A stretch of 64,000 nucleotides of DNA from Planctomycetota bacterium (GCA_029260825.1 JAJDCM010000015.1:1-64000), one strand, 5' to 3'; positions 1-64,000 are shown, counted from the first letter of the stretch. Notes: generated by a model not told the origin, from the letters alone. Made by a program: numbers and translations.

Positions 1-1394
1 AGGAGCCGGATCCGGAGGATGGTCTCAAGGACTACTGCGATCCGACGGTTCTTCGGTCCATCGTCAAGAAGTATTCGGATTTCGTTGCCTATCCGATCAC
101 CCTCACCGTGATCGGCGAAGAGAAGAGTGAGGACGACGATAGCGATAGTGATAGTGATGGCGATGATGGCCCGATCAACTCCATGAAGGCCATCTGGACC
201 CGTCCAAAAAACGAGGTTACTGACGAGGAATACAAGGAGTTTTACAAGCACGTCTCCCACGACTGGAACGACCCCCTTGATCAAGTTCTGGTTCACATCG
301 AAGGAACGTTTGAAGCGCGAGCTCTTCTCTTTATTCCGTCCAAGGCACCTTTTGATCTCTTCCATCGAGAGATGGCCCACCGGGGTATTCAGCTCTATGT
401 GAAACGTGTTTTCATCATGGACGAGTGCGATCAGCTGATGCCCAACTATCTGCGCTTTGTTCGGGGTGTCGTGGATGCGGAAGACCTGTCGCTCAACGTT
501 TCTCGTGAGATTCTGCAGCAAGATCGGCAGATCCAGACCATCAAGAAGCGTCTGGTGAAGAAGGTTCTGGATGCCCTCAGTTTCATGATGGGCGATGATC
601 GGAAGAAGTACGAGGGGTTTTGGAATCAGTTCGGTCCGGCAGTCAAGGAAGGCCTTCTCGATTTTGGCGACGATCGGGACAAGATCCTTGAGCTCATCCT
701 GACCGGCTCGACTCATCATGCGACCGATCTTACGAGCCTCAAGGATTACATCTCTCGCATGCCCGAGGGGCAGGATGCAGTTTACTTCCTGACCGGAGAA
801 ACCCGCGAGGCGATTGAAAACTCACCCCACCTCGAAGCCTTCAAGAACAAGGGCTATGAGGTCCTCTTCTTCACGGATCGGGTCGACGAAATCTGGCTCG
901 AGGGAATGCCCATCGAATTTGAGGAGAAGAAACTCGTCTCGGTCGGAAAAGGGGCGATCGAACTCGGTTCCGAGGAAGAACGCGAAAAGAAGAAGGAAGA
1001 GCTCGAGGAAAAACAAACCGAGATCAAGGATCTTCTCGATCGAATCCGTGCGGTCCTGCAAGACGACGTCAAGGACGTTCGACTCTCCTCCCGCCTGACC
1101 GAATCCCCGGCGTGCCTGGTGAACGATGAGGGAGAGATGACCCCGCAAATCGAGGCTCTTCTTCGTCAGTCGGGTCAAGACGTTCCGAAGGTGAAAAGGA
1201 TCCTCGAAGTGAATCCGGATCACGCGATTCTGCAAAAGCTCCAGTCTCTCTTTGAGAGTGATCCTCAAGGAACAGATCTCGAGGATGGAGCTTGGCTTCT
1301 CTATGGGCAGTCGGTGCTGGCGGAAGGGGGGCGTCTTGAAGACCCTGCAACCTTTGGCAAGAGGCTTGCTGCTTTGATGGCGAAGGGGCTGTAG
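1..1394 (+). CDS. htpG: Molecular chaperone HtpG (Hsp90), C-terminal part
   Basis: The 5' end lies outside the window; the frame is open from base 3. The visible part is the end of the N-domain (IVKKYSDFVAYPI), the middle domain (KAIWTRPKNEV, LFIPSKAPFDLF, YVKRVFIMD, LSLNVSREILQQ) and the C-terminal dimerisation domain (VKDVRLSSRL, ending AALMAKGL). These are signature stretches of cytosolic ATP-dependent Hsp90 chaperones. The linker between N- and middle domains is unusually acidic (a run of Glu/Asp/Ser near bases 117-166), recalling the charged linker of eukaryotic Hsp90, while many bacterial HtpG have a short one. The stop is followed after 8 bases by the next gene, so the two may be cotranscribed. 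The family call is certain. Confidence 0.97.
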   Translation, partial: EPDPEDGLKDYCDPTVLRSIVKKYSDFVAYPITLTVIGEEKSEDDDSDSDSDGDDGPINSMKAIWTRPKNEVTDEEYKEFYKHVSHDWNDPLDQVLVHIEGTFEARALLFIPSKAPFDLFHREMAHRGIQLYVKRVFIMDECDQLMPNYLRFVRGVVDAEDLSLNVSREILQQDRQIQTIKKRLVKKVLDALSFMMGDDRKKYEGFWNQFGPAVKEGLLDFGDDRDKILELILTGSTHHATDLTSLKDYISRMPEGQDAVYFLTGETREAIENSPHLEAFKNKGYEVLFFTDRVDEIWLEGMPIEFEEKKLVSVGKGAIELGSEEEREKKKEELEEKQTEIKDLLDRIRAVLQDDVKDVRLSSRLTESPACLVNDEGEMTPQIEALLRQSGQDVPKVKRILEVNPDHAILQKLQSLFESDPQGTDLEDGAWLLYGQSVLAEGGRLEDPATFGKRLAALMAKGL

Positions 1395-1402
1395 CGGGGA
1401 TC

Positions 1403-2632
1403 TTGGCTGAAGTGACTCCACCTCAAGTAGAGTTTTCTCCCGAGCGAGCCTTCATCGTGAGGGTGGCTGAGCTTCTTCACGCCTATGGAACACCTTCTCA
1501 TCGGCTAGAGAGAGTTCTCGTCAAGATCGCCAAAAGCCTGAAGATCAAGGCCCAGTTTCTGTCCACCCCCACGTCGTTGATCGCGGCGTTCGGGGAGGGG
1601 GAGAATCAGCGCACCCATCTCGTCCGAGTCGATCCGACTTCGGTTGATCTTGGAAAACTCGTGGAGTTTGACGAGATCATGGAGGACGTTGAGCAGGGTC
1701 GGATTCAGATCCGTGAGGGGCTTGTTCGACTCGAGTCGGTGGCTCATTCAGGCGCGCGCTACGGCCCATGGCTTCGACTCTTGGCGTTCGGTGTGGCGTC
1801 AGCGAGCGCTGCCCGTTTTTTTGGCGGCGGGCTTGAAGAAGTCATCCTGTCCCTGATGATCGGGGTTGTTACCGGTCTTGTCGATTTGCTCATTCAAAGG
1901 CGAAGGGATGTGGTTGACATCTTCGAGCCTCTGGCGGCTTTTCTTGCGGGGTTTCTTTCCATCTCCGCGGTCGGTCTCGGATTCGCCGTGTCGAGCGAGA
2001 TCGTGACCTTGTCGGGTTTGATCGTTCTGATCCCGGGGCTCACACTTACCGTTGCCATGATCGAGCTGGCGACCCGGCATCTGGTTGCGGGGATGGCGAG
2101 GTTTGCCGGGGCAGCGACGATCTTCCTGATGATTGCTCTGGGAGTTGCACTGGCTCGAAAGGTCGGAGCCGGGCTTTTCCCGGTGATCACGTCCGACCAG
2201 ATCGTCTCTCTTCCCGGTTGGACCGAATGGATTGCCCTTGGACTCGCTCCGGTTGCATTTCTCGTTCTCTTTCAGGCGAGAGTTCGAGAGCTGCCAGTTG
2301 TATTTATTACCGGGGTCGTCGGTTTTCTCGGAGCTCGCCTCGGAACCATGATGCTGGGAGCGGAAATCGGCTCGTGTCTGGGAGCTCTTCTGGTCGGCCT
2401 CTTGAGCAATGGCTATGCCAGGCTCTTCAATCGACCTGCATCGGTTCCGCTCATGCCGGGGATCCTGATTCTCGTTCCCGGCTCGGTCGGCTTTCGAAGC
2501 CTGTCGTTTTTCCTGGAACAAGATGCAATCTCGGGGATGGAGGCTGCGTTTCAGACGGCGCTGATGGCGGTCTCGTTGGTCGGAGGGCTGCTTGCGGCCA
2601 ATGTTCTCGTGCCGCCGCGACGGGTCTTGTGA
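1403..2632 (+). CDS. Threonine/serine exporter ThrE-family membrane protein (DUF1212)
   Basis: A 409-residue protein. The soluble N-terminal part (about 1-125) has family features: RVAELLHAYGTPSHRLE at the start, a FLSTPTSLIAAFG segment and VRVDPTSVDLGKL. About ten hydrophobic segments follow, with the second half (about 265-409) resembling the ThrE_2 module (MPGILILVPGSVGFRSL). This is the one-chain form of the ThrE / DUF1212 family, whose studied members export threonine and serine across the inner membrane. The substrate here is inferred from the family. The start is TTG, preceded by GGGGA six bases upstream; no better in-frame start is seen. It sits 8 bases after htpG and is followed by a bidirectional terminator hairpin. 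Confidence 0.85.
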   Translation: MAEVTPPQVEFSPERAFIVRVAELLHAYGTPSHRLERVLVKIAKSLKIKAQFLSTPTSLIAAFGEGENQRTHLVRVDPTSVDLGKLVEFDEIMEDVEQGRIQIREGLVRLESVAHSGARYGPWLRLLAFGVASASAARFFGGGLEEVILSLMIGVVTGLVDLLIQRRRDVVDIFEPLAAFLAGFLSISAVGLGFAVSSEIVTLSGLIVLIPGLTLTVAMIELATRHLVAGMARFAGAATIFLMIALGVALARKVGAGLFPVITSDQIVSLPGWTEWIALGLAPVAFLVLFQARVRELPVVFITGVVGFLGARLGTMMLGAEIGSCLGALLVGLLSNGYARLFNRPASVPLMPGILILVPGSVGFRSLSFFLEQDAISGMEAAFQTALMAVSLVGGLLAANVLVPPRRVL

Positions 2633-2652
2633 TCCCATATGGCAAAAAAAAT

Positions 2653-2691
2653 ACCGGAGGGAGGACGATTCTGTCCTCCTACCGGTTTCTT
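2653..2691. terminator. Bidirectional intrinsic terminator between convergent genes
   Basis: An inverted repeat spans 2653-2686: ACCGG pairs with CCGGT and GAGGAC with GTCCTC, with loop GATTCT and one small internal mismatch. On the plus strand it is followed by TTTCTT. On the minus strand it is followed by a long T run, the complement of the A run at 2644-2651. It lies between the convergent ThrE-type exporter and the pseudopilin operon, so it can stop both; the minus-strand side looks stronger. Confidence 0.8.
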
Positions 2692-2717
2692 GATTCCTGG
2701 GATGTGTCGTCAGGGTC

Positions 2718-4157
2718 TCATCGACAGAATTCGAGGTTGTCGATTCCGGCGGAGGCGGTGACGAAGATATCGATTCCCACCACCGAAGTTTCATCGAAGT
2801 CAGGTGTTTCATTTGCCGTTGCCGTGGCGACGTATCCGACCTGATCGGTGATGATCGTGAGATCGAGGGCCTTGTAGCCGGGAGGACCTTCGCTCGCAAC
2901 ATCACGGGTCCATCCTCCGGGAACGGTATACACTCTGGTCTCCCCTTTGGAATCTGTAAGGGTGACGATGCACCCTTGATTTCCCTGGTCGATGTCCACG
3001 AGAGTGACCGATTGAGGCTTGGAAGGAGCGACGAAATCGAAATGGAACACTCCACCTCCTCCATCGTCATCCGGCCGGGAGAAGATGCGCGACCCGACGG
3101 AAACTCGGAGGCTGTTTTCCTGAAGAATGAGGATGTTTCCGAGATCGACGAGTAGGTCCGAGTCATATCCGGGATCATTTCCTCCACCGACATTCGAGTC
3201 GAAGATCGCTGGACCGAAGTTGTCTCCGCTCGACGTGATACTGACCAATCTTCCGAATTCGGGCTCAGTCCAAATGCTCTGGCCATTGACCAGCGGAGTC
3301 TTGAAGTCATCCTCCGTGTCGAAGTTGATTACGCTACAGCAACCACCCAGCGTGTCTCCATGAGCCAGGTGAGCATTCACTGAACTGAGGGGAATTTCCA
3401 TGTTGTGCGGTGAGCCACTTCCCGCAGGCACATGGCAAACGATGACTTTGGAACCGCACGAGACGGTGCCGTCGCTCGTGGGGAGAGTGGCGCTGGAGTT
3501 CGGGTTGATGGTCACGTAGGTTACGGGTGCTGGCCCCGGGAGATAGGGTACTCCATGATCGTCGGTCAGGTATTCGTTGCCACCTTCAAGATACTCCCCA
3601 TCTTGGAGAATGTCGATGAGATCCAAGATGTTGGATGGAAGCGGCCTGCAAGGGTTGTTGTTGATGTTGTATTGTTCGATGGCGATCCGAATCGCGGCGA
3701 TTTCTCGGTTGGTGGTCGTTCGGAGGATCGAGCTGGTATCAATGACAAGGTCGAGATCGTCCCCGGAGCCGTTGTCATTGGCACGGTTTGAGCCGTAGCT
3801 TCGGATGATGCGCTCGGAAGCGCTTGATCCGGCAAGCAGCATGTAGGCGGTGTCCCATTCGTCCTTGAGCGTGGAAGAGGACTCGCCGTCATTCCGTCCA
3901 GATGTCATGTAGACCCCGTCCCAGTCGGTAGCCGTATTATCGACAAGCGTGGCCAGGCCCGTGGGAAAGACCTCATTGTTCTCGTAGAAGATGAGAACCG
4001 CGTCTCTGATCCTCAGCATTTCTTTCCGTGTTTCCTTTTCCCAGGCCTGGGTCAAGACATAGTCGGTAGCTGGGATTCCCAACGCGAACAAGAGGCTCAC
4101 AATGGTGAGGACAGCCAGTATTTCGATCGATGTAAATCCGCTATTGTATCGTTTCAT
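2718..4157 (-). CDS. Pseudopilin with doubled GspG-like head and long C-terminal extension
   Basis: A secreted pilin-like protein of about 479 residues. The start at 4157 is chosen because GGAAGG precedes it and it gives a short class III leader, MKRYNSG|FTSIE, with Glu at +5 and a hydrophobic helix (about 9-30). An upstream in-frame ATG at 4184 overlaps the preceding stop but would lengthen the leader. The head has two tandem units like those of its two upstream paralogues: 'FYENNEVFP..LATLV ... GSNRANDNGSGDDL', then 'IAIEQYN ... LP..ILDLIDILQDGEYL'. It then adds a Cys-containing motif (CHVPAG...HLAHGD...GGC), seen in my recollection in many secreted bacterial proteins, and a C-terminal beta-rich domain ending NLEFC, resembling a lectin-like or choice-of-anchor domain. 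It is last of three tandem pseudopilin genes. Partner secretion machinery is not adjacent. Confidence 0.8.
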   Translation of the reverse strand: MKRYNSGFTSIEILAVLTIVSLLFALGIPATDYVLTQAWEKETRKEMLRIRDAVLIFYENNEVFPTGLATLVDNTATDWDGVYMTSGRNDGESSSTLKDEWDTAYMLLAGSSASERIIRSYGSNRANDNGSGDDLDLVIDTSSILRTTTNREIAAIRIAIEQYNINNNPCRPLPSNILDLIDILQDGEYLEGGNEYLTDDHGVPYLPGPAPVTYVTINPNSSATLPTSDGTVSCGSKVIVCHVPAGSGSPHNMEIPLSSVNAHLAHGDTLGGCCSVINFDTEDDFKTPLVNGQSIWTEPEFGRLVSITSSGDNFGPAIFDSNVGGGNDPGYDSDLLVDLGNILILQENSLRVSVGSRIFSRPDDDGGGGVFHFDFVAPSKPQSVTLVDIDQGNQGCIVTLTDSKGETRVYTVPGGWTRDVASEGPPGYKALDLTIITDQVGYVATATANETPDFDETSVVGIDIFVTASAGIDNLEFCR

Positions 4158-4180
4158 TTCTTTCCTTCCACTTACGCAGA

Positions 4181-4930
4181 TCATGGGGCGCCCGGGGAAA
4201 AGACTTCCAGGACGGGAGTCTGACCACCGGTGGAGTATTCCTGCGACCAGGCGTCATACCGGTACTTCGCCTTCGCGGCTGCTCCCGTCGGCAAATAGTT
4301 TGCTGCTTGGAGTTCGTCCAGCAACGTGGACATGGTTGTCGACAACGGATTGCTGTAGAGGAAATCGGCGTTGTACGTGGCGATGACACTGTTCAGGGAT
4401 GAGAGCTCAGCTCGAGTCAGATCGCCAAGGACCGGGCCCACATCGACGTTCAGGACGATGTCGTCCCCGCCGCCGCTATCGTTCGTTCGATTGGGGCCGA
4501 GGCTGGTGATCCTCCTCACGGTAGCACTTACTGACGAGTAAATGTATGCGTTCAGATACTCATCCTCTTTATAGGAATCCTTGTTGGCGACCTCATCATT
4601 GAACCCACCTTCAAGGTAGGGTCCCATCCAGCCTGATGGCTTGGTGGATGGGGAAACAAGGTCAGCGAGAGTTGCTGGAAATGCCTCTACATCCCTGTAG
4701 TAGTCAAGAATGGCATCGCCGAGGGTGACGATTTCCTTGCGGGTCTCGTTGAGCATTTTGGATGTGATGTATGACTCTGGAATCGTAACGGCGACACCGA
4801 TCAGGAGTGAAAAGATCATCACGACGGCCGTCATTTCAAGGAGAGTAAATCCAGATTCTGCAGCGGGTGTGGTTGTCATGGTTGGTCTGTTCAATGGATT
4901 CATTTTCGTTATTCTTTTGATTGTCTTCAT
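4181..4930 (-). CDS. Pseudopilin with doubled GspG-like head
   Basis: A 249-residue prepilin. The leader is long (27 residues), ending AAESG|FTLLE with Glu at +5, followed by a hydrophobic helix (TAVVMIFSLLIGVAV). The start at 4930 is supported by AGGAAGAGAAGGGG just upstream; later ATGs lack a ribosome-binding site. The head carries two related units. Unit 1 is ETRKEIVTLGDAILDYYRD..AFPATLADLV..GWMGPYL up to the acidic loop LGPNRTNDSGGGDD. Unit 2 is ELSSLNSVIATYNAD up to LLDELQAANYLP, then DAWSQEY. The acidic loop resembles the calcium site region of GspG major pseudopilins. It is the middle gene of the cluster; its stop touches the first possible start of the next gene. The role in a type II-like secretion pseudopilus or type IV pilus is inferred. 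Confidence 0.8.
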   Translation of the reverse strand: MKTIKRITKMNPLNRPTMTTTPAAESGFTLLEMTAVVMIFSLLIGVAVTIPESYITSKMLNETRKEIVTLGDAILDYYRDVEAFPATLADLVSPSTKPSGWMGPYLEGGFNDEVANKDSYKEDEYLNAYIYSSVSATVRRITSLGPNRTNDSGGGDDIVLNVDVGPVLGDLTRAELSSLNSVIATYNADFLYSNPLSTTMSTLLDELQAANYLPTGAAAKAKYRYDAWSQEYSTGGQTPVLEVFSPGAP

Positions 4931-4968
4931 CCCCTTCTCTTCCTGATCGCGCCTTGGACGATCCCTAT

Positions 4969-5688
4969 CTATTGCGATGAGTCCGGATCCCCTGAGGAGT
5001 TGACCGAGTACACGGTAGGTGCTCCCTGGGGCACATAGCTTTGATTCCAGGAGTCTGCCAGGAATCGAGTTTTGCTGACTGTCCCCGAGGGGATGAACCC
5101 CTGGGCCTGAATCAGATCAAGGGCTGCGCTCCAGTTTGTTGGAAGTTGTGTCCCTGGATTGGCACTGTTGTAGGCCGCGATCGAGGTGCGAAGGTGCCGA
5201 AGCTCCCAGTTTGTCTTGGAGTAGAGGAGGGCATTCACTTGAACCATGGTGGAGAGGTCGTCCCCGGAGGCTGAATCATCGGTCCCGTTCGGACCGAACG
5301 AGCGAGCTCTGGCAACCGAGTCGGTGATGATGTCGAGGACGTAGGGGGATCCCCAGGCATCGCAGGTCAGATCAAGACCCGTATCTTCGTCGATCTGAAT
5401 CGTCTTCTTGAGATACGGCCCGAGCCAGCCTTTGCTTCCCGTTGGCTTTGTAACGAGGTCGGCGATGGACGCTGGAAAGGCGCCCATGTCTTCGTAAAAG
5501 CGATAACAGGCGCGAGTAATCAGTTCCATTTCCTCGCTAGTTTCGTCGGAAAAGTCTGAGTCGAGCGAGCGGGTCACGACGGTCATGGCAAGGCCCACTC
5601 CCACGGCAGTAATTGCCACGAGCAGGAGAGCACCGAACAGCATGAAACCGTGTTCAGATGATCTGAATGTCCGGTCTTTCTCAGGCAT
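4969..5688 (-). CDS. Pseudopilin-like protein lacking the +5 glutamate
   Basis: About 239 residues from the start at 5688, which has GGAGAA seven bases upstream; an in-frame start at 5730 lacks one. The N-terminus reads EHG|FMLFGALLLVAITAVGVGLAMTV (split here at the likely cleavage point), so it has the Gly-Phe prepilin junction and hydrophobic helix but Gly instead of Glu at +5, as in GspK/PilX-type minor pseudopilins. The head has the same doubled plan as the two downstream proteins: 'RFYEDMGAFPASIADLV ... GWLGPYL ... DAWGSPYVL ... FGPNGTDDSASGDDL', then 'ELRHLRTSIAAYNS ... ALDLIQAQGFIPSG ... DSWNQSYVP'. It is first in the three-gene leftward cluster and may be the tip or priming subunit. 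That role is inference. Confidence 0.75.
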   Translation of the reverse strand: MPEKDRTFRSSEHGFMLFGALLLVAITAVGVGLAMTVVTRSLDSDFSDETSEEMELITRACYRFYEDMGAFPASIADLVTKPTGSKGWLGPYLKKTIQIDEDTGLDLTCDAWGSPYVLDIITDSVARARSFGPNGTDDSASGDDLSTMVQVNALLYSKTNWELRHLRTSIAAYNSANPGTQLPTNWSAALDLIQAQGFIPSGTVSKTRFLADSWNQSYVPQGAPTVYSVNSSGDPDSSQ

Positions 5689-5902
5689 ATGGCTTCTCCA
5701 TTGTGCGGAGTGTAATTTTGTTTGGATCATGGAGGATTCTCAGAGATCGGGTGACGAGTCGTCTTTCCCGGTCCTGGTTTAGGGAGGCTAAAGAATAATA
5801 CGCCATGGAGTTAGGAAATCAAGTAATGAGTGATATCGATCCTCGAAATATACGGTTCATTGATGATGATCCGGAAATCACTGGGTAGGGAACACCATTT
5901 GC

Positions 5903-8900
5903 TCAGTCGACAACGACCAGAATTCCGTTGGTTACTGCATATTCACCCTGCAAAGAACCGGGATCTTCGATCACCGCCTGGAAGTATAGAGTCATGGACC
6001 GGCGGACACGGTTGATGCTCAGGACCTTCGCCGGTGCGGAGACCGTGTCAGCACCAGGCCATCTTTCCGCGAATGGAAACCTCGAGTCCTCGATATTGTT
6101 GGCGGTACGTTTCGCCCTGGGATTGCACCCGGGGTTTAGCGGCATCGGCATGCAGGAGTATCCGATGTCGTAGGGTAGCGCTTTCATGGTTTGAGGAGTT
6201 GGAGCCTTCTTCCAGAGGCAGAGCATGTAGTGCGCTCCTCCAAGCGGAAGGGAAGGTGGGCTTTCGATGCAGAGTTCCATGGAGTCGAGGCGCTCGAGGT
6301 CAATTCTACGCTCCGCATCTCCGGCCGATTCGTTCAGGAACAGGACATCGACGATGTCTCCCTCTCCGGCATTGACGTTCCCGGCTCCGCAATCGATATC
6401 GGGAGCAAGGATTTCTACGGTGAAGGTGCATGATGCCTCGTTACCGGAGGAGTCAAATGCAAGACAGAGAACTTCGGTGATTCCAACCGGGAGCAGGCTT
6501 CCCGATTCAGGTTCGCAGAAGATCAACGGCTGGGGGTCACAAACGTCGTCTGCTTCCACGAGGAAGTCAACGATGTTTCCGTCATCCGAGTCGGCCTCGA
6601 GAAGAAGATCGTCCGGACACAGGATGGCCGGAGGATTCGTGTCTAGAACCTCGACGGTGAACTCACACGACGAGGAGTTTCCGGACTCGTCGGTTGCACT
6701 ACAGGTGACGAGAGTTGATCCCAGGGGGAACAAGCTCCCGGATGGAGGATCACAAAGGACGTCCGGACCAGGATCCGTGTCGTCTTCCGCCGTCACCTCA
6801 AAGTCGACCACCGTTCCGTTCGGGTCAGCACAATCAGCGGCAACGGCATCCGGGCACGACAGCACGGGGGCGGTGCTGTCGCCTTCCACCGTGATGGTGA
6901 ACGAGCAATCGGCGACGTTCTGTGAGTCGTCCGTGGCAATGCAGGTCACGAGCGTGGTGCCGATGGGGAACTGGCTCCCGGAGGCAGGGGTGGAAACGAT
7001 TTCAGGATCCGGATCGCACAGGTCGTCCGCGAGAACCTCGAAGGTTACGATGGCTCCTTGGGAGCTGGTCGAGGATGTGACCACATCACTCGGGCACTGG
7101 ATGACCGGGGGAGATCCATCGGAAACGATGACAGGGAACTCACAGCTTGTTGAATGCCCTGCTTCGTCGGTCGCGGTGCAGATGACCACGGTCTCTCCGG
7201 GGGGAAACAGGCTTCCTGATGCGGGATTGCAAACAATATCCGGGCTGGGATCGTTGTCGTCGGTTGCCGTGACGACAAAGGTCACCACCGCTCCGTTTGG
7301 TCCGGAGCAGTCGGCGAGGACCTCTGCGGGGCAACTGATTTCGGGTGCATCATCGGTGCCTTGCACGGTGACGTCAAAAGTGCAGTCCGCCGAGTTCTGC
7401 GCGGCGTCATAGGCCGTGCAAGTGACGGTTGTCGTTCCCACTGGAAACAAGCTCCCGCTGGGTGGCGTACAGACGATCGCTGGTGACGGATCGCAAAGAT
7501 CCTCCGCCGCGACCTCAAAGTTCACCACGCTGCCGTTTGGACCGTCCGACGGAGTCGTGATGGTTCCGGGGCAATCGATTGAAGGAGGAGTTGTATCCAG
7601 AATTGTGATGAGGAATTCGCAGGCCGCGCTATTTCCCGCTGCATCGGATGCGGTACACGTAACCAGGGTCGAACCCATGGGAAACAGGGTTCCGGAGGGC
7701 GGGTCGGCAACGATGTCGGGTGAAGGGTCGCAGTCGTCGGTGGCGGTCACCGAGAAGGAAACCATGAGCCCGTTTCCGGAGGCGCATTCTCCAGAGAACG
7801 AATCCGGACAATCAAGTTGGGGAGCGGTAGTGTCGGCGAGAATGCTCACCAATACGCTGTCTTCTGAGGCCTCACCACTCGGGTCAGTGACCGTCAAGAG
7901 CACGATGGAGTTTCCCGGAGGGAAGAGGCCGCTCGGGCTATCGGTCGTGGAACCGATGAGCTGAATCCCCTGGGGAGCAGACCAGGAATAGGTCAACGAG
8001 TCTTGGTCTGGATCGCTCGAACCGGAGCCGTCCAGCGTAATCTGTAGTCCCTGTGATGGTGCACAGTCTTCAAGCACATCGATTCCCGCGTTTGCCTGGG
8101 GTGGTTGGTTTCCGGTCGTTTCTTCAACGGCATTCAAGGCGGCGACGAAATCGACCCGGCCGTAGTTATCCCAGGTAGCACCACCGTTGGGAGAGTCGCC
8201 CGGATCATCGGGAAGATCGACTGCAGAGTTCTGGATGATGTTCTCGACATCATCGTTTGAAAGAGTGATTCCCAGATCCAGGGCCCGTGAGAGAACGAGA
8301 CCGGCGAGTCCGGCTACGATCGGTCCTGAAAAAGATGTCCCGGAGGCAAGAAAATATGCCGGGTCGCCAGCGTTTCCTTCGGCCACGGAGTAGACCGCCG
8401 CACCGATGAGCCAGGTACCGGGGGCCACCACGTCCACCGCGGAAACACCGTACTGGCTAAAAGACGCCCGACCGTCAAGGTCTCCTGACCCACCAGCGAG
8501 AACCGTACCGGAATCGCTTGCTCCCACCGAGATGACATGAGTGAGGGAGGCGGGATAGCTTGGAGAAGAGGTGTTACTGTTGCCGGCGGAGGCAACGATC
8601 ACGACTCCCTGAGACCAGGCGTAGTTGACGGCAGACTGGATGGTCGATGAAAAGGACCCTCCAAGAGACATGTTGATGACGTCCGCCCCGTTGTCCGTTG
8701 CATATGTGATGGCATTGGCGATGTTGGAGCTTGAGGCTCCACCGTCGTCGGTAAAGACTTTGAGAGCCATGAGCTGGCAGTTCCAGGCCGCACCGGCAAG
8801 TCCCTCGGAATTGTTGGAGACGGCTCCTGCGCAGGAGGCGGCAAAGGTTCCGTGGAATACATTCCCATCCGCAGAACCGTTGCCGTCGTTGTCGATCCCA

Positions 8901-9610
8901 TCTCCCAGATCCGGGTTGGGATCGTTGTCGCCGGATTGAAAATCCCAGCCGTTCACATCGTCGACGTAACCGTTGCCGTCATCGTCGCTGCCGTTACCGG
9001 GTGTCTCCCCTGAGTTCGACCAGAGGTTGGCGGCAAGATCTGGATGATCAAGATCAATACCGGAGTCGATGATCGCGATGACAACATCGCTTCTTCCGGT
9101 CGTGATGTCCCAGGCCGCTTCTGCGTTCAGATTGTCATCGCCACCGATTCCTTGAAAGGCCCATTTCTGGAGATCGGTGCTGACGCCGTTGTAGTTGTCG
9201 TAGAACGAGTCGTTTGGAATGACGTCCAGATGATAGAGCTGATTCCATTCCGCATATTCGACCCGGTTGTCATTCTGCAGTTCGGCCAGGATGTTGCCCA
9301 GGCTTGCCTCATCTCCTTCGAAGAGATGAAGGGAAAGCTGTGATAAATACTGAACCGGTTGAAGCTCCCACGTTTGCTCGACATTCACCACCTGAGGGTG
9401 TCCGGGAGGAAGCTTGTCCTTGAATTGAACGAGGATCTCTCCTCTTGTTCGAGACTTCGTGGCATCGGGTTGCATGGCATCGCGGCGTGGCAACTTCTTC
9501 GCATCGGTTTGTTCCTGGGCGAGGATCAAACTCCCGCAGGCAATCCAAAACCCGGTTGCGATAAAGAATACTCCACGAAACGTGATGGCCCATTTGGAAG
9601 GCTGACTCAT
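5903..9610 (-). CDS. Secreted subtilisin-family (S8) protease with PKD-like, six HYR repeats and a novel C-terminal domain
   Basis: 1235 residues. A signal peptide (about 1-31) is followed by an I9-type propeptide region (about 57-127) and an S8 catalytic domain with Asp182 (IIDSGID), His253 (FHGTF), oxyanion Asn344 (SAGN) and Ser426 (SGTSFSGP), so it should be active. Acidic Asp/Asn-Gly loops (DDDGNGYVDD, IDNDGNGSADG) suggest calcium binding. A PKD/REJ-like domain (about 497-590) precedes six HYR repeats (about 593-1065), each starting like 'PPxIxCP' and containing 'DP.P.I.C.P.SGSLFP.G.T.V.C.A.D..GN...C.F'. The last ~165 residues match the tail of the VCBS protein at 41913-44561 (DVLF.N.S.G and Q.VIEDPGS...VTNGI). 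GGAG precedes the start. It probably matures outside the cell; substrate unknown. Confidence 0.93.
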   Translation of the reverse strand: MSQPSKWAITFRGVFFIATGFWIACGSLILAQEQTDAKKLPRRDAMQPDATKSRTRGEILVQFKDKLPPGHPQVVNVEQTWELQPVQYLSQLSLHLFEGDEASLGNILAELQNDNRVEYAEWNQLYHLDVIPNDSFYDNYNGVSTDLQKWAFQGIGGDDNLNAEAAWDITTGRSDVVIAIIDSGIDLDHPDLAANLWSNSGETPGNGSDDDGNGYVDDVNGWDFQSGDNDPNPDLGDGIDNDGNGSADGNVFHGTFAASCAGAVSNNSEGLAGAAWNCQLMALKVFTDDGGASSSNIANAITYATDNGADVINMSLGGSFSSTIQSAVNYAWSQGVVIVASAGNSNTSSPSYPASLTHVISVGASDSGTVLAGGSGDLDGRASFSQYGVSAVDVVAPGTWLIGAAVYSVAEGNAGDPAYFLASGTSFSGPIVAGLAGLVLSRALDLGITLSNDDVENIIQNSAVDLPDDPGDSPNGGATWDNYGRVDFVAALNAVEETTGNQPPQANAGIDVLEDCAPSQGLQITLDGSGSSDPDQDSLTYSWSAPQGIQLIGSTTDSPSGLFPPGNSIVLLTVTDPSGEASEDSVLVSILADTTAPQLDCPDSFSGECASGNGLMVSFSVTATDDCDPSPDIVADPPSGTLFPMGSTLVTCTASDAAGNSAACEFLITILDTTPPSIDCPGTITTPSDGPNGSVVNFEVAAEDLCDPSPAIVCTPPSGSLFPVGTTTVTCTAYDAAQNSADCTFDVTVQGTDDAPEISCPAEVLADCSGPNGAVVTFVVTATDDNDPSPDIVCNPASGSLFPPGETVVICTATDEAGHSTSCEFPVIVSDGSPPVIQCPSDVVTSSTSSQGAIVTFEVLADDLCDPDPEIVSTPASGSQFPIGTTLVTCIATDDSQNVADCSFTITVEGDSTAPVLSCPDAVAADCADPNGTVVDFEVTAEDDTDPGPDVLCDPPSGSLFPLGSTLVTCSATDESGNSSSCEFTVEVLDTNPPAILCPDDLLLEADSDDGNIVDFLVEADDVCDPQPLIFCEPESGSLLPVGITEVLCLAFDSSGNEASCTFTVEILAPDIDCGAGNVNAGEGDIVDVLFLNESAGDAERRIDLERLDSMELCIESPPSLPLGGAHYMLCLWKKAPTPQTMKALPYDIGYSCMPMPLNPGCNPRAKRTANNIEDSRFPFAERWPGADTVSAPAKVLSINRVRRSMTLYFQAVIEDPGSLQGEYAVTNGILVVVD

Positions 9611-9728
9611 AGGCGAACTCCAGTTGCTCTCGTGCTCTTTCGAAATTTCTCCGTAAAACTAAACCGCACAATTGCTTATGAGTCAAATGGGGTCGTTTTT
9701 GGGAGGTGGGGAACGAGGGTTGCAGAGG

Positions 9729-10916
9729 CTACCGATAGAGGAAATTACGCAGCTCATAGTGAGAGACCTTGGCTCCGCAGGAGGATAGCCCGGTTCTCAA
9801 GGCTCGAATTTCTTCTTCGATTTCGTTCGGATTGAGAATTTCCAGATTGTGTTTTTTTGCCTCGGCCCGAAAGCCGGTCCCCTCGGGAAGGACGAGAGGA
9901 GAAAGAAAAATTCGGTCGCTTTTTCCGAGTTGTAGGCGATTCAAGAATCGAACGGTGTGGTCGATGTGTTCGCTCTGAAGACGTCGTCCGGATCCTCCGG
10001 CAAGCACCATCAGCGCACAGCTGATTCCGGCTTCCCTGGCCTTGAAGATCTCGTCTCGAAGAACTCCCATTGAATTGGGTTTCTTGTAGAAAGAGAGGAC
10101 GGACGGAGCGGCGGATTCAAGGCCGATGTAGATCCTCTTGAGGCCGTTCTGGTGGAGCTCTTTCATCTCTTGAAGGGGACGGGGATCGGTCATGAACACG
10201 TCCATGAAGGTATGAATCCCGTCTCGTAGAGTCGATGAAGGCAGGCGCTCTCTCAGTTCGTTCAAGATGGCGACAAGGTTTTCTTGTGACTGGGAAAGAC
10301 CGGATGCGTCTCCAAGAAATACCGAGGTGCGGGTCCGAAACGCCTTCCCGAAAAACCCTCTCAGGCCCTCTATTTGCTGAATCACTTCAGAAAGATCAAG
10401 GTTGCGAAAATCCCTGTCCCGATAGAGCTCGCAAAAGAGGCAACGGTTGTAGCGACATCCCTGGGAGATAAGAACGTAGAGGGATCGATATCGGTCAGGG
10501 GGGAGGACCGGAATCCTGCCGACAAGATCGGTGAAGATCTTTCCGTCGCCTTCGAAGTCGGCCCGTTGCCATTTCAGGGCGCTACGCAAGAGATCCATGC
10601 CCTGGGAGTTCTGAGCTTCGTCCGATCCCACGATTTGCAATCGAGGGCCGGAGGATGATGCCTGGCGAAGGGTCTCCCGAGCTCGATGAATGGCCAGGTC
10701 AAGCTCGTCACCTTCGAGTTTCTTGTGGGTCGTGTGTCGTTGTTGCCGTTCCCCTCGAGCTGGACGGGAGCCAATGAGCCACCGATTGTCGTAGGACCTT
10801 CGGATGAGCTTTGTCCCCTCGTAGAACCCCATGAGCCGGCCTTGTCCATCCAGAAGGAGCTGAGAATCTTCGGAGATCTGGAGATTGGCTTCGCCGTTTT
10901 TTAGCTGAAGGATCAC
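9729..10916 (-). CDS. Radical SAM protein with CX4CX2C cluster motif
   Basis: 395 residues. The iron-sulfur motif at about 151-163 reads SQGCRYNRCLFCEL, giving Cys154, Cys159 and Cys162 in a CX4CX2C spacing rather than the classic CX3CX2C. Downstream are typical radical SAM barrel features: an FLGDASGL strand, MTDPRPLQEMKELH..GLKRIYIGLES (the glutamate of the barrel) and an ALMVLAGGSG strand. The N-terminal 100 residues have no domain I recognise. The reaction cannot be assigned. The start overlaps the stop of the acyl-CoA ligase gene by four bases, so the two are almost certainly translationally coupled, which hints at a link to acyl or lipid metabolism. That link is inference. Confidence 0.85.
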   Translation of the reverse strand: MILQLKNGEANLQISEDSQLLLDGQGRLMGFYEGTKLIRRSYDNRWLIGSRPARGERQQRHTTHKKLEGDELDLAIHRARETLRQASSSGPRLQIVGSDEAQNSQGMDLLRSALKWQRADFEGDGKIFTDLVGRIPVLPPDRYRSLYVLISQGCRYNRCLFCELYRDRDFRNLDLSEVIQQIEGLRGFFGKAFRTRTSVFLGDASGLSQSQENLVAILNELRERLPSSTLRDGIHTFMDVFMTDPRPLQEMKELHQNGLKRIYIGLESAAPSVLSFYKKPNSMGVLRDEIFKAREAGISCALMVLAGGSGRRLQSEHIDHTVRFLNRLQLGKSDRIFLSPLVLPEGTGFRAEAKKHNLEILNPNEIEEEIRALRTGLSSCGAKVSHYELRNFLYR

Positions 10917-12793
10917 TTTCGATACATCGTCTCGATGAGATCTTTGTAGATCTTCAGGACGACTGGCTTTTTCACCTTCAGCGTGGCGGTGAGGGTGCCT
11001 CCCTCGATGCTCAAAGGTTCTGGGAGGAGGCGAAACGAGCGAATGAGCTCGAATGATCGAAATCCATTTTTCCGAGATGACAGCCGGGTGAGCTCCTCCT
11101 GAAGAAGATCGCCAACGTCTTTGCTAATAAGGAGCTCTCTGTCTGATTTTTCGGGAAGGGCATGCTCCTTTGCCCATCTCTTTACTGCCTGGATGTTGGG
11201 TTCCAGCAAGACGCCAAGCTGACGCCTATCCTGACCGACCACGATGGCATGCTCGATGAAGGGCGATTGAGAGAGAGTCTTCTCGATGGGGGAGGGTTGA
11301 ATGTTCTCTCCGCTGGAAAGGACAATGGTGTCTTTGCTACGCCCGGTAAACACAAGGTGTCCACCGGCGGCGATGCAGCCAAGGTCACCCGTATCGAACC
11401 ATCCGTCTTGACTCAGAACTTTGTTCGTTTCCTCTTCCATCTTGTAATATCCCCGCATGACCTGGGGGCCCTTGATGTAGAGAACCCCTTCTTCGCCGGG
11501 GCCGAGAAGCTCGCCGCTGGAACCAAGGACCTTGACGTCCGTTTGAACGAGCGGGATCCCGATGGTTCCGGGGACGTTTTTCTTAGGTGTACGAACAGAG
11601 ATGATCGGAGAGGTTTCTGTGAGTCCATAGCCGTTCAAAAGGGGAACACCAATGGTGTGAAAGAACTCCTCGATGTGTTCTGAAAGCGCCCCTCCTCCGC
11701 TCACGGCCTTGTTGAGTCTTCCTCCGGTGATTCGTCGTATCTTGCGGAAGAGAATCAGCTCGCCTAGAAATTGCGCAGGTGAAAGAAGGGCAAGCTTTGC
11801 CGCGGCGATTGTTTTTCTCGTGGCGCGGAGGCTCCAGTTGGGCGTCTTGAGTTCCAGTCGGTTCCCGAAAAGATCTCTTTGGGCTGTTCGGAATTGGGTT
11901 CCTACCCAGAGCGATAGGCCGGCCACGGTTCGAGTGATTTTTCCCTCCTTCTGGATTGCATCGATGATCGATCCGTGAACCAGCTCCCACAGGCGCGGAA
12001 CCGCTACCAGGATCGTTGGTTGCTGTCCCTCCAGATCTTTTTTGAACCGTCTTTTGTCGGTATAAGTGAGCTTGGCGCCAGTTGATAAAAGACAGTACTC
12101 TACGGTGCGTTCAAGCATGTGCCAGCTTGGAAGCACGGACAGAAGGCTGTCCGAATCGGTTACCGTGATGCTTCCGGGAAGGGTCCGGATGTTGTGCAGG
12201 ATATTTCCGTGAGTCAGCATGACGCCTTTTGGCTGACCGGTGGTTCCGGATGTGTAGACGATGGTGGCAAGGTCGTCCGCCGTGGCGATCGTCTTGGCCT
12301 CCATCTCGTCCTTTTCCGGCTCTCCCTGTTCCAGGATCTGGTCCAATGAAAAGATGTCGTTTTGCGGATCGCTCTTTGCTCCGCGTTCCATGACAATGAT
12401 GTGACGGAGCTCGGGGAGCCGGGCGCGCATCGAAATTGCCGCGTCAACGAAGCTCTTTGCCTGGATCAGCAGAATGGAGCAGCCGGAGTGGTTGAGGATA
12501 TACTCCATCTCTTCGGGAAGGGTATCGGCTCCCCGCGGAACATCGACCGCCCCGAGCTTCATGCAGGCCAGGTCGGTGATGAGCCATCGCGCCGAGTTGT
12601 CCGAGAAGATTCCAACCCGGTCCCCCGCCTTGACGCCGAGTTTTCTGAAACCTGCGGCGCAAGCGAGGACCTGGTCGGTGAGTTCATTATAGGTGTAAGA
12701 ACTCCCTCCCGATGCGGTTTCACGAGTGAGAGCTACTCGATCTCCGTGCGGAGAGGGTTGCCTACGAACAAGATCTCCCAGATTCCGAAGCAC
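10913..12793 (-). CDS. Long-chain fatty-acid--CoA ligase (AMP-forming, FadD15/ACSL type)
   Basis: 626 residues of the adenylate-forming superfamily. The P-loop YTSGTTGQPKGV lies at about 180-191. Later motifs are LPSWHMLER, the ACSL-type GGGALSEHIEEFFH, GYGLTETSPI, DGWFDTGDLG (ATP ribose contact) and GRSKDTIVLSSGENI. The 'SWHMLER' and 'EEFFHTIGVPLLNGYGLTE' forms are typical of long-chain acyl-CoA synthetases of the FadD15 / AMP-forming ACSL group. The enzyme activates fatty acids with ATP and CoA, probably at the inner membrane face. It starts one base after the oligoendopeptidase gene stops and overlaps the radical SAM gene, so the three form a leftward operon. Confidence 0.93.
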   Translation of the reverse strand: MLRNLGDLVRRQPSPHGDRVALTRETASGGSSYTYNELTDQVLACAAGFRKLGVKAGDRVGIFSDNSARWLITDLACMKLGAVDVPRGADTLPEEMEYILNHSGCSILLIQAKSFVDAAISMRARLPELRHIIVMERGAKSDPQNDIFSLDQILEQGEPEKDEMEAKTIATADDLATIVYTSGTTGQPKGVMLTHGNILHNIRTLPGSITVTDSDSLLSVLPSWHMLERTVEYCLLSTGAKLTYTDKRRFKKDLEGQQPTILVAVPRLWELVHGSIIDAIQKEGKITRTVAGLSLWVGTQFRTAQRDLFGNRLELKTPNWSLRATRKTIAAAKLALLSPAQFLGELILFRKIRRITGGRLNKAVSGGGALSEHIEEFFHTIGVPLLNGYGLTETSPIISVRTPKKNVPGTIGIPLVQTDVKVLGSSGELLGPGEEGVLYIKGPQVMRGYYKMEEETNKVLSQDGWFDTGDLGCIAAGGHLVFTGRSKDTIVLSSGENIQPSPIEKTLSQSPFIEHAIVVGQDRRQLGVLLEPNIQAVKRWAKEHALPEKSDRELLISKDVGDLLQEELTRLSSRKNGFRSFELIRSFRLLPEPLSIEGGTLTATLKVKKPVVLKIYKDLIETMYRK

Positions 12794-12794
12794 T

Positions 12795-14660
12795 TCACAC
12801 CTGATCTTTGGGTCTGCGGTTTCTCGGGTTACCTGATTTGTTTTTCTTCTTCAACCGGGAGAGCAGGTCGTCGAGTTCGTCAACTCTTCGTCCAAAGTGA
12901 GCCATGGCGGCGGCCACCGGCTCCGGCTTTTCCATGTCGACTCCCGCATCTCGAAGGAGATCAAGAGGGAACTTGGCACAGCCACTGGACAGGAAGTTGA
13001 GATAACTTTTGAGCTGTTTTCGTCCGCCGTCGAGGACCCGTTGGCTGAGGGCAATGGCTGCGGACATGCCGGTGGCGTACTTGTAGACGTAGAACGCCCG
13101 GTAGAAGTGGGGAATCCGGAAGCATTCGAGTCGAAGCTCCTCATCGAGAACAAAATCAGGCCCGAAGTAGGTTTGGAGTAATTTCCAGTATTCTTCCTGG
13201 AAGCGATCGACGGTGAGTGGTTCGTTCTCTTCGGCGAGTTCGTGGGTAATTTTTTCGAACTCCGCGAACATGGTTTGGCGCAGGATGGTCCCACGGATGT
13301 CGTCGATTTCCTTGTTGATGAGATACGCTCTCTCCTCATCGGTTTTTGCCTGGGAGAGAAGATATCCGGAAAGCAACTGTTCGTTGAAGGTGCTTGCCAC
13401 TTCGGCCACGAAGATCGTGTAGTTGTAATACTGATAAGGTTGGTGCTTACCCGAATAGTAGGAATGCATGGAGTGCCCAGCTTCGTGGGAAAGGGTGAAC
13501 ACGTGGTCCAGCACCGTCGGCTGAAAGTTCATCAGGATGTAAGGGTCTCCGTCATAGCTTCCGCAGCTGAAGGCCCCGCTTGACTTCCCTTTGTTCTCGT
13601 ATCGGTCACACCAGTTGCCTCGAAGGCCTTTGTCCAGAACCCGGACATATTCTTTCCCGAGAGGAGCGAGAGATTTTCCGATGAGGCCAATCGCCTGATC
13701 GAAGTTGGTTCTCATCTTCTGGCTGCTGATGATCGGTAGGTAGGTGTCGTACTGATGGATGTCCCGAAGGCCCATGGCTCGCCGTCTGACATCGTAGTAT
13801 CGATAGAGGGAGGGAAGGTGGTCATGGACCACGCTGATCAGATTGTCATAAACCGAGACCGGGACGTTGTCGGAAAAGAGAGCGGCTTCCCGGGCACTCT
13901 GGAAGTTTCTCACTTTGGCCTGATAAACGTCTCGTTGGATGGAGCCGTTCAAGGTTGCCGCAAGGGTGTTTTCGTGTGCCTTGTAGTGCGAGTAATACTG
14001 GGTAAATGCGGTCTTCCTGACCTTGCGACTGGTGGAATGGAGGAGGGTTGAAAAGCTACCGTGACTCAGCTCGACACCCTGTCCGTCTTCGTTCTTGACG
14101 ATTCCGAACGCCAGATCGGAGTCATTCAGCTGGCTAAAGACCCGGTTTGCCGTGTCGGACATCTGTCCCTGCATGGCAAGAAGACGTTCTTCTTTTGGGC
14201 TGAGAGTGTGCTTCTTGTATCGTCTCATTCTTTCCAGCATCAACCGGTAGGGCTCAAGAGCCTTGGCGGAAAGAAGCTGGTTCATCTTTTTTGTCGGGAT
14301 GGCCATCAGTTCAGGCTGGATATAACTCCCCAGTTCGGCTGCCTGTCGGGCGGTTCCCTGGAATCGGGACATCATGGCCTGATAATGACTATTTGTTTTA
14401 TCTTCAGCGGATTTGAGGAATGCGTAGGTTCCAAGTCGCTCTCCCATCCGATCGAACGACAAATCAAACTCAAGGCAGGAGAGAAGGGCCTTGGGAGACG
14501 ACCCCAACTTGCCCCGAAAGGTGGAAAAACGGGGGATCATCCGCTCCCATTGCTTGTACGCTTTTTCCCAGGCTTGGTCCCCGGAATAGAGTTTCTTGAG
14601 GTTCCACTGGTCGGACGGCTTGACCTTGCTGCGAGGAGGGATGGTTTTGACTCTTGCCAT
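12795..14660 (-). CDS. pepF: Oligoendopeptidase F (M3 family)
   Basis: About 621 residues from the start at 14660, chosen because AAGGAAAG precedes it, MARVKTIPPRSKV opens the normal M3B N-terminus, and a longer reading to 14804 would overlap the divergent gene. The zinc site HEAGHSMHSYYSG lies near residue 390, with the downstream family stretch FVAEVASTFNEQLL supplying the third ligand Glu, and the C-terminal FRIPHFYRAFYVYKYATG segment typical of PepF. These are cytosolic metallopeptidases that cleave short oligopeptides. The C-terminal tail is Lys/Arg-rich (LSRLKKKNKSGNPRNRR). It heads the pepF - acyl-CoA ligase - radical SAM operon. Confidence 0.95.
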   Translation of the reverse strand: MARVKTIPPRSKVKPSDQWNLKKLYSGDQAWEKAYKQWERMIPRFSTFRGKLGSSPKALLSCLEFDLSFDRMGERLGTYAFLKSAEDKTNSHYQAMMSRFQGTARQAAELGSYIQPELMAIPTKKMNQLLSAKALEPYRLMLERMRRYKKHTLSPKEERLLAMQGQMSDTANRVFSQLNDSDLAFGIVKNEDGQGVELSHGSFSTLLHSTSRKVRKTAFTQYYSHYKAHENTLAATLNGSIQRDVYQAKVRNFQSAREAALFSDNVPVSVYDNLISVVHDHLPSLYRYYDVRRRAMGLRDIHQYDTYLPIISSQKMRTNFDQAIGLIGKSLAPLGKEYVRVLDKGLRGNWCDRYENKGKSSGAFSCGSYDGDPYILMNFQPTVLDHVFTLSHEAGHSMHSYYSGKHQPYQYYNYTIFVAEVASTFNEQLLSGYLLSQAKTDEERAYLINKEIDDIRGTILRQTMFAEFEKITHELAEENEPLTVDRFQEEYWKLLQTYFGPDFVLDEELRLECFRIPHFYRAFYVYKYATGMSAAIALSQRVLDGGRKQLKSYLNFLSSGCAKFPLDLLRDAGVDMEKPEPVAAAMAHFGRRVDELDDLLSRLKKKNKSGNPRNRRPKDQV

Positions 14661-14763
14661 GCGGTCTTTCCTTATGCAACTCTGGGGTTTTCGTTCATCC
14701 GTTTGATGAAAAGAAAGCTTAGTTGGTGGACGGTGCTTTTCAACTGCAGGACCTCCTACTCGG

Positions 14764-17025
14764 ATGACTTTTCTCTCTTCCACTTCGTCGGACCCATCTA
14801 GCACCGCCCAGGACCAAAGCTCTGGCCGTGGGCGCCGGGGGCATTATTTTGTCCTTCTTACCGTGCTCATTGTCCTTGTCGGGGGCGGCATTTCCACGAT
14901 CCAGCTGCTGTGGGGCCCGGGCGGGGAGGCCGTGTTCAGTACCTTTCGGATCGAAAGGAACCCGGACCGGGCCGGTTTGATCGTCAACCTCACTCTCACC
15001 GGGATCCGATCGAGCACGAGCCTCCGCCTCACGAGTCGGGCGGCCCAGTCTTTGATCACGAGAGGGAATCTTTCCGTGGTGGACGGGGCCGGAAATCCCG
15101 TTCCATTTGGCCCGGAGATCCGAAATGTGGAAGTTCGCTCGAGAGCGGGGAAGCCTTTTCAACGATCTCACGAGGACTGGGTTGTCTCCGCCGAAGGGCC
15201 CCTCCCGTCCGAACTTCACGTTCGCTACACCGTGACCAGCGTGACGGCGGAAAGCGGCGAGGGGCCCGCGTACACCGGTCCTGAGAGCGGTTTACTGACA
15301 GGATCCCAGGCCTTTTTGTTTCCCGGGGAAGATTCCCGGGTTGGGGGAAACCTCAGGTGTGTTCTTGAAGCCCAGGATGTCTTCTTGATGGAAGATGACC
15401 GGGTTGCTGAACCGTGGGAGCGGCTTGGGGGGGCCCTTTTATTTTACGGGCGCTTTGAGGAGTGGAGGCTCGGGGAAGAAAGAGGAGGGCCCCGTGTGTT
15501 CCTCGATCGGAATCTACCCGACGAGAGGCTTCGCGAGCTGAGGGCTCAGGCGGAGACCCTGTTTGGCCGTCTGGAAGGTCTTTTTCTCCTACCCCGGGAT
15601 CTTCCCGTTGTGTTCCTTTCCGGGCCCGAGAGCGGGTCGAGTCTCCTCACTCCCCGGGATTGTTTCGGGATCGGTGTGGATATGGATCTTTCGAGGCCGT
15701 CCTGGCGGTGGGAGCAGGTGGTCCGGGCTTGTGTGTCCCGATCTCTTCGTTCCATTTCTCCGCGTCCTGAGGATGCCTGGTTTTTTGATGCATTTCCTGG
15801 ATTTGTTGCGGGTCGTCTTCTTGGAGAAGTCGGGCTGGAGGATCCAGAACTTCGCTTGCGGAGACAACGGAGAAGCTATGCCCTTTCTTATCGCAAGGAC
15901 CGATCCTTCTCGCTCGCCAGATATGCAACAGCACCAGGATCGGTGAAGACCCTCCTTCGTGAGGCGGTTTCTCCCCTCGTCATGCATCAGATGGAGGCCG
16001 AGCTAGGACGGGAAAAGGGAGACCTGCTGGCGGTAGTCAGTCGTTGTCTCTCCGACGAACCAGCGCGTTTGAAGGAAGGCCTCTGCGCCAGGGTTCTGGA
16101 TCTCACCCGAGAGGACATGCTTCCTTTGTACCGAAAGTTCGTCGGAGGAAACGAATCCTTGCTTCCTTCCTCGCCGCCTCCTTTTTCCTCCGAATCGCTG
16201 ATGGAGGGATCATCGTCCACGTCGCTTCGGCTTCTCGTCAGCTCGAGAACCAGGGGAGACATGGAATCCTGTGCGGGTTGCCCGGGACGGGAGGAGCGAA
16301 TGGAGCGTCGCCGGGAGATGGCGAGCGAGGAGACGGCCGAGCTTCCCCTCCTTGTTTTCGATGCTGGCATCTTTCTTCCTCCGGCAACTTTTTCACGACG
16401 TCCTGGTGTCGAGACGTTGGAGTCCCGGCTTGAGTCTCTGGGGCAAGTTCCGTTTCACGTGCTTGTTGCTTCGGCAGAAGATCTTCTCCACGGTGCCGAC
16501 ATGTTAGTTCCGGCGGCCGACGCCTATCCGTTTGACCTCTTGTCCGCCAATGTCCGAGGCCTGGAAGAGGAGCGTCTATTTCTTCCGTTCTCCGTACTTC
16601 CCTGGGGGAACTTGACTGCAGGGGTCATCGGGGTTTCGGCTCCGTTAGCGGACCTGCAGATGAGTCGTCTGCAAGAAAAGAACATGGATGGAATCGTGTT
16701 CCTGGACCCGGTGGTGGAGTCGATCTCGCTTGCCAAAGACCTCCGTACTCAGGTGGACCTGGTTGTTGTTGTTGGCGCTCTATCGCCGGCTGCTATTCGC
16801 AAACTGGTGAAGACCCCGGGTCTGATCGATCTTGTCGTTTCCACGGATCGTTTTCTGGAGGGCCTTCCTTTTTGGGATCGATCGGGCCATGCCGACGGGA
16901 CCGTTGTGCTGTATCCGATGTCCGGGCCCGAGGGAATGGACGAAGCCGTCCTGTTTGTGGATCCTTCTCAGGCGAAATGCCGCATTTCACGTTTTGAATG
17001 GCGAAAGCGGATGTGGTCGGAATAG
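14764..17025 (+). CDS. Membrane-anchored protein with degenerate gluzincin-like and degenerate metallophosphatase-like domains
   Basis: 753 residues with one N-terminal transmembrane helix (about 28-47) and a presumably exported remainder. I recognise no named family for the whole. Residues about 55-210 look like a beta-rich domain such as precedes M1/M61 peptidases. Residues about 245-460 follow the helical plan of a gluzincin, but where HExxH would be expected the protein reads RACVS, and the 'NEG' glutamate position reads FFDAFPGF. Residues about 490-745 follow the order of UshA-type calcineurin phosphoesterases (LLVSSRTRGDMES, LLVFDAG, DLLSANV, AGVIGVSAPL, VDLVVVVGAL, LIDLVVSTD), but the metal-binding Asp/His/Asn set is largely gone. 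No strong ribosome-binding site is obvious. It is divergent from pepF. A structural or binding role is inferred. Confidence 0.6.
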   Translation: MTFLSSTSSDPSSTAQDQSSGRGRRGHYFVLLTVLIVLVGGGISTIQLLWGPGGEAVFSTFRIERNPDRAGLIVNLTLTGIRSSTSLRLTSRAAQSLITRGNLSVVDGAGNPVPFGPEIRNVEVRSRAGKPFQRSHEDWVVSAEGPLPSELHVRYTVTSVTAESGEGPAYTGPESGLLTGSQAFLFPGEDSRVGGNLRCVLEAQDVFLMEDDRVAEPWERLGGALLFYGRFEEWRLGEERGGPRVFLDRNLPDERLRELRAQAETLFGRLEGLFLLPRDLPVVFLSGPESGSSLLTPRDCFGIGVDMDLSRPSWRWEQVVRACVSRSLRSISPRPEDAWFFDAFPGFVAGRLLGEVGLEDPELRLRRQRRSYALSYRKDRSFSLARYATAPGSVKTLLREAVSPLVMHQMEAELGREKGDLLAVVSRCLSDEPARLKEGLCARVLDLTREDMLPLYRKFVGGNESLLPSSPPPFSSESLMEGSSSTSLRLLVSSRTRGDMESCAGCPGREERMERRREMASEETAELPLLVFDAGIFLPPATFSRRPGVETLESRLESLGQVPFHVLVASAEDLLHGADMLVPAADAYPFDLLSANVRGLEEERLFLPFSVLPWGNLTAGVIGVSAPLADLQMSRLQEKNMDGIVFLDPVVESISLAKDLRTQVDLVVVVGALSPAAIRKLVKTPGLIDLVVSTDRFLEGLPFWDRSGHADGTVVLYPMSGPEGMDEAVLFVDPSQAKCRISRFEWRKRMWSE

Positions 17026-17036
17026 TTACAGTCGGA

Positions 17037-18002
17037 CTACATCTTGACGATGATTTGTCCCACGTCCGAGCCGCAGTTGGGCGGGCAGTAGTAACCATCT
17101 CGAGATTCGCATTGCTCGCGCATGACCATGAACACGGTCGGCGGAATTTCGGGGTTCGTCACGATGGGGGAGACATACTGTCGACAGTCTTCGTGTTCAT
17201 CGAGGTTCGTGGTGTCTTCGATGAGTCCCTGGGATAGGTGATAGATGTGGGTCGCCTGAAGAACTCCATCCGCACCCGGGCTGAAGGCCAATCGGTAGAA
17301 TCCACTCCGGTTGCCGAAGTACTCGATGGCTGAGCTCACTTCGCCGGTTCTGGTCCGGAATCGAGCGAGAACTCCGATGCGATGAGGGATGGCCCGATAA
17401 GGAATCTCGGGTACGTAGAGCGAGACGACCGTGCCGTCGGCGGACCGCTTCAGTTTTCCGTGTCGCAGGAAGAGTCCGGTTCGTTTATGAATGAAGTGGG
17501 CGAGGAGAGCTTCGTCGTCGATGTCCCCTTCCGGAACCCCATCGATTCTTCCGTACCGACCACTTCCAACAAGACCAATCGAAGCGCCTCTGATGTCCTG
17601 AAAACCCTCGTCTGACGTGGCGACGATGAAGAGCCCCATTTTGCGCTCAGCCGGATTCGGAAAGACTTCAACGGACACGCCGGCAGCCTGGGACCCGTGG
17701 GTCTCATCGTGAATGAGCGGTGAGGTTTGAAGTGCAACCTCTTGGCCATCGGATTTCCCGTCGAGATCAGTATCGGCTTCAAATGGATTGGTACCGAGAA
17801 GTGCTTCGACCTGATCGGGGAGACCATCGACGTCGGAATCGAGGGATGCTTCGGGATCGTGGAAGGATTGAGCGTGTGTAACCTTGGCGTCTTGAGTCGA
17901 CAGAGCGATTCCCAAGATCAAAATCAGACCGACCAGGACAAACAAAGAAATTGAGATCGAATGCCCGGTATCGTTAGTAGGCGTCCTCATGGTGATCATC
18001 AT
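17037..18002 (-). CDS. Secreted protein with a TSP3-type calcium-binding segment
   Basis: About 321 residues. A signal anchor or signal peptide (SISLFVLVGLILILGIALS) is followed by a thrombospondin type 3-like segment (DSDVDGLPDQVEALLGTNP..ADTDLDGKSDGQE), a calcium-binding pattern common in secreted bacterial proteins. The rest is beta-rich and unrecognised, with Cys residues near the C-terminus (HEDCRQY, EQCESRDGYYCPPNCG) that could form disulfides. The start is uncertain: TTG at 18020, ATG at 18002 or 17990 are all in frame and none has a clear ribosome-binding site. The gene converges on the 14764-17025 gene with an 11-base gap. No function can be assigned. Confidence 0.6.
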   Translation of the reverse strand: MMITMRTPTNDTGHSISISLFVLVGLILILGIALSTQDAKVTHAQSFHDPEASLDSDVDGLPDQVEALLGTNPFEADTDLDGKSDGQEVALQTSPLIHDETHGSQAAGVSVEVFPNPAERKMGLFIVATSDEGFQDIRGASIGLVGSGRYGRIDGVPEGDIDDEALLAHFIHKRTGLFLRHGKLKRSADGTVVSLYVPEIPYRAIPHRIGVLARFRTRTGEVSSAIEYFGNRSGFYRLAFSPGADGVLQATHIYHLSQGLIEDTTNLDEHEDCRQYVSPIVTNPEIPPTVFMVMREQCESRDGYYCPPNCGSDVGQIIVKM

Positions 18003-18323
18003 TCCGACGGCTAAGGCCAACCGTATTGCTGGTTCGGTGCGGCGTTACCGCGACCGAAAATAAAGGTGACTCCGGGGCTCGAAGGAGCGAGCCCTTTCTT
18101 CTCATTCACCTATACGGAATTCGGGCCTTACCGCTCCCTTCTTTTCTTTCACTTCGAAAACCCAGTTTCAGCCTCTCGGGTCTCAATTAGCTGCACTCTC
18201 TATTCTAGAGTGAAATGGGCGTTCATTCAATGTGTAGCGTCCCTGGAATCAAAGAAACCCAAAGGTTGACTTGATTGGCTTGACCACTATAATCCTGCTC
18301 TTCTTTGGCCCAGAGGGTCACGG
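18003..18323. other. Intergenic region upstream of tRNA-Gly
   Basis: No convincing ORF. It carries the leader of the leftward TSP3-type gene and, at its right end, the tRNA promoter. Between about 18190 and 18215 the AT-rich stretch CTCTATTCTAGAGTG could hold a leftward promoter, but no clear hexamer pair was found. Confidence 0.5.
18266..18293 (+). promoter_or_regulatory. Sigma70-type promoter of tRNA-Gly
   Basis: TTGACT at 18266-18271 and a perfect TATAAT at 18288-18293 are separated by 16 bases. Transcription would start near 18300, about 24 bases before the mature tRNA 5' end, which fits a tRNA promoter. Confidence 0.8.
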
Positions 18324-18399
18324 GCGGGTGTAGCTCAGTTGGTAGAGCACAACGTTGCCAACGTTGTTGTCGTCGGTTCGAATCCGATCACCCGCTCCA
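18324..18399 (+). tRNA. tRNA-Gly (anticodon GCC), CCA encoded
   Basis: The cloverleaf can be drawn by eye. The acceptor stem GCGGGTG pairs with CACCCGC. The D-arm contains GCTCAGTTGGTAGAGC. The anticodon stem CAACG/CGTTG encloses loop TTGCCAA with anticodon GCC. The T-arm is GTCGG TTCGAAT CCGAT. Discriminator base T and an encoded CCA follow. A T run lies directly after the gene (from about 18401) and may aid termination. Confidence 0.97.
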
Positions 18400-18435
18400 A
18401 TTTTTTCCCCACCTAATCATCAAGAGTGAAGCGTT

Positions 18436-19473
18436 TTAAGACGTTTTGGTCTCTTTTGACTCAGCCTTCCAGCGGTGGGATCCATTCTCCGTTTGGGGCA
18501 TTCTTGTGCCCGAATTTGAGAGCGAGTGGCCATTTGTGCTGTTGCCTGGCAGCTCGATGCTGTGGTCGGCAAGAAGGCGTTTGAGATCAGGTACCATTCG
18601 CTCGGCCGCGATTCGGCCTTTGAGGATGTACTCGTAGTGTCCCTCAAAATCGGCCCAATGGGTCCCTCTCACATCCGATCGGATGATCGCAGATGCCCTC
18701 TCCAGGACCTGTTTTTCCAGGAAATTGGCGGCGATGCTGGTGACTCGGAGGACGACGTCGATCCCGGTGGCGTCCTCAGGGACGGTGGGGAAGCTCCCGT
18801 TTCCACCGATCACCGAGGCGATGACGATGTCGGCGCCAGCATCATAAGCTGATGTGACCGGGATGGAGTTAACGAAACCGATGTCGACGAGGCGCTTGTT
18901 GCCCACAGGATGGGGCGGAAAGTAGCCCGGTAGGCTGGCGCTCGCCACCAGGGCATTGACCAGCTCTCCTTCGGACAACAGAACTTCCTCTCCTGAAACC
19001 AGATCCAGGGTGGCGGCATGGAAAGGAATGCGGGTGTCCTCGAATGTTGCATCGCCAAGGAGGGATCGGATCGACTCCTCGAGGCGTTCAGTCTTGAGGA
19101 GAGACTGGCGGGTGACGAGGAGCTGGTAGGCAATCCGTTTCTTGACGGCCTGGGTCATGGCCGAGAAGAACGATATCCTGCCTTTTGACTTTTGAAGAGG
19201 AGTTCGGCGAATCTTGGAGCGCCGAAAATTCTCGGAGCGTGTGTGTTCGCTGATTTGATGGACGAGCTCGTCGATGTCGGGGGACAGGCTGTACAAGGCT
19301 CCTACGATGGCTCCGGCGGAGGTACCGACGATCAGATCAACCGGTATCCCTTCTCTTTCGAGGACATGGAGAACTCCTAAATGAGCGAATCCCCGGGCTC
19401 CTCCCCCTCCCAAGGCCAGAGCGACTTTCGGTCGTTTGTGGCTGGAAGGCAACGATGTATTGCGCTCCTTCAT
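18436..19473 (-). CDS. Patatin-like phospholipase (RssA type)
   Basis: 345 residues. The oxyanion loop GGGGARG (about 22-28) and nucleophile elbow GTSAG with Ser52 are clear, and the partner aspartate is in LVDIG (Asp197, DIG rather than the commoner DGG/DGA). HLGVLHVLEREGIPVDLIVGTSAGA is the classic N-terminal block, split here only by normal family variation. No signal peptide is seen, so it should be cytosolic or membrane-peripheral and hydrolyse acyl esters. The last ~40 residues are polar and probably disordered. GGAG sits seven bases before the ATG. It is transcribed toward the tRNA gene and away from the kelch gene. Confidence 0.92.
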   Translation of the reverse strand: MKERNTSLPSSHKRPKVALALGGGGARGFAHLGVLHVLEREGIPVDLIVGTSAGAIVGALYSLSPDIDELVHQISEHTRSENFRRSKIRRTPLQKSKGRISFFSAMTQAVKKRIAYQLLVTRQSLLKTERLEESIRSLLGDATFEDTRIPFHAATLDLVSGEEVLLSEGELVNALVASASLPGYFPPHPVGNKRLVDIGFVNSIPVTSAYDAGADIVIASVIGGNGSFPTVPEDATGIDVVLRVTSIAANFLEKQVLERASAIIRSDVRGTHWADFEGHYEYILKGRIAAERMVPDLKRLLADHSIELPGNSTNGHSLSNSGTRMPQTENGSHRWKAESKETKTS

Positions 19474-19738
19474 AGATCTCCGTATTTGACGGACTTCACC
19501 GGTCCCCTGGCCGACCCCGCCCTATCACCAGGTTACCTTTTCTGGATTCCTGGAGCCCAAGCCGCGGAAGGTCCCCGGAACTGATCGTCTTTTCGGGGAG
19601 GATTCCCGAAGTAAACGGTCAAAAAACCATTCCTGAAGGGATGTTAGGGGAGAGATAGTCCTTGACCTGCCTCCCCGTCGGACCCATCATCTTTGTCGGC
19701 TTACCCAGATTATCCTGCTGTCCGTCACGGAGAACACG

Positions 19739-21286
19739 ATGAGAGATACGAAGATGCGTCTCAGGGATCGAATCGTTTGGGGCCTCTCTTTGGGGCTTCT
19801 TTTTGCCCTGCCGGATCAGGCCTCGGCTCAGATCGGCTGTGAGCCCACCGGCGGAACGACTCTATCGGCCACTCCCTGCAAGATCGGTGAGCAAATCCAG
19901 ATCACGGTCAGTGGGCCTGCGAATTCGCCCTTTGCGTTGTTCGGATCGTTTGATCCGGGCCCAACCTCGACTCCGTTTGGTGACCTTTGTTGTTCCACCA
20001 GTCCGGCAGCTGGTTTTCGCATTCTGATCAACAGTATCCAGGGGGCCGATCCCACCCTCGACCCCACAGGTACATTTGTCCTTTCTCCCAACGTCCCGAA
20101 TAACACCGGGTTGCTGGGGCGATCCTTTTTTCTGCAGTCGGCGACGAGTGCGGGAGGGATCGAGCTGTCGAACAGCCACACCTTGATTGTTGGACAGACA
20201 GGCTCCCATCAGTCGGTCGTGAATGATCTTTCCGAAGCCCGATCCCTCCATGACGTAACGGTTCTCTCCGATGGTCGGGTTCTCATCGTAGGAGGCGGTG
20301 CCGGAAGTCTTGTGGCTCCCGAAGCCACCAATTCGGCTGACATTTATGATCCACGGTTCAAGGACCTGGTTGCAACCACAGGCATGATGGGATTTCGGCG
20401 GGCGCTACACGCGACCGTTCTGCTTCCCAGTGGACGTGTCCTTGTTTGTGGCGGGGTCAATAGTCTTTCCGTGGTTCACGATAACGCCGAGGAGTTTGAC
20501 CCGGTCACGGGCACTTTTTCGCCGGTTGGAAGCATGGGATCCCCCCGTGCGGGTCATTCCGCTTCGATTCTGCCGGACGGTCGAGTTCTGGTTGTTGGAG
20601 GAACGACGACCTTTGCCGACGTCGGATCTGCTTTTGGAAGCGCCCTTAACACGGCAGAAATCTACGACCCGGTGACGCAGCTGTTTTCCACGGTAGCGTC
20701 CACGTTGAGCGAAGCCCGGCTACTCCACACGGCTACGGTGCTGCTCGATGGGGATGTGCTTGTTGCCGGGGGAATTGAAGATGCCGGGCTCTTTGATCTT
20801 CCGGTGCTGGCTTCGTCGGGTGAGATCTTTGATCATGTTACTGAGACATTCGGTGGCGCCGGTGGCCAGGTCACGAGCCGAGCTGCACACGGAGCAATCC
20901 GGTTGCCCTCGGGCGAGGTCTTGATCGCGGGGGGAGTGAACGGATTTACGTCTGCCATCAGCGGTTGTGAACTCTTTACACCCGGGTCCGGGTTTAGCTC
21001 GACCGGGAGCCTCCCGCTGGCGAAAGCTGCGGCAATGATGGCGCTCCTTCCGGACGGAACCGTCCTGGAGACAGGAGGCCTTACCGGGTCCCTGGTTGCA
21101 CCGTCTGGCTCGGTCAATGCGTCGATCTACGACCCACAAACTGGAGTCTTCACCGCGACGGGTTCTCTTTCTCAAGCAAGAGGCGCTCACCGCATGGTCG
21201 CTCTGACTGATGGCACAGTCCTTTCGATCGGTGGAGCTGCGGATGATGTCACGGTGCACGCATCTGTTGAGCGCTACTATCCTTGA
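19739..21286 (+). CDS. Secreted kelch-type beta-propeller protein
   Basis: 515 residues with a signal peptide ending LPDQASAQ. An N-terminal beta domain (about 30-150) with Cys residues leads into a propeller made of repeated 'R..HTAT.L.DGRVLVVGG ... A.IYDP.TG.F...G' units. I count seven GG strands: VLIVGG, VLVCGG, VLVVGG, VLVAGG, VLIAGG, VLETGG and VLSIGG, so a seven-bladed propeller is likely. This is the galactose-oxidase/kelch architecture without a recognisable copper-oxidase site, so a binding role is more likely than catalysis. GGAGAA precedes the ATG. It stands alone, followed by a GC-rich hairpin. Confidence 0.85.
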   Translation: MRDTKMRLRDRIVWGLSLGLLFALPDQASAQIGCEPTGGTTLSATPCKIGEQIQITVSGPANSPFALFGSFDPGPTSTPFGDLCCSTSPAAGFRILINSIQGADPTLDPTGTFVLSPNVPNNTGLLGRSFFLQSATSAGGIELSNSHTLIVGQTGSHQSVVNDLSEARSLHDVTVLSDGRVLIVGGGAGSLVAPEATNSADIYDPRFKDLVATTGMMGFRRALHATVLLPSGRVLVCGGVNSLSVVHDNAEEFDPVTGTFSPVGSMGSPRAGHSASILPDGRVLVVGGTTTFADVGSAFGSALNTAEIYDPVTQLFSTVASTLSEARLLHTATVLLDGDVLVAGGIEDAGLFDLPVLASSGEIFDHVTETFGGAGGQVTSRAAHGAIRLPSGEVLIAGGVNGFTSAISGCELFTPGSGFSSTGSLPLAKAAAMMALLPDGTVLETGGLTGSLVAPSGSVNASIYDPQTGVFTATGSLSQARGAHRMVALTDGTVLSIGGAADDVTVHASVERYYP

Positions 21287-21353
21287 GTCTAAAGTCAATC
21301 TGGTGGGTCGTCTGACGAGCCACTGATCGTTCATGGGTGATCACCAAAGAACT

Positions 21354-21379
21354 CGAGGCCGGGACCCTTCCCGGCCTCG
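21354..21379 (+). terminator. GC-rich hairpin after kelch gene
   Basis: CGAGGCCGGGA (21354-21364) and TCCCGGCCTCG (21369-21379) form a perfect 11-bp stem with loop CCCT. No T run follows, so it may be a Rho-type or mRNA-stabilising hairpin rather than a textbook terminator. Confidence 0.6.
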
Positions 21380-21498
21380 GAAGCAGCCGTAAAGCTCCCT
21401 CGCTTTTCTGCATTTCATGATGAATCTTTCAACTCGGTCATCGCGTCCGGGTTAGAGGTCCCCTTCCTTTTCTCCTGACCGAATCCCGGCTCGTTTGA

Positions 21499-21528
21499 TT
21501 GGCAGGTTCCCCCAGAGCGAGGTATAGT
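21499..21528 (+). promoter_or_regulatory. Candidate promoter of the minor-pilin operon
   Basis: TTGGCA (21499-21504) and TATAGT (21523-21528) are 18 bases apart, each one mismatch from the sigma70 consensus. Transcription would begin near 21535, on top of the TCTAG palindrome, about 70 bases before the first pilin gene. Confidence 0.55.
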
Positions 21529-21531
21529 TTG

Positions 21532-21542
21532 TCTAGTCTAGA
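21532..21542. promoter_or_regulatory. TCTAG inverted repeat at the likely start site
   Basis: TCTAG-T-CTAGA is a perfect 5+1+5 palindrome placed at the predicted transcription start. It could be an operator; it is short enough to occur by chance. Confidence 0.3.
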
Positions 21543-21606
21543 TCAAATGTATTAAGTGGCGTTAGGATCGATCCGGTGAATTACTCATCGGATCCGGAGT
21601 CTTCAG

Positions 21607-22002
21607 ATGAGTTTGATCGAAGCAATGGCCGGAGCGTTTGTGTTGGTGGTTGCCATCCTGGGGATGGCTTCTCTCTTGACGCAATCCGAACAATTGACCC
21701 GACACGCGAAGCAGACGCGAAATGCGTATTCGGCTGCTCAAGAACGGATGGAGGATCTCCGTGAGTATGCCCGCTTGAACTTTGATCGGCTCGAAGACAA
21801 CTACGACGGGGTTGGTTTTGAAGTTGACGGACTCACCTCTCTTGCTGGGGACCTGGACGGTTTGCCCGGACTCATTGAAGTGGTCAAGTCTGATCCAAAC
21901 GATCTGGATTCCAGGCTCCTGGATGTGACCGTTTCCGTGATGTTCACCGGTGTGTCCGGTGTACGAACCGTTGACGTTCAAACCCGCCTTGCGCCGCGAT
22001 AA
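21607..22002 (+). CDS. PilV/GspI-like pilin protein apparently without a leader
   Basis: 131 residues. It begins MSLIEAMAGAFVLVVAILGMA, which matches the mature N-terminus of type IV pilins (Met/Phe1, Ser2, Leu3, Ile4, Glu5, then a hydrophobic helix) with no leader peptide before it. The ATG has GGAG seven bases upstream. In-frame upstream there is a TGA at 21577, and the 9 codons between encode no Met/Val/Leu start near a Gly; the residue before Met1 would be Gln. The rest is a helix and small beta head (ERMEDLREYARLNFDRLED, LLDVTVSVMFTG) like PilV/GspI. It starts a three-gene operon with PilW- and PilX-like partners. Confidence 0.75.
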   Translation: MSLIEAMAGAFVLVVAILGMASLLTQSEQLTRHAKQTRNAYSAAQERMEDLREYARLNFDRLEDNYDGVGFEVDGLTSLAGDLDGLPGLIEVVKSDPNDLDSRLLDVTVSVMFTGVSGVRTVDVQTRLAPR

Positions 22003-22030
22003 TTCCCGAGCCGAACGAGAACCGAGAAGA

Positions 22031-22627
22031 ATGACTGACAAAACAAAGATTCGAGATGTTCAGACCGCCAGGTCATCCGAGGCAGGAACGACCGCCATCG
22101 GAATGATGTTCTCAACCGTGATCTTCGCTGCCCTCATTGCGGGAGCGATGGGTTTGATTACTACCGGTCGGAACATGGTGTCCACCGGCGCCGAGAGATC
22201 TGATCTTGAAGAAAGAGCGGGTATTGTCTCGGCGAGAATCGCTCGAGAACTTCTCGGGGGACGGATCACCGTGGATCCAGGAGGCGGCAATTCACTGACC
22301 TTCCGCAAGAATCGGCAGGGCATTGACGCTGTTACCGGCGAGGTTGACTGGGAAGCGGAGGGGCCGATCGTGTATGCGTTCGCCCTTGTTCCTGGAGAGG
22401 CCGAAAACGGGCTGGACGACAACGGCGATGGTCTGGTGGATGAGGGGCAAATCGTCCGCATCGAGAATGATGTGGCGACGGTTGTGTCAACGGGTGTTCG
22501 AGACGGCGGGCTGTCTTTTACGCGAACCGGCGAACGGGTCCGGATTGATCTCACTTTGACGGGGCGTGATGGACAGGGGCAGTTTGTTGATGTTGGGACC
22601 AGTCGCTTTGTCTACCCCCGGAACTAA
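22031..22627 (+). CDS. PilW/GspJ-like minor pilin
   Basis: About 198 residues from ATG 22031, preceded by GAGAAG; an in-frame reading back to 21950 overlaps the previous gene and adds no leader features. The N-terminus reads SSEAGTTAIGMMFSTVIFAALIAGAMGLI, a polar stretch then a hydrophobic helix as in minor pilins, but Glu+5 is absent. The head follows the GspJ/PilW plan (ERAGIVSARIARELL, NSLTFRK, a GLDDNGDGLVDEGQIVR loop rich in Asp/Asn that could bind calcium, FTRTGERVRIDLTLTG). It is the middle gene of the operon, 28 bases after the PilV-like gene. Confidence 0.75.
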   Translation: MTDKTKIRDVQTARSSEAGTTAIGMMFSTVIFAALIAGAMGLITTGRNMVSTGAERSDLEERAGIVSARIARELLGGRITVDPGGGNSLTFRKNRQGIDAVTGEVDWEAEGPIVYAFALVPGEAENGLDDNGDGLVDEGQIVRIENDVATVVSTGVRDGGLSFTRTGERVRIDLTLTGRDGQGQFVDVGTSRFVYPRN

Positions 22628-22641
22628 CCTGAAAGTCGAGC

Positions 22642-23868
22642 ATGGATAGAAACGACAACTCACCTGAGGACGGCACCGTCCTTTTTGCCATGGCACTCCT
22701 CACCCTGGTTATTTCCGGGCTGGCGATGGCCTACTACCAGGTAGCGGGAACGGAGACCCTCCTGATCAAGCAGGACATTTCGATTCTGGAAGCCCTCCAC
22801 GTCGCGGAGGCTGGAATTGATACGTCGATCGATTCTCTGAACCAGGGGTTGCCCGGTGCCATCGTTGCTCCTCAGGCCTTCGGTTCCGGGACGTTTCTCG
22901 TTCAGGATTTTGCCGGAGGGCCGGGCCGTCGGGTCCTGCGGTCCAGGGCCGTCGTTGGTGATATTGAACGGAGAGTGGAAGCGGTGGTTGAGGATCGGCC
23001 CGGCCTCATGAGGGTCGACTGTTCGGGAGCCGTTTCAGCCGGTTTGTTTGCCTATCTCCTTGGATCCCCAGGCCTCGTGTTGATCGATGGCCGGGATCAT
23101 TCTCACACCGGGGATCTGGTTCTTGGGATGGGGCGATTTGGAATCTCCACCGCCGGGGATGTTTACGCGTTCGGCGACGCCAAAGTTGGCGGCTACGGCA
23201 ATGTTCCAATTGTCAACCCCGACCAGAGCGATGGCGTCCTTGACTACGACATCTCCTATGGCGATTTGATCGATAACGATGCTGACGGTGCGATCGATGA
23301 AGAGATGTTCAACGGGATCGATGATGACGATGACGGCAAGATCGACGAAGATCTTGTGGGATACCCGTCGGATCCGGATGCCTATCTGGGAGTTCCAACG
23401 AACACCCTGAGAGAGGCTGCAATTCGTGGGGGGACTTACTTCTCGTCCCAGCTCGATTACGAGCTCTATCTGACTCTCCAAGGTGGCGGACTGCCGGGTG
23501 GACAGGTCATCTATCTCGACTTCGAGCACTGGTATCCGGCCGACTTTGGCGACAACTTGAATCTCTTGCCTTCGATCGTCGTTCACCATCACGAGGAGAA
23601 TCTAGGATTGACCGAGGAGCTAGAGGGACGCTTCAAGGGTCTTCTTCTTTCCGACAACATCTGGCATTTCACCGGTGGGTTCCAGCTGGTTGGTGCGTCC
23701 CATACTTCTGGTTATCAGGTGTGGGGAGCGACCGAACTCGGCGATGTGGTCGAGATTCTGTACAGCGAAGATGTCTTGAATCGTCTTCCTGAACCGAGCC
23801 TCAACGGAAACTACCAGGTGATTTCCTGGAGAGAGATTTCCGAGGCAGCGGCTCTGGTGGCGCCCTAG
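22642..23868 (+). CDS. PilX/GspK-like minor pilin with acidic calcium-type loops
   Basis: 408 residues. The N-terminus EDGTVLFAMALLTLVISGLAMAYYQ has the hydrophobic helix but no Glu+5, followed by ALHVAEAGID, a stretch typical of PilX-type minor pilins. The body is beta-rich. Around residues 210-240 lies a run of Asp/Asn-Gly motifs (DLIDNDADGAIDEEM, IDDDDDGKIDEDL), EF-hand/dockerin-like calcium loops. It is the third gene of the operon, 14 bases after the PilW-like gene. By analogy with GspI/J/K or PilV/W/X the three products would form the pilus tip. That is inference, and no pilus motor gene is in the window. Confidence 0.75.
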   Translation: MDRNDNSPEDGTVLFAMALLTLVISGLAMAYYQVAGTETLLIKQDISILEALHVAEAGIDTSIDSLNQGLPGAIVAPQAFGSGTFLVQDFAGGPGRRVLRSRAVVGDIERRVEAVVEDRPGLMRVDCSGAVSAGLFAYLLGSPGLVLIDGRDHSHTGDLVLGMGRFGISTAGDVYAFGDAKVGGYGNVPIVNPDQSDGVLDYDISYGDLIDNDADGAIDEEMFNGIDDDDDGKIDEDLVGYPSDPDAYLGVPTNTLREAAIRGGTYFSSQLDYELYLTLQGGGLPGGQVIYLDFEHWYPADFGDNLNLLPSIVVHHHEENLGLTEELEGRFKGLLLSDNIWHFTGGFQLVGASHTSGYQVWGATELGDVVEILYSEDVLNRLPEPSLNGNYQVISWREISEAAALVAP

Positions 23869-23949
23869 TAGTGTCGTGTCCTTTCCCCGGCTTGTCGCTC
23901 TTTCACCACTGATGGAGGTAGGGCCAGGTCAGAAGAGAAATGAGAATCA

Positions 23950-25053
23950 ATGAAGCTTCGTCATTGTGCCTTGGGGGGTCGACTGACCCTGGGAGTCCTC
24001 ACCAGCTTTGTTCTCACCGCCTCGGCTTTTGCCACCCTGAGTAAGAGAGTCCGGGTTCCGCAGAAGCTATCACCCGCTTTTGACGGGGATGTGGTCGAGC
24101 AGGGAACTGTCGAGTCTCTACTCGCCTCCCTTCGAACCGGTTCCGCCATGGAGAGGGCCCAGGCCGCTCTTGCGCTGCGTAACGAAGGTGAGAAAGCTCT
24201 TCCTTTTCTTCTCGAAGCTCTTCCGGGAGCCGACTCTAAGACGGGAGTTTGGATCATCAGTCTTCTGTCTGAGATCGAAGGTGAGTCGGCGCGATCGGCA
24301 CTTCGAAAATGCCTCGATCATTCGGATGCCCGTCTGCGGTGTGCGGCCTCGATGGCGCTTGGCCGGGTGGGCGAGGAAGTCAGTGAGTTTGCCCAGGTGC
24401 TTCTTCGCCGAGGAGACAAGAAGGAACGCCGAGCAGTCATCATGCACTTTGCGACCCGGACCGACTCTGAATCGATCGGGATCCTGGCGCGGGCCCTTCG
24501 CGATGAGGACTGGGTTGTCCGCAACAAGGCACGTCGAGGTCTCCTTGCACTGATTCCCGATCTGGACGACGCAGGACGCGGTGATGAAATCAACGATGTC
24601 TTGTTGATGTCTCACGCATCTCATCTCCCGGGGCCAAAAACGGACGTGATCGCCGTTCTGGCGAAGCGGCAAGATCCTCGGGTCGCTGCCGCTTTGGTTC
24701 TGGATCTGTCCAATGTTGACCCCGAAGAAAGAGGGGCTGCAGCCAGTGCGCTGGGCCATTTCGAGGGAGACAATATCGAGCAGGCCTTGCTAAACGTTTC
24801 GACCCTGGATCCGGTGGGGACCGTGCGCTGGCACGGTGTTCGCAGCTTGGGTCTCCTCGGGGGAATCAAGGTGATCCCCACTCTGATTCGGAGCCTCCGG
24901 GATCAGGATCGCGCTGTGCGACAGGAGGCTCTTCTTGGCCTGACCAGGATTTCGGGGGTTGATCACGGCTTTCACTACTGGCTCTGGGTCGAGTGGTGGA
25001 AAGAGTTTCAAAAGGAAAGGGATATCGAGGACGAAGAATCCTTCGGCTCCTAG
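23950..25053 (+). CDS. Exported HEAT-repeat protein
   Basis: 367 residues with a signal peptide (LTLGVLTSFVLTASAFA). Most of the protein is HEAT/PBS-lyase-type repeats: ALALRNEGEKALPFLLEAL, AASMALGRVGEEV, ILARALRDEDWVVRNKARRGLLAL, AASALGHFEG, GVRSLGLLGGIKVIPTLIRSLRDQDRAVRQEALLGL. These form a helical solenoid used for protein-protein contact. The C-terminus (YWLWVEWWKEFQKERD) is Trp-rich and acidic. It follows the minor-pilin operon in the same direction after 81 bases, so it could be an assembly factor for it, but nothing in the sequence proves this. Confidence 0.8.
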   Translation: MKLRHCALGGRLTLGVLTSFVLTASAFATLSKRVRVPQKLSPAFDGDVVEQGTVESLLASLRTGSAMERAQAALALRNEGEKALPFLLEALPGADSKTGVWIISLLSEIEGESARSALRKCLDHSDARLRCAASMALGRVGEEVSEFAQVLLRRGDKKERRAVIMHFATRTDSESIGILARALRDEDWVVRNKARRGLLALIPDLDDAGRGDEINDVLLMSHASHLPGPKTDVIAVLAKRQDPRVAAALVLDLSNVDPEERGAAASALGHFEGDNIEQALLNVSTLDPVGTVRWHGVRSLGLLGGIKVIPTLIRSLRDQDRAVRQEALLGLTRISGVDHGFHYWLWVEWWKEFQKERDIEDEESFGS

Positions 25054-25076
25054 CGGGTTTCGTCAGTCAGGGGTCT

Positions 25077-26297
25077 TTAGCCGCTCGTTCTGGACAAGAG
25101 GCTCAAAGAATGCTCCAGGACCGTTTCCACCCCAATTGCTTGGAGACACTGATTGTCATCACAGGCGGTTGAACGGCGATTGTGAGCCGTAAGACACGGA
25201 CTACAGTGATACTCGCTGGTGAGGCTCTTTGCGTTGGGGTTCAAGACTCCGTAAGTCACCGGAGATGCGGGACCATAAAGGGTCACGGTGGGAATCTGGG
25301 ACAGGGTCGCGAAATGAGCCGGTCCGCTGTCGTTGGTGATCAGTAAGTCCCCGAGGAAGAAGAGGGAGAGAAGGTCCGTCAATCCCTCGTCAAAACCGGC
25401 AAAGTTGATGCATCGCTCGCTTCCGATCTGTTCCTTCATGCGGGCGCAATCGGACCGGGATCGTTGAAGGCCGGTGAGGACGATCACCGCCTCCGGCTCG
25501 GCAGCAAGAATCCTTTTCGCCAGCTCGGCAAAACGGTCATATCCCCAACCCCGAATGGCGAGAAGCCCCGGATCCGGGTTGATGAGGATGAGACGATGAC
25601 GCTCGTGGTCAAGTCCGGACCATTGTTCGGTCAAGAGAGACCGAAAACGCGCCTCCCGACCTTCGTGCCGTTCGCTTGTCGGCGGCTCGACCTTGAGATG
25701 GTCAAGAGTTCCTTTGAAGGACGGGTATTCCTCCGGGCGAATCAAGGCCTCAACGAGAGCTAGATAGTTGTAGACGATATGAACATTGGAGTTGAAGCTC
25801 ACCTTGTGGGTCAGGAAATCTCCCCGGTAAAGACCGGCAGTGGTGGTGCTGCAAAACCCGGACTTTACCGGCGCAGCAGTAAGCCAGCTGAGAATGGCGG
25901 TAAAGCAACTGAAGAGTTCAAGGTCGATGACAACGTCGAACTTGAGACGGCGAAAAAGGAAGAAGAGCTGGAACACGCCGGCAGCGATCTGAAACAGGTT
26001 GTCATGTTTAATGGTGTGGATCCGCTCCGGCTCGATGAGGCCGACGATCTCGATCCCTTCCCGATTGGGCTGGAAGATGAGGAAGTGGATCTCGGTATCG
26101 GGGTGATTCTCCTGGAAGCGTCGAAGGGCGGCCGCACAGATGACGGCGCTTCCCATCTCCGAAAGTTCGATGAAGAGTGCGCGTTTGGGCGTCGGATTCG
26201 GTCGCTTGCGGGGAAGAATTTTGGACAGAAGGGTGGCCATGAAGCACAGCGGTGTGCCCACCCAGGTGTCCACGATTCGCATCGTTCCGATCTTCAT
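25077..26297 (-). CDS. Glycosyltransferase family 9 (heptosyltransferase-like)
   Basis: 406 residues. The N-terminal Rossmann half has RALFIELSEMGSAVICAAALRRF (usually 'ALGDVV/GD' in WaaC/WaaF) and the C-terminal half has the GT9 signature LLITNDSGPAHFATLSQIPTVTLYGPASP. A Cys cluster follows (YHCSPC...ACDDNQC), as in many GT9 proteins. GT9 enzymes add heptose to the lipopolysaccharide core at the inner face of the inner membrane, supporting an outer membrane in this organism. The exact sugar is not known. The start is followed by a hydrophobic stretch (TPLCFMATLL); a later start is possible. It is downstream of tyrS on the same strand. Confidence 0.88.
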   Translation of the reverse strand: MKIGTMRIVDTWVGTPLCFMATLLSKILPRKRPNPTPKRALFIELSEMGSAVICAAALRRFQENHPDTEIHFLIFQPNREGIEIVGLIEPERIHTIKHDNLFQIAAGVFQLFFLFRRLKFDVVIDLELFSCFTAILSWLTAAPVKSGFCSTTTAGLYRGDFLTHKVSFNSNVHIVYNYLALVEALIRPEEYPSFKGTLDHLKVEPPTSERHEGREARFRSLLTEQWSGLDHERHRLILINPDPGLLAIRGWGYDRFAELAKRILAAEPEAVIVLTGLQRSRSDCARMKEQIGSERCINFAGFDEGLTDLLSLFFLGDLLITNDSGPAHFATLSQIPTVTLYGPASPVTYGVLNPNAKSLTSEYHCSPCLTAHNRRSTACDDNQCLQAIGVETVLEHSLSLLSRTSG

Positions 26298-26348
26298 GGA
26301 GCCATCCTAACCCGCATTTGCCCCTACCTTTGGCTGAAATTACCCGTT

Positions 26349-27653
26349 TCAATCATTCGTGACGGTGAATCTGTGGTGCCGCTTCTTGCCCGCCCGAAGG
26401 GCGATTTTTCCTTCCTGGACGTCTTCCCCGGTGATGACGCGCTCCGGATCAGACATTCGCTCTTCATTGAGATAGGCCCCCCCTTGTTTGATGAGGCGCC
26501 GGGCTTCGCTTGCTGACGTGGCGAGATCGGCCCGGGTGAGGAGCTCGATGAGCCGAGGGGTCTGTTCCAGATCGGAAGTGGTCAGTGAGCTCGTGGGGAT
26601 GCCTTCCTCTGACTTTTGGAGCTTTCCACTTGCCTTCAAACGGAGATCCACCGAGGGAAGGTCCGATGTCGTCTCGATTCGTCCATCCGGGTCGGCAGAT
26701 CCGAATTCAGCCACGGAGGCGGCATAGGATTTCTCAGCCTCCGGAGCACCGTGGGTGATTTTTGTTGCTTCAAAGGCGAGGATCTCTTTTGCCCGGTTGA
26801 TATTGGCCTCACAGATGGCGTCGCACTCGGACGCAGGAAGAAAGGTGTAGAGTTTTGCCATCTTTGCCACGTCTCGGTCGTCGAGATTGCGCCAGAACTG
26901 GTAGTAGTGGTAGGGGCTCGTTTGCTCGGCTTCGATCCAGATCGCGCCGGCAACCGACTTCCCGAATTTTTCCCCGGCTGAATTGGTAACCAGGGGGAAC
27001 GTCATCCCGTAGGTGGACTTTTTCGATACCCGGCGGGCAAGGTCAATTCCCATGACGATGTTGCCCCACTGATCCTGTCCTCCCATCTGGAGGATGCATC
27101 CGTGGTCTTTTGCCAGGACGGCGAAGTCGTAAGCCTGAAGAAGCATGTAGTTGAACTCAAGAAAGGAAAGGCCGGTTTCGAGCCGAAGCTTCACGGATTC
27201 GGCGGTGAGCATGCGGTTCACGCTGAAATGCCGGCCGATTTCTCTTAGGAAATCGATGTAGTTGAGATCACCGATCCAATCCAGATTGTTGAGGAGTTTT
27301 GCCCCCTCCTCCCCGAAGTCCAGGTACCGTCCGAGCTGAGTTTTCAGGTATTCACAGTTCTTGTGCAGGGCGTCCTTGTCGAGGAGTGTCCGGGCCTCAG
27401 TTTTCCCGGATGGGTCTCCGACCATTCCGGTGGCCCCTCCCACGATGGCTATGGGGCGGTGTCCGGCCCGCTGGAGGTGAACCATGGCCATGATTGGAAC
27501 CAGGTTCCCCACGTGCATCGAGGTGGCCGTGGGGTCGAATCCCACGTAAAACGTTACAGGGCCGCCGCCGAGGAGCTTCCGCAGGTTTTCTTCATCCGTA
27601 GTCTGGTAGAGGAAGCCTCGTTCCTGAAGTGTGTCAAAGACGTTCGTAGACAT
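26349..27653 (-). CDS. tyrS: Tyrosine--tRNA ligase
   Basis: 434 residues. Class I motifs are present: the HIGH-type SMHVGN within YVGFDPTATSMHVGN, TyrRS-specific VGGATGMVGDPSGKTEAR, LQAYDF, MGGQDQWGNI, and the KMSKS-type KFGKS. A C-terminal S4-like RNA-binding domain (SASEARRLIKQGGAYLNEER) completes the normal bacterial layout. It charges tRNA-Tyr in the cytosol. AAGGAACC precedes the ATG. No T-box leader is visible in the short upstream gap shared with the divergent small gene. Confidence 0.97.
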   Translation of the reverse strand: MSTNVFDTLQERGFLYQTTDEENLRKLLGGGPVTFYVGFDPTATSMHVGNLVPIMAMVHLQRAGHRPIAIVGGATGMVGDPSGKTEARTLLDKDALHKNCEYLKTQLGRYLDFGEEGAKLLNNLDWIGDLNYIDFLREIGRHFSVNRMLTAESVKLRLETGLSFLEFNYMLLQAYDFAVLAKDHGCILQMGGQDQWGNIVMGIDLARRVSKKSTYGMTFPLVTNSAGEKFGKSVAGAIWIEAEQTSPYHYYQFWRNLDDRDVAKMAKLYTFLPASECDAICEANINRAKEILAFEATKITHGAPEAEKSYAASVAEFGSADPDGRIETTSDLPSVDLRLKASGKLQKSEEGIPTSSLTTSDLEQTPRLIELLTRADLATSASEARRLIKQGGAYLNEERMSDPERVITGEDVQEGKIALRAGKKRHHRFTVTND

Positions 27654-27818
27654 GGTTCCTTCCCGTCGTCGGGGTCAAAATGGGTTTCTGTTTCCCAGCA
27701 CTTTATCTTGCACCTTGCCCGGGAAGAGCTATTCTGTTGGGTTTTTGCACTCCAAATTGAAGTCGCTACCTTCTCCGGCTAGGGGAGGGTGGCAAGAGAA
27801 ATAGCATCGGAAGGAATC

Positions 27819-27992
27819 ATGGCGAAGTCCAGGACCAGACCCAATGCCCCCAAACGAGGGGTCAAGCGGATCTCCAAGCTGAACAAGATGTACGCTCACC
27901 TCAACAAGGACGGGAAGCCCATCACCAAGGTCTACCCGAACCCGCCCAAGAAGAAAACGGAAGATGAGGCCGAAGATAAGGGCGAAAAGTAG
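27819..27992 (+). CDS. Small basic protein, unrecognised
   Basis: 57 residues from the ATG at 27819, which has GGAAGG five to six bases upstream; an in-frame GTG at 27789 would add ten residues without a better site. The sequence is Lys/Arg/Pro-rich (MAKSRTRPNAPKRGVKRISK, then KPITKVYPNPPKKKTEDE) with an acidic end. There is no signal peptide. Size, charge and a strong ribosome-binding site suggest a nucleic-acid-binding or ribosome-associated protein, but I do not recognise the family. It is divergent from tyrS and convergent with lipB. Confidence 0.6.
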   Translation: MAKSRTRPNAPKRGVKRISKLNKMYAHLNKDGKPITKVYPNPPKKKTEDEAEDKGEK

Positions 27993-28010
27993 ACTCGCCT
28001 CGGTTTTTTG

Positions 28011-28649
28011 TCAGTTCCTGACTTCGAGCCCCAGCCATCCTGCAATGGAGGCAGCGATTCTGTCCTCGATCGTGGGCCAGTCGACCTCTTCTTGGTCCAG
28101 TTCCCGAGCGATCGACGTCATCACCGATGCGTCGAGGCCACAGGGATTGAGCCGGGTGAACGCTGATTGCGGGGTCGTTACGTTGAGGGCGAGGCCGTGA
28201 TAGGTCACCCACCGTTTCACCGCGATGCCGATGGACGCAATCTTTCGTCCATTGACCCAGACACCGGTCAGTCCGTCGACTCGATCTCCAGATAGTCCAA
28301 GAGGACCCAATGCGTCGATGATCGATTGCTCCAGGGCCCGGAGGAATCGAGAAAGATCTCGACGCTCGTTCACGAGATGGACGATCGGGTAGGCCACGAG
28401 TTGACCCGGCCCGTGATAAGTTGCGCCTCCGCCTCTCTCAATGGAGATGACCGGGGTCGTATCCGCACCCAGGACCTCATTGCTAGCTCCTTTTTTTCGC
28501 CCGACGGTGATGACCGGGGGATGAGTTACAAAGAGGAGATGATCACCGATCTCGCCCAGGATCCTCTTGTCTCTTAACTCTTGCTGGAGCAGCCAGGCTT
28601 CCTCGTAGGCAAGAACGCCGAGCTTTCGGACCGAGAGCTCGAGATTCAT
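28011..28649 (-). CDS. lipB: Octanoyltransferase (lipoate biosynthesis)
   Basis: 212 residues. LipB signatures are clear: RGGGATYHGPGQLVAYPI, GVWVNGRKIASIGIAVKRW with the catalytic Lys, and the active-site Cys in RLNPCGLDASVMTS. The enzyme moves octanoyl from acyl carrier protein to lipoyl domains such as that of the E2 subunit encoded three genes upstream; lipoyl synthase would then add sulfur. It is the last gene of the leftward pyruvate dehydrogenase operon, 30 bases after the E3 gene, so enzyme and lipoate attachment are made together. Confidence 0.95.
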   Translation of the reverse strand: MNLELSVRKLGVLAYEEAWLLQQELRDKRILGEIGDHLLFVTHPPVITVGRKKGASNEVLGADTTPVISIERGGGATYHGPGQLVAYPIVHLVNERRDLSRFLRALEQSIIDALGPLGLSGDRVDGLTGVWVNGRKIASIGIAVKRWVTYHGLALNVTTPQSAFTRLNPCGLDASVMTSIARELDQEEVDWPTIEDRIAASIAGWLGLEVRN

Positions 28650-28679
28650 GGACGGAGTGTCCGGTCTGAGGAGAAGACC

Positions 28680-30083
28680 TTACTTGGTGAGGGCATGGAT
28701 CGCCTCGCCGACCACCGCGCGAGCCGCCTCCGGGAGCGCCTCCGCCAGGGTCGGATGGGCGTGGACGGTGAGACTGATGTCTTCGATGTCGGCTCCGAAT
28801 TCCATGGCGAGGCCGGCTTCGGCCACGAGCTCAGAGGCTTCCGCTCCGACGATCGAGACCCCCAAGATCTCGTTGGTCTTGGCATCGGCAATCACCTTGA
28901 CGAACCCATCCGTGGCGTCTGTGGTCAGTGCTCGGCCAAGACCGATGAAGTTGTACTTACCGACCTTGACGTCGATGCCTTTTTCCTTGGCCTCGTTCTC
29001 CATGATGCCAACCGACCCGATCTCCGGGTCGGTAAAGACGACCGCAGGCATTGCGCGATAATCGAGAACGACATTTTTCCCGGCAATGACTTCGGCGGCG
29101 ACCTCGCCTTCTTTGCTCGCTTTGTGAGCAAGCATGGGGTTGCCGACAACATCACCGATTGCATAGACGTTGGAAACGGAGGTCTGCAGCTTGTCATTCA
29201 CGGGAATGAAGCCGCGATCATCCGTCTTGATACCGAGGGCGGCGAGACCAAGGTTGTGGGTATTGGGTTTTCGTCCGACGGTGACGAGGATCTTGTCAGC
29301 CTCGAACTCCGTCTTTTTGCCTTTGATCTCAAGAGAAGCCGTCAGGCCATTTCGGGTCTTCGTGTAGCCCAGCGCTTTGGACTTGAGGTGGACGTCGACC
29401 TTCATCTTCTTGAGTTTTCTCGCGACGACTTGAGTCAGGTCTTTGTCAAATCCGGGAAGGAGAGAATCCATCATTTCGACGATCGTTACCTTGGAGCCGA
29501 ACTTGGCGTACAGGGTGCCGATTTCCAGGCCGATATAACCGCCTCCGATGACCAGGAAGCGTTCCGGAAGTTCGGTGAGGTCGAGGGCGCCCGTGGACGA
29601 AAGGATGTTCTTTTCGTCGAATTCAAAGCCTGGAACCTGGGCCGGGGTGGAGCCGGTTGCAATGATGAAGTTCTCCGAACGAACCTCCGTGGTTTTTCCC
29701 GATCGATCCGTGATCTCGATCCGGTTTCTGTCGAGAAACTTCACCGTGCCGGTAAACGTGTCTACATCGTTACCTTTGAGAAGGCCGCCGACTCCGGTCG
29801 TGAGGCGCTTGACGATCGAGCTCTTCCATTTTTGCAAGGTGATGAGGTCCATGCTTGCGTTGTCGACGTGAATCCCCATTTTGTCCGCGGTGCGGATCTT
29901 ATCGAGGGTCTTCGACGCCGTGATCAACGCCTTGCTCGGGATGCAGCCCACGTTGAGGCAGACCCCGCCGAGATTGCCTTTGTCGGCGATTCCGGTCTTG
30001 ATTCCGAGCTGGGCGAGACGGATGGCGGCGACATAGCCCCCGGGGCCGGCTCCAATAACAAACGCTTGGTATGAATTCCCCAT
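28680..30083 (-). CDS. lpdA: Dihydrolipoyl dehydrogenase (E3)
   Basis: About 467 residues from the ATG at 30083, which has GAGGAAAA upstream and opens the normal FAD-binding N-terminus (YQAFVIGAGPGGYVAAIRLA). The redox disulfide GGVCLNVGCIPSKAL, the NAD-binding fold (FLVIGGGYIGLEIGTLYAKFG), the second FAD stretch (VYAIGDVVGNPMLAHKA) and the C-terminal HAHPTLAEAL with the catalytic His-Glu pair are all present. It reoxidises dihydrolipoamide of the E2 subunit and makes NADH. An upstream in-frame GTG/ATG at 30149 would add a poorly conserved 22 residues. Confidence 0.96.
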   Translation of the reverse strand: MGNSYQAFVIGAGPGGYVAAIRLAQLGIKTGIADKGNLGGVCLNVGCIPSKALITASKTLDKIRTADKMGIHVDNASMDLITLQKWKSSIVKRLTTGVGGLLKGNDVDTFTGTVKFLDRNRIEITDRSGKTTEVRSENFIIATGSTPAQVPGFEFDEKNILSSTGALDLTELPERFLVIGGGYIGLEIGTLYAKFGSKVTIVEMMDSLLPGFDKDLTQVVARKLKKMKVDVHLKSKALGYTKTRNGLTASLEIKGKKTEFEADKILVTVGRKPNTHNLGLAALGIKTDDRGFIPVNDKLQTSVSNVYAIGDVVGNPMLAHKASKEGEVAAEVIAGKNVVLDYRAMPAVVFTDPEIGSVGIMENEAKEKGIDVKVGKYNFIGLGRALTTDATDGFVKVIADAKTNEILGVSIVGAEASELVAEAGLAMEFGADIEDISLTVHAHPTLAEALPEAARAVVGEAIHALTK

Positions 30084-30187
30084 CGATGGTTTTCCTCTGT
30101 CACTCTCGAGTGTTGGGTGAGCAGTGATTGGTTCTTTAAGGGTTCGCAAGTTCTTGTCTGCGTGACCTGGTGGTCTGACTCACCCCA

Positions 30188-31915
30188 CTAGGGCCTGGAG
30201 CCACGGCGGTCTCGCCCTCCTCTTCGCTTCCGTCTCGCAGGCGGCCGGTCGCCGGTGCGTTCAGAAGAGTCCTGCGCTCGACTCTGAGAGCTTCGGTTTT
30301 CTTCTGATGGTTGATCTGCCTTGCCTTGTTCACCTTCCTTCTTCGCCGGGCTCCGACGACGCCTTCGTCGACGGGGAACCTCAGATCCGCCTGAAAGCGG
30401 GAGTCCCATGAACATCTGTGCCTGCTCTTTGAGGTGGGGGAGCTGGGTGGCGTAGACATCTTCAAACATCGACGCGAGGCTCGGGCGGGGCTGGGTCTCA
30501 ACCTTCTTGATTGCCGTGATGAGCTCGTTTTCGACCTTGCCAATCAGCTCGTATTCTTCATCCCGGCTCCAGAGGTTCTTGTCCATCAGAACGTTCCGGA
30601 AGCGACGAATCGGATCTTTCTTTTTCCAGGATTCGACTTCGGCCTCGTCTCGATATTTGGTCGGGTCATCGCTCGTTGAATGGGCTCCCATTCTGTAGGT
30701 GAGAGCCTCGATCAGCGTTGGCCCTTTCCCTTCGCGAGCTCGATTGACCGCGGCATGGGTGGCGTTGTAGACCTCAAGGATGTTGTTTCCGTCGACCCGA
30801 ACCCCGGGGAATCCGTAGGCTTCGGCTTTGATGGCGATTGTTTCCGAGGCGGTCTGAGCCTTCCAGGGCATCGAAATTGCCCATTGATTGTTCTGGCAGA
30901 AAAACACCACGGGGGCGCCAGCAACACCGGCAAAATTGAGAGCGGTGTGAAAATCCCCCTCGGACGTCGCTCCGTCTCCCATGTAAGAGAGGATGACCGT
31001 CTTGTCGCCGAGGATCTTGGCGGCCCAGGCCATGCCGGTTGCATGAGGGAGTTGATTCCCGATGCAAGAGGACCAGGAAACGACACGCACCGCTTTGTCT
31101 GCGTAATGGCTCGGCATCTGCCGGCCCTTGGTTACGTCTCCAGCAGTTCCAAAGCACTGGGCGACGTAGTTCTCCAGCGGCCAATCCCGAACAAGCATGG
31201 TGCCCCCTTCGCGAAGAGCGGGAACGATCCAGTCCTCGTCTGAAACGGCAAACGCGGATCCCACGACTGCTGCTTCCTGTCCGGTGGCTGACCCGTAGAA
31301 CGAGATTCTTCCCTGTCGCTGAAGCTTCAGCATTCGCTCATCGACGACCCGAATCTTGACCATGCATCGGTACATGTCTCGAAGGGTTTCGTCGGGGAGA
31401 TCGGTCCCGGTGTTCCGGGGCGCCTCAGGTTTTCGAGAAGGCTTCCTGGGGGGTGCGCTGCGGGTCCGAGGTTCTCGAGTCGATGGTTCCCGGTCCTCGG
31501 TTTTCCGTGAGCGCTCCCGAGGCTGTCGAGTTGAATCCGATTTGCTGGGTCGTGAATCCGGACGGCTGCTCCTGGAATCGGACGAGCTTCGTGGGGCTCG
31601 ATCCGAGGACGGTGCGCTGGAGCGGGAGCGACCTCGCGGTGCACGGCTGGCGGGTTTAGCATCCGCATCCGACTCATCCCGTTTGGGCTTCTTTGATTCG
31701 ACCGGTTTAGCTCGAGGCTCTTCTTTTGGCGGGCTCTCTTTTTTCTCCGGCCTGGATGGTGGAGCAGTGCCAAAGCCTACTTCGTCGTCGTCACCCAGGA
31801 TGCCGGCACCCCAGCCTTCGCCGTCGGAGGGGCCGCTGGTGCTTTCGGAGCCCTCCGAGGTTGCGGGCCGCGCGCCGGGACGCGGGCGCCTCTTCTTTAC
31901 TTGTTTCCGCCTCAC
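30188..31915 (-). CDS. pdhA: Pyruvate dehydrogenase E1 component alpha subunit with long basic disordered tails
   Basis: About 575 residues; the catalytic core (about 172-503) is E1alpha with the thiamine-diphosphate motif GDGATSEGDFHTALNF...NN and the phosphorylation-loop-like MGAHSTSDDPTKYRD. The core is flanked by an N-terminal tail of about 170 residues rich in Arg, Ser, Pro, Lys and Glu (for example SRAPRGRSRSSAPSSDR) and a C-terminal tail of about 70 residues starting at a run of Arg (VPRRRRRRRSP) and ending RRKRRGGRDRRGSRP. Normal E1alpha is about 330-400 residues with no such tails. The GTG at 31915 is chosen for the strong AGGAG upstream; a GTG at 31936 lacks one. The paralogue at 34424-35524 has no tails. 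The tails suggest nucleic acid, membrane or complex tethering; that is inference. Confidence 0.9.
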   Translation of the reverse strand: MRRKQVKKRRPRPGARPATSEGSESTSGPSDGEGWGAGILGDDDEVGFGTAPPSRPEKKESPPKEEPRAKPVESKKPKRDESDADAKPASRAPRGRSRSSAPSSDRAPRSSSDSRSSRPDSRPSKSDSTRQPRERSRKTEDREPSTREPRTRSAPPRKPSRKPEAPRNTGTDLPDETLRDMYRCMVKIRVVDERMLKLQRQGRISFYGSATGQEAAVVGSAFAVSDEDWIVPALREGGTMLVRDWPLENYVAQCFGTAGDVTKGRQMPSHYADKAVRVVSWSSCIGNQLPHATGMAWAAKILGDKTVILSYMGDGATSEGDFHTALNFAGVAGAPVVFFCQNNQWAISMPWKAQTASETIAIKAEAYGFPGVRVDGNNILEVYNATHAAVNRAREGKGPTLIEALTYRMGAHSTSDDPTKYRDEAEVESWKKKDPIRRFRNVLMDKNLWSRDEEYELIGKVENELITAIKKVETQPRPSLASMFEDVYATQLPHLKEQAQMFMGLPLSGGSEVPRRRRRRRSPAKKEGEQGKADQPSEENRSSQSRAQDSSERTGDRPPARRKRRGGRDRRGSRP

Positions 31916-31979
31916 TAACCAATCTCCTCGCTTCACCTGTCAGGGAATCTCGACACAAGATGTGGAGTTCCGGCTACTG

Positions 31980-33287
31980 TTAGACGAGATCCAAGAACAG
32001 CTGATTTGGATTCTCAAGGATGGTCTTGATCTCTTGGGTGAACAGGGCTCCCACATGACCATCGATGACTCGGTGATCAAAGGAAAGGCTGATGTTCATC
32101 ATTTCCCGGGCCTCAACGGTTTCTTCGTCGACGAAGACCGGGGTCTTGCGCATCTTGTGCACCCCGAGGATTGCGACTTCAGGATAGTTGATAATGGGGG
32201 TGGCAAGGAGGCCTCCCAGGGCGCCAAGGTTCGTGATCGTGAAGGTCGAACCTTGAAGGTCGGCGATCGCTGATTTGCCTTCTCGGGCGGCAGCCGAAAC
32301 CCTGGCGATTTCGGTGGCTAGATCGACGATGGATCTTTGCTCACAGTTCTTCACCACGGGTACGATCAAGCCCGAGTCCGTGGCGGTTGCGATGCCCATG
32401 TTGTGCTCTGCTCGAACCACCAGTTCCTGGGCCGCATCATCCATGTGAGCGTTGAGGTTTGGATATTTCCGGAAGCCGTGCTCGAGGGCTTTGATGATGA
32501 AGGGCAAATAGGTGAGTTTGGCGCCGCGTGCGGCCGCTACCTCCTTGAGCTCTTCTCGAACCGCCACGAGCTCGGTGACGTCCACTTCCTCCACGAAGGT
32601 GAAGTGAGGAGCCGTGAATGCGGATCGAACCATTTTCTCGGCGATCTTCTTTCGAAGTCCGCGGATGGGGATTCGCTGATCGGAGGCAAGGGCCTGAGGA
32701 GCCGGAACCGGCTTGGGAGCGGATCGAACCGGAGTTGCCGGAGCTTCGGAGAGGGTTGGCGGCTGGCCAGAACCGGAAAAGGCCTGTACGTCAGCCTTGG
32801 TGATTCGTCCCTTGGGACCGGTCCCCGGGATCTGGCCGAGGTCGACTCCCATCTCCCGTGCCAGCTTTCTCGTTGCTGGCGTGGCGAGGACTTTTCCTCC
32901 AGGGGCTGCGGGTCTTTGCGCCGCGGCAGGGGCCCTTGAGGGTGCCGATCCTCCGTTTCCGGAGGCGGCTAGTGGCGGGGGGGAAGGAGCGCTTCCACTT
33001 GAAGCTGAAGCGGCCATCACTTTGGCGGGCTCCTTCGTTGGTGCGCCGGATCCGTCATCGATTTCGACCATGAGAGCGCCGACGGGGACGGTGTCGCCTT
33101 CGTTGAAGTGAAGCTTTGCTACGACTCCTGCCCATGGCGAAGGCACCTCGACGGTCGCCTTGTCTGTCATGATTTCGAGTAGCGGTTGGTCCGCATCGAC
33201 TTGTTCGCCTTCCTTGACCAACCAGCTGACGAGTTCGCCTTCAACCACGCCCTCGGCCAGATCAGGAAGTTTGAATTGCTGCGTCAT
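31980..33287 (-). CDS. pdhC: Dihydrolipoamide acyltransferase (E2) of a 2-oxoacid dehydrogenase complex
   Basis: 435 residues. One lipoyl domain (about 1-80) carries the lipoylated Lys in MTDKATVEVPSP. A Pro/Ala/Ser/Gly-rich linker leads to the E3-binding domain (ATPATRKLAREMGVDLGQI..TGPKGRITKADV), a second linker, and the catalytic core (about 205-435) with the HRVIDG active-site motif. It takes acyl groups from E1 and passes them to CoA. GAGGAC precedes the ATG. The gene lies between E1beta and the tailed E1alpha. The lipoyl domain is the expected target of LipB from the same operon. Confidence 0.95.
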   Translation of the reverse strand: MTQQFKLPDLAEGVVEGELVSWLVKEGEQVDADQPLLEIMTDKATVEVPSPWAGVVAKLHFNEGDTVPVGALMVEIDDGSGAPTKEPAKVMAASASSGSAPSPPPLAASGNGGSAPSRAPAAAQRPAAPGGKVLATPATRKLAREMGVDLGQIPGTGPKGRITKADVQAFSGSGQPPTLSEAPATPVRSAPKPVPAPQALASDQRIPIRGLRKKIAEKMVRSAFTAPHFTFVEEVDVTELVAVREELKEVAAARGAKLTYLPFIIKALEHGFRKYPNLNAHMDDAAQELVVRAEHNMGIATATDSGLIVPVVKNCEQRSIVDLATEIARVSAAAREGKSAIADLQGSTFTITNLGALGGLLATPIINYPEVAILGVHKMRKTPVFVDEETVEAREMMNISLSFDHRVIDGHVGALFTQEIKTILENPNQLFLDLV

Positions 33288-33357
33288 CGCTTGTCCTCTC
33301 GCCTCTTATTATTGAACCGCTTGGCTTTTTGTTTTTTGGGTCCCGACGTGTGGTGAT

Positions 33358-34335
33358 TCAGAACCGGATCGTATCTCGAATTCCCTTCACGATGCGATCG
33401 ACCGTGGGCAGGTACTCATGCTCCAAGGTATAAGGGAAGGGAGTGTCAAACCCGGTGACTCGAACGATCGGAGCTTCCAGGTTGAGTAGTGCTTTTTCGG
33501 CGATGATGGCGGCGAGCTCGGCTCCGTAACCACAGGTTCGAGGAGCCTCGTGAACAATGACCGCGCGCCCGGTTTTCACCACCGATTCTAGCATTGTGTC
33601 TTCATCGAGGGGCAGAAGGGTTCGAAGATCGATGACTTCGACCTTTGATCCGTCTTCTTGTTCGACCAGCTCGGCCGACTCCAGGCATTTGGGAACCATG
33701 GCGCCGTAGGTCAAGACGGTCGCGTCAGTTCCTTCTCGGATGACCTTGGCCTTCCCGATGGGAATGGTGTATTCCTCCTCCGGGACTTCCCCCTGTGCCG
33801 CCCGATAGATCGGTTTGGGCTCGAGGAAGATGACCGGATCCTCGTCTCGGATCGAGGTCAGCAGGAGACCCTTTGCGTCATAGGGATTTGAGGGTGCGAC
33901 GACCTTCAGACCCGGTGTATGAGCAAAATAGGCCTCGGGGCTTTGGGAATGATAGTGCCCGCCCTTGATGCCGCCTCCGAACGGGGTCCGGATGGTCATC
34001 GGGCAAGTGTACTGGCCGCCTGACCGATAGCGATACTTGGCAAGCTCGTTCACGATTTGATCGAAGGCCGGGTAGATGAAGTCGGCGAACTGGATCTCGG
34101 GAACCGGTCGAAGCCCATAAAGGGCCATGCCGATTGCGGTGCCGATGATGCCGGCCTCTGCTAGCGGAGTGTCGATGACCCGGTCCTCGCCAAACTGCTC
34201 TTGCAGACCGACTGTGGCTCGAAAAACGCCACCGAATTTACCGACATCTTCTCCCAGGACCACGACTCGCTTGTCTCTTTTCATTTCCAGGTTGAGGGCG
34301 TCGTTAACGGCCTGAATAATGTTCATTTTTGGCAT
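33358..34335 (-). CDS. pdhB: 2-oxoacid dehydrogenase E1 component beta subunit
   Basis: About 325 residues from the ATG at 34335, chosen because GAGGACAAAAC precedes it and MPKMNIIQAVNDALN is the normal family start; an upstream in-frame ATG would overlap the preceding gene. Family blocks: VLGEDVGKFGGVFRAT, DTPLAEAGIIGTAIGMAL, EIQFADFIYPAFDQIVNE, RTPFGGG, GAMVPKCLESAE, DLRTLLPLDED and the C-terminal FDTPFPYTLEHEYLP. E1beta pairs with E1alpha in the decarboxylating alpha2beta2 enzyme. It is the only beta subunit in the operon, although two alpha subunits are present, so both alphas would have to share it or one acts otherwise. Confidence 0.95.
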   Translation of the reverse strand: MPKMNIIQAVNDALNLEMKRDKRVVVLGEDVGKFGGVFRATVGLQEQFGEDRVIDTPLAEAGIIGTAIGMALYGLRPVPEIQFADFIYPAFDQIVNELAKYRYRSGGQYTCPMTIRTPFGGGIKGGHYHSQSPEAYFAHTPGLKVVAPSNPYDAKGLLLTSIRDEDPVIFLEPKPIYRAAQGEVPEEEYTIPIGKAKVIREGTDATVLTYGAMVPKCLESAELVEQEDGSKVEVIDLRTLLPLDEDTMLESVVKTGRAVIVHEAPRTCGYGAELAAIIAEKALLNLEAPIVRVTGFDTPFPYTLEHEYLPTVDRIVKGIRDTIRF

Positions 34336-34423
34336 TTGGTTTTGTCCTCGTTCCGCGCGTAGTGGCGCGGCCGAAACTCCGTGATCGGACCTTGATATCT
34401 TGTGTAGCTCGGGTGAAAAAGTT

Positions 34424-35524
34424 TCAACCGGACGATTTGCTGAAATGCTCGAGGTGGTACTGCTTTTGTCGTTCGAGCTCCGGTGGGATCTCGGCGTACA
34501 CGTCGTCAAACATGGTCTCTACCGGAGGAATCCCTAGCTTCTCTGCGTAAACGATCGCTTCGGCGATTTCTGCTTTGATGTCTTCTTCAAGCTTGGCTTG
34601 CTTGCCGTCATCCCAGATGCCGCGCTCTCGAAGAAAGCCCCCGAATCGATCGATTGGATCCCGCTCAAGCCAGCTCATGACCTCATCGTCATCCCTGTAT
34701 TTTCGTGGATCATCGGATGAGCTGTGGGCGCCTCGACGATACGTGACGGCCTCGATCAATGTGGGGCCTTCGCCCGCTCTCGCTCGTTCCGCGGCTTGCT
34801 TGGTGACCTCGTAGACGGCAAGGATGTCGTTTCCATCCACCCGGACGCCGGCGATGCCATAGGCCTTCGCCTTGATCACGATGGTCTTGGACGCGGTTTG
34901 TTTTTCGAGGGGAACACTGATGGCGTAGCCGTTGTTCCGACAGAGGAAGATGGTCGGGGTCTTGAAGACACCGGCGAAGTTCAGTCCTACGTGGAAATCT
35001 CCCTGGGAACTTGTTCCGTCTCCGAAGAAGACCAGCGAGACCATGTCGTCGCCCATGATCTTGGCACCCCAAGAAGCGCCTACGGCCTGAGGGATCTGAG
35101 TCCCGACCGGACTCGAAATGGACACGTAGTTATGGTCGCGAGATGAGATGTGGTTTGGCATCTGGCGTCCTTTGATGGGATCGCCGGTGTTGCCATAGAG
35201 CTGGCAGACGAAGTCTTTCAGAGTCAGGCCGCGCAGGAAAGCAGCGCCCGGTTCCCGATAGGCGGGAAAGATCCAGTCGCTGTCCTTGAGGGCAAAGGAG
35301 CACCCGATGTGGGAGGCTTCCTCGCCGGTGGCGGTCAGGTAAAAGCCGATCCGGCCCTGACGCTGGAGGGTCAGCATTCGCTCGTCGACGAGTCGAACCA
35401 TGACCATCGTCTCGTAAAGCTTCACGAGGTCTTTTGCCGGGAGTGAAGGTTCCACCGAGGGACCTCCGTTCGGACCCGCGCCAAGCACGGTAACAAGACT
35501 CTCAGATGTCAAAGTCTTAGACAT
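34424..35524 (-). CDS. Second E1 component alpha subunit (no tails)
   Basis: About 366 residues from the ATG at 35524, preceded by GGAAG; the upstream in-frame stretch to 35641 covers the promoter and is not coding. The thiamine-diphosphate motif GDGTSSQGDFHVGLNF...RNN and the loop GAHSSSDDPRKYRDDDEV are present. It is clearly a paralogue of the tailed E1alpha (both have VDERML.LQRQGRI.FY, PTLIEA.TYR.GAHS). It is the first gene of the operon. Substrate could be pyruvate or a branched-chain 2-oxoacid; the ARRAY of motifs does not settle it. SSDDP and the branched-chain type 'RRGAHS' slightly favour a branched-chain-like E1alpha. Confidence 0.93.
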   Translation of the reverse strand: MSKTLTSESLVTVLGAGPNGGPSVEPSLPAKDLVKLYETMVMVRLVDERMLTLQRQGRIGFYLTATGEEASHIGCSFALKDSDWIFPAYREPGAAFLRGLTLKDFVCQLYGNTGDPIKGRQMPNHISSRDHNYVSISSPVGTQIPQAVGASWGAKIMGDDMVSLVFFGDGTSSQGDFHVGLNFAGVFKTPTIFLCRNNGYAISVPLEKQTASKTIVIKAKAYGIAGVRVDGNDILAVYEVTKQAAERARAGEGPTLIEAVTYRRGAHSSSDDPRKYRDDDEVMSWLERDPIDRFGGFLRERGIWDDGKQAKLEEDIKAEIAEAIVYAEKLGIPPVETMFDDVYAEIPPELERQKQYHLEHFSKSSG

Positions 35525-35590
35525 AAGCACTTCCAAAAGAATTACGGTTCGGGAGGGAATTGGGGTTCGCCCAAGGATAACTTCCCATTG

Positions 35591-35605
35591 TCGGTGAGTC
35601 ACCGA
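35591..35605. promoter_or_regulatory. Operator-like palindrome in the pdh operon leader
   Basis: TCGGTGAGTCACCGA is a perfect 7+1+7 inverted repeat. It lies about 30-45 bases downstream of the predicted start of the leftward pdh transcript and about 65 bases before the first start codon, a position where a repressor would block transcription. The regulator is not identified. Confidence 0.5.
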
Positions 35606-35639
35606 CACTCTCATTCCTACCGGGCGTCTGAGGGCGAAC

Positions 35640-35670
35640 ATTATAAAGGGTAGGATTGGGGGCCCAACAA
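35640..35670 (-). promoter_or_regulatory. Candidate promoter of the pdh operon
   Basis: On the minus strand a perfect TATAAT (35640-35645) is preceded by TTGGGC (35662-35667, spacing 16) or TTGTTG (35665-35670, spacing 19). The -35 is weak. The predicted leader is about 105-110 bases. Confidence 0.5.
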
Positions 35671-35853
35671 AAAAAGTATTGTGGGTTCGTCTGGGCCTCC
35701 TTGGCGCATCTTCTCACCACGAAACTCCTCCTCTCCAAGCTAGTCAGATTGTCCTTGCAGGCTCCTCATGTCTCTGCTGTAAAAGTATTTAAGTTGATAT
35801 TTTTTATGTGGTTACGATTTTTTCATGGATAGGCGCCCCGATCCCGGAGATGT

Positions 35854-35882
35854 TTGATTGGTTGATTTTTTTGTGCTATCTT
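35854..35882 (+). promoter_or_regulatory. Weak candidate promoter for the FG-GAP/dockerin gene
   Basis: TTGATT (35854-35859) and TATCTT (35877-35882) are 17 bases apart, four of six matches each. Confidence 0.3.
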
Positions 35883-36000
35883 AGGCTTTTCATACCGTGG
35901 GCTACTTTCCTTGTCTCGTTCCTGGCCAAAAAGGGGTGCCAGGCCGAGAAGCCTCCATCGGCGAACACACGAATCAAAGTGCTTTGAAGAGGTTTTGTCC

Positions 36001-38619
36001 GTGATTCCACTCCCCCGTCATGCTCCTTTGATTGCCTGGATTCCTGGGTTTCTTTGCCTTCTGGTTCTTCTCGTTGGGGCCAGGTCGTCGAGTTCTCAGA
36101 CCATCGAGAGCCGCAGAACGGGTCTTCCCGGCGATCGGCTGGGCTATTCCCTGCTTGGTTTTGGCTCAGACCTCATTCTGGGGGCTCCTTACGCCAGTGT
36201 CGGATCCATGCGGCAGGTTGGCCGTGTGATCCGGGTCTCGCTGGAAACGGAGGAGGAGGTCTGGTCGATCACAGGATCGGAGATCGAAGAGAACCTGGGC
36301 TGGTCCCTTTCGGAGGTCCCTGACCAAAATGGGGACGGAGTTCCTGAGATTTTGGTTGGCGCTCCCGGGCGGGTTCGCGGAGGCGGCGGTGTCGACTTGA
36401 TTTCCGGTGCCACCGGAGAGGTTTTGCTCGGTTTGACGGACCCGATCGGAGAATCGATTCAACTCGGGTACTCGGTGGAGTGTCTTGGAGACGTCTCCGG
36501 GGATGAGGTTGTCGATTTTGCCGCAGGAGGTCCGGCTCCCTTTGACCCCGGATTGGTCATCGTGTTTTCGGGGCTGGACGGGTCTCAGGTTCATCGTTTT
36601 TCAGGTGGACAAGGCGGAGATCGTTTCGGGGCATCATTGGCCCTTTTTGCCGATCGAGATGAAGATGGAATTCAGGATCTGCTCGTTGGTGCTCCAGATG
36701 CCGGGCAGGGAGGTACGCTCGCCGGTTCGGTGACCCTGTTTTCGGGGGCGACCGGCGAGATCCTGATGCAACTTGAAAGTTCGGTGGTGGGGCGAAGGCT
36801 TGGAGAGTCCATTGCCGCACTCGGAGATGTCAGCGACGACGGGGTGGAAGACTTTCTGATCGGTGCCTGGGGGGCCTCCCTTGGCGGACCTGAAACCGGA
36901 GCAGCCTTTCTGGCTTCGGGTGCGGACGGGACTCTTCTGACTCGATTTGATGGTGAAACGGCGGGCGATCGCTTTGGCGAGTTTGTCTCGGTTGTTCTCG
37001 ATCTGGACGGGGATGGTATTCGAGACGTCTGCATCGGTGCCGGCTCGGCGGATCCTGCGGATCTGAAGAATGCGGGTCGTCTCTACTTCTATTCGGCGAA
37101 GACCGGGGCTCCCCTGGGCCAGGTGAACGGAGAGCTTGCCGGCGAAGGGATGGGTTTTTCAGCCGCTGTGCTCGCCGATCTCAACGGAGGCGGGCTTGGC
37201 GAGATCGGAGTCGGAAGTCCGTTTGCTTCTCCGGGTGACCTTCATGTCGCTGGCTCGGTCGCCGTGATTGCGTTTGACGTGACTCCGCCTCCGCCGCTGA
37301 TCAGTACGTTGGTTCTTCCCATGGATCTTTCGGGTTGCCCGGGGGACGAGGTCCTCACCGATCTCCTTGTCGAGGACGCCTCGGGAGGGATCCGCTCGAT
37401 CGATGTGGTGATCACATTTGATCCTACCGTGTCTCTTGTTTCATCTGTCAGTCCGGGCGATTTGCCGGACGGGTGGGAGCTAGCTTCGGTGATCGACAAT
37501 GCGACGGGAAGGGTGGAGATCGTTGCGGCAGGTGATGTGGATCTTGCGGGTAGTCTCACTCTTTCCTCCCTGGGACTTGTGCCGGTTGGCGAACCCGACC
37601 AGGCGACGGATCTCTCTCTCGATGGCGTGATGAATGGCGGTCTCGGATCAAGCGAAGTGCGAAACGGACGGATCCGGGTGGAGGATTGCGTTCCTCCCAC
37701 CATGTCTTCGATCTCTGGAAGTTTGACTTATTATCGGGCGGGAGATGTCGAGCCGAGCGAGGTGCCGGTTGAAGGAATCGAGGTCGTTCTCTCCGGCGAT
37801 GCCGATGACCGGGCCTTTAGCCTTACCGATGGTTCCTATCAGTTCAACGAACTTCAACCGGGTGCTTACTCGGTGACGGTAAGAAAAGTAGGGGACTTTC
37901 AGGACGGGGTGAGTGCTCTTGACGCGTCGCTTGCAGTGCGCCATGCCATCGGACTTTATCCCCTGACGGATCGGCAGAAAATAGCGGCTGATGTGACGGG
38001 GGATGGAGTGGTGACACCTCTTGATGGTTCATTCATCGCCCGTTTTGTTGTTGGCCTGTCGGATCGATTCCCGGCGGGAGTCAGTGGAGATTCGGATTGG
38101 AGCTTTGAGCCGGCCTCGAGAGACTATCCCGAGTTTGATGCCGAGGTGCTGGGTGAAGATTATGTTGCGACCCTTTACGGCGATATCACCGGCAACTGGG
38201 GAAGTGGTGGAGTTGGCGTTGCTTCAACCCGAACCGTCCCCGATGAGGAAGATGTCGTCTTGAACCTCCGTGAGATCGAGCAGGATGATGCCAAGGGGTT
38301 GCGTGTGCAGGTCGTTCTTCCTGCTGGTGTGAGTGCGGATAGTGTCCTCATGACTCTCGCCGTTCCAGAGTCTCTTTCCTTTCAGCGAGCGTTCATTCCT
38401 GAACAGGAAGACGCGCTGAGTGGGCTCGATTTGATGGTGAACAGTACCAAGTCGGGAGAGCTAAGAATTCTTGTCTTTGGAACCCAAACCTTGGTTGGCG
38501 GCGAGACGGTTGCTGAACTGGAGTTTCGTCGAATGAACGATGCACCGCTAGGCTCCGGAGGGGCTGGTGTGGTTCGCCTGATTGACGCATCGGTGGGTCT
38601 GGTGATCGTAGATCACTAG
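36001..38619 (+). CDS. Secreted FG-GAP propeller protein with cohesin-like and dockerin domains
   Basis: About 872 residues from the GTG at 36001, chosen because GAGG lies upstream and a signal peptide follows at once (LIAWIPGFLCLLVLLVGARSSS); a TTG at 35911 would bury it. Residues about 40-425 hold repeated FG-GAP (integrin-alpha-like) units: DQNGDGVPEILVGAP, DEDGIQDLLVGAPDAGQ, DVSDDGVEDFLIGA, DLDGDGIRDVCIGAG. Next come a cohesin-like beta domain (about 434-562), a carboxypeptidase-regulatory-like fold (ISGSLTYYRAG ... GSYQFNELQPGAYSV), a dockerin with two calcium loops (DGVSALDASLAVRHAIGL and DVTGDGVVTPLDGSFIARF), and a second cohesin-like domain to the end. Cohesin and dockerin in one chain would allow self-assembly or ordered surface arrays. 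Function is inferred from domains only. Confidence 0.85.
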   Translation: MIPLPRHAPLIAWIPGFLCLLVLLVGARSSSSQTIESRRTGLPGDRLGYSLLGFGSDLILGAPYASVGSMRQVGRVIRVSLETEEEVWSITGSEIEENLGWSLSEVPDQNGDGVPEILVGAPGRVRGGGGVDLISGATGEVLLGLTDPIGESIQLGYSVECLGDVSGDEVVDFAAGGPAPFDPGLVIVFSGLDGSQVHRFSGGQGGDRFGASLALFADRDEDGIQDLLVGAPDAGQGGTLAGSVTLFSGATGEILMQLESSVVGRRLGESIAALGDVSDDGVEDFLIGAWGASLGGPETGAAFLASGADGTLLTRFDGETAGDRFGEFVSVVLDLDGDGIRDVCIGAGSADPADLKNAGRLYFYSAKTGAPLGQVNGELAGEGMGFSAAVLADLNGGGLGEIGVGSPFASPGDLHVAGSVAVIAFDVTPPPPLISTLVLPMDLSGCPGDEVLTDLLVEDASGGIRSIDVVITFDPTVSLVSSVSPGDLPDGWELASVIDNATGRVEIVAAGDVDLAGSLTLSSLGLVPVGEPDQATDLSLDGVMNGGLGSSEVRNGRIRVEDCVPPTMSSISGSLTYYRAGDVEPSEVPVEGIEVVLSGDADDRAFSLTDGSYQFNELQPGAYSVTVRKVGDFQDGVSALDASLAVRHAIGLYPLTDRQKIAADVTGDGVVTPLDGSFIARFVVGLSDRFPAGVSGDSDWSFEPASRDYPEFDAEVLGEDYVATLYGDITGNWGSGGVGVASTRTVPDEEDVVLNLREIEQDDAKGLRVQVVLPAGVSADSVLMTLAVPESLSFQRAFIPEQEDALSGLDLMVNSTKSGELRILVFGTQTLVGGETVAELEFRRMNDAPLGSGGAGVVRLIDASVGLVIVDH

Positions 38620-38633
38620 TCGTGGGATTTCGA

Positions 38634-40280
38634 TCAGTTCCGGGTTCGCTTGAACGAAACGATGCTCAGTGAAGTTCTTGGAAGCTGCAGGGATAGGGTC
38701 CCATCGTCTCCCAGCAAAGCATAGGATTGGGTCGGGCTCACTTCTGAGAAAGTCCCCTCGTTTGAATCTTTGATGGATTCACTCGTCAGGGTGGTGACTT
38801 CTATCAATTGATCGACCGAGCCTCCTTCGATTCGCAAGCGAACGGGCATTTCTTGCCGGTGCGAACGATTCACGATCACCGCTTTTACCGTGTCCTCATC
38901 GGGAGCGGACGCGACGATGTCGAGGGTCTTGTGTGCGATGCCTTTTGGATCATCAAGCATTGCCTCACCTGCTTCAACCTCCAGCAAACTTCCCCGGAGC
39001 GATTCGCTCAGCATGGACAGAACGTGGTAGGTCGGTGACATGATCAGCCGATTCTCATGAATCCCTAAGGCGGCGAAGTAGATTCCTCCTGCCAGGTTCG
39101 GGTCTTCAGGCGGATAAAGGCAGAGGATGTGGAAGCTCCCGATTTCGACGCCCTGTCTGGCGAAGCCCATGAGGAGCGAAGCATTGTAGAGCGCCGATTC
39201 CAGGTTCACCATGTCGGGCGAAAATCGTCCGATCTTGTTGTGGGTGATCATGGAGTTGTACTCGGTGATTCCAATCTTCAGGCGTGGGAGATTCGGCCCC
39301 CGTATCTCATCAGCAATCTTTCGGATCTCGGCGACCTCCTCTTCCACTTCGTCCGCTTCGAGCAGGAGGTTCTTTGTGCGATCAAGCCCGCGATAGACAT
39401 GCACGGTCAGGAAATCAAGATCGGCGCCAGCCTTCTTGATGACCGTTGGATTCCAGGGCATTCCTGTTTCCTGGGTGCTGTCAAGATAGCCCGGTCCTTT
39501 GGGCTTATGGAATCCAACGCCCCCCACCTGCACGGTGGGGTCCACCTTCTTCAGGAGGCGGGAGTAGGCGATGAATTTTTCGGTGTAGGAGTCAGCGGTC
39601 TCGGAGAACCGTTTCCAATAAAGTTCATTACCGATCTCGAAATGTTGCACGTTGATGGGTTCTGGACGTCCACATTCTTGGCGGCGTTTGGCCCAGTAAC
39701 CGACCGTCTTCCAGTCTTTTCCCGCGGGATCGGATCCGATTGCAAAGGTGTTCTCCGTGCTGCCATTCAGAAAAGCTAACCAGGCCGCGGCTTCTTCGGG
39801 GGAGCCCTCATCCCAGTTCGTCACGATGACCGGAGCTACATCGCCCAGCTGTTTGCACACCTCGAGAAACTCGAGGGTGCCGTAAGCATTGGAGTATTCG
39901 TTCATGTGGGCAAGAGCCCGGCCCTGTGGCCGCTTCTTGAACGGGCCGATCCCTTGCTCCCAGCGATACCGGTGGGCAAGGGTTCCGCCGGGGAAACGAA
40001 GAAGCGAAGGCTTCAGAGGACGGAGAGCGGCGATGACCGGGCGATTCGTTGTTTGTTTTTTTAGATCCCAGACACCGTTGCCGCCCTTGATCCAGACGTG
40101 ATTGTAACCGTGAAGGAGATCACTGATGGGTAGCCTTGGGCCGTTCAGCTGGACGACGATTTCAACGGGATCCGGAGGAGGTGCAACGATATCCCCCGTT
40201 TTGCGCAGGTCCTGGTTGGCTTTCTGGGGAACGCACAGGATCGAGATCAAAGCGATGGACAGGAAAAGACTCTTCTTCAT
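38634..40280 (-). CDS. Secreted clan-A glycoside hydrolase, alpha-L-arabinofuranosidase (GH51)-like
   Basis: 548 residues with a signal peptide (KKSLFLSIALISILCVPQKA). The (beta/alpha)8 barrel is marked by LLRFPGGTLAHRYRWEQ (the GH51/GH79-type 'RFPGG' block), the acid/base Glu219 in EIGNEL and the nucleophile Glu340 in GITEYNS, then a C-terminal beta domain (VIVNRSHRQEMPVRLRIEGG). This is the layout of clan GH-A enzymes such as GH51 arabinofuranosidases; GH39 or GH79 are alternatives. The target polysaccharide is not known. The start codon overlaps the fumC stop by four bases (ATGA), an odd coupling between a cytosolic enzyme and an exported hydrolase. Confidence 0.8.
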   Translation of the reverse strand: MKKSLFLSIALISILCVPQKANQDLRKTGDIVAPPPDPVEIVVQLNGPRLPISDLLHGYNHVWIKGGNGVWDLKKQTTNRPVIAALRPLKPSLLRFPGGTLAHRYRWEQGIGPFKKRPQGRALAHMNEYSNAYGTLEFLEVCKQLGDVAPVIVTNWDEGSPEEAAAWLAFLNGSTENTFAIGSDPAGKDWKTVGYWAKRRQECGRPEPINVQHFEIGNELYWKRFSETADSYTEKFIAYSRLLKKVDPTVQVGGVGFHKPKGPGYLDSTQETGMPWNPTVIKKAGADLDFLTVHVYRGLDRTKNLLLEADEVEEEVAEIRKIADEIRGPNLPRLKIGITEYNSMITHNKIGRFSPDMVNLESALYNASLLMGFARQGVEIGSFHILCLYPPEDPNLAGGIYFAALGIHENRLIMSPTYHVLSMLSESLRGSLLEVEAGEAMLDDPKGIAHKTLDIVASAPDEDTVKAVIVNRSHRQEMPVRLRIEGGSVDQLIEVTTLTSESIKDSNEGTFSEVSPTQSYALLGDDGTLSLQLPRTSLSIVSFKRTRN

Positions 40281-41680
40281 GAGGATGACCCTTTTGGACC
40301 GATCATGTTGCTTGGATCAAGAATCGCATTCAGCTCCGCTTCGGGAAGAACTTTTTGTTCAAGAGCGATCTCTCGAATCGTCTTGCCGCTAGCGTGGGCT
40401 TCCTTGGCCAGCTTTGCTGCCTTGTCGTAGCCAATGACCGGGGCCAGCGGAGTTGCCAGCATGAGGCTTTGTTCGATGAGGCTGGACAGCCGTTCGGTGT
40501 TCGCCTGAATCCCTGAGACGCAGCGATCGGCAAAGTTGCGAGCGCCGCGGCCGGCAAGCTCGCAAGACTCGATCAGGTTGCGGGCGATGAGCGGAAGGCT
40601 CACGTTGAGTTCGAAGTATCCGTGCCCTCCGTGGGTGATCGCGGTGTCGTTGCCGATGATCTGGGCACAGGCTTGAATCAGAGATTCTGCGATCACCGGG
40701 TTGACCTTTCCCGGCATGATCGATGATCCGGGCTGGGTTTCCGGCAGCAAGAGCTCTCCAAGGCCGCACCGGGGACCCGACCCGAGAAGACGGATATCGT
40801 TGGCAATCTTGCTGAGGGATACGGCAACCGTCTTCAGGGCTCCGGATAGATCCACACAGGAATCTTGAGCCCCTTGAGCTTCGAAGTGGTTTTCCGCCTC
40901 AACAAATGGGATGCCCGTTTGCTTCGAAAGTCCGGCGATGACTCTCGGTGGAAACTCGGGGTGGGCATTGATGCCCGTGCCGACCGCAGTCCCTCCCAGC
41001 GCTAGCTCCAGGATCGATTCTTCCGATCGTTTGAGGCGCTCAATGCCGAGCTCTACCATGCGAGCGTATCCAGAAAACTCCTGCCCAAGAGAAAGGGGAA
41101 CCGCGTCCTGAAGATGAGTTCGGCCGATTTTCACGATCGATGCGAATTCGTCCGTTTTCTCTCGAAGGGATGTGGCCAGAGCTTGAAGTCCGGGAATCGT
41201 CACCGAGCGAAGAGTCTGAGAGATTGCCACATGGATGGCGGTGGGAACCACGTCGTTCGATGATTGTCCCCGGTTGACGTGGTCATTCGGATGCACGGGG
41301 GACTTACTTCCGACTTTGCCCCCGAGATGTTGAATGGCTCGATTCGAGAGAACCTCGTTCATGTTCATGTTGGACGAGGTTCCCGAGCCGGTCTGAAAGA
41401 CGTCCACGGGAAACTGATCGAGGTGCTCGCCGGCGATGATCTCGTCGGCGGCCTTTGTGATGGCCTCGGCGATTTCGGGGGCGAGGAGGTCGAGCTCAAG
41501 ATTCACCCGGGCTGCCTCTTTCTTCAGGAGAGCGAGGGCCGTGATGAACGAGGTTGGCATCGGGCTCCCGCTGATCGGAAAGTTGTCTCGTGCTCGTACG
41601 GTTTGAGCCCCGTAAAGAGCGCTTGTCGGAACTTGGACGTCTCCAAGTGAATCGGTCTCGACGCGGAAGTCGGGCGTCAT
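40277..41680 (-). CDS. fumC: Fumarate hydratase class II
   Basis: About 467 residues from the ATG at 41680, preceded by GAGGGAGA; an ATG at 41701 would add seven residues with no better site. Class II fumarase/aspartase superfamily motifs: VPTSALYGAQTVRARDNFPISG, QTGSGTSSNMNMNEVLSNRA, HPNDHVNRGQSSND, KIGRTHLQDAVPLSLGQEF, and the signature loop GSSIMPGKVNP. FumC rather than AspA is favoured by 'MNMNEVLSNRAIQHLGG' and the SSIMPGKVNPVIAESL form. It hydrates fumarate to malate in the citric acid cycle. It is divergent from the VCBS gene. Confidence 0.95.
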   Translation of the reverse strand: MTPDFRVETDSLGDVQVPTSALYGAQTVRARDNFPISGSPMPTSFITALALLKKEAARVNLELDLLAPEIAEAITKAADEIIAGEHLDQFPVDVFQTGSGTSSNMNMNEVLSNRAIQHLGGKVGSKSPVHPNDHVNRGQSSNDVVPTAIHVAISQTLRSVTIPGLQALATSLREKTDEFASIVKIGRTHLQDAVPLSLGQEFSGYARMVELGIERLKRSEESILELALGGTAVGTGINAHPEFPPRVIAGLSKQTGIPFVEAENHFEAQGAQDSCVDLSGALKTVAVSLSKIANDIRLLGSGPRCGLGELLLPETQPGSSIMPGKVNPVIAESLIQACAQIIGNDTAITHGGHGYFELNVSLPLIARNLIESCELAGRGARNFADRCVSGIQANTERLSSLIEQSLMLATPLAPVIGYDKAAKLAKEAHASGKTIREIALEQKVLPEAELNAILDPSNMIGPKGSSS

Positions 41681-41912
41681 TGCAGTCTCCCTCTCATGCA
41701 CCTATATCGTTTGGGTTCGTTGGTTTCCTTCAGGATCAGGGCTGGGCTCCGGTCTTCTGGAAACCCTGAATCCAGCCTCCTGCGGGCTCGCCCCGAGTAT
41801 ACCAGTGTTTTCGGTTCAAGGCCGCCGCATCGGCCCGTCGATAAGGATGAAGGGATATCGTCACCGCTCTCCATCGAGCGATTCGCCGCAATAAGCGAAC
41901 TTCGGAGATACC

Positions 41913-44561
41913 ATGCCATTGCATCCTTCCTCCCTTTGCCTTTGGGCCGTTCTTGGGGCATTCGTCGCGGGTTTCCCCGCCCAGGCGGCCGAGAAACCAA
42001 GGTTCAAGGGCCGTCCTGATTTTCATGTCGGAGAATTTCCCTTCGACGTGGTCTCCGCGGATATGGACGGGGACGACGATCTGGATCTCTTGACCCTCAA
42101 TGCGGAGGGGACGGTCAGTCTTGTTCTCCTTTCCGAAGGCAGGGAGGCTGAATCTCGTCAGGATTTTCGCACGGAAAAGATTCCCATCGACATCGTGGTT
42201 GCCGATCTGGATCGGGGGGGCCACCCGGAGGTTGTTGTCATTTGTGCCGGCGAGAACAAGCTTCAGGTTCTGGGCACTTCGGGGGCTGGTGATCTTTTCT
42301 TGCTCGGTGGCCAGGATCTGGCTGCGAGGCCGGTCAGCCTCTCGGCTGGAGATTTTGACGGGGACGGATTCACCGATGTTGCGGTCGTTACGATTCTGCC
42401 CTGTCGTTTGCTGATGATGTTCGGGAATGGCCGGGGTGGCCTCACGACCGGAGCTACCTTTGAGCTGGACCCGGATCCGATCAAGGTTGTCACTTTGAGC
42501 CGAGGACGATCGGGTCTGGACGAAGTGGTTGTGCTGGAGAACCAAGAAGACCAGCTGGCGGTGATCGGCTATGAACCGGATTCGCTTTCGTTTTCAGTCG
42601 AGCGCTTTGACGGTCCGCTCGGTCCTTTGGATGTGTCGGTGGGCGATTTCAATGGTGACGGTCAGCCGGATCTTGCGCTCGTCGGGGAAAAAGTTGCCGA
42701 GGTCAGTATTCTCATCGGTGATGAGGAGGGAGGATTTACTCGTCGGGGTTCCTTTAACCTAGAGACTTTCCCTCGCAAGGTAAGTACCGGTGATCTTGAC
42801 GGAGATGGGTTTTCCGACATCGCCGTCATCAATCGTCTCCCCGGGATCAGTCCTCCGTACAGTATTGCGACCTATCTTCGCGGAGAAGATGAGCGACAGT
42901 CAGGTCCGGGGTTCGAGTTCTACCGGGTCGGCACCTACGAAACGGCTGAAAATCCTACCGGCTTGACTCTTGTCGACGTGACGGGAGACGGATTGGCGGA
43001 CGGCATCGTGACGAGCGAGACAGGAAGTAGCGTCTCCCTCTTTCACAATCAGGGTGGAGGCAGGCTCGAGACTTCGGATCGGCTCCCGGATTTCCGTCGC
43101 GACACTCGAAGCCCGGTTCTTCGTGATGTCACGGGAGATGGGCGACCGGACCTGATCATGGCCAGCTTCCTTTACAGTGAGATTCTCGTCTATGCGGGAA
43201 TTGAAGGAGGATTTGATCTTCCCGTTTCCTACCCATCTTCGTCGTTCATTGATGAAGTGGCGGTGGGAGATGTCAACGGGGATGGGGTTCCGGACCTGGT
43301 AGCGAGTTCCTTTTCGTCCGCAAGGGTGGCGGTGCATCTGGGCGGTGGCCAGGATCAACTGTCCCGATCGCGTGAGTTCGGAGTCGAACAGGGAACGACC
43401 GGTCTCTTGCTCCTGGACATCAACCGGGACCAAAACGATGACATGATCTCGCTGCATCAGTTCTCCTCGCGAGTGATGGTTCGGCTAGCGGATGGATCCG
43501 GCGGATTCACCGTATCCCAGCAGGTTGACCTGAATAGCCAGTATCCTCATGACCTGATGGCCGCGGATTTTGATGGGGACGGTGATCTTGATCTTGTGGC
43601 GCTGTCCTACACCTCAAGCATGGTGGAGATCGTTCCCGGAACGAGGTCGGGTCGCTTCGAAACTCCCTACCCGTTTCAGCTGCCAAGTCGTCCCGTGTCC
43701 ATGGCGCTGGGAGATGTTACGGGTGACGGTGAGCTCGACATTTGTGCCGTCCATCGCTATGAAAAGTCGCTGACGATTCTACCGGGGAATGGAGACGCCA
43801 TTTTTGGTGAACCCCGTTCGATCGCTTTGGGAGGCGAGCCGGTCTACTTGAACCTTGGAGACGTCCTCTTGCGAGGTGAGACCGACTTTGCCGTCCTCTA
43901 TTTGAGTGGCTCGATTGCCGTTCATCCGTCGGATGGCGCGGGAGGTTTCTTGCCCCCGGTCCTGGCGGGTGTTGGTGGCGGCGAACACGGACTTCTTGTC
44001 CAGGATGCGGACGGGGATCTTCTTCCGGATCTGGTGACCAACACATCCGTCGTTCGAAACCAGAGCCTCGGTTCCGACATCATGGCTCTTCATGGCACGG
44101 TGAATGTTGGAGTGGGGCCCGTGTCCGATGTCTTGTTCGTCAATGCGAGCTCCGGGGGACGGGAGCGCGAATTGCATACAACCTGGGAAGAGGGGGTGGG
44201 GATCGTCCTTGGAGCTCCACCCGAAGCATCGGACCAGGTTGCCTACGCCCTGTACGCGTTCCCGGGTGACCCCCAGGTGGGGGCCGAGCTCCCTGGTTTT
44301 CTTGGGCGCCCCGCCTTTCCGTTTCCGTTTTCCGGAGGACGAGGAGTCATCGTGCTCTCCAATAGTTTCAAGGGAAACCGGTTTCTCCGTGCGGGAGGAG
44401 TCCCTGTTCTCAGCCGAAACCTCGCGCCAGAAGTCATTGAAATCGCCCCCCGTCCCGGGGCCAGGCTGCATGTGACCCTCCAGGGCGTGATCGAGGATCC
44501 GGGAAGCCGCTCGAAGTCGGGGGTTAGCGTCACCAACGGAATCATCCTGTACGTGGAGTAA
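41913..44561 (+). CDS. Secreted VCBS/FG-GAP repeat protein with the VTNGI C-terminal domain
   Basis: 882 residues with a signal peptide (LCLWAVLGAFVAGFPAQAAE). About a dozen VCBS-type propeller motifs are visible: ADMDGDDDLDLLTL, GDFDGDGFTDVAVV, GDFNGDGQPDLALVG, GDLDGDGFSDIAVI, DVTGDGRPDLIMA, GDVNGDGVPDLVAS, ADFDGDGDLDLVAL, GDVTGDGELDICAV and weaker ones, each a likely calcium loop in a beta-propeller. The last ~155 residues share a domain with the subtilase at 5903-9610: G.VN.G.G...DVLF.N.S.G...R..., then Q.VIEDPGS......VTNGI at the extreme C-terminus. Two secreted proteins of unrelated type with the same end suggest a sorting, anchoring or assembly module. Single gene. Confidence 0.85.
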   Translation: MPLHPSSLCLWAVLGAFVAGFPAQAAEKPRFKGRPDFHVGEFPFDVVSADMDGDDDLDLLTLNAEGTVSLVLLSEGREAESRQDFRTEKIPIDIVVADLDRGGHPEVVVICAGENKLQVLGTSGAGDLFLLGGQDLAARPVSLSAGDFDGDGFTDVAVVTILPCRLLMMFGNGRGGLTTGATFELDPDPIKVVTLSRGRSGLDEVVVLENQEDQLAVIGYEPDSLSFSVERFDGPLGPLDVSVGDFNGDGQPDLALVGEKVAEVSILIGDEEGGFTRRGSFNLETFPRKVSTGDLDGDGFSDIAVINRLPGISPPYSIATYLRGEDERQSGPGFEFYRVGTYETAENPTGLTLVDVTGDGLADGIVTSETGSSVSLFHNQGGGRLETSDRLPDFRRDTRSPVLRDVTGDGRPDLIMASFLYSEILVYAGIEGGFDLPVSYPSSSFIDEVAVGDVNGDGVPDLVASSFSSARVAVHLGGGQDQLSRSREFGVEQGTTGLLLLDINRDQNDDMISLHQFSSRVMVRLADGSGGFTVSQQVDLNSQYPHDLMAADFDGDGDLDLVALSYTSSMVEIVPGTRSGRFETPYPFQLPSRPVSMALGDVTGDGELDICAVHRYEKSLTILPGNGDAIFGEPRSIALGGEPVYLNLGDVLLRGETDFAVLYLSGSIAVHPSDGAGGFLPPVLAGVGGGEHGLLVQDADGDLLPDLVTNTSVVRNQSLGSDIMALHGTVNVGVGPVSDVLFVNASSGGRERELHTTWEEGVGIVLGAPPEASDQVAYALYAFPGDPQVGAELPGFLGRPAFPFPFSGGRGVIVLSNSFKGNRFLRAGGVPVLSRNLAPEVIEIAPRPGARLHVTLQGVIEDPGSRSKSGVSVTNGIILYVE

Positions 44562-44648
44562 AAATCCTTGCATCAATAATAGCCCCGGTCACAATAGGCC
44601 CCACCTTCACCAGGAGATGCCCAGAAGATTCAGTTGGAGACCTATTTT

Positions 44649-45665
44649 GTGGCTATGAATGAAACGAAGCGAGTTGTGACGATTGACCGGCATATTGTCG
44701 ATATGCAGGCCAAATACCCGGAAGCCACCGGTGAACTGTCAAAGCTCCTCTATGACGTTGCGCTGACGGCAAAGCTCATTGATCGGGAAGTCAGCAAGGC
44801 AGGCCTTGTCGACATTCTTGGCCTCACCGGCGAGGTGAACGTCCAGGGTGAAGAGGTTCAGAAGCTCGATTGGTTTGCCAATGATCGCTTCGTGAAGTCC
44901 TTCGATCATGGCGGTCAGCTTTGTGTCATGGCCAGCGAAGAAGAAGAAGGCGTGATTCCCATCCCCTCCCGGTTCAAGCTCGGGAAATATGTACTCCTTT
45001 ACGATCCTCTGGATGGGTCTTCCAATATCGATGCGAATGTTTCCATCGGATCGATTTTCTCCATCTACAAGCGGAAGACGGCCGAGGGTCCGGGAACCGT
45101 AGAAGACTGTGTGCGGCAGGGTGCCGAGCAGGTCGCGGCGGGCTACGTGCTCTACGGTTCTTCGACCATGTTGGTGTACACCACGGGAAGAGGAGTTTAT
45201 TGTTTTACTCTTGATCCCAGCATCGGTGAGTTTCTTCTCTCTCACAATCGCATCCAGATGCCCAAGAAGGGCAAGATCTATAGCCTCAACGAGGGGTACC
45301 GGAACTACCTCAGCGACGGAACGCGCCGATTCGTTGAATATCTTCAGGAGCCGGACAAGGAGACAGGGCGCCCCTACTCCTCCCGCTACATCGGCTCCAT
45401 GGTGGCGGATGTTCATCGCACCCTTCTTTATGGCGGTATTTTTCTCTATCCGGCTACCTCCAAGTCTCCCAAGGGAAAGCTGAGACTCATGTACGAAGCC
45501 AACCCGATGGCATTCATCGTCGAGCAGGCGGGTGGTATGGCGACCGACGGAACGCAAAGGATCATGGACGTACAGGCATCCGAGTTGCACGAGCGAATTC
45601 CCGTGTTCATGGGTAGCGAGGAAGATGTGAAGCTGGCCATGAGCTTTGAGGCGGGTGAGCGATAG
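44649..45665 (+). CDS. fbp: Fructose-1,6-bisphosphatase class 1
   Basis: About 338 residues. Metal- and substrate-binding motifs are clear: FDHGGQLCVMASEEEE, the DPLDGSSNID block, GYVLYGSSTMLVYTTG, the RYIGSMVADVHRTLLYGGIF segment and KLRLMYEANPMAFIVEQAGG. It removes the C1 phosphate in gluconeogenesis in the cytosol. The start is not settled: GTG at 44649 has GGAGA eight bases upstream and is preferred; ATG 44655 and TTG 44634 are alternatives that change only a few residues. It is followed directly by queF with no gap. Confidence 0.95.
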   Translation: MAMNETKRVVTIDRHIVDMQAKYPEATGELSKLLYDVALTAKLIDREVSKAGLVDILGLTGEVNVQGEEVQKLDWFANDRFVKSFDHGGQLCVMASEEEEGVIPIPSRFKLGKYVLLYDPLDGSSNIDANVSIGSIFSIYKRKTAEGPGTVEDCVRQGAEQVAAGYVLYGSSTMLVYTTGRGVYCFTLDPSIGEFLLSHNRIQMPKKGKIYSLNEGYRNYLSDGTRRFVEYLQEPDKETGRPYSSRYIGSMVADVHRTLLYGGIFLYPATSKSPKGKLRLMYEANPMAFIVEQAGGMATDGTQRIMDVQASELHERIPVFMGSEEDVKLAMSFEAGER

Positions 45666-46022
45666 ATGTCAACTCGTCCCAGCCGCGATCTTGAAACATT
45701 TCCCAACCCTGCCCCGGATCGGGATTACAAGATCCATTTCGATTGCCCCGAGTTCACCTGTGTGTGTCCAAAAACCGGCCAGCCCGATTTCGCAACCATT
45801 CGTTGCACCTATGTTCCGGACGAGCTTTGTGTCGAGCTGAAATCACTGAAGCTCTATCTCTGGTCGTTTCGGGATGAGGGTGCATTTCACGAAGCGGTCA
45901 TCAACCAGATCCTTGATGACCTCGTTCAGGCTTGCCAGCCTCGAAGGATGAGGATCACCGGTGATTTTTATCCGCGAGGGGGAATTCACACCGTGGTGAC
46001 GGTGAATTATCGGATGCCGTGA
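45666..46022 (+). CDS. queF: NADPH-dependent 7-cyano-7-deazaguanine reductase (short QueF)
   Basis: 118 residues, the short single-module form. The active-site block [14 protein letters not shown] has the nucleophilic Cys34 and Asp41, and the QueF motif follows in [22 protein letters not shown]. The C-terminal [13 protein letters not shown] is also family-typical. The enzyme reduces preQ0 to preQ1, the last free-base step of queuosine synthesis for tRNA. The ATG follows the fbp stop directly, so they are cotranscribed. The gene converges on the TIR-KAP gene. Confidence 0.96.
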
Positions 46023-46059
46023 TGAGAGGCGAGCTGGAGTTTTTGCTAGCCCGCACCCA

Positions 46060-49000
46060 TCAGCGACCCTGCCAGTACATTGAGTATCGCCCCACCTTCG
46101 GCGCCCACTCGGTCCAAAAATCCAGTGCTTCGGGAACTCGACCCTTGACCCTTTCAAGAAGCGGAAGGAGTTCTTCAAGTTCCACGGGGGCGTCTCCATA
46201 CATCCTGATGTAGGTGCGAAGGCTATTTGGTTCTTGATCACCCAACAGGCTCAAGAATTGGGGGAAGGACTCGGGGCGAACCTCTTTTGGAAGTTCGTTG
46301 GGCCAGGCCAATGCGCGCAGGAGAACGGACCCGGCGTGAGGGAATCCGATGTTGATGGCCAAGAGGACCTGAACGGCCCGATGGCCTGCATGGCGATTAT
46401 TCTGGTTCGATCGAAGGAATGACTCGTATTTCTCCTTCGGAACACCGACTCGAAGCAGACGATAGACGGCAACAAACCGCTTGATCAACCTTGGAGTTGC
46501 GATGAACGATCCGAGACTTTCCATGAAGGCCCGCTCCCAGGGCTCGATGTAGAAGATCTTTCGGGCAGGATCGTTCTGGCCTGGTTTCGTTGTCGCAGGG
46601 GTCGACGTTCTTTGTTGTGGGACCTCGCCGGTATTGATGTTCGAAGATGCGTCGCTGATCTTTTGAGCCCCTTCCTCCGTGTGGGTTTTGGGCCGGGGTT
46701 CGTCTGGGCTTTTCTTCGCGACGACGGTGTCGACTGTTTTCTTTTTGTCTTCCGTTTTCGTTTGTCTTTGTCGTTCTACTTCGGTCTCCGGTTTATCCTC
46801 GACAGGTTGCTCGCCAACGAGCGGGAAGTGAGCCTTCATCATGTCCGCGAAGCCATCGTCTTGAACTCGAGGCAAGGTGAACGGCACTTGAAAGATCTTC
46901 TCCAGGTAATCTTGAGCCGACGCGGCCCGGTGACTGAAGGACTCTTCGCCGGCCTGACTCTTGCCAAGGAGAGGTCCGAGCTGGTTTTTCAGGGATCGCT
47001 CCAGCCATCTCGCGTCAACTCCAACGACGGCAACGAAGAGATCGAAGGCCAGGAGCAAGTGTACGGCCTGGAGAACTTCTTCAACTCGATCGGAAGAACA
47101 GCGGTCAAGATCATCGATGTAGAGGATGATGCGCTGGATGGGGAGTTTGTCGACCTCGTCTTCGCCGATTTTTTTGAGGGTTTTGGCGGTCGGCCCCTCG
47201 GGAGATGGCTCATCCTTCTTCCATTCTTGAAGAAGGTGAGCGAGGGTTTTCAGATCTCTGCGCACCGTCGAGACGATTCCTTCTCGGGATCGGTAGGTCC
47301 CTTCGTCCGCGGTTTTTTCGAGGACGAAGTCGTAGACCAGCTTTCCTGCGTGAAGGGCCTCCAGCTCTCCTTGAATCTGGGCAAAGCTTTTTTCTAGATC
47401 TCTTTTTTTTGCCCGGGTTGTTTCAACGAGGGCTCGGGACGTATCCCGATCCTTCCGCAGCTGGTCGGTATTTCCGTCATTTTTGAGTTCATCCAGGACT
47501 TCCTCCTGAATCTCCGTTCCTTTTCGAGACACGGTGTCTGAAAGATCAAGAAGCTTCCCCATGGAGGTGAGTTTTGGCGTGAGCCAGGCGACGACCGAAG
47601 CGATGCCGGTGGTTGCCTGAACAATCCAGGTAAGAGAGCTCGATAGATCGATGTCGGCGCCAAGGAGCTTGATCAGGGCAGGCCCCCCAAGAACCGCGGC
47701 CAGTCCGATGAGCCAGCCCATCTTGTTGACGGAGACTCGATTCCAGAGAGTCGAAATTCGTCCGGATAAGGTGCGGATTTCGGCGACGACTTTCTGGATC
47801 TCTTCCGGGGTTTCGAGTGCTTCGTCGAACGCAAGGTCGTTGTGGTGAGTGAGGCCCAGTCTTCTGGCGGCTGCGATGGCTTCTTCTTGTGTGATGTCGA
47901 CGGACTTCCGAAGAGCTTTCCAGAACCTGGGATTCGTGATGGATGATAGATCCTTGATGCTCTGTTCCAGTTCTTTTTCACGTTGGTTGAGCTCTTCCTG
48001 GATTTCGCTGAGGCGATTGGCCGCGGCCAGTTCCGCTTCAGAGGCTTGTTCCCGAGCATCGTGAGTAGAACGAAGTCGTTCCCTCAGCTTCTGGCGCACG
48101 GCTGAGTTGTCTGGATTGGTCTTTTTGGTTTCGTCTTTTCCAATATGTTCGGCGATTTCGTCGAAAATGCGTCCGGCAAGGCTCGCCCAGAGGTCGGCGT
48201 CCAGATAGTGCCAGGCATTGAATTCGATCTGACAGATCTGCGGCCAGTTGTCCGGTTTCTTGCTCTCCTTGCTCACGGCCTTTTGCATGAGATCCATGAA
48301 ATACGACTTTCCCGAACCCCAGTCTCCAAAGAGACCGATGGCAAGAGGGGGAGTGAGGCTTTTCGAGGCAATCACTTTTGCGAAGATGTTTGCCTGCCAC
48401 TCGACATTGAGGCAGTCTTTCGTATCGATTCCATCATTTGGAATATCCGGGAAGACCTGGGTTAAATTCAGCTGAAGCCCGGCGCCGCTCAGAACACGAT
48501 CTACCACCTTGCTGGCGATCTCTGATTTCTTTGCAAAAGGGAGGGAAGGGATCGAAAGATGTTCCTGGGCATCGATTCCCGGCACTCCGAGGCGACTCCA
48601 TTGCTCTTGAATTTTCTTGTGAACATCTTGCGCTTCCTCGCTATCGCAGGGGAGGGCGAGAACGAGTTTCCCTTTTCTCCAGGCGATATCGGCGAGCCAT
48701 TTGACGTTGGGCCCTCCGTCGAGAATCAGGATGAAGTCGGATGGAGCAACAGTTCCTTCGGCCCAGCTTTCGGTCGCTGTGAGTTGGAACCGATCGAAAA
48801 TCGGGGCTCTTACGCTTCCTTCGGTGATGAGCTGCACGGCGGGGATCTTTCCTTCCACGACCGAGTGGCTGACGAAGGTCTGGGCGACGATGGCGTCGAT
48901 TCCCTCGAATCCTCCGGTAATGATACCTACGTTACGACGAGCGAGGAGGAGACCAATCGACTGGGCCAGGTACTGGCAATCCGAGGAGAGGTTGTCGGTT

Positions 49001-50124
49001 CCTCCTGCCACGCAAACCCAGGCTTCCACTTCGGGTGGGGCGGGAGGGTTTTCGAGGTGAGGAAGGAAGCCTATGTGTGACCGGAGCAAAGTGACGGGGA
49101 GAGCGAAGAGGGTGTTGCCTTCACTTCGGGACAGGATCGCTACAACTTCATCGTTCACGAGAATCGGGGATCCCAGAGCGTGCTCATGAACGACGGTTGA
49201 TTCGGGGAGAATGATCTTGAGGAGTGGAACGGGTGGCGAACCTTCTTCGACCCATTTGCCGATCGTGCCGGTGACCGAAGTTCTGGTGGCTGGTTTGTTC
49301 GGGGACGGGTTTGATGGGAGATCGAGCTGGCACGGCTCGCCTTCACCGGGGATCTCGATGGCGATCTCAAGGGGATCCTGAGGAAAAGAAAGATGATCTT
49401 TGAGCTGGACGAGGGCAATGCCGAAGGTTTCGTCTTGCAGCTCGATGATGGCTTCACTGTTTTCGTTTCCGGGGAGGTTTATCGAAAAAGTCGAGTCGAG
49501 TGGAAGCTTCGTTGCGAGTGCCACCGCATGCTTGCGGGAGATCATGAATGCCGTACCAAGAATCGTTCCAGCGCCGGTGAGTAGGCCGGTTGCACTCGTT
49601 TCGGTGAGATTCGACTTTTTGGGGGGAAAATCGGCTTGCTCTTGAACCGGTGGCGATTGCTTCTTTTGAACCGGTTGAAAATCCTCGGAAGGAGCTTCCG
49701 GTTGGAGTTGTCCCAGAATTATCTCCGCCACCCGATCGATTCCGCCTTCGTCGTCGACGGAATAAGCTTTACGTTCCGAAAGTTCCGGAAAGCTGATGGA
49801 GGCGTCCTGGCCTTCCTTGTTGAGGAAGACGGGAATGACCCGGCCGAGTGGAGCGCTGGTTTCTTCGTACTTGAGGGCCTGCTCGAGCTCTCTTCTCTGG
49901 TATTCGGCTTCTCGGCTGGAGCCGGATAGCAGCGCCACCACAAACCGGCTTGTCTTCAGCTGCTGAGCGAGCATTCCATCCCAATCTTCTCCGTCGAAGA
50001 GGGATCGAGAATCAACCACGGAGCCGCCTCGAGTGAGGGTTTTTGAAAGCTCCGTCGCTGCGTCGAGATCGGAAGGGTCGTATGAGACAAAGAAGTCGGT
50101 CAGGGACTTGGTCTGAGTATCCAT
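46060..50124 (-). CDS. TIR - trypsin-like (inactive) - SLOG-like - KAP P-loop NTPase fusion protein
   Basis: About 1354 residues from the ATG at 50124, which has GGAGAA six bases upstream; a TTG at 50145 has none. Domains in order (numbered from this start): TIR (about 6-140) with DFFVSYDPSD strand and candidate NADase Glu79 in YQRRELEQALKY; Pro/Gln linker; trypsin-like fold (about 178-355) in which the His, Asp and Ser positions all appear replaced (RKHAVALATKL, TFGIALVQL, HEHALGSPILV); SLOG/LOG-type Rossmann domain (about 367-545) with VAGGT and IITGGFEGIDAIVA; KAP NTPase (about 570-1330) with Walker A GDWGSGKS (600-607), Walker B ILYIDDLDR, a coiled coil, two hydrophobic segments (about 804-848) and the conserved C-terminal FIATPRLIKRFVAVYRLL. 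KAP and TIR families recur in defence and stress systems. Function inferred: NTP-controlled membrane-linked switch. Confidence 0.85.
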   Translation of the reverse strand: MDTQTKSLTDFFVSYDPSDLDAATELSKTLTRGGSVVDSRSLFDGEDWDGMLAQQLKTSRFVVALLSGSSREAEYQRRELEQALKYEETSAPLGRVIPVFLNKEGQDASISFPELSERKAYSVDDEGGIDRVAEIILGQLQPEAPSEDFQPVQKKQSPPVQEQADFPPKKSNLTETSATGLLTGAGTILGTAFMISRKHAVALATKLPLDSTFSINLPGNENSEAIIELQDETFGIALVQLKDHLSFPQDPLEIAIEIPGEGEPCQLDLPSNPSPNKPATRTSVTGTIGKWVEEGSPPVPLLKIILPESTVVHEHALGSPILVNDEVVAILSRSEGNTLFALPVTLLRSHIGFLPHLENPPAPPEVEAWVCVAGGTDNLSSDCQYLAQSIGLLLARRNVGIITGGFEGIDAIVAQTFVSHSVVEGKIPAVQLITEGSVRAPIFDRFQLTATESWAEGTVAPSDFILILDGGPNVKWLADIAWRKGKLVLALPCDSEEAQDVHKKIQEQWSRLGVPGIDAQEHLSIPSLPFAKKSEIASKVVDRVLSGAGLQLNLTQVFPDIPNDGIDTKDCLNVEWQANIFAKVIASKSLTPPLAIGLFGDWGSGKSYFMDLMQKAVSKESKKPDNWPQICQIEFNAWHYLDADLWASLAGRIFDEIAEHIGKDETKKTNPDNSAVRQKLRERLRSTHDAREQASEAELAAANRLSEIQEELNQREKELEQSIKDLSSITNPRFWKALRKSVDITQEEAIAAARRLGLTHHNDLAFDEALETPEEIQKVVAEIRTLSGRISTLWNRVSVNKMGWLIGLAAVLGGPALIKLLGADIDLSSSLTWIVQATTGIASVVAWLTPKLTSMGKLLDLSDTVSRKGTEIQEEVLDELKNDGNTDQLRKDRDTSRALVETTRAKKRDLEKSFAQIQGELEALHAGKLVYDFVLEKTADEGTYRSREGIVSTVRRDLKTLAHLLQEWKKDEPSPEGPTAKTLKKIGEDEVDKLPIQRIILYIDDLDRCSSDRVEEVLQAVHLLLAFDLFVAVVGVDARWLERSLKNQLGPLLGKSQAGEESFSHRAASAQDYLEKIFQVPFTLPRVQDDGFADMMKAHFPLVGEQPVEDKPETEVERQRQTKTEDKKKTVDTVVAKKSPDEPRPKTHTEEGAQKISDASSNINTGEVPQQRTSTPATTKPGQNDPARKIFYIEPWERAFMESLGSFIATPRLIKRFVAVYRLLRVGVPKEKYESFLRSNQNNRHAGHRAVQVLLAINIGFPHAGSVLLRALAWPNELPKEVRPESFPQFLSLLGDQEPNSLRTYIRMYGDAPVELEELLPLLERVKGRVPEALDFWTEWAPKVGRYSMYWQGR

Positions 50125-50198
50125 CAGCGATTCTCCAGTGGACAAGCATGGCCCTTGTCAACGGACTGCTAAGGATACATCACGCGTCGTACATTGTT

Positions 50199-52046
50199 CT
50201 ACTTCGAGCCCGACTTCAACCTCTCTTGAGCTTCATACTGGAGGAGATACAGCTTTTTGTACAGCCCGCCTTTTTGGATCAATTCCTGATGATTTCCCTC
50301 TTCTCGAATTTCTCCGCGATGAATCACCAGGATGCGGTCGGCGCGTTGAATCGTGGAGAGCCGATGAGCCACGATGATCGACGTTCTCCCTTTCAGAAGT
50401 TTTTCAAGGGCGCTCTGGATGAGCACCTCGGTTTCGGTGTCCACGCTTGATGTCGCTTCATCCAGGATCAAGATACGAGGGTCAAACGCCAGCGCTCTTG
50501 CGAACGAGAGGAGCTGGCGCTCACCAACAGAGAGGCTAAGCCCTCTCTCCATCACCGGAGTTTCGAACCTCTTTGGAAGCTTGTTGATGAACCGGGAAGC
50601 GTTCACGTGGCGCGAGACCTCTTCGATTCTCTCGTCGGTAATGGTTTCGTCTTCGCCGAGCTTGATGTTGTCTGCGATTGTTCCCGAGAAAAGGAAGACG
50701 TCCTGGAGAACAACTCCGATTTGAGCCCGCAGCGTCTGCTTGCGATAATCCCTTACATCCACCCCATCCACCAGGACCCGGCCTGCTGTCACATCGTAAA
50801 ACCGGGGAATCAGATTGATGATGGTGGTTTTTCCGGCGCCTGTGGCCCCGACGACCGCTACGCTTTCGCCGGGATTCACTTTGAACGAAACGTTCTTCAG
50901 GACGGGGTCGTTCTCGCGGTAGGAGAAGGTCACCTGATCGAACTCGATCGCGCCGCTCAGTTTCTTGCTTTCGACCGGAGCCGCCGGGTTTGCAATTTCG
51001 ACCGGAGAATCAAGCACCCGAAAGATTCTCTCCGAGGATGCCATTGCTGCCTGGAGCACGTTGTACTTCTCCGCCAGCTGACGAATCGGCTCGAAGAAAT
51101 GCTTGGTATAGAACCAGAACTGGATGAACTGCCCGAAGGAAAGGCGACCCGCCGCGATTTCGCGGGAGCCGAGCCACAGTAACACCACGACCCCGAGCTG
51201 AGAAACCACTTCAACTGCAGGATAGAATGTGGAGTAGACCTTCACCGTGTCGAGGTGGGCGTCTCGAAGCTCGGCGTTTCTTTTGGCGAACCGTTCCGCG
51301 CTCTTCTTCTCCTGGCCGAAGATTTGAATGATGCGAAGGCCGGAGATCGCTTCCTGGAGGTAGGCGTTGGTTCTGGCGATTTTCCCTCGCACTTCGCGAT
51401 AGCCGGCTCGGGATCGGATCCGAAAGATATTGGCCACGAGGAAAAGAGGCAAGAGGGCGAGTAGGGTCACCGCGGCAAGCTTCGGGCTGAGATAAAAGAG
51501 GACCGCCACGATGAGGATGAGCTTGAAGAGGTCTTCAAAGATAATTGCTGCCCCGGAAACGAAAACCTCCGAAAGAGATTCCACATCCGAAGTGACCCGA
51601 GTGACGAGCTTTCCGACCGGGTTTCGATCAAAGAAAGAGAGAGACATCTTGTGGACGTGGGCGAAGACTTGTTTTCGTAGGCTGCGAATGATGCTCTGAC
51701 CACACAGGTTCGTGACAACGATCTGGGCGTAGCGAAGAATACTCTCCATCGAGATGAATCCCATGTAGAGAAACACGATTCCCAGGAGATCTCGCATGAC
51801 ATCATCGACAGGTCGATCAGGTCTGTTTGCAAGAGACGTGAGCGGACCATCCACCGCGCACTTGATCAGATAGGGTCCGATCAGGGTGACCCATGACAAG
51901 AGAAATAGAATCGCCAAGGAGGCGGTAAATGATTTCTTGTATGGAAGGACATATTTCATCAACCGCTTGAGGATCTTCCAGTCGATGGCCTTGCCCAGGG
52001 CCTCGTCTTCCTCTTCCAGGAAATCCTTGTCCTGGGGATCGCTCAT
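50199..52046 (-). CDS. ABC exporter half-transporter (MdlB/MsbA type), catalytic partner
   Basis: 615 residues: a six-helix type IV ABC transmembrane domain (about 40-340) and a nucleotide-binding domain with Walker A GATGAGKTT, Q-loop VVLQDVFLFSG, signature LSVGERQLLSFARAL (instead of LSGGQ), Walker B LILDEATSSVD with the catalytic Glu, and H-loop IVAHRLST. The LSVGE signature is usual in MdlB-type halves. It overlaps the next upstream transporter gene by four bases, so the two surely form a heterodimer. Substrate is not evident: lipid, peptide or drug export are all possible. The TIR-KAP gene lies 74 bases downstream on the same strand. Confidence 0.93.
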   Translation of the reverse strand: MSDPQDKDFLEEEDEALGKAIDWKILKRLMKYVLPYKKSFTASLAILFLLSWVTLIGPYLIKCAVDGPLTSLANRPDRPVDDVMRDLLGIVFLYMGFISMESILRYAQIVVTNLCGQSIIRSLRKQVFAHVHKMSLSFFDRNPVGKLVTRVTSDVESLSEVFVSGAAIIFEDLFKLILIVAVLFYLSPKLAAVTLLALLPLFLVANIFRIRSRAGYREVRGKIARTNAYLQEAISGLRIIQIFGQEKKSAERFAKRNAELRDAHLDTVKVYSTFYPAVEVVSQLGVVVLLWLGSREIAAGRLSFGQFIQFWFYTKHFFEPIRQLAEKYNVLQAAMASSERIFRVLDSPVEIANPAAPVESKKLSGAIEFDQVTFSYRENDPVLKNVSFKVNPGESVAVVGATGAGKTTIINLIPRFYDVTAGRVLVDGVDVRDYRKQTLRAQIGVVLQDVFLFSGTIADNIKLGEDETITDERIEEVSRHVNASRFINKLPKRFETPVMERGLSLSVGERQLLSFARALAFDPRILILDEATSSVDTETEVLIQSALEKLLKGRTSIIVAHRLSTIQRADRILVIHRGEIREEGNHQELIQKGGLYKKLYLLQYEAQERLKSGSK

Positions 52047-53797
52047 TGGATCTCCTCCAGGTCTTCCTGTAGCCTCTGCATGCGGAATAGATTTGCGTAG
52101 AGACCGCCTTTTTTCACAAGCTCTTCGTGCTTTCCTCTCTCGACGATTTTCCCGTCGTCAAGAACAAGGATGAGATCGGCGTCTTGAATGGTCGAGATTC
52201 GATGGGCAACGACCAGCGTGGTGCGATCTTTTCGAATTCGGCGGAGTTCTTCAAGAAGCTTGGCTTCGGTCTCGGTGTCGACTGCGGAGAGGCAGTCGTC
52301 CAGGATGAGAATGGTGGGTTTTCGAATGATGGCCCTGGCGATGGATATCCGCTGCTTTTGTCCACCGGAAAGATTGACGCCTCGCTCACCGATTCGCTGG
52401 GCGAAACCATGGGGAAACTCCCGGATCTGATCGGCAACCGCCGCAGCCCCCGCCGCGGCCACAATGATTTCGTCCGTTGCGTTGTGAATGCCGTAGGCAA
52501 TATTATTAGCGATTGTGTCCGAGAAAAGGAACGCATCTTGAGGGACGTAACCGACGGAGTTTCTCAGCAGCCGAAGCGGTACGTCATGGATGTCCATCCC
52601 ATCGATGAAGAGCATGCCTCTTTCGACTTGAAATAGATGGGGAACGAGATTGACGATGGTGCTTTTTCCCGATCCGGTGGGGCCCACAATGGCAACGGTG
52701 CTGCCCGCGGTCGCCTTGAAGCTGATGTCGGAAAGGGCTGTTTCATGGTCAACGCCGTAGCTGAAGTTCAGATTCCGGAATTCGATTTCGCCCCGAAGGC
52801 TCTGGATTTCCTTGATTCCCTCTTTGTCTTGAATCTCAGGCTCGGTGGAGAGAACTTCATCGATTCTCTCCATGGCAGCGACTCCTCGCTGGTACAAGGC
52901 GATCACCCAGCCAAGAGCGATCATCGGCCAGAGAAGCATGAGGTGATAGGAATTGAAGGCGACGAATTCTCCCAGAGTGAGGGTGTTGTTGATGATCTTT
53001 CCACCGCCGACCCAGAGGAGAATCAGGGTTCCGATGTCAGCGAGAACCCAGATGGACGTCACGGTGACTCCCCGTGTGCGGGCGAGGGCGACGTTTGAAT
53101 TCAGGTAGTCTTTTGAAACCGCTTCGAAGGAATTCTCTTCCCTGCGCTCCTGTGAAAAGGCCTTGATGACCCGAACTCCGGAGATACTTTCCTGGGCTCG
53201 GGAGGAAAGATCGGAAAGGAGATCCTGGACCCGCTTCGAGAGCTGGTGAAGCTTGGGCGAGAACTTTCGCATGACGACGGAGAGGACAACGAGGGGAAAC
53301 ATGGACATGAGGGTCAACGGAACGCTCATCGTGAACATCATGAAGAGAGCCGCCGGAACCACCACCATGGTGTTGCAGATGTACATCAAACCCGGGCCGA
53401 TGACCATTCGCACGGCCTCAACATCTGCGGTGGCTCGAGCCATGAGATCGCCGGTTTTGGTCTGATTGAAGTAGGAAAAACTGAGGGTCTGGAGATGCTG
53501 GAAGAGTCGATTTCTGACGAGATATTCCACCCGTCGTGAAACTCCGATGATGAAATAGCGCATCGAGAATTGAAATCCGGCGCGGAGCAGGGTGCACCCG
53601 AAGATAAGAAGGCAAAACGTGTTGACGCGGGAAAGATTGTTTTGATCGATCCGAAGCACGTCGACCGCTTCCCCGAGTAGTCTGGGGATGAGCGCCTGGG
53701 CAAGGTTCGTGAGGAGGAGGGACGAAAACCCTAGAACCAATCGCCAACGATAGCGAGTGAGAAAACAAGTCGCACTTTTGAACTTCTTCAGGAGCAT
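52043..53797 (-). CDS. ABC exporter half-transporter (MdlA type), degenerate-site partner
   Basis: About 584 residues from the ATG at 53797 (MLLKKFKSATCFLTRYRWR, the usual start of the first helix); a start at 53887 would overlap the secretin gene. No clear ribosome-binding site is seen for 53797. Transmembrane domain about 18-320, then a nucleotide-binding domain with Walker A GPTGSGKST, Q-loop YVPQDAFLFSD, canonical LSGGQKQRISIARAI, and Walker B LILDDCLSAVD, where Asp replaces the catalytic Glu. With its partner's LSVGE signature this gives one weak and one strong ATP site, as in TM287/288-type heterodimers. Four-base overlap with the partner gene. Confidence 0.92.
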   Translation of the reverse strand: MLLKKFKSATCFLTRYRWRLVLGFSSLLLTNLAQALIPRLLGEAVDVLRIDQNNLSRVNTFCLLIFGCTLLRAGFQFSMRYFIIGVSRRVEYLVRNRLFQHLQTLSFSYFNQTKTGDLMARATADVEAVRMVIGPGLMYICNTMVVVPAALFMMFTMSVPLTLMSMFPLVVLSVVMRKFSPKLHQLSKRVQDLLSDLSSRAQESISGVRVIKAFSQERREENSFEAVSKDYLNSNVALARTRGVTVTSIWVLADIGTLILLWVGGGKIINNTLTLGEFVAFNSYHLMLLWPMIALGWVIALYQRGVAAMERIDEVLSTEPEIQDKEGIKEIQSLRGEIEFRNLNFSYGVDHETALSDISFKATAGSTVAIVGPTGSGKSTIVNLVPHLFQVERGMLFIDGMDIHDVPLRLLRNSVGYVPQDAFLFSDTIANNIAYGIHNATDEIIVAAAGAAAVADQIREFPHGFAQRIGERGVNLSGGQKQRISIARAIIRKPTILILDDCLSAVDTETEAKLLEELRRIRKDRTTLVVAHRISTIQDADLILVLDDGKIVERGKHEELVKKGGLYANLFRMQRLQEDLEEIQ

Positions 53798-53873
53798 GGA
53801 GTTTTGGGTTGGGTTGGAATTAGGGGGCGCCTTGCGCGCGATCACCAAGGTTACCAATGACCGCAAGGGGAGT

Positions 53874-55121
53874 CTAGTTGGCGGCACCCAGGGGGGAGAG
53901 AATCGCCGGAGCGGGAGCTCCTGGATACACGATTCGAGGGGTCAGAAAAAAGAGCACCTGGGACTGGGCTTTTCGGGTTCGGTGGACGGTGAAGAGGTAT
54001 TTGAGGAGGGGGATGTCCCCGAGAATCGGGGTCTTCAGCACTTCCTCGATTTCCAGGTTCGCGATGAGGCCACCCAGAACAAACGTGTCTTCGCTTCTTA
54101 CGTTCAGGACGGTGGAGGCGTTTCGAGTGGAGATGATCGGGACTGGAAAGCTCCCGCGGACTGCCGGGGTGAATCCGGTGATCGTTGACACCTCTGATGC
54201 CACAACGAGCTGAACGGTGTCGTCGCCGACCAGGTTCGGAGTCACGTTGAGCTTGACTCCGGTTTTCTTGTAGGAGATATCAACAAACGTGACTCCGGCC
54301 TGAACCCGGGTCTTCTGAACCGGGACTTCATCACCGGTAATGATCTCGGCCGTACATCCATCCAGTGTGGTGATGGTGGGGGACGAGATGAGCTCCGCGT
54401 ACCCCTCGGTCACCAGGGCCTGGATCACAAGGTTCGTGAGAAACTCGTCGTGTAGCCCTTCGAGGGTCAGGAGGTTTCCCTGGAAATTCCTCTGTGAGGT
54501 CTGGGCTTCGGCGAAACCGGCCGTGTCAAAGATACCGGTGAAACTTCGGAAGAGGGTTGCCTCGGATCCGCCGACGCTTCCTCCGGCTCTGGTGATGGTC
54601 TCTTCGATCGTATTGCGCAGCCCAAGCTGGGAATCAGATGTGGAGTTGATCTCGACCACCTTGGCTTCGATCTCGATCTGGGGAGCGAGGGCCTCGATGG
54701 AGTCGAGGAAGTTGACGGTTCTGCGGATTTCTTCGAGGCTTCCCGTCACGAGAAGGAGGTCGGTCTTACTTCCTCCCTGTTTGACGTTGAGATCGAAATT
54801 GGGAACGGAGTCGATCTTTGACCCCAGATGTTTGATGACGAGATCCTTCAGCTTGTTGCCGTTTCCAGGTTTCGTCGGGATGTAGCGGGTGAAGACTCCG
54901 GGGGTCACCTCCACCATGAGTTCGGTTCTGGGAGAGGAGTCCGGATAGAGAACCTGGTCTGCGAGAGACTCCGCGGTCGGGTCGTCTTCATTGCCGTTCT
55001 TGACGGATACCGAGGGGCGAGGAAGGTACTCGGAAATATCCGGAATCGAGCTGCACCCCGAAGCCAGGCCCAGCGTCATGGCCAGCGAGAGGAAAAGAAG
55101 TTTGTGCGTTGGAGATGCCAC
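53874..55121 (-). CDS. Short secretin-like lipoprotein 1
   Basis: 415 residues. A lipobox (LGLASGC, Cys at about 23) marks an outer-membrane lipoprotein. After a short N-domain (LKDLVIKHLGSKIDSVPNFDL...DLLLVTGSLEEIRRTVNFLDSI, secretin N1-like) comes the secretin C-domain: PQIEIEAKVVEI, VIQALVTEGYAELISSPTI, TGVKLNVTPNLVG, and the terminal block TFVLGGLIANLEIEEVLKTPILGDIPLLKYLF. Typical GspD/PilQ proteins have several N-domains; this has about one. The start is GTG. It lies 10 bases after a paralogue, so the two may form a mixed or nested outer-membrane channel. Matching pseudopilins are found at 2718-5688 and 21607-23868. Confidence 0.9.
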   Translation of the reverse strand: MASPTHKLLFLSLAMTLGLASGCSSIPDISEYLPRPSVSVKNGNEDDPTAESLADQVLYPDSSPRTELMVEVTPGVFTRYIPTKPGNGNKLKDLVIKHLGSKIDSVPNFDLNVKQGGSKTDLLLVTGSLEEIRRTVNFLDSIEALAPQIEIEAKVVEINSTSDSQLGLRNTIEETITRAGGSVGGSEATLFRSFTGIFDTAGFAEAQTSQRNFQGNLLTLEGLHDEFLTNLVIQALVTEGYAELISSPTITTLDGCTAEIITGDEVPVQKTRVQAGVTFVDISYKKTGVKLNVTPNLVGDDTVQLVVASEVSTITGFTPAVRGSFPVPIISTRNASTVLNVRSEDTFVLGGLIANLEIEEVLKTPILGDIPLLKYLFTVHRTRKAQSQVLFFLTPRIVYPGAPAPAILSPLGAAN

Positions 55122-55131
55122 GGAATTCCAA

Positions 55132-56367
55132 TCAATCCGAAGGGGGGATGATGACCTTTTCGGAACCGGACCCCGGATAGATGACCCGGGGGGTAATGAT
55201 GAAGACGATCTGGGTGTTCTCGGTCTGACTTCGTTTCGAGCGGAAGAGGTTTTTGATCAGGGGGATATCCCCGAGAATGGGGGTCTTCGATTCCTCCTCG
55301 ATCTTTCGCTTGGTGAGAAGGCCTCCGATGACAAAAGAGCTTCCATCCCGGATGTTGACGCAGGTTGAAGCCTTGCGCGTGGAAACGATCGGATTGGCAA
55401 AAGAGCCGCCCGCTGCGGAGGTGAACCCGGTTACCGCGGAGACTTCCGGAGTGAGAACGAGCTGCACCAGGCCTCTTCCGATGACATAGGGGGTCACGGA
55501 CAGGTTGATTCCGGTCTGTCGGAAGGAGACATCGACGAGAACCGTGTTTCGATTCACGGCTCTTCCCTTGAAGATCGGGGTCTCGTCGCCGACGTTGATG
55601 GTGGCGGTGTATCCGTTGAGAACCGTGATCTTTGGTGCGGACAGAAGTTCCGCCCGTCCTTCCTTGATGAGGGTCTGGATCAGGATGTTGTAGAGGAAGT
55701 CGTCGTGTTCGGCTCCGAGATCAAAAACTGCCCCTTGAAACGGTGTGTTTCCTGTAAGGGCGTTGAGAAAGTCGGTGGAATCGTAGCGCGCTTCATTGCG
55801 GCGAAAGAGGGTCTTGTCGGAGAAGACAGGGTTGCCGGCTCCATCGTAGCCCTGGATGGCGTCAATGATGGTCACAACCCCGAGCTGAAAATCATCTTCG
55901 GCAGTGACTTCGACGACCCGGGCCTCAATTTCGACCTGGGGAAGCTCCGCCTCGAGCATGTGGATCGTATCGTGAATGCGGGCGACCAGTTCTGGGCTTC
56001 CGCTGACCTCCATCAGGTCAGTGCTGCCTTTTCCCTTGGGGGCCACGATCCAGTTTGCGCTGACGTTTACGACCTTGTCGTCCACGTGAAACGTCTTTTG
56101 GAGGGCACTTTTAAGGGGGGTGGCCTTGTCTTTTTTGATGCTGTAGAAGCGAGTGACGGTTCCGTCAGGCTTGGTCAGGATGGGTTCCCGGGGATCGAGC
56201 GCTCCTCGGATGACCCCCTGGCCCGGGACGATGTCTGGCATTTCTGTGGAAACGGTGACTTGTCGCCGGGGTCCTTCTGCTCTTGGGCTCGTCGAGATGC
56301 ATCCAGACAGGCCGATGAAGGGGAGGGCCAAGAGCAAGAAGTGATGGACGGCAATCCGGGTCAACAT
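55132..56367 (-). CDS. Short secretin-like lipoprotein 2
   Basis: About 411 residues from the ATG at 56367, chosen for GGAG five bases upstream and because MLTRIAVHHFLLLALPFIGL|SGC is then a compact lipoprotein signal; GTG 56409 and ATG 56385 are possible. The middle has a secretin N-domain (ALQKTFHVDDKVVNVSANW...DLMEVSGSPELVARIHDTI) and the secretin C-domain: PQVEIEARVVEV, ILIQTLIKEGRAELLSAPKI, TGINLSVTPYVIG, SFVIGGLLTKRKIEEESKTPILGDIPLIKNLF. It is paralogous to the gene that follows. Its start region overlaps or abuts the stop of the small secreted protein gene upstream. Confidence 0.9.
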   Translation of the reverse strand: MLTRIAVHHFLLLALPFIGLSGCISTSPRAEGPRRQVTVSTEMPDIVPGQGVIRGALDPREPILTKPDGTVTRFYSIKKDKATPLKSALQKTFHVDDKVVNVSANWIVAPKGKGSTDLMEVSGSPELVARIHDTIHMLEAELPQVEIEARVVEVTAEDDFQLGVVTIIDAIQGYDGAGNPVFSDKTLFRRNEARYDSTDFLNALTGNTPFQGAVFDLGAEHDDFLYNILIQTLIKEGRAELLSAPKITVLNGYTATINVGDETPIFKGRAVNRNTVLVDVSFRQTGINLSVTPYVIGRGLVQLVLTPEVSAVTGFTSAAGGSFANPIVSTRKASTCVNIRDGSSFVIGGLLTKRKIEEESKTPILGDIPLIKNLFRSKRSQTENTQIVFIITPRVIYPGSGSEKVIIPPSD

Positions 56368-56398
56368 CCATGCTCCAAGGTTCATTGTTTTGAGAGGC

Positions 56399-56824
56399 TT
56401 AGAGTTCACCCACGAGGGTGATCACAGCGTCCGTAACGTCCGGGATTTCGGCTCCGTCTTCCCGATACATCGAGTCGATTTCGCCGACCAGATCGTGACC
56501 CTTTTTCTGGGACAGCTTCTTGAGCGCCTTGGTGAACGTCTTGGTGGCTTCCTTCATCTTGAACCAGTACTTGGGGTCGTCTTCGGTCAGGTTGTTGTCC
56601 TGGATGTACTTGTAGGCCGGAATGACCTCATAAACCCTCTTTGAATCCACGACGGCCGGAGATTTGAACTTCTTCTCGGATCCGTGGTAGATCTTCGTGC
56701 TGTCCGAGACAACAACCTTTATGGAGTTGGAATCGACCGGAGCGGCCTCTACCTCAAGTCCAAAAAGGAGTTGGGTAGCAAAAACAACGAGAGCGCCGCA
56801 GAGAACCCGAATTGAACCGATCAT
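56399..56824 (-). CDS. Small secreted protein upstream of the secretin pair
   Basis: 141 residues with a signal peptide (IRVLCGALVVFATQLLFGLEVEA, cleavage after AEA-like site near residue 28). The mature part is Lys-rich and mostly helical (YKYIQDNNLTEDDPKYWFKM, ATKTFTKALKKLSQKKGHD), with a C-terminal IPDVTDAVITLVGEL. No family recognised. Position directly before two secretin lipoprotein genes, with adjoining stop and start, suggests a periplasmic partner of the secretins, perhaps a pilotin-like or scaffold role; that is inferred from context only. Confidence 0.65.
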   Translation of the reverse strand: MIGSIRVLCGALVVFATQLLFGLEVEAAPVDSNSIKVVVSDSTKIYHGSEKKFKSPAVVDSKRVYEVIPAYKYIQDNNLTEDDPKYWFKMKEATKTFTKALKKLSQKKGHDLVGEIDSMYREDGAEIPDVTDAVITLVGEL

Positions 56825-57218
56825 GACATTCCATCTCCCGTTCGAATGTTGCCTGCTTCGTTCGCCACAGTTTCTGCTTCGAAGCCGGTTTGGTCTTTTT
56901 CATGCTCAGGTCTTCAGCATCCCACCGCCATTCGGGGCGAACTGCCAACAACCTGGGGAGCATCTAAAGCAATGGTCGTTCCAAAATAGCATCCGGGGAC
57001 ATTCGGGAGGGTGTTCATTCTTGTCTGGCGGGAGTAAGTGATTTGCTGGCATGGATTTGATGCGCGAGAGGTGTTTCTTTGATCCCGGACGGCATTTCCG
57101 CCATATTCCGCCGAATCCCGCCATATCCCGCCGTGGAGTGGTGCTTTTTGTGGTCAATATCGCCAAATTAATACCTATCGGCAGATGACGGGCCGTTCCT
57201 TGAGAAGGAACTCAAGAT
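56825..57218. other. Intergenic region upstream of the secretin operon
   Basis: 394 bases without a credible ORF. The notable content is a four-unit 10-bp tandem repeat at 57091-57130. An AT-rich stretch lies at 57145-57180. No clear sigma70 or sigma54 promoter was found by eye on either strand. Confidence 0.5.
57091..57130. repeat. Tandem 10-bp repeats (consensus SSMATWYCCG)
   Basis: Four units follow each other without spacers: GGCATTTCCG, CCATATTCCG, CCGAATCCCG, CCATATCCCG. The period is exactly 10 bp, so all copies face nearly the same side of the helix. Read on the minus strand they are upstream of the small secreted protein and secretin genes. Confidence 0.7.
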
Positions 57219-60200
57219 TCAGCCATTTTCTCGTTTCTTGCCCACCTGGGAAAGGACGCTCGGGGTGAGCGAGTACTGGGTGCCGCGGGTTTTTCCGTGC
57301 TTGGAAAGAACGCCCTTCTTCACCAGGTCAGAGAGGTCTCGAAGCGCCGTTCGCTCCGAGACGGAAAACTGGCTGGCGTAGCCCGAGTTAGTCAGGCTCC
57401 CCTGGCCGCGCAAGAGTTCGATGGTGTGAAGCTGGCGCCGGTTGAGATCGTGCTCTTTTCCGAGTGACTCCAGCTCGGCAGAGATCGGGGGGCCGGATAA
57501 CTTCTGACGAGGAGAGGAGGTGCCGGTCGGAGGGACTTCCTCCCGTCTCCGGTTTTGCTCCAGAAGGGTGATGTGTTCGGCAAGGATTGAACCGGTTCCC
57601 GCATGGAGGGCGGCCCGCTCGATGCAGTTCTTGAGCTCTCGTACGTTTCCGGGCCATTCGTGTCGATGAAGCTTGTCCAGTGCATCGGGGGTAAGGTCAG
57701 TCACCGAGGAGCCATTGATCTCGTTGAACTCCTGGATGAAGACATGAACCAGGAGGGGGATTTCTTCTTTTCGCTCCCGAAGCGGGGGAAGGACAAGGGA
57801 CACCACGTTCAGTCGAAAATAGAGGTCCTCCCGGAACGTCTGATTGGCGATGGCTCCGATCAAGTCCTTATGGGTGGCGGCGAGAATCCGAACATCCATG
57901 TCGAGGAGAGTCGTTCCCCCGACCCGCTCGATCTTCTTGTCCTGAAGAACCCGGAGGAGTTTGGCCTGAATGGTGAGAGACATGTCTCCGATCTCATCAA
58001 GAAAGATCGTTCCGCCGTTTGCCACCTCGAACCGGCCGGGCTTTCTTCGGGTCGCTCCGGTAAACGCCCCTTTTTCGTGCCCAAAAAGCTCGCTTTCAAG
58101 AAGAGGCTCGGGTAGAGCGCTGCAGTTGATCTTCACGAAGGGCCTGTCCGATCGATCACTGTTCTCATGGATAAGATCGGCGATGACTTCTTTGCCCGAC
58201 CCGGTTTCCCCCAGAATCAATACGGTTACCGACGATGGAGCAATTCGGGTCACGGTTTCCAGAATCTCAAGACACCGGTGATTCCGAAAACATACGGACT
58301 CGCTCATCTGGCGAATCTGAGCCTCCATCTCGATCGCTGCTGTGGACTCCTGAACCTGATCCGGGGTCGGGTCGGTGGTTCCCTTGGTCCTTGCCTCGAG
58401 CCGACGGGTGGCGGCTTCAATGATGAAGGATGCGGAAGAGCCATCCCGCGGTGCGCAGGCGATCCCAAACGTCGCCGCGGTCTTCACCCTCGGTTTTCCT
58501 GGCCCAAGAGAGATTCCTCGGTTCTCGATGATGTCGGTGAGGAGGGTGGCAATTCTCTTTGCCTCCTCGAGGGATGTCTCGGGCATCAGGATCTCGAGCT
58601 CACCCTTTCCCGGGCGACCGACGAGATACATGTGGCGCAGGTGACGCCTCACCGCTCCGCCGAGCTCTCGAAGAAACCGAGCGGAGGAGGATGGCCCGAG
58701 CTCCTGCGCCAGGTTCCGGATGTCCGGAAGCTGGAGAACGACGAGGCTCAAGACCCGATCCGATCCTTGACAGCGGTCGATCTCCGCGTTCAGTCGACTC
58801 CGGAAATAAGTCTCCACGTAGAAGCCCGTCTCGGCGTCTTGAATTGCATGTTGATAGAGATGGGAGTTTTCCAGGGCTGATGCAACGTGGGTCGATAGGG
58901 TCGAGAGTAATTCGAGGTTCGGCGGGAATTCGTTTTCTTCGGCACCATCCCGCTTCCGGTAGAGAAGAAGGATGAGACCGGAGAGGCTCGTTGCGGACGA
59001 GAAAGGGAGAAGGACGAGACGCTGACAATCTCGAATGAGTTCGGCCTCCGCATCCGACAGCGCCGGGGTTCTTCCCGCAACGAAAAGGGGCACATCCCCA
59101 ACAACCCGCGGTTCTCCCGCCTCCAGACCGTCTGCGAGAAGACCAGGGGTTCGATCAAAGGAGCGGGCATGGAGGATCCGTCCGTCTTGGAAACCGCCGA
59201 GAATCCGGTAGTGATAGTGATCCTCATCGACGACAACGAAAATGAGGCCGTCCGGATTTGCCAGTTCCCGAAAGATACGCCCGGCAACGAGCAAGATCTG
59301 GCTGCGTTCAAGAGACGTAGAAAGTTCTCGGCTTCCCCGGCTCAACTCCTGGAGCTCCGCGATTCGAGTCCGGAGCTGCTGGGTCATGGTGTTGAACGCC
59401 CGGCCAAGGTTTCCCATCTCATCACTTCTTGGCGTCTCGACTTCGAAGCCGAGGTTTCCGCGGCGCACTTCCTCGGTAGCGAGCTCGAGCTTTTCCACCG
59501 GAATCGTGATGCGCTCGGTAAAGACGCTTCCCGTCACGATGACTAGAAGGAAGATCACTGACCCGATCGTCCAGAAGGATCGTTCCAGGAGGTTGCCAAA
59601 GGAAAGAAAATCTGTTCGTGGTACCGCGACTCCCAGGGCGGCGAGAATGACTCCGCTTGAATCTCGAAGAAGATCGAAATGAACTTCGTGACTCGTTCCA
59701 TTCATGGTTCGCTGGCTCCGGTGGGGTCGACCGGTTACCAGGATGTCGCTGATCGTATCCCTGGTGCGTTGAATCCCCTCTTTCGCGAAACCAGCTTTCG
59801 GATCCTTCAGGGTTTCAAGGATGGGAACGCCTCGCCGGGAGTAGAAGAACACCTCAGCTTCTCGAGACGGAGCCGATGCCATGTCACGCAGCAGGCCAAG
59901 ATCAAGAGGGCAGACAAGACGTAGCTCCTGCCAGCTTGTTCCCCCCGGTGTCCTGTTGGTCTGAGAGCCGATGAAGAGGAGATCTCCTGCATCGAAGTGG
60001 AGTCCTCCCGGGCTCACCGAAGCATGACCAAAGGCGGAGAAGCCTTCCTTTGGTGGGGGGCTCGTGAAGGTCGTTTCGCGATAGGCGCGTGTGGGGTCGG
60101 CGAGAGTTCCCCTGCCTTCTTCCTGGGCGATGTGGGTAAGAACCACGTAGGCTCGAGATTGATTGGGAAAGTATTGTTCTCGTTGCCGGCGCAGGAATTC

Positions 60201-63119
60201 TTCGATTTCCCGGCTGTCCAGGTTTTCCGCCCAGAGCATCGGGTCGATCCGGGTCTCTGCGTTGATCTCATCCAGGTCGGCAAAGATCTGGTCCTTGCAC
60301 TGGATCAGCATCTGGGCTGCAGTCTCCTGGACCCGCCTCTTGTGCTGCTCGACCGAGTCCTGAAGAGAGGTCAGCAGGGTCCGGGTCTTTTGAGAAGCTT
60401 CGAATTCCAGCCGGGTTCGAGTGAGGCCGTTGAGGACGAAGAAGAGAACACCCAGGGGAAGGATCGACACAAGGATGAAGGCCATCACGAGTTTCAGACG
60501 CAGGCGACGGGCTCGATCAAGAAGGTCGGTAAGAGCGATCAGGCCAAGGGGAAGGATGAGAGCAAGAAGGCACAATCGAACGATGTTCCATCCCGGTTTA
60601 GACGACTCCACCGGCGGCTGAGTCTGTTCGACGGTAAGGATGAGCTCCGGACGCTGCTGGGGGTAAATGGGAAGAACTGCGCGAAGAGTAGGAGCGGCCC
60701 CGTCCTCATCTTCCCGAAATCGACTTTCCGGAGCAGAAGATAGGGAAGCGAGAAGGGAGGGATCCTTGTTGATCTCCAGGGAGAGGTCCGAGAGACTCGC
60801 TTTCGTTTCCGGGGAAAGAGAGAAGCTGCCGTTACCCTGAGGAATCATGTGGGATAAGGATTGATATCGGTCCTCGTCTTTTTCCCGTTCCATGCCAAGG
60901 ACAACCGCAGCGAGCTGAATCGCGCAACCAGCATCGTTATCCAGGACGCTCAGAGTCTCGAGGTTCCGCATTTTTCCAAGAGGTAGAGTCAGGATGAGGA
61001 ATCGTACGCCGGTGCGGGGAACGACCCACGCCAGGTCGACGGCCTCGGACTTCAGGCTTTGATCGAGGCCCACAAGGAGCTGGTCATCGACGTTTTCACG
61101 ATAGACGAGAGGCACCTCCAGGCGTTCTCCCTCTTGATCGGTGATGAGGAAGGACCCGACTTCGGCGCCGGTTCGCGGAAGCTCATTGTCTCTGCGGTCG
61201 CTGGTGTACACAAACCACATGGTTTCCGCAGGTTGGTCGATGGCGAACTCGAGGGGCCCGGAGGGAGTCGTTCGGGGAAGCGAACCGGGATTCGTCGTCC
61301 ACGCGTGCAAGGCGACAGGGACACCGGTCAGAGTGGGGCGTGAAAGGACGACGGGGATGGGGGCCTCGGAATCTGCCGGCAATGCGGTCACCGCAGTGAG
61401 CGAGAACGGGATCGTGGCTGAAGCGTGGCGATAGGTCAATCGATGAATGGGGACGTTTCGCTTCTCCTCCGGGATGGGGATAAGAAGCTGATCCCAATGT
61501 TCGTAGATGGGATCGTCCAAAGTGGGAAGGATCTGGCGGCTTGCGGCTACCTGAACCTGCGGAGACCAGTTTGATCCAAGGTGGCGTGGGTCTCTGGAGA
61601 TTCCCCAGTCCGCGTTGTGCCCGAGCTCGATGGGGATCTGGTCAGGAGCCCCTCTTGCGTAGTGAATCTCGAAGTGTCCGACAACCCGACCGGATCGGTT
61701 CATCCGTTCTTGAGGGCCTGGTCCCGGACTTGTCATCCCGGGGTGAACGGGAATCGTGTAGATGAGCGCGAGCTCTTCGATTCCCGGATCCAGCCCGAGA
61801 TGAAATACCCTTTTCTCACCCGGTTGATTGAACTCTGCTTCCGAATTGCGCCGGTCGTAGTAGGGAATCCCCTGGTGAGTTTGAGAGAGACTCGGTTCAT
61901 CTTTCTCTTGCAAAGCGACGGTTTGATAGCGATGGACCGGAGCAAGTTGAACCGGCTCCCCGAGAAGGAGCTGGGTCAGGTCTTCACTGTTCCTGGAGGA
62001 ATCCGGATTGATGAGCTGTTCGCTGCGGACCTCCAGGAGAACTTCTTCCAGAGTGTCGAGGCGCTTTGAGAACATCAACCTTGCCTGGAGCTTCTGGCGA
62101 TGAGTCAGGAGCGCCGGGATGAGCCCCGAAAGAAGGAGAAGCGCACCGAGGCTTGAGAGCGCGATGATTCGAGTGCGGGAGGAGAGACGGGCCAGGCGAG
62201 GAGCCAGGCGACTGACCGCCAGGCCAAGCACCATGAGGGCTGCAATGAGGCCAAGAGTAAGGGCGAGATCTTTTTCTTCGTCCCAGCTGCGGGTGACCGT
62301 CTGAGGAGGAGTGTTGTGCGGGTCTCGAAAGCGGACTCGACCAAAATTCGCCGGGCTCTGAACCGGAGGTTCCCGTCCGGACCACATGATGTAAGCGTGC
62401 TCGTTGTCCCCATCCTGCTCCCCATCGATGTCGTTGATGGCGAGATTGAGACCGATTTCCGTTCCGGGCGTCGTTTCGAGGTGCTTGAAATGGACCAGGG
62501 GGATCTTGGCCTCGAACTGATAGCCACCCTCCATGGTCGTCCATGCCACCTTGACCCCTTCGAAGCGACTCGACGACTGTTCGATGATTCCTCCCTGCTG
62601 CCAGATGCCCCAGGGTCTCCTGGGATTGAGAGGCATGAGGAAGATCTGGTAGTCGTCGTCCGAAAAAAGTGATGGGGGATCTGACCCTTCCGGTTCATCG
62701 ATTCTCGTGTCGAGGAAGAACTCGATGGAATCTCCCTGCCACCACATGGGAGGATTTTCGTTGGTGAGGGAGTCGTCCCGGATAAGGCCGACAATGAAGA
62801 GGTTGTCATCGTCATAGGCGAGGATGAAGCGTGCTGACAGGTCTCCCGGACCGGACCAGCGAGCCTCTCGTCCCGGAAGAAGTTGATCTTGCCGGGAGAG
62901 GGTAAGAATCCGATCGGCGGGAAGTTCGCGCAATGCCCATTCCCGGGTGTCTCCATCGATCTCGACCGGAAGATGAGGAGCGACCCGTTCGACGATCGCG
63001 ATCTCCCGCTCCTGACTCAACACGGGAGGAGAGAGGAGGACGATGATCAGAAAGACGAGCGTTCTATGAAAAAGCCGATCCATATCCTTGAGGATAGGGA
63101 TCGGCCTTCGTTGAATCAT
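57219..63119 (-). CDS. Transmembrane sigma-54 activator with exported CBM9-like sensor, HAMP, GAF, degenerate GGDEF and winged-helix
   Basis: 1966 residues. Domains in order: signal peptide or anchor (about 15-34); CBM9-like sugar-binding domain (about 45-265; [43 protein letters not shown]); two helices (285-303, 318-338); a large exported region (340-843); two helices (845-863, 876-898); a second exported sensor (900-1178); helix (1181-1199); HAMP (1200-1255); GAF (about 1262-1422); a GGDEF-like domain with GKGELE in place of GGDEF (1427-1578); sigma-54 AAA+ domain (1607-1830) with [14 protein letters not shown] (1684-1689), [11 protein letters not shown] and [11 protein letters not shown]; winged helix (about 1888-1955) with [18 protein letters not shown]. 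It should sense an extracellular ligand and drive sigma-54 transcription directly. Start uncertain (63119 or 63083). Target genes unknown; neighbours are candidates. Confidence 0.88.
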
Positions 63120-63163
63120 GTGTTTTCAGGAAAATCCGCTGAACTTCTCTTTTTCAGGGTGGG

Positions 63164-64000
63164 TTAGCGTCGTCCGCCGCCCCCGTCTCTTCGGCCACCA
63201 CCCCGGTCTTCTCGGGGTTGGGATTGACCGCCGCCGCCACCCCCGGCTCGTGCCGGCTCGGGCTCGCCGTCCTGGAAGACGGCCTTTCGCGAGAGCTTGA
63301 TGCGTCCCTGGGCATCGATGTTGATGCACTTGGCCTGGATCTGATCTCCCACGTTGACCACATCCGTCACAGCACTGACGTACTCATTTGAAAGCTCGGA
63401 GACATGAATCAGGCCTTCTTGACCGGGGAGGATCTCGACAAAGGCGCCAAAGTCCTTGATAGAAGTTACCCGGCCATCGTAGACCCTTCCGATCTCTGCT
63501 TCGGCGGTGAGCCCTTCGACCTGCCTTCGGCAAGCAAGCGACCGCTCTTCGTTGTCGGAGTAGATCTTCACCGTTCCGTCGTCGGAAACCACGATGGTGG
63601 ATTCGTTCTCGTCCTGGAGACGGCGAATGTTCTTTCCGCCCGGCCCGATCAAGGCGCCGATCTTGTCCGGGTTGATCTTCATGGTCTGAATGCGCGGTGC
63701 GTACTTGGAGATGTTCTCTCGAGGTCGTCTGATGGAACCTAACATCGTCCGCAAGATGTGCTTTCGCCCTTCCGCGGCCTGAGCAAGAGCAGTTTCAAGG
63801 ATCTGGAAACTGATTCCCGCTACCTTGATGTCCATCTGCAGGCCGGTGATTCCATGCTGGGTTCCGGAGACTTTGAAGTCCATGTCGCCGCAGTGGTCTT
63901 CTGTTCCCAGGATGTCGGAGAGGATGCGGATTTCATCCCCTTCTTTGATGAGACCCATGGCGATTCCGGCGACAGGGTTCTGAATCGGAACGCCCGCGTC
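63164..64000 (-). CDS. pnp: Polyribonucleotide nucleotidyltransferase, C-terminal part, with Gly/Arg-rich tail
   Basis: The 5' end lies beyond the window; the frame is open to base 64000 (reading DAGVPIQNPVAGIAMGLI, a hallmark of the second RNase PH domain). Then follow GTEDHCGDMDFKVSGTQHGI, the KH domain (KINPDKIGALIGPGGKNIRRL) and the S1 domain (GRVTSIKDFGAFVEILPGQEG). PNPase degrades RNA 3' to 5' by phosphorolysis in the degradosome. The tail is Gly/Arg-rich (ARAGGGGGGQSQPREDRGGG, then RRDGGGGRR), an RGG-like RNA-binding end not found in E. coli PNPase. The gene is 44 bases upstream of the sigma-54 activator on the same strand. Confidence 0.96.
   Translation of the reverse strand, partial: DAGVPIQNPVAGIAMGLIKEGDEIRILSDILGTEDHCGDMDFKVSGTQHGITGLQMDIKVAGISFQILETALAQAAEGRKHILRTMLGSIRRPRENISKYAPRIQTMKINPDKIGALIGPGGKNIRRLQDENESTIVVSDDGTVKIYSDNEERSLACRRQVEGLTAEAEIGRVYDGRVTSIKDFGAFVEILPGQEGLIHVSELSNEYVSAVTDVVNVGDQIQAKCINIDAQGRIKLSRKAVFQDGEPEPARAGGGGGGQSQPREDRGGGRRDGGGGRR

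Follow-up and report, generated by a model that had tools for sequence, protein, structure and literature searches.

The gene described here, in a 64,000-nucleotide stretch of Planctomycetota DNA (GCA_029260825.1, JAJDCM010000015.1:1-64000; hereafter the window), joins a TIR domain, a trypsin-like domain, a SLOG domain and a KAP NTPase in a single chain. The identities of the four domains, a lost protease triad, a retained Glu79, retained Walker motifs and relatives that carry no TIR point to a single-gene NTPase switch associated with the membrane and belonging to the conflict (abortive-infection) class, in which SLOG would be the gate, TIR the effector and the trypsin-like domain a relic; this reading is given a probability of roughly 0.4.

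Four folds in one reading frame

The frame is open on the minus strand from 46060 to 50145, with an ATG at 50124 and 1354 codons free of stops (Table 1). That the four folds share one chain had been proposed from the sequence alone, and the intact frame, together with Pfam, profile searches and AlphaFold/Foldseek, bears this out for each of them; the TIR and SLOG assignments, on which that proposal had been staked, both held, and all four domains are real. In PADLOC and NCBIfam the 1354-residue protein is similar to QatA, PifA and PDC-S20, at the level of the KAP part only.

Table 1. Features of the TIR-trypsin-SLOG-KAP protein and their positions in the window
Feature	Residues	Coordinates	Strand	Basis
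Complete ORF		46060..50124	(-)	1354 aa, ATG start
TIR domain	9-140	49705..50100	(-)	Pfam TIR_2, E=3.7e-13; 3h16 match
Catalytic-Glu position of TIR NADases	E79	49888..49890	(-)	Aligned with conserved Glu of 3h16, L004, L010, L037
Trypsin/HtrA-like pseudoprotease	175-360; triad positions T205, G235, L317	49045..49602	(-)	AlphaFold and Foldseek; triad columns against L011/L095
SLOG (LDcluster4-like) Rossmann domain	366-550; GGFEGID loop 404-410; L477, no LOG Glu	48475..49029	(-)	Pfam, profile, AlphaFold model, column comparison
KAP P-loop NTPase module with inserted helices	565-1354	46063..48432	(-)	Pfam, E=3.8e-31; 56-row alignment A9; model pLDDT 77
Walker A, GDWGSGKS	600-607	48304..48327	(-)	G600, W602, G603, G605, K606 invariant in A9
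Walker B, LYIDDLD	1001-1007	47104..47124	(-)	D1004, D1005, D1007 invariant in A9
Hydrophobic (membrane) segment 1	802-821	47662..47721	(-)	Kyte-Doolittle mean up to 1.9
Borderline hydrophobic segment 2	831-849	47578..47634	(-)	Mean about 1.3, hand-computed

The TIR_2 match (residues 11-105) exceeds its curated cut-off, and the domain also finds the solved TIR protein 3h16 (phmmer, E=5e-4), whose conserved Glu in the C helix stands opposite E79; a TIR with a Glu at the NADase position, as the sequence-only reading had it, is thereby recovered. The domain appears to be of the NAD-cleaving type, its NADase activity being predicted. The same Glu is missing from five TIR-HEAT-KAP relatives (L007, L018, L028, L042 and L043; HEAT scored weakly), so that a TIR mounted on KAP need not be an enzyme; in these five a GWGxTQ/H motif replaces the catalytic Glu region. 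The genome of the window (G000) holds nine more TIR_2 matches, three in tandem on C48 (3081-5407) and four on C349 (1929-16153), one in a 1487-aa frame.

The trypsin-like domain, for which Pfam gives no trypsin match in the window protein itself, is recognised through its relatives and its model. The aligned relative L011 has a Trypsin_2 match (E=5.4e-7), a trypsin-SLOG profile that includes the relatives matches HtrA/DegQ protease structures (best 4e-6), and the AlphaFold model of residues 159-565 (mean pLDDT 84.5, pTM 0.82) displays a strand-rich domain followed by one of alternating alpha/beta structure. Foldseek places the model with Deg/HtrA proteases (E to 2e-11) and also with MamO, RsgI9 and other S1-type domains, so the S1 double beta-barrel proposed earlier stands. 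A working protease does not: T205, G235 and L317 occupy the columns of the His, Asp and Ser that are intact in both nearest relatives, L011 and L095, a point absent from the earlier reading, and judged by these residues the domain is a pseudoprotease. One alignment (A7) set H200 at the catalytic His by way of a 6-residue gap; this candidate was rejected because ungapped pairwise and 13-row alignments put T205 there, and because the Asp and Ser columns are lost too. Trypsins at the effector position of vWA-MoxR systems are reportedly nearly all inactive (Kaur 2020, PMC7159879). A Corallococcus protein (L017) combines a trypsin, degenerate by sequence inspection, with Clp_N and KAP.

The SLOG domain scores below the cut-off of Pfam LDcluster4 in the window protein (residues 370-503, E=2.2e-4) and above it in L011. 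Among solved structures the trypsin-SLOG profile finds LOG, DprA and MoCo-carrier proteins, with a best value of 9e-17, and gives a weak match to ThsA (E=0.003); profile and model together, with Pfam alone sub-cut-off, give a LOG-like Rossmann fold with a Gly-rich nucleotide loop, in line with the SLOG/LOG-type domain first suspected. It lacks the mark of a LOG-type hydrolase, for L477 stands at the column of the catalytic Glu of GGxGTxxE; the loop is kept and this Glu is missing in the window protein, L011 and L095 alike. The pattern GGxxG(V/I/T)D without that Glu recurs in L010, L096-L099 and L103 (in the window protein the Asp is D410); LDcluster4 proteins that stand alone differ in having GVM and in keeping the Glu. 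The domain probably binds a nucleotide-type ligand, and probably not as an enzyme, a prediction drawn from its loop and the missing Glu.

Pfam KAP_NTPase covers two stretches of the protein, and in the model a well-predicted P-loop core is split by about 330 residues of helices. Between the Walker A and B motifs, which are invariant in 56 relatives, lies the long membrane-bearing insert expected of the family; 52 of 75 relatives have two hydrophobic peaks in it, the window protein one clear and one borderline segment. The KAP NTPase with membrane segments that had been read from the sequence is thus confirmed. Against solved structures, KAP found no counterpart by sequence, where coiled-coil noise alone was returned, and none by fold at E<=0.001, where weak RdrA/ClpX-like matches appeared.

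Relatives, and a constant core under a varying N-terminus

A KAP alignment scan of 84,980 species genomes, which detects proteins with one of two peptide motifs, gave 436 KAP relatives, of which the best 80 were fetched; in the other genome searches, only a small number of candidates is scored for each genome. Closest is L011, from a Polyangiaceae MAG (JAICQQ010000013.1), which shares trypsin, SLOG and KAP with the window protein (residues 155-1354 aligned, 38% identity) but has a short leader in place of the TIR, and its triad intact. L095, from the Myxococcota draw, starts with a different N-terminal stretch followed by trypsin, SLOG and KAP, with no TIR (its locus measures 2.66 kb, the KAP end missing). 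The full order, which the sequence-only reading did not know from any described system, was met nowhere beyond the window protein: not in the best 80 of the 436 KAP relatives, not among 392 and 293 Planctomycetota (overlapping draws), not in 379, 396 and 399 genomes of the phyla of L011, L022 and L012, respectively (about 1,860 sampled genomes in total), and not in plasmids, phages or IMG/VR.

By Pfam, the N-termini of 77 KAP proteins comprise Macro (7), TIR_2 (6), EVE (5), Clp_N, PG_binding_1 and trypsin (3 each) and WD40 (2); HEAT is a further alternative, and KAP relatives on plasmids add TIR and WD40 N-termini, as well as Clp-like and EVE-like ones by sequence inspection. Across L011-L090, the KAP module, which follows Macro, EVE and even peptidoglycan-binding N-termini, looks like a little-described modular chassis. 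A joint alignment of every N-terminal part (A6) was discarded, since MAFFT laid TIRs on SLOG.

The SLOG type of the window protein is common to MoxR-type conflict proteins, some of them bearing a TIR. A case in point is L010, a single chain with TIR and SLOG whose neighbours are a caspase-VMAP gene and a MoxR-type gene; L103 likewise joins a TIR and a GVD-type SLOG, and the two together favour a functional link between the domains. In L128 a SLOG-bearing protein without TIR adjoins a MoxR-type gene. GVD-type SLOGs thus recur in conflict systems with or without a TIR in the chain. The L128 locus (708-5107), which comes from the Acidobacteriota draw (the phylum of L022), runs from the MoxR-type gene to a vWA-like/SLOG/FGS-like protein. 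GVD-type SLOG proteins of about 520 aa (L096-L099) occur in four genomes of L011's phylum draw, and in L097, the one scanned, the SLOG is joined to a nucleoside phosphorylase domain.

A putative membrane switch weighed against its alternatives

In the favoured reading, the KAP module would bind and hydrolyse NTP, while the coiled-coil/membrane insert would keep the protein off at the membrane until, once triggered, KAP assembles it; SLOG would gate the switch by taking up a nucleotide-type ligand, and the assembled N-terminal TIR would cleave NAD+, whereupon the cell would stop, possibly in defence against phages. These roles are assigned because SLOG-KAP is constant and the N-terminal weapon varies, being a protease in two proteins (L011 and L095) and a TIR in the window protein. 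The trypsin-like domain would be the ancestral effector, left here without catalytic residues as a structural link or binding module. Since L011 and L095, the nearest relatives, are trypsin-SLOG-KAP proteins without TIR, the TIR was probably added, and the comparison suggests that on a modular self-defence switch a protease weapon was replaced by a TIR weapon, a direction (TIR gain, protease loss) read from three proteins and no rooted tree. Against the switch stand the single protein with the full order, the housekeeping neighbours, the scarcity of PADLOC matches beside the KAP relatives and the Glu-less TIRs on HEAT-type KAP relatives.

The sequence-only reading had suggested a loop within the chain or between neighbouring copies. 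As weighed here, a signal of cyclic ADP-ribose type from the TIR would be taken up by SLOG, in cis or in an adjacent chain, and KAP would respond by assembling or by damaging the membrane. A Thoeris SLOG does read a TIR product (PMC9503650), Glu79 is kept, and at least two other proteins (L010 and L103) unite the two domains; but in L011 and L095 SLOG-KAP persists without a TIR, so this SLOG does not require one in its own chain; elsewhere the GVD SLOG is found with a phosphorylase (L097) or in a TIR-less protein (L128), and the profile's match to ThsA is a weak one. A self-contained Thoeris-like loop is compatible with the data, yet weakened by the TIR-less relatives, and on balance unlikely. 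The fullest version, a complete one-chain circuit in which the TIR was grafted on an ancestor armed with a protease that later lost its activity, an ADP-ribose-type messenger is read by the SLOG of the same oligomer, and KAP gives an all-or-none response, is an equally doubtful prospect.

Rather unlikely is that the KAP/membrane module itself kills, as proposed for PifA and perhaps Tmn, with TIR and SLOG confined to sensing or signalling: PADLOC matches to PifA and QatA fall over the KAP part, and across the family the membrane insert stays constant under changing N-termini, but the PADLOC and NCBIfam scores lie far under family level (QatA, 84.5 of 600 bits) and the variable N-termini include plain effectors, for instance trypsins with intact triads. 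The five Glu-less TIR-HEAT-KAP relatives, along with the nine further TIR matches of the genome, several of them in tandem, would suit a TIR that is a non-catalytic self-assembly adaptor, with a distinct TIR enzyme, encoded elsewhere in this genome, being recruited by the protein; the retention of Glu79 in its context, as in L004, L010 and L037, makes this improbable.

The genomic surroundings bear on a last alternative. The gene is flanked by fbp and queF on one side and two ABC exporter subunits on the other (named by sequence inspection); the exporter pair (50199-53887) lies upstream on the same strand across a 75-base gap, and secretin-like and FG-GAP-like genes follow farther out (sequence inspection). 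Inspection of the neighbouring sequences recognised no defence gene beside it. The candidate defence switch of the earlier reading thus keeps its conflict-type domain make-up, but the gene sits among housekeeping-type genes, outside a defence island. A membrane protein for stress or regulation, transcribed together with the exporter genes, would fit this arrangement and the want of a strong defence signal from neighbours; it is quite improbable all the same, given the very patchy distribution, a domain make-up typical of conflict proteins and the plasmid relatives in islands, which lie near SIR2, nucleoside deoxyribosyltransferase, DarT/macro, VapBC (toxin-antitoxin) and integrase genes. Among the genes adjoining the 80 KAP relatives, PADLOC matches were rare, with no clear excess over distant genes under crude gene calling, and an empty-site comparison within the same order met no FBPase match in G003 and a different neighbourhood in G035.

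Known systems and a proposed modular KAP chassis

Tmn, a KAP NTPase with two membrane segments that blocks phages, its mechanism described as unexplored in 2025 (PMC11846954), resembles the window protein in being one gene for a KAP NTPase with inserted membrane helices; no report was found of TIR, trypsin or SLOG domains on Tmn, and PADLOC gave no Tmn match for the window protein. In conflict proteins that join an effector to an NTPase, STAND can give way to a KAP ATPase (Kaur 2021, PMC8195603); as here, these proteins place an N-terminal TIR or trypsin effector before a central STAND or KAP NTPase. Their partners are death-like/EAD or FGS domains, whereas in the window protein KAP is preceded by a row of TIR, dead trypsin and SLOG. 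Effectors of the vWA-MoxR (VMAP) ternary systems include TIR, SLOG and trypsins that are for the most part inactive (Kaur 2020, PMC7159879). With these systems, represented here by L010 and L128, the protein shares the GVD-type SLOG, the TIR (in the L010 chain) and the inactive trypsin; unlike them it has no vWA, MoxR or VMAP partner recognised by eye among the window ORFs. Thoeris (ThsB TIR plus ThsA SIR2-SLOG) also pairs TIR with SLOG, but in separate genes, whereas here one chain, flanked by fbp, queF and ABC exporters, has a KAP NTPase instead of SIR2 and a dead protease between; nor does the QatA score make it a Qat protein. The literature search found no paper joining 'KAP NTPase', TIR and SLOG, and in the light of the KAP/STAND swap, the vWA-MoxR effectors and Tmn the window protein varies a known theme.

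STAND-type proteins carry alternative effectors and sensors in the same manner. The protein points to a little-described family in which KAP NTPases would form a parallel to them, an exchangeable chassis for immunity sensors and effectors with TIR, protease, Macro, EVE, WD40 or HEAT at the N-terminus, and an intact protease without TIR set against a dead protease with TIR offers a testable case of effector replacement. Two further loci (L100 and L102) encode a trypsin, its triad apparently intact, in one chain with a P-loop NTPase that has a hydrophobic segment; in both cases a phosphoesterase-like gene adjoins.
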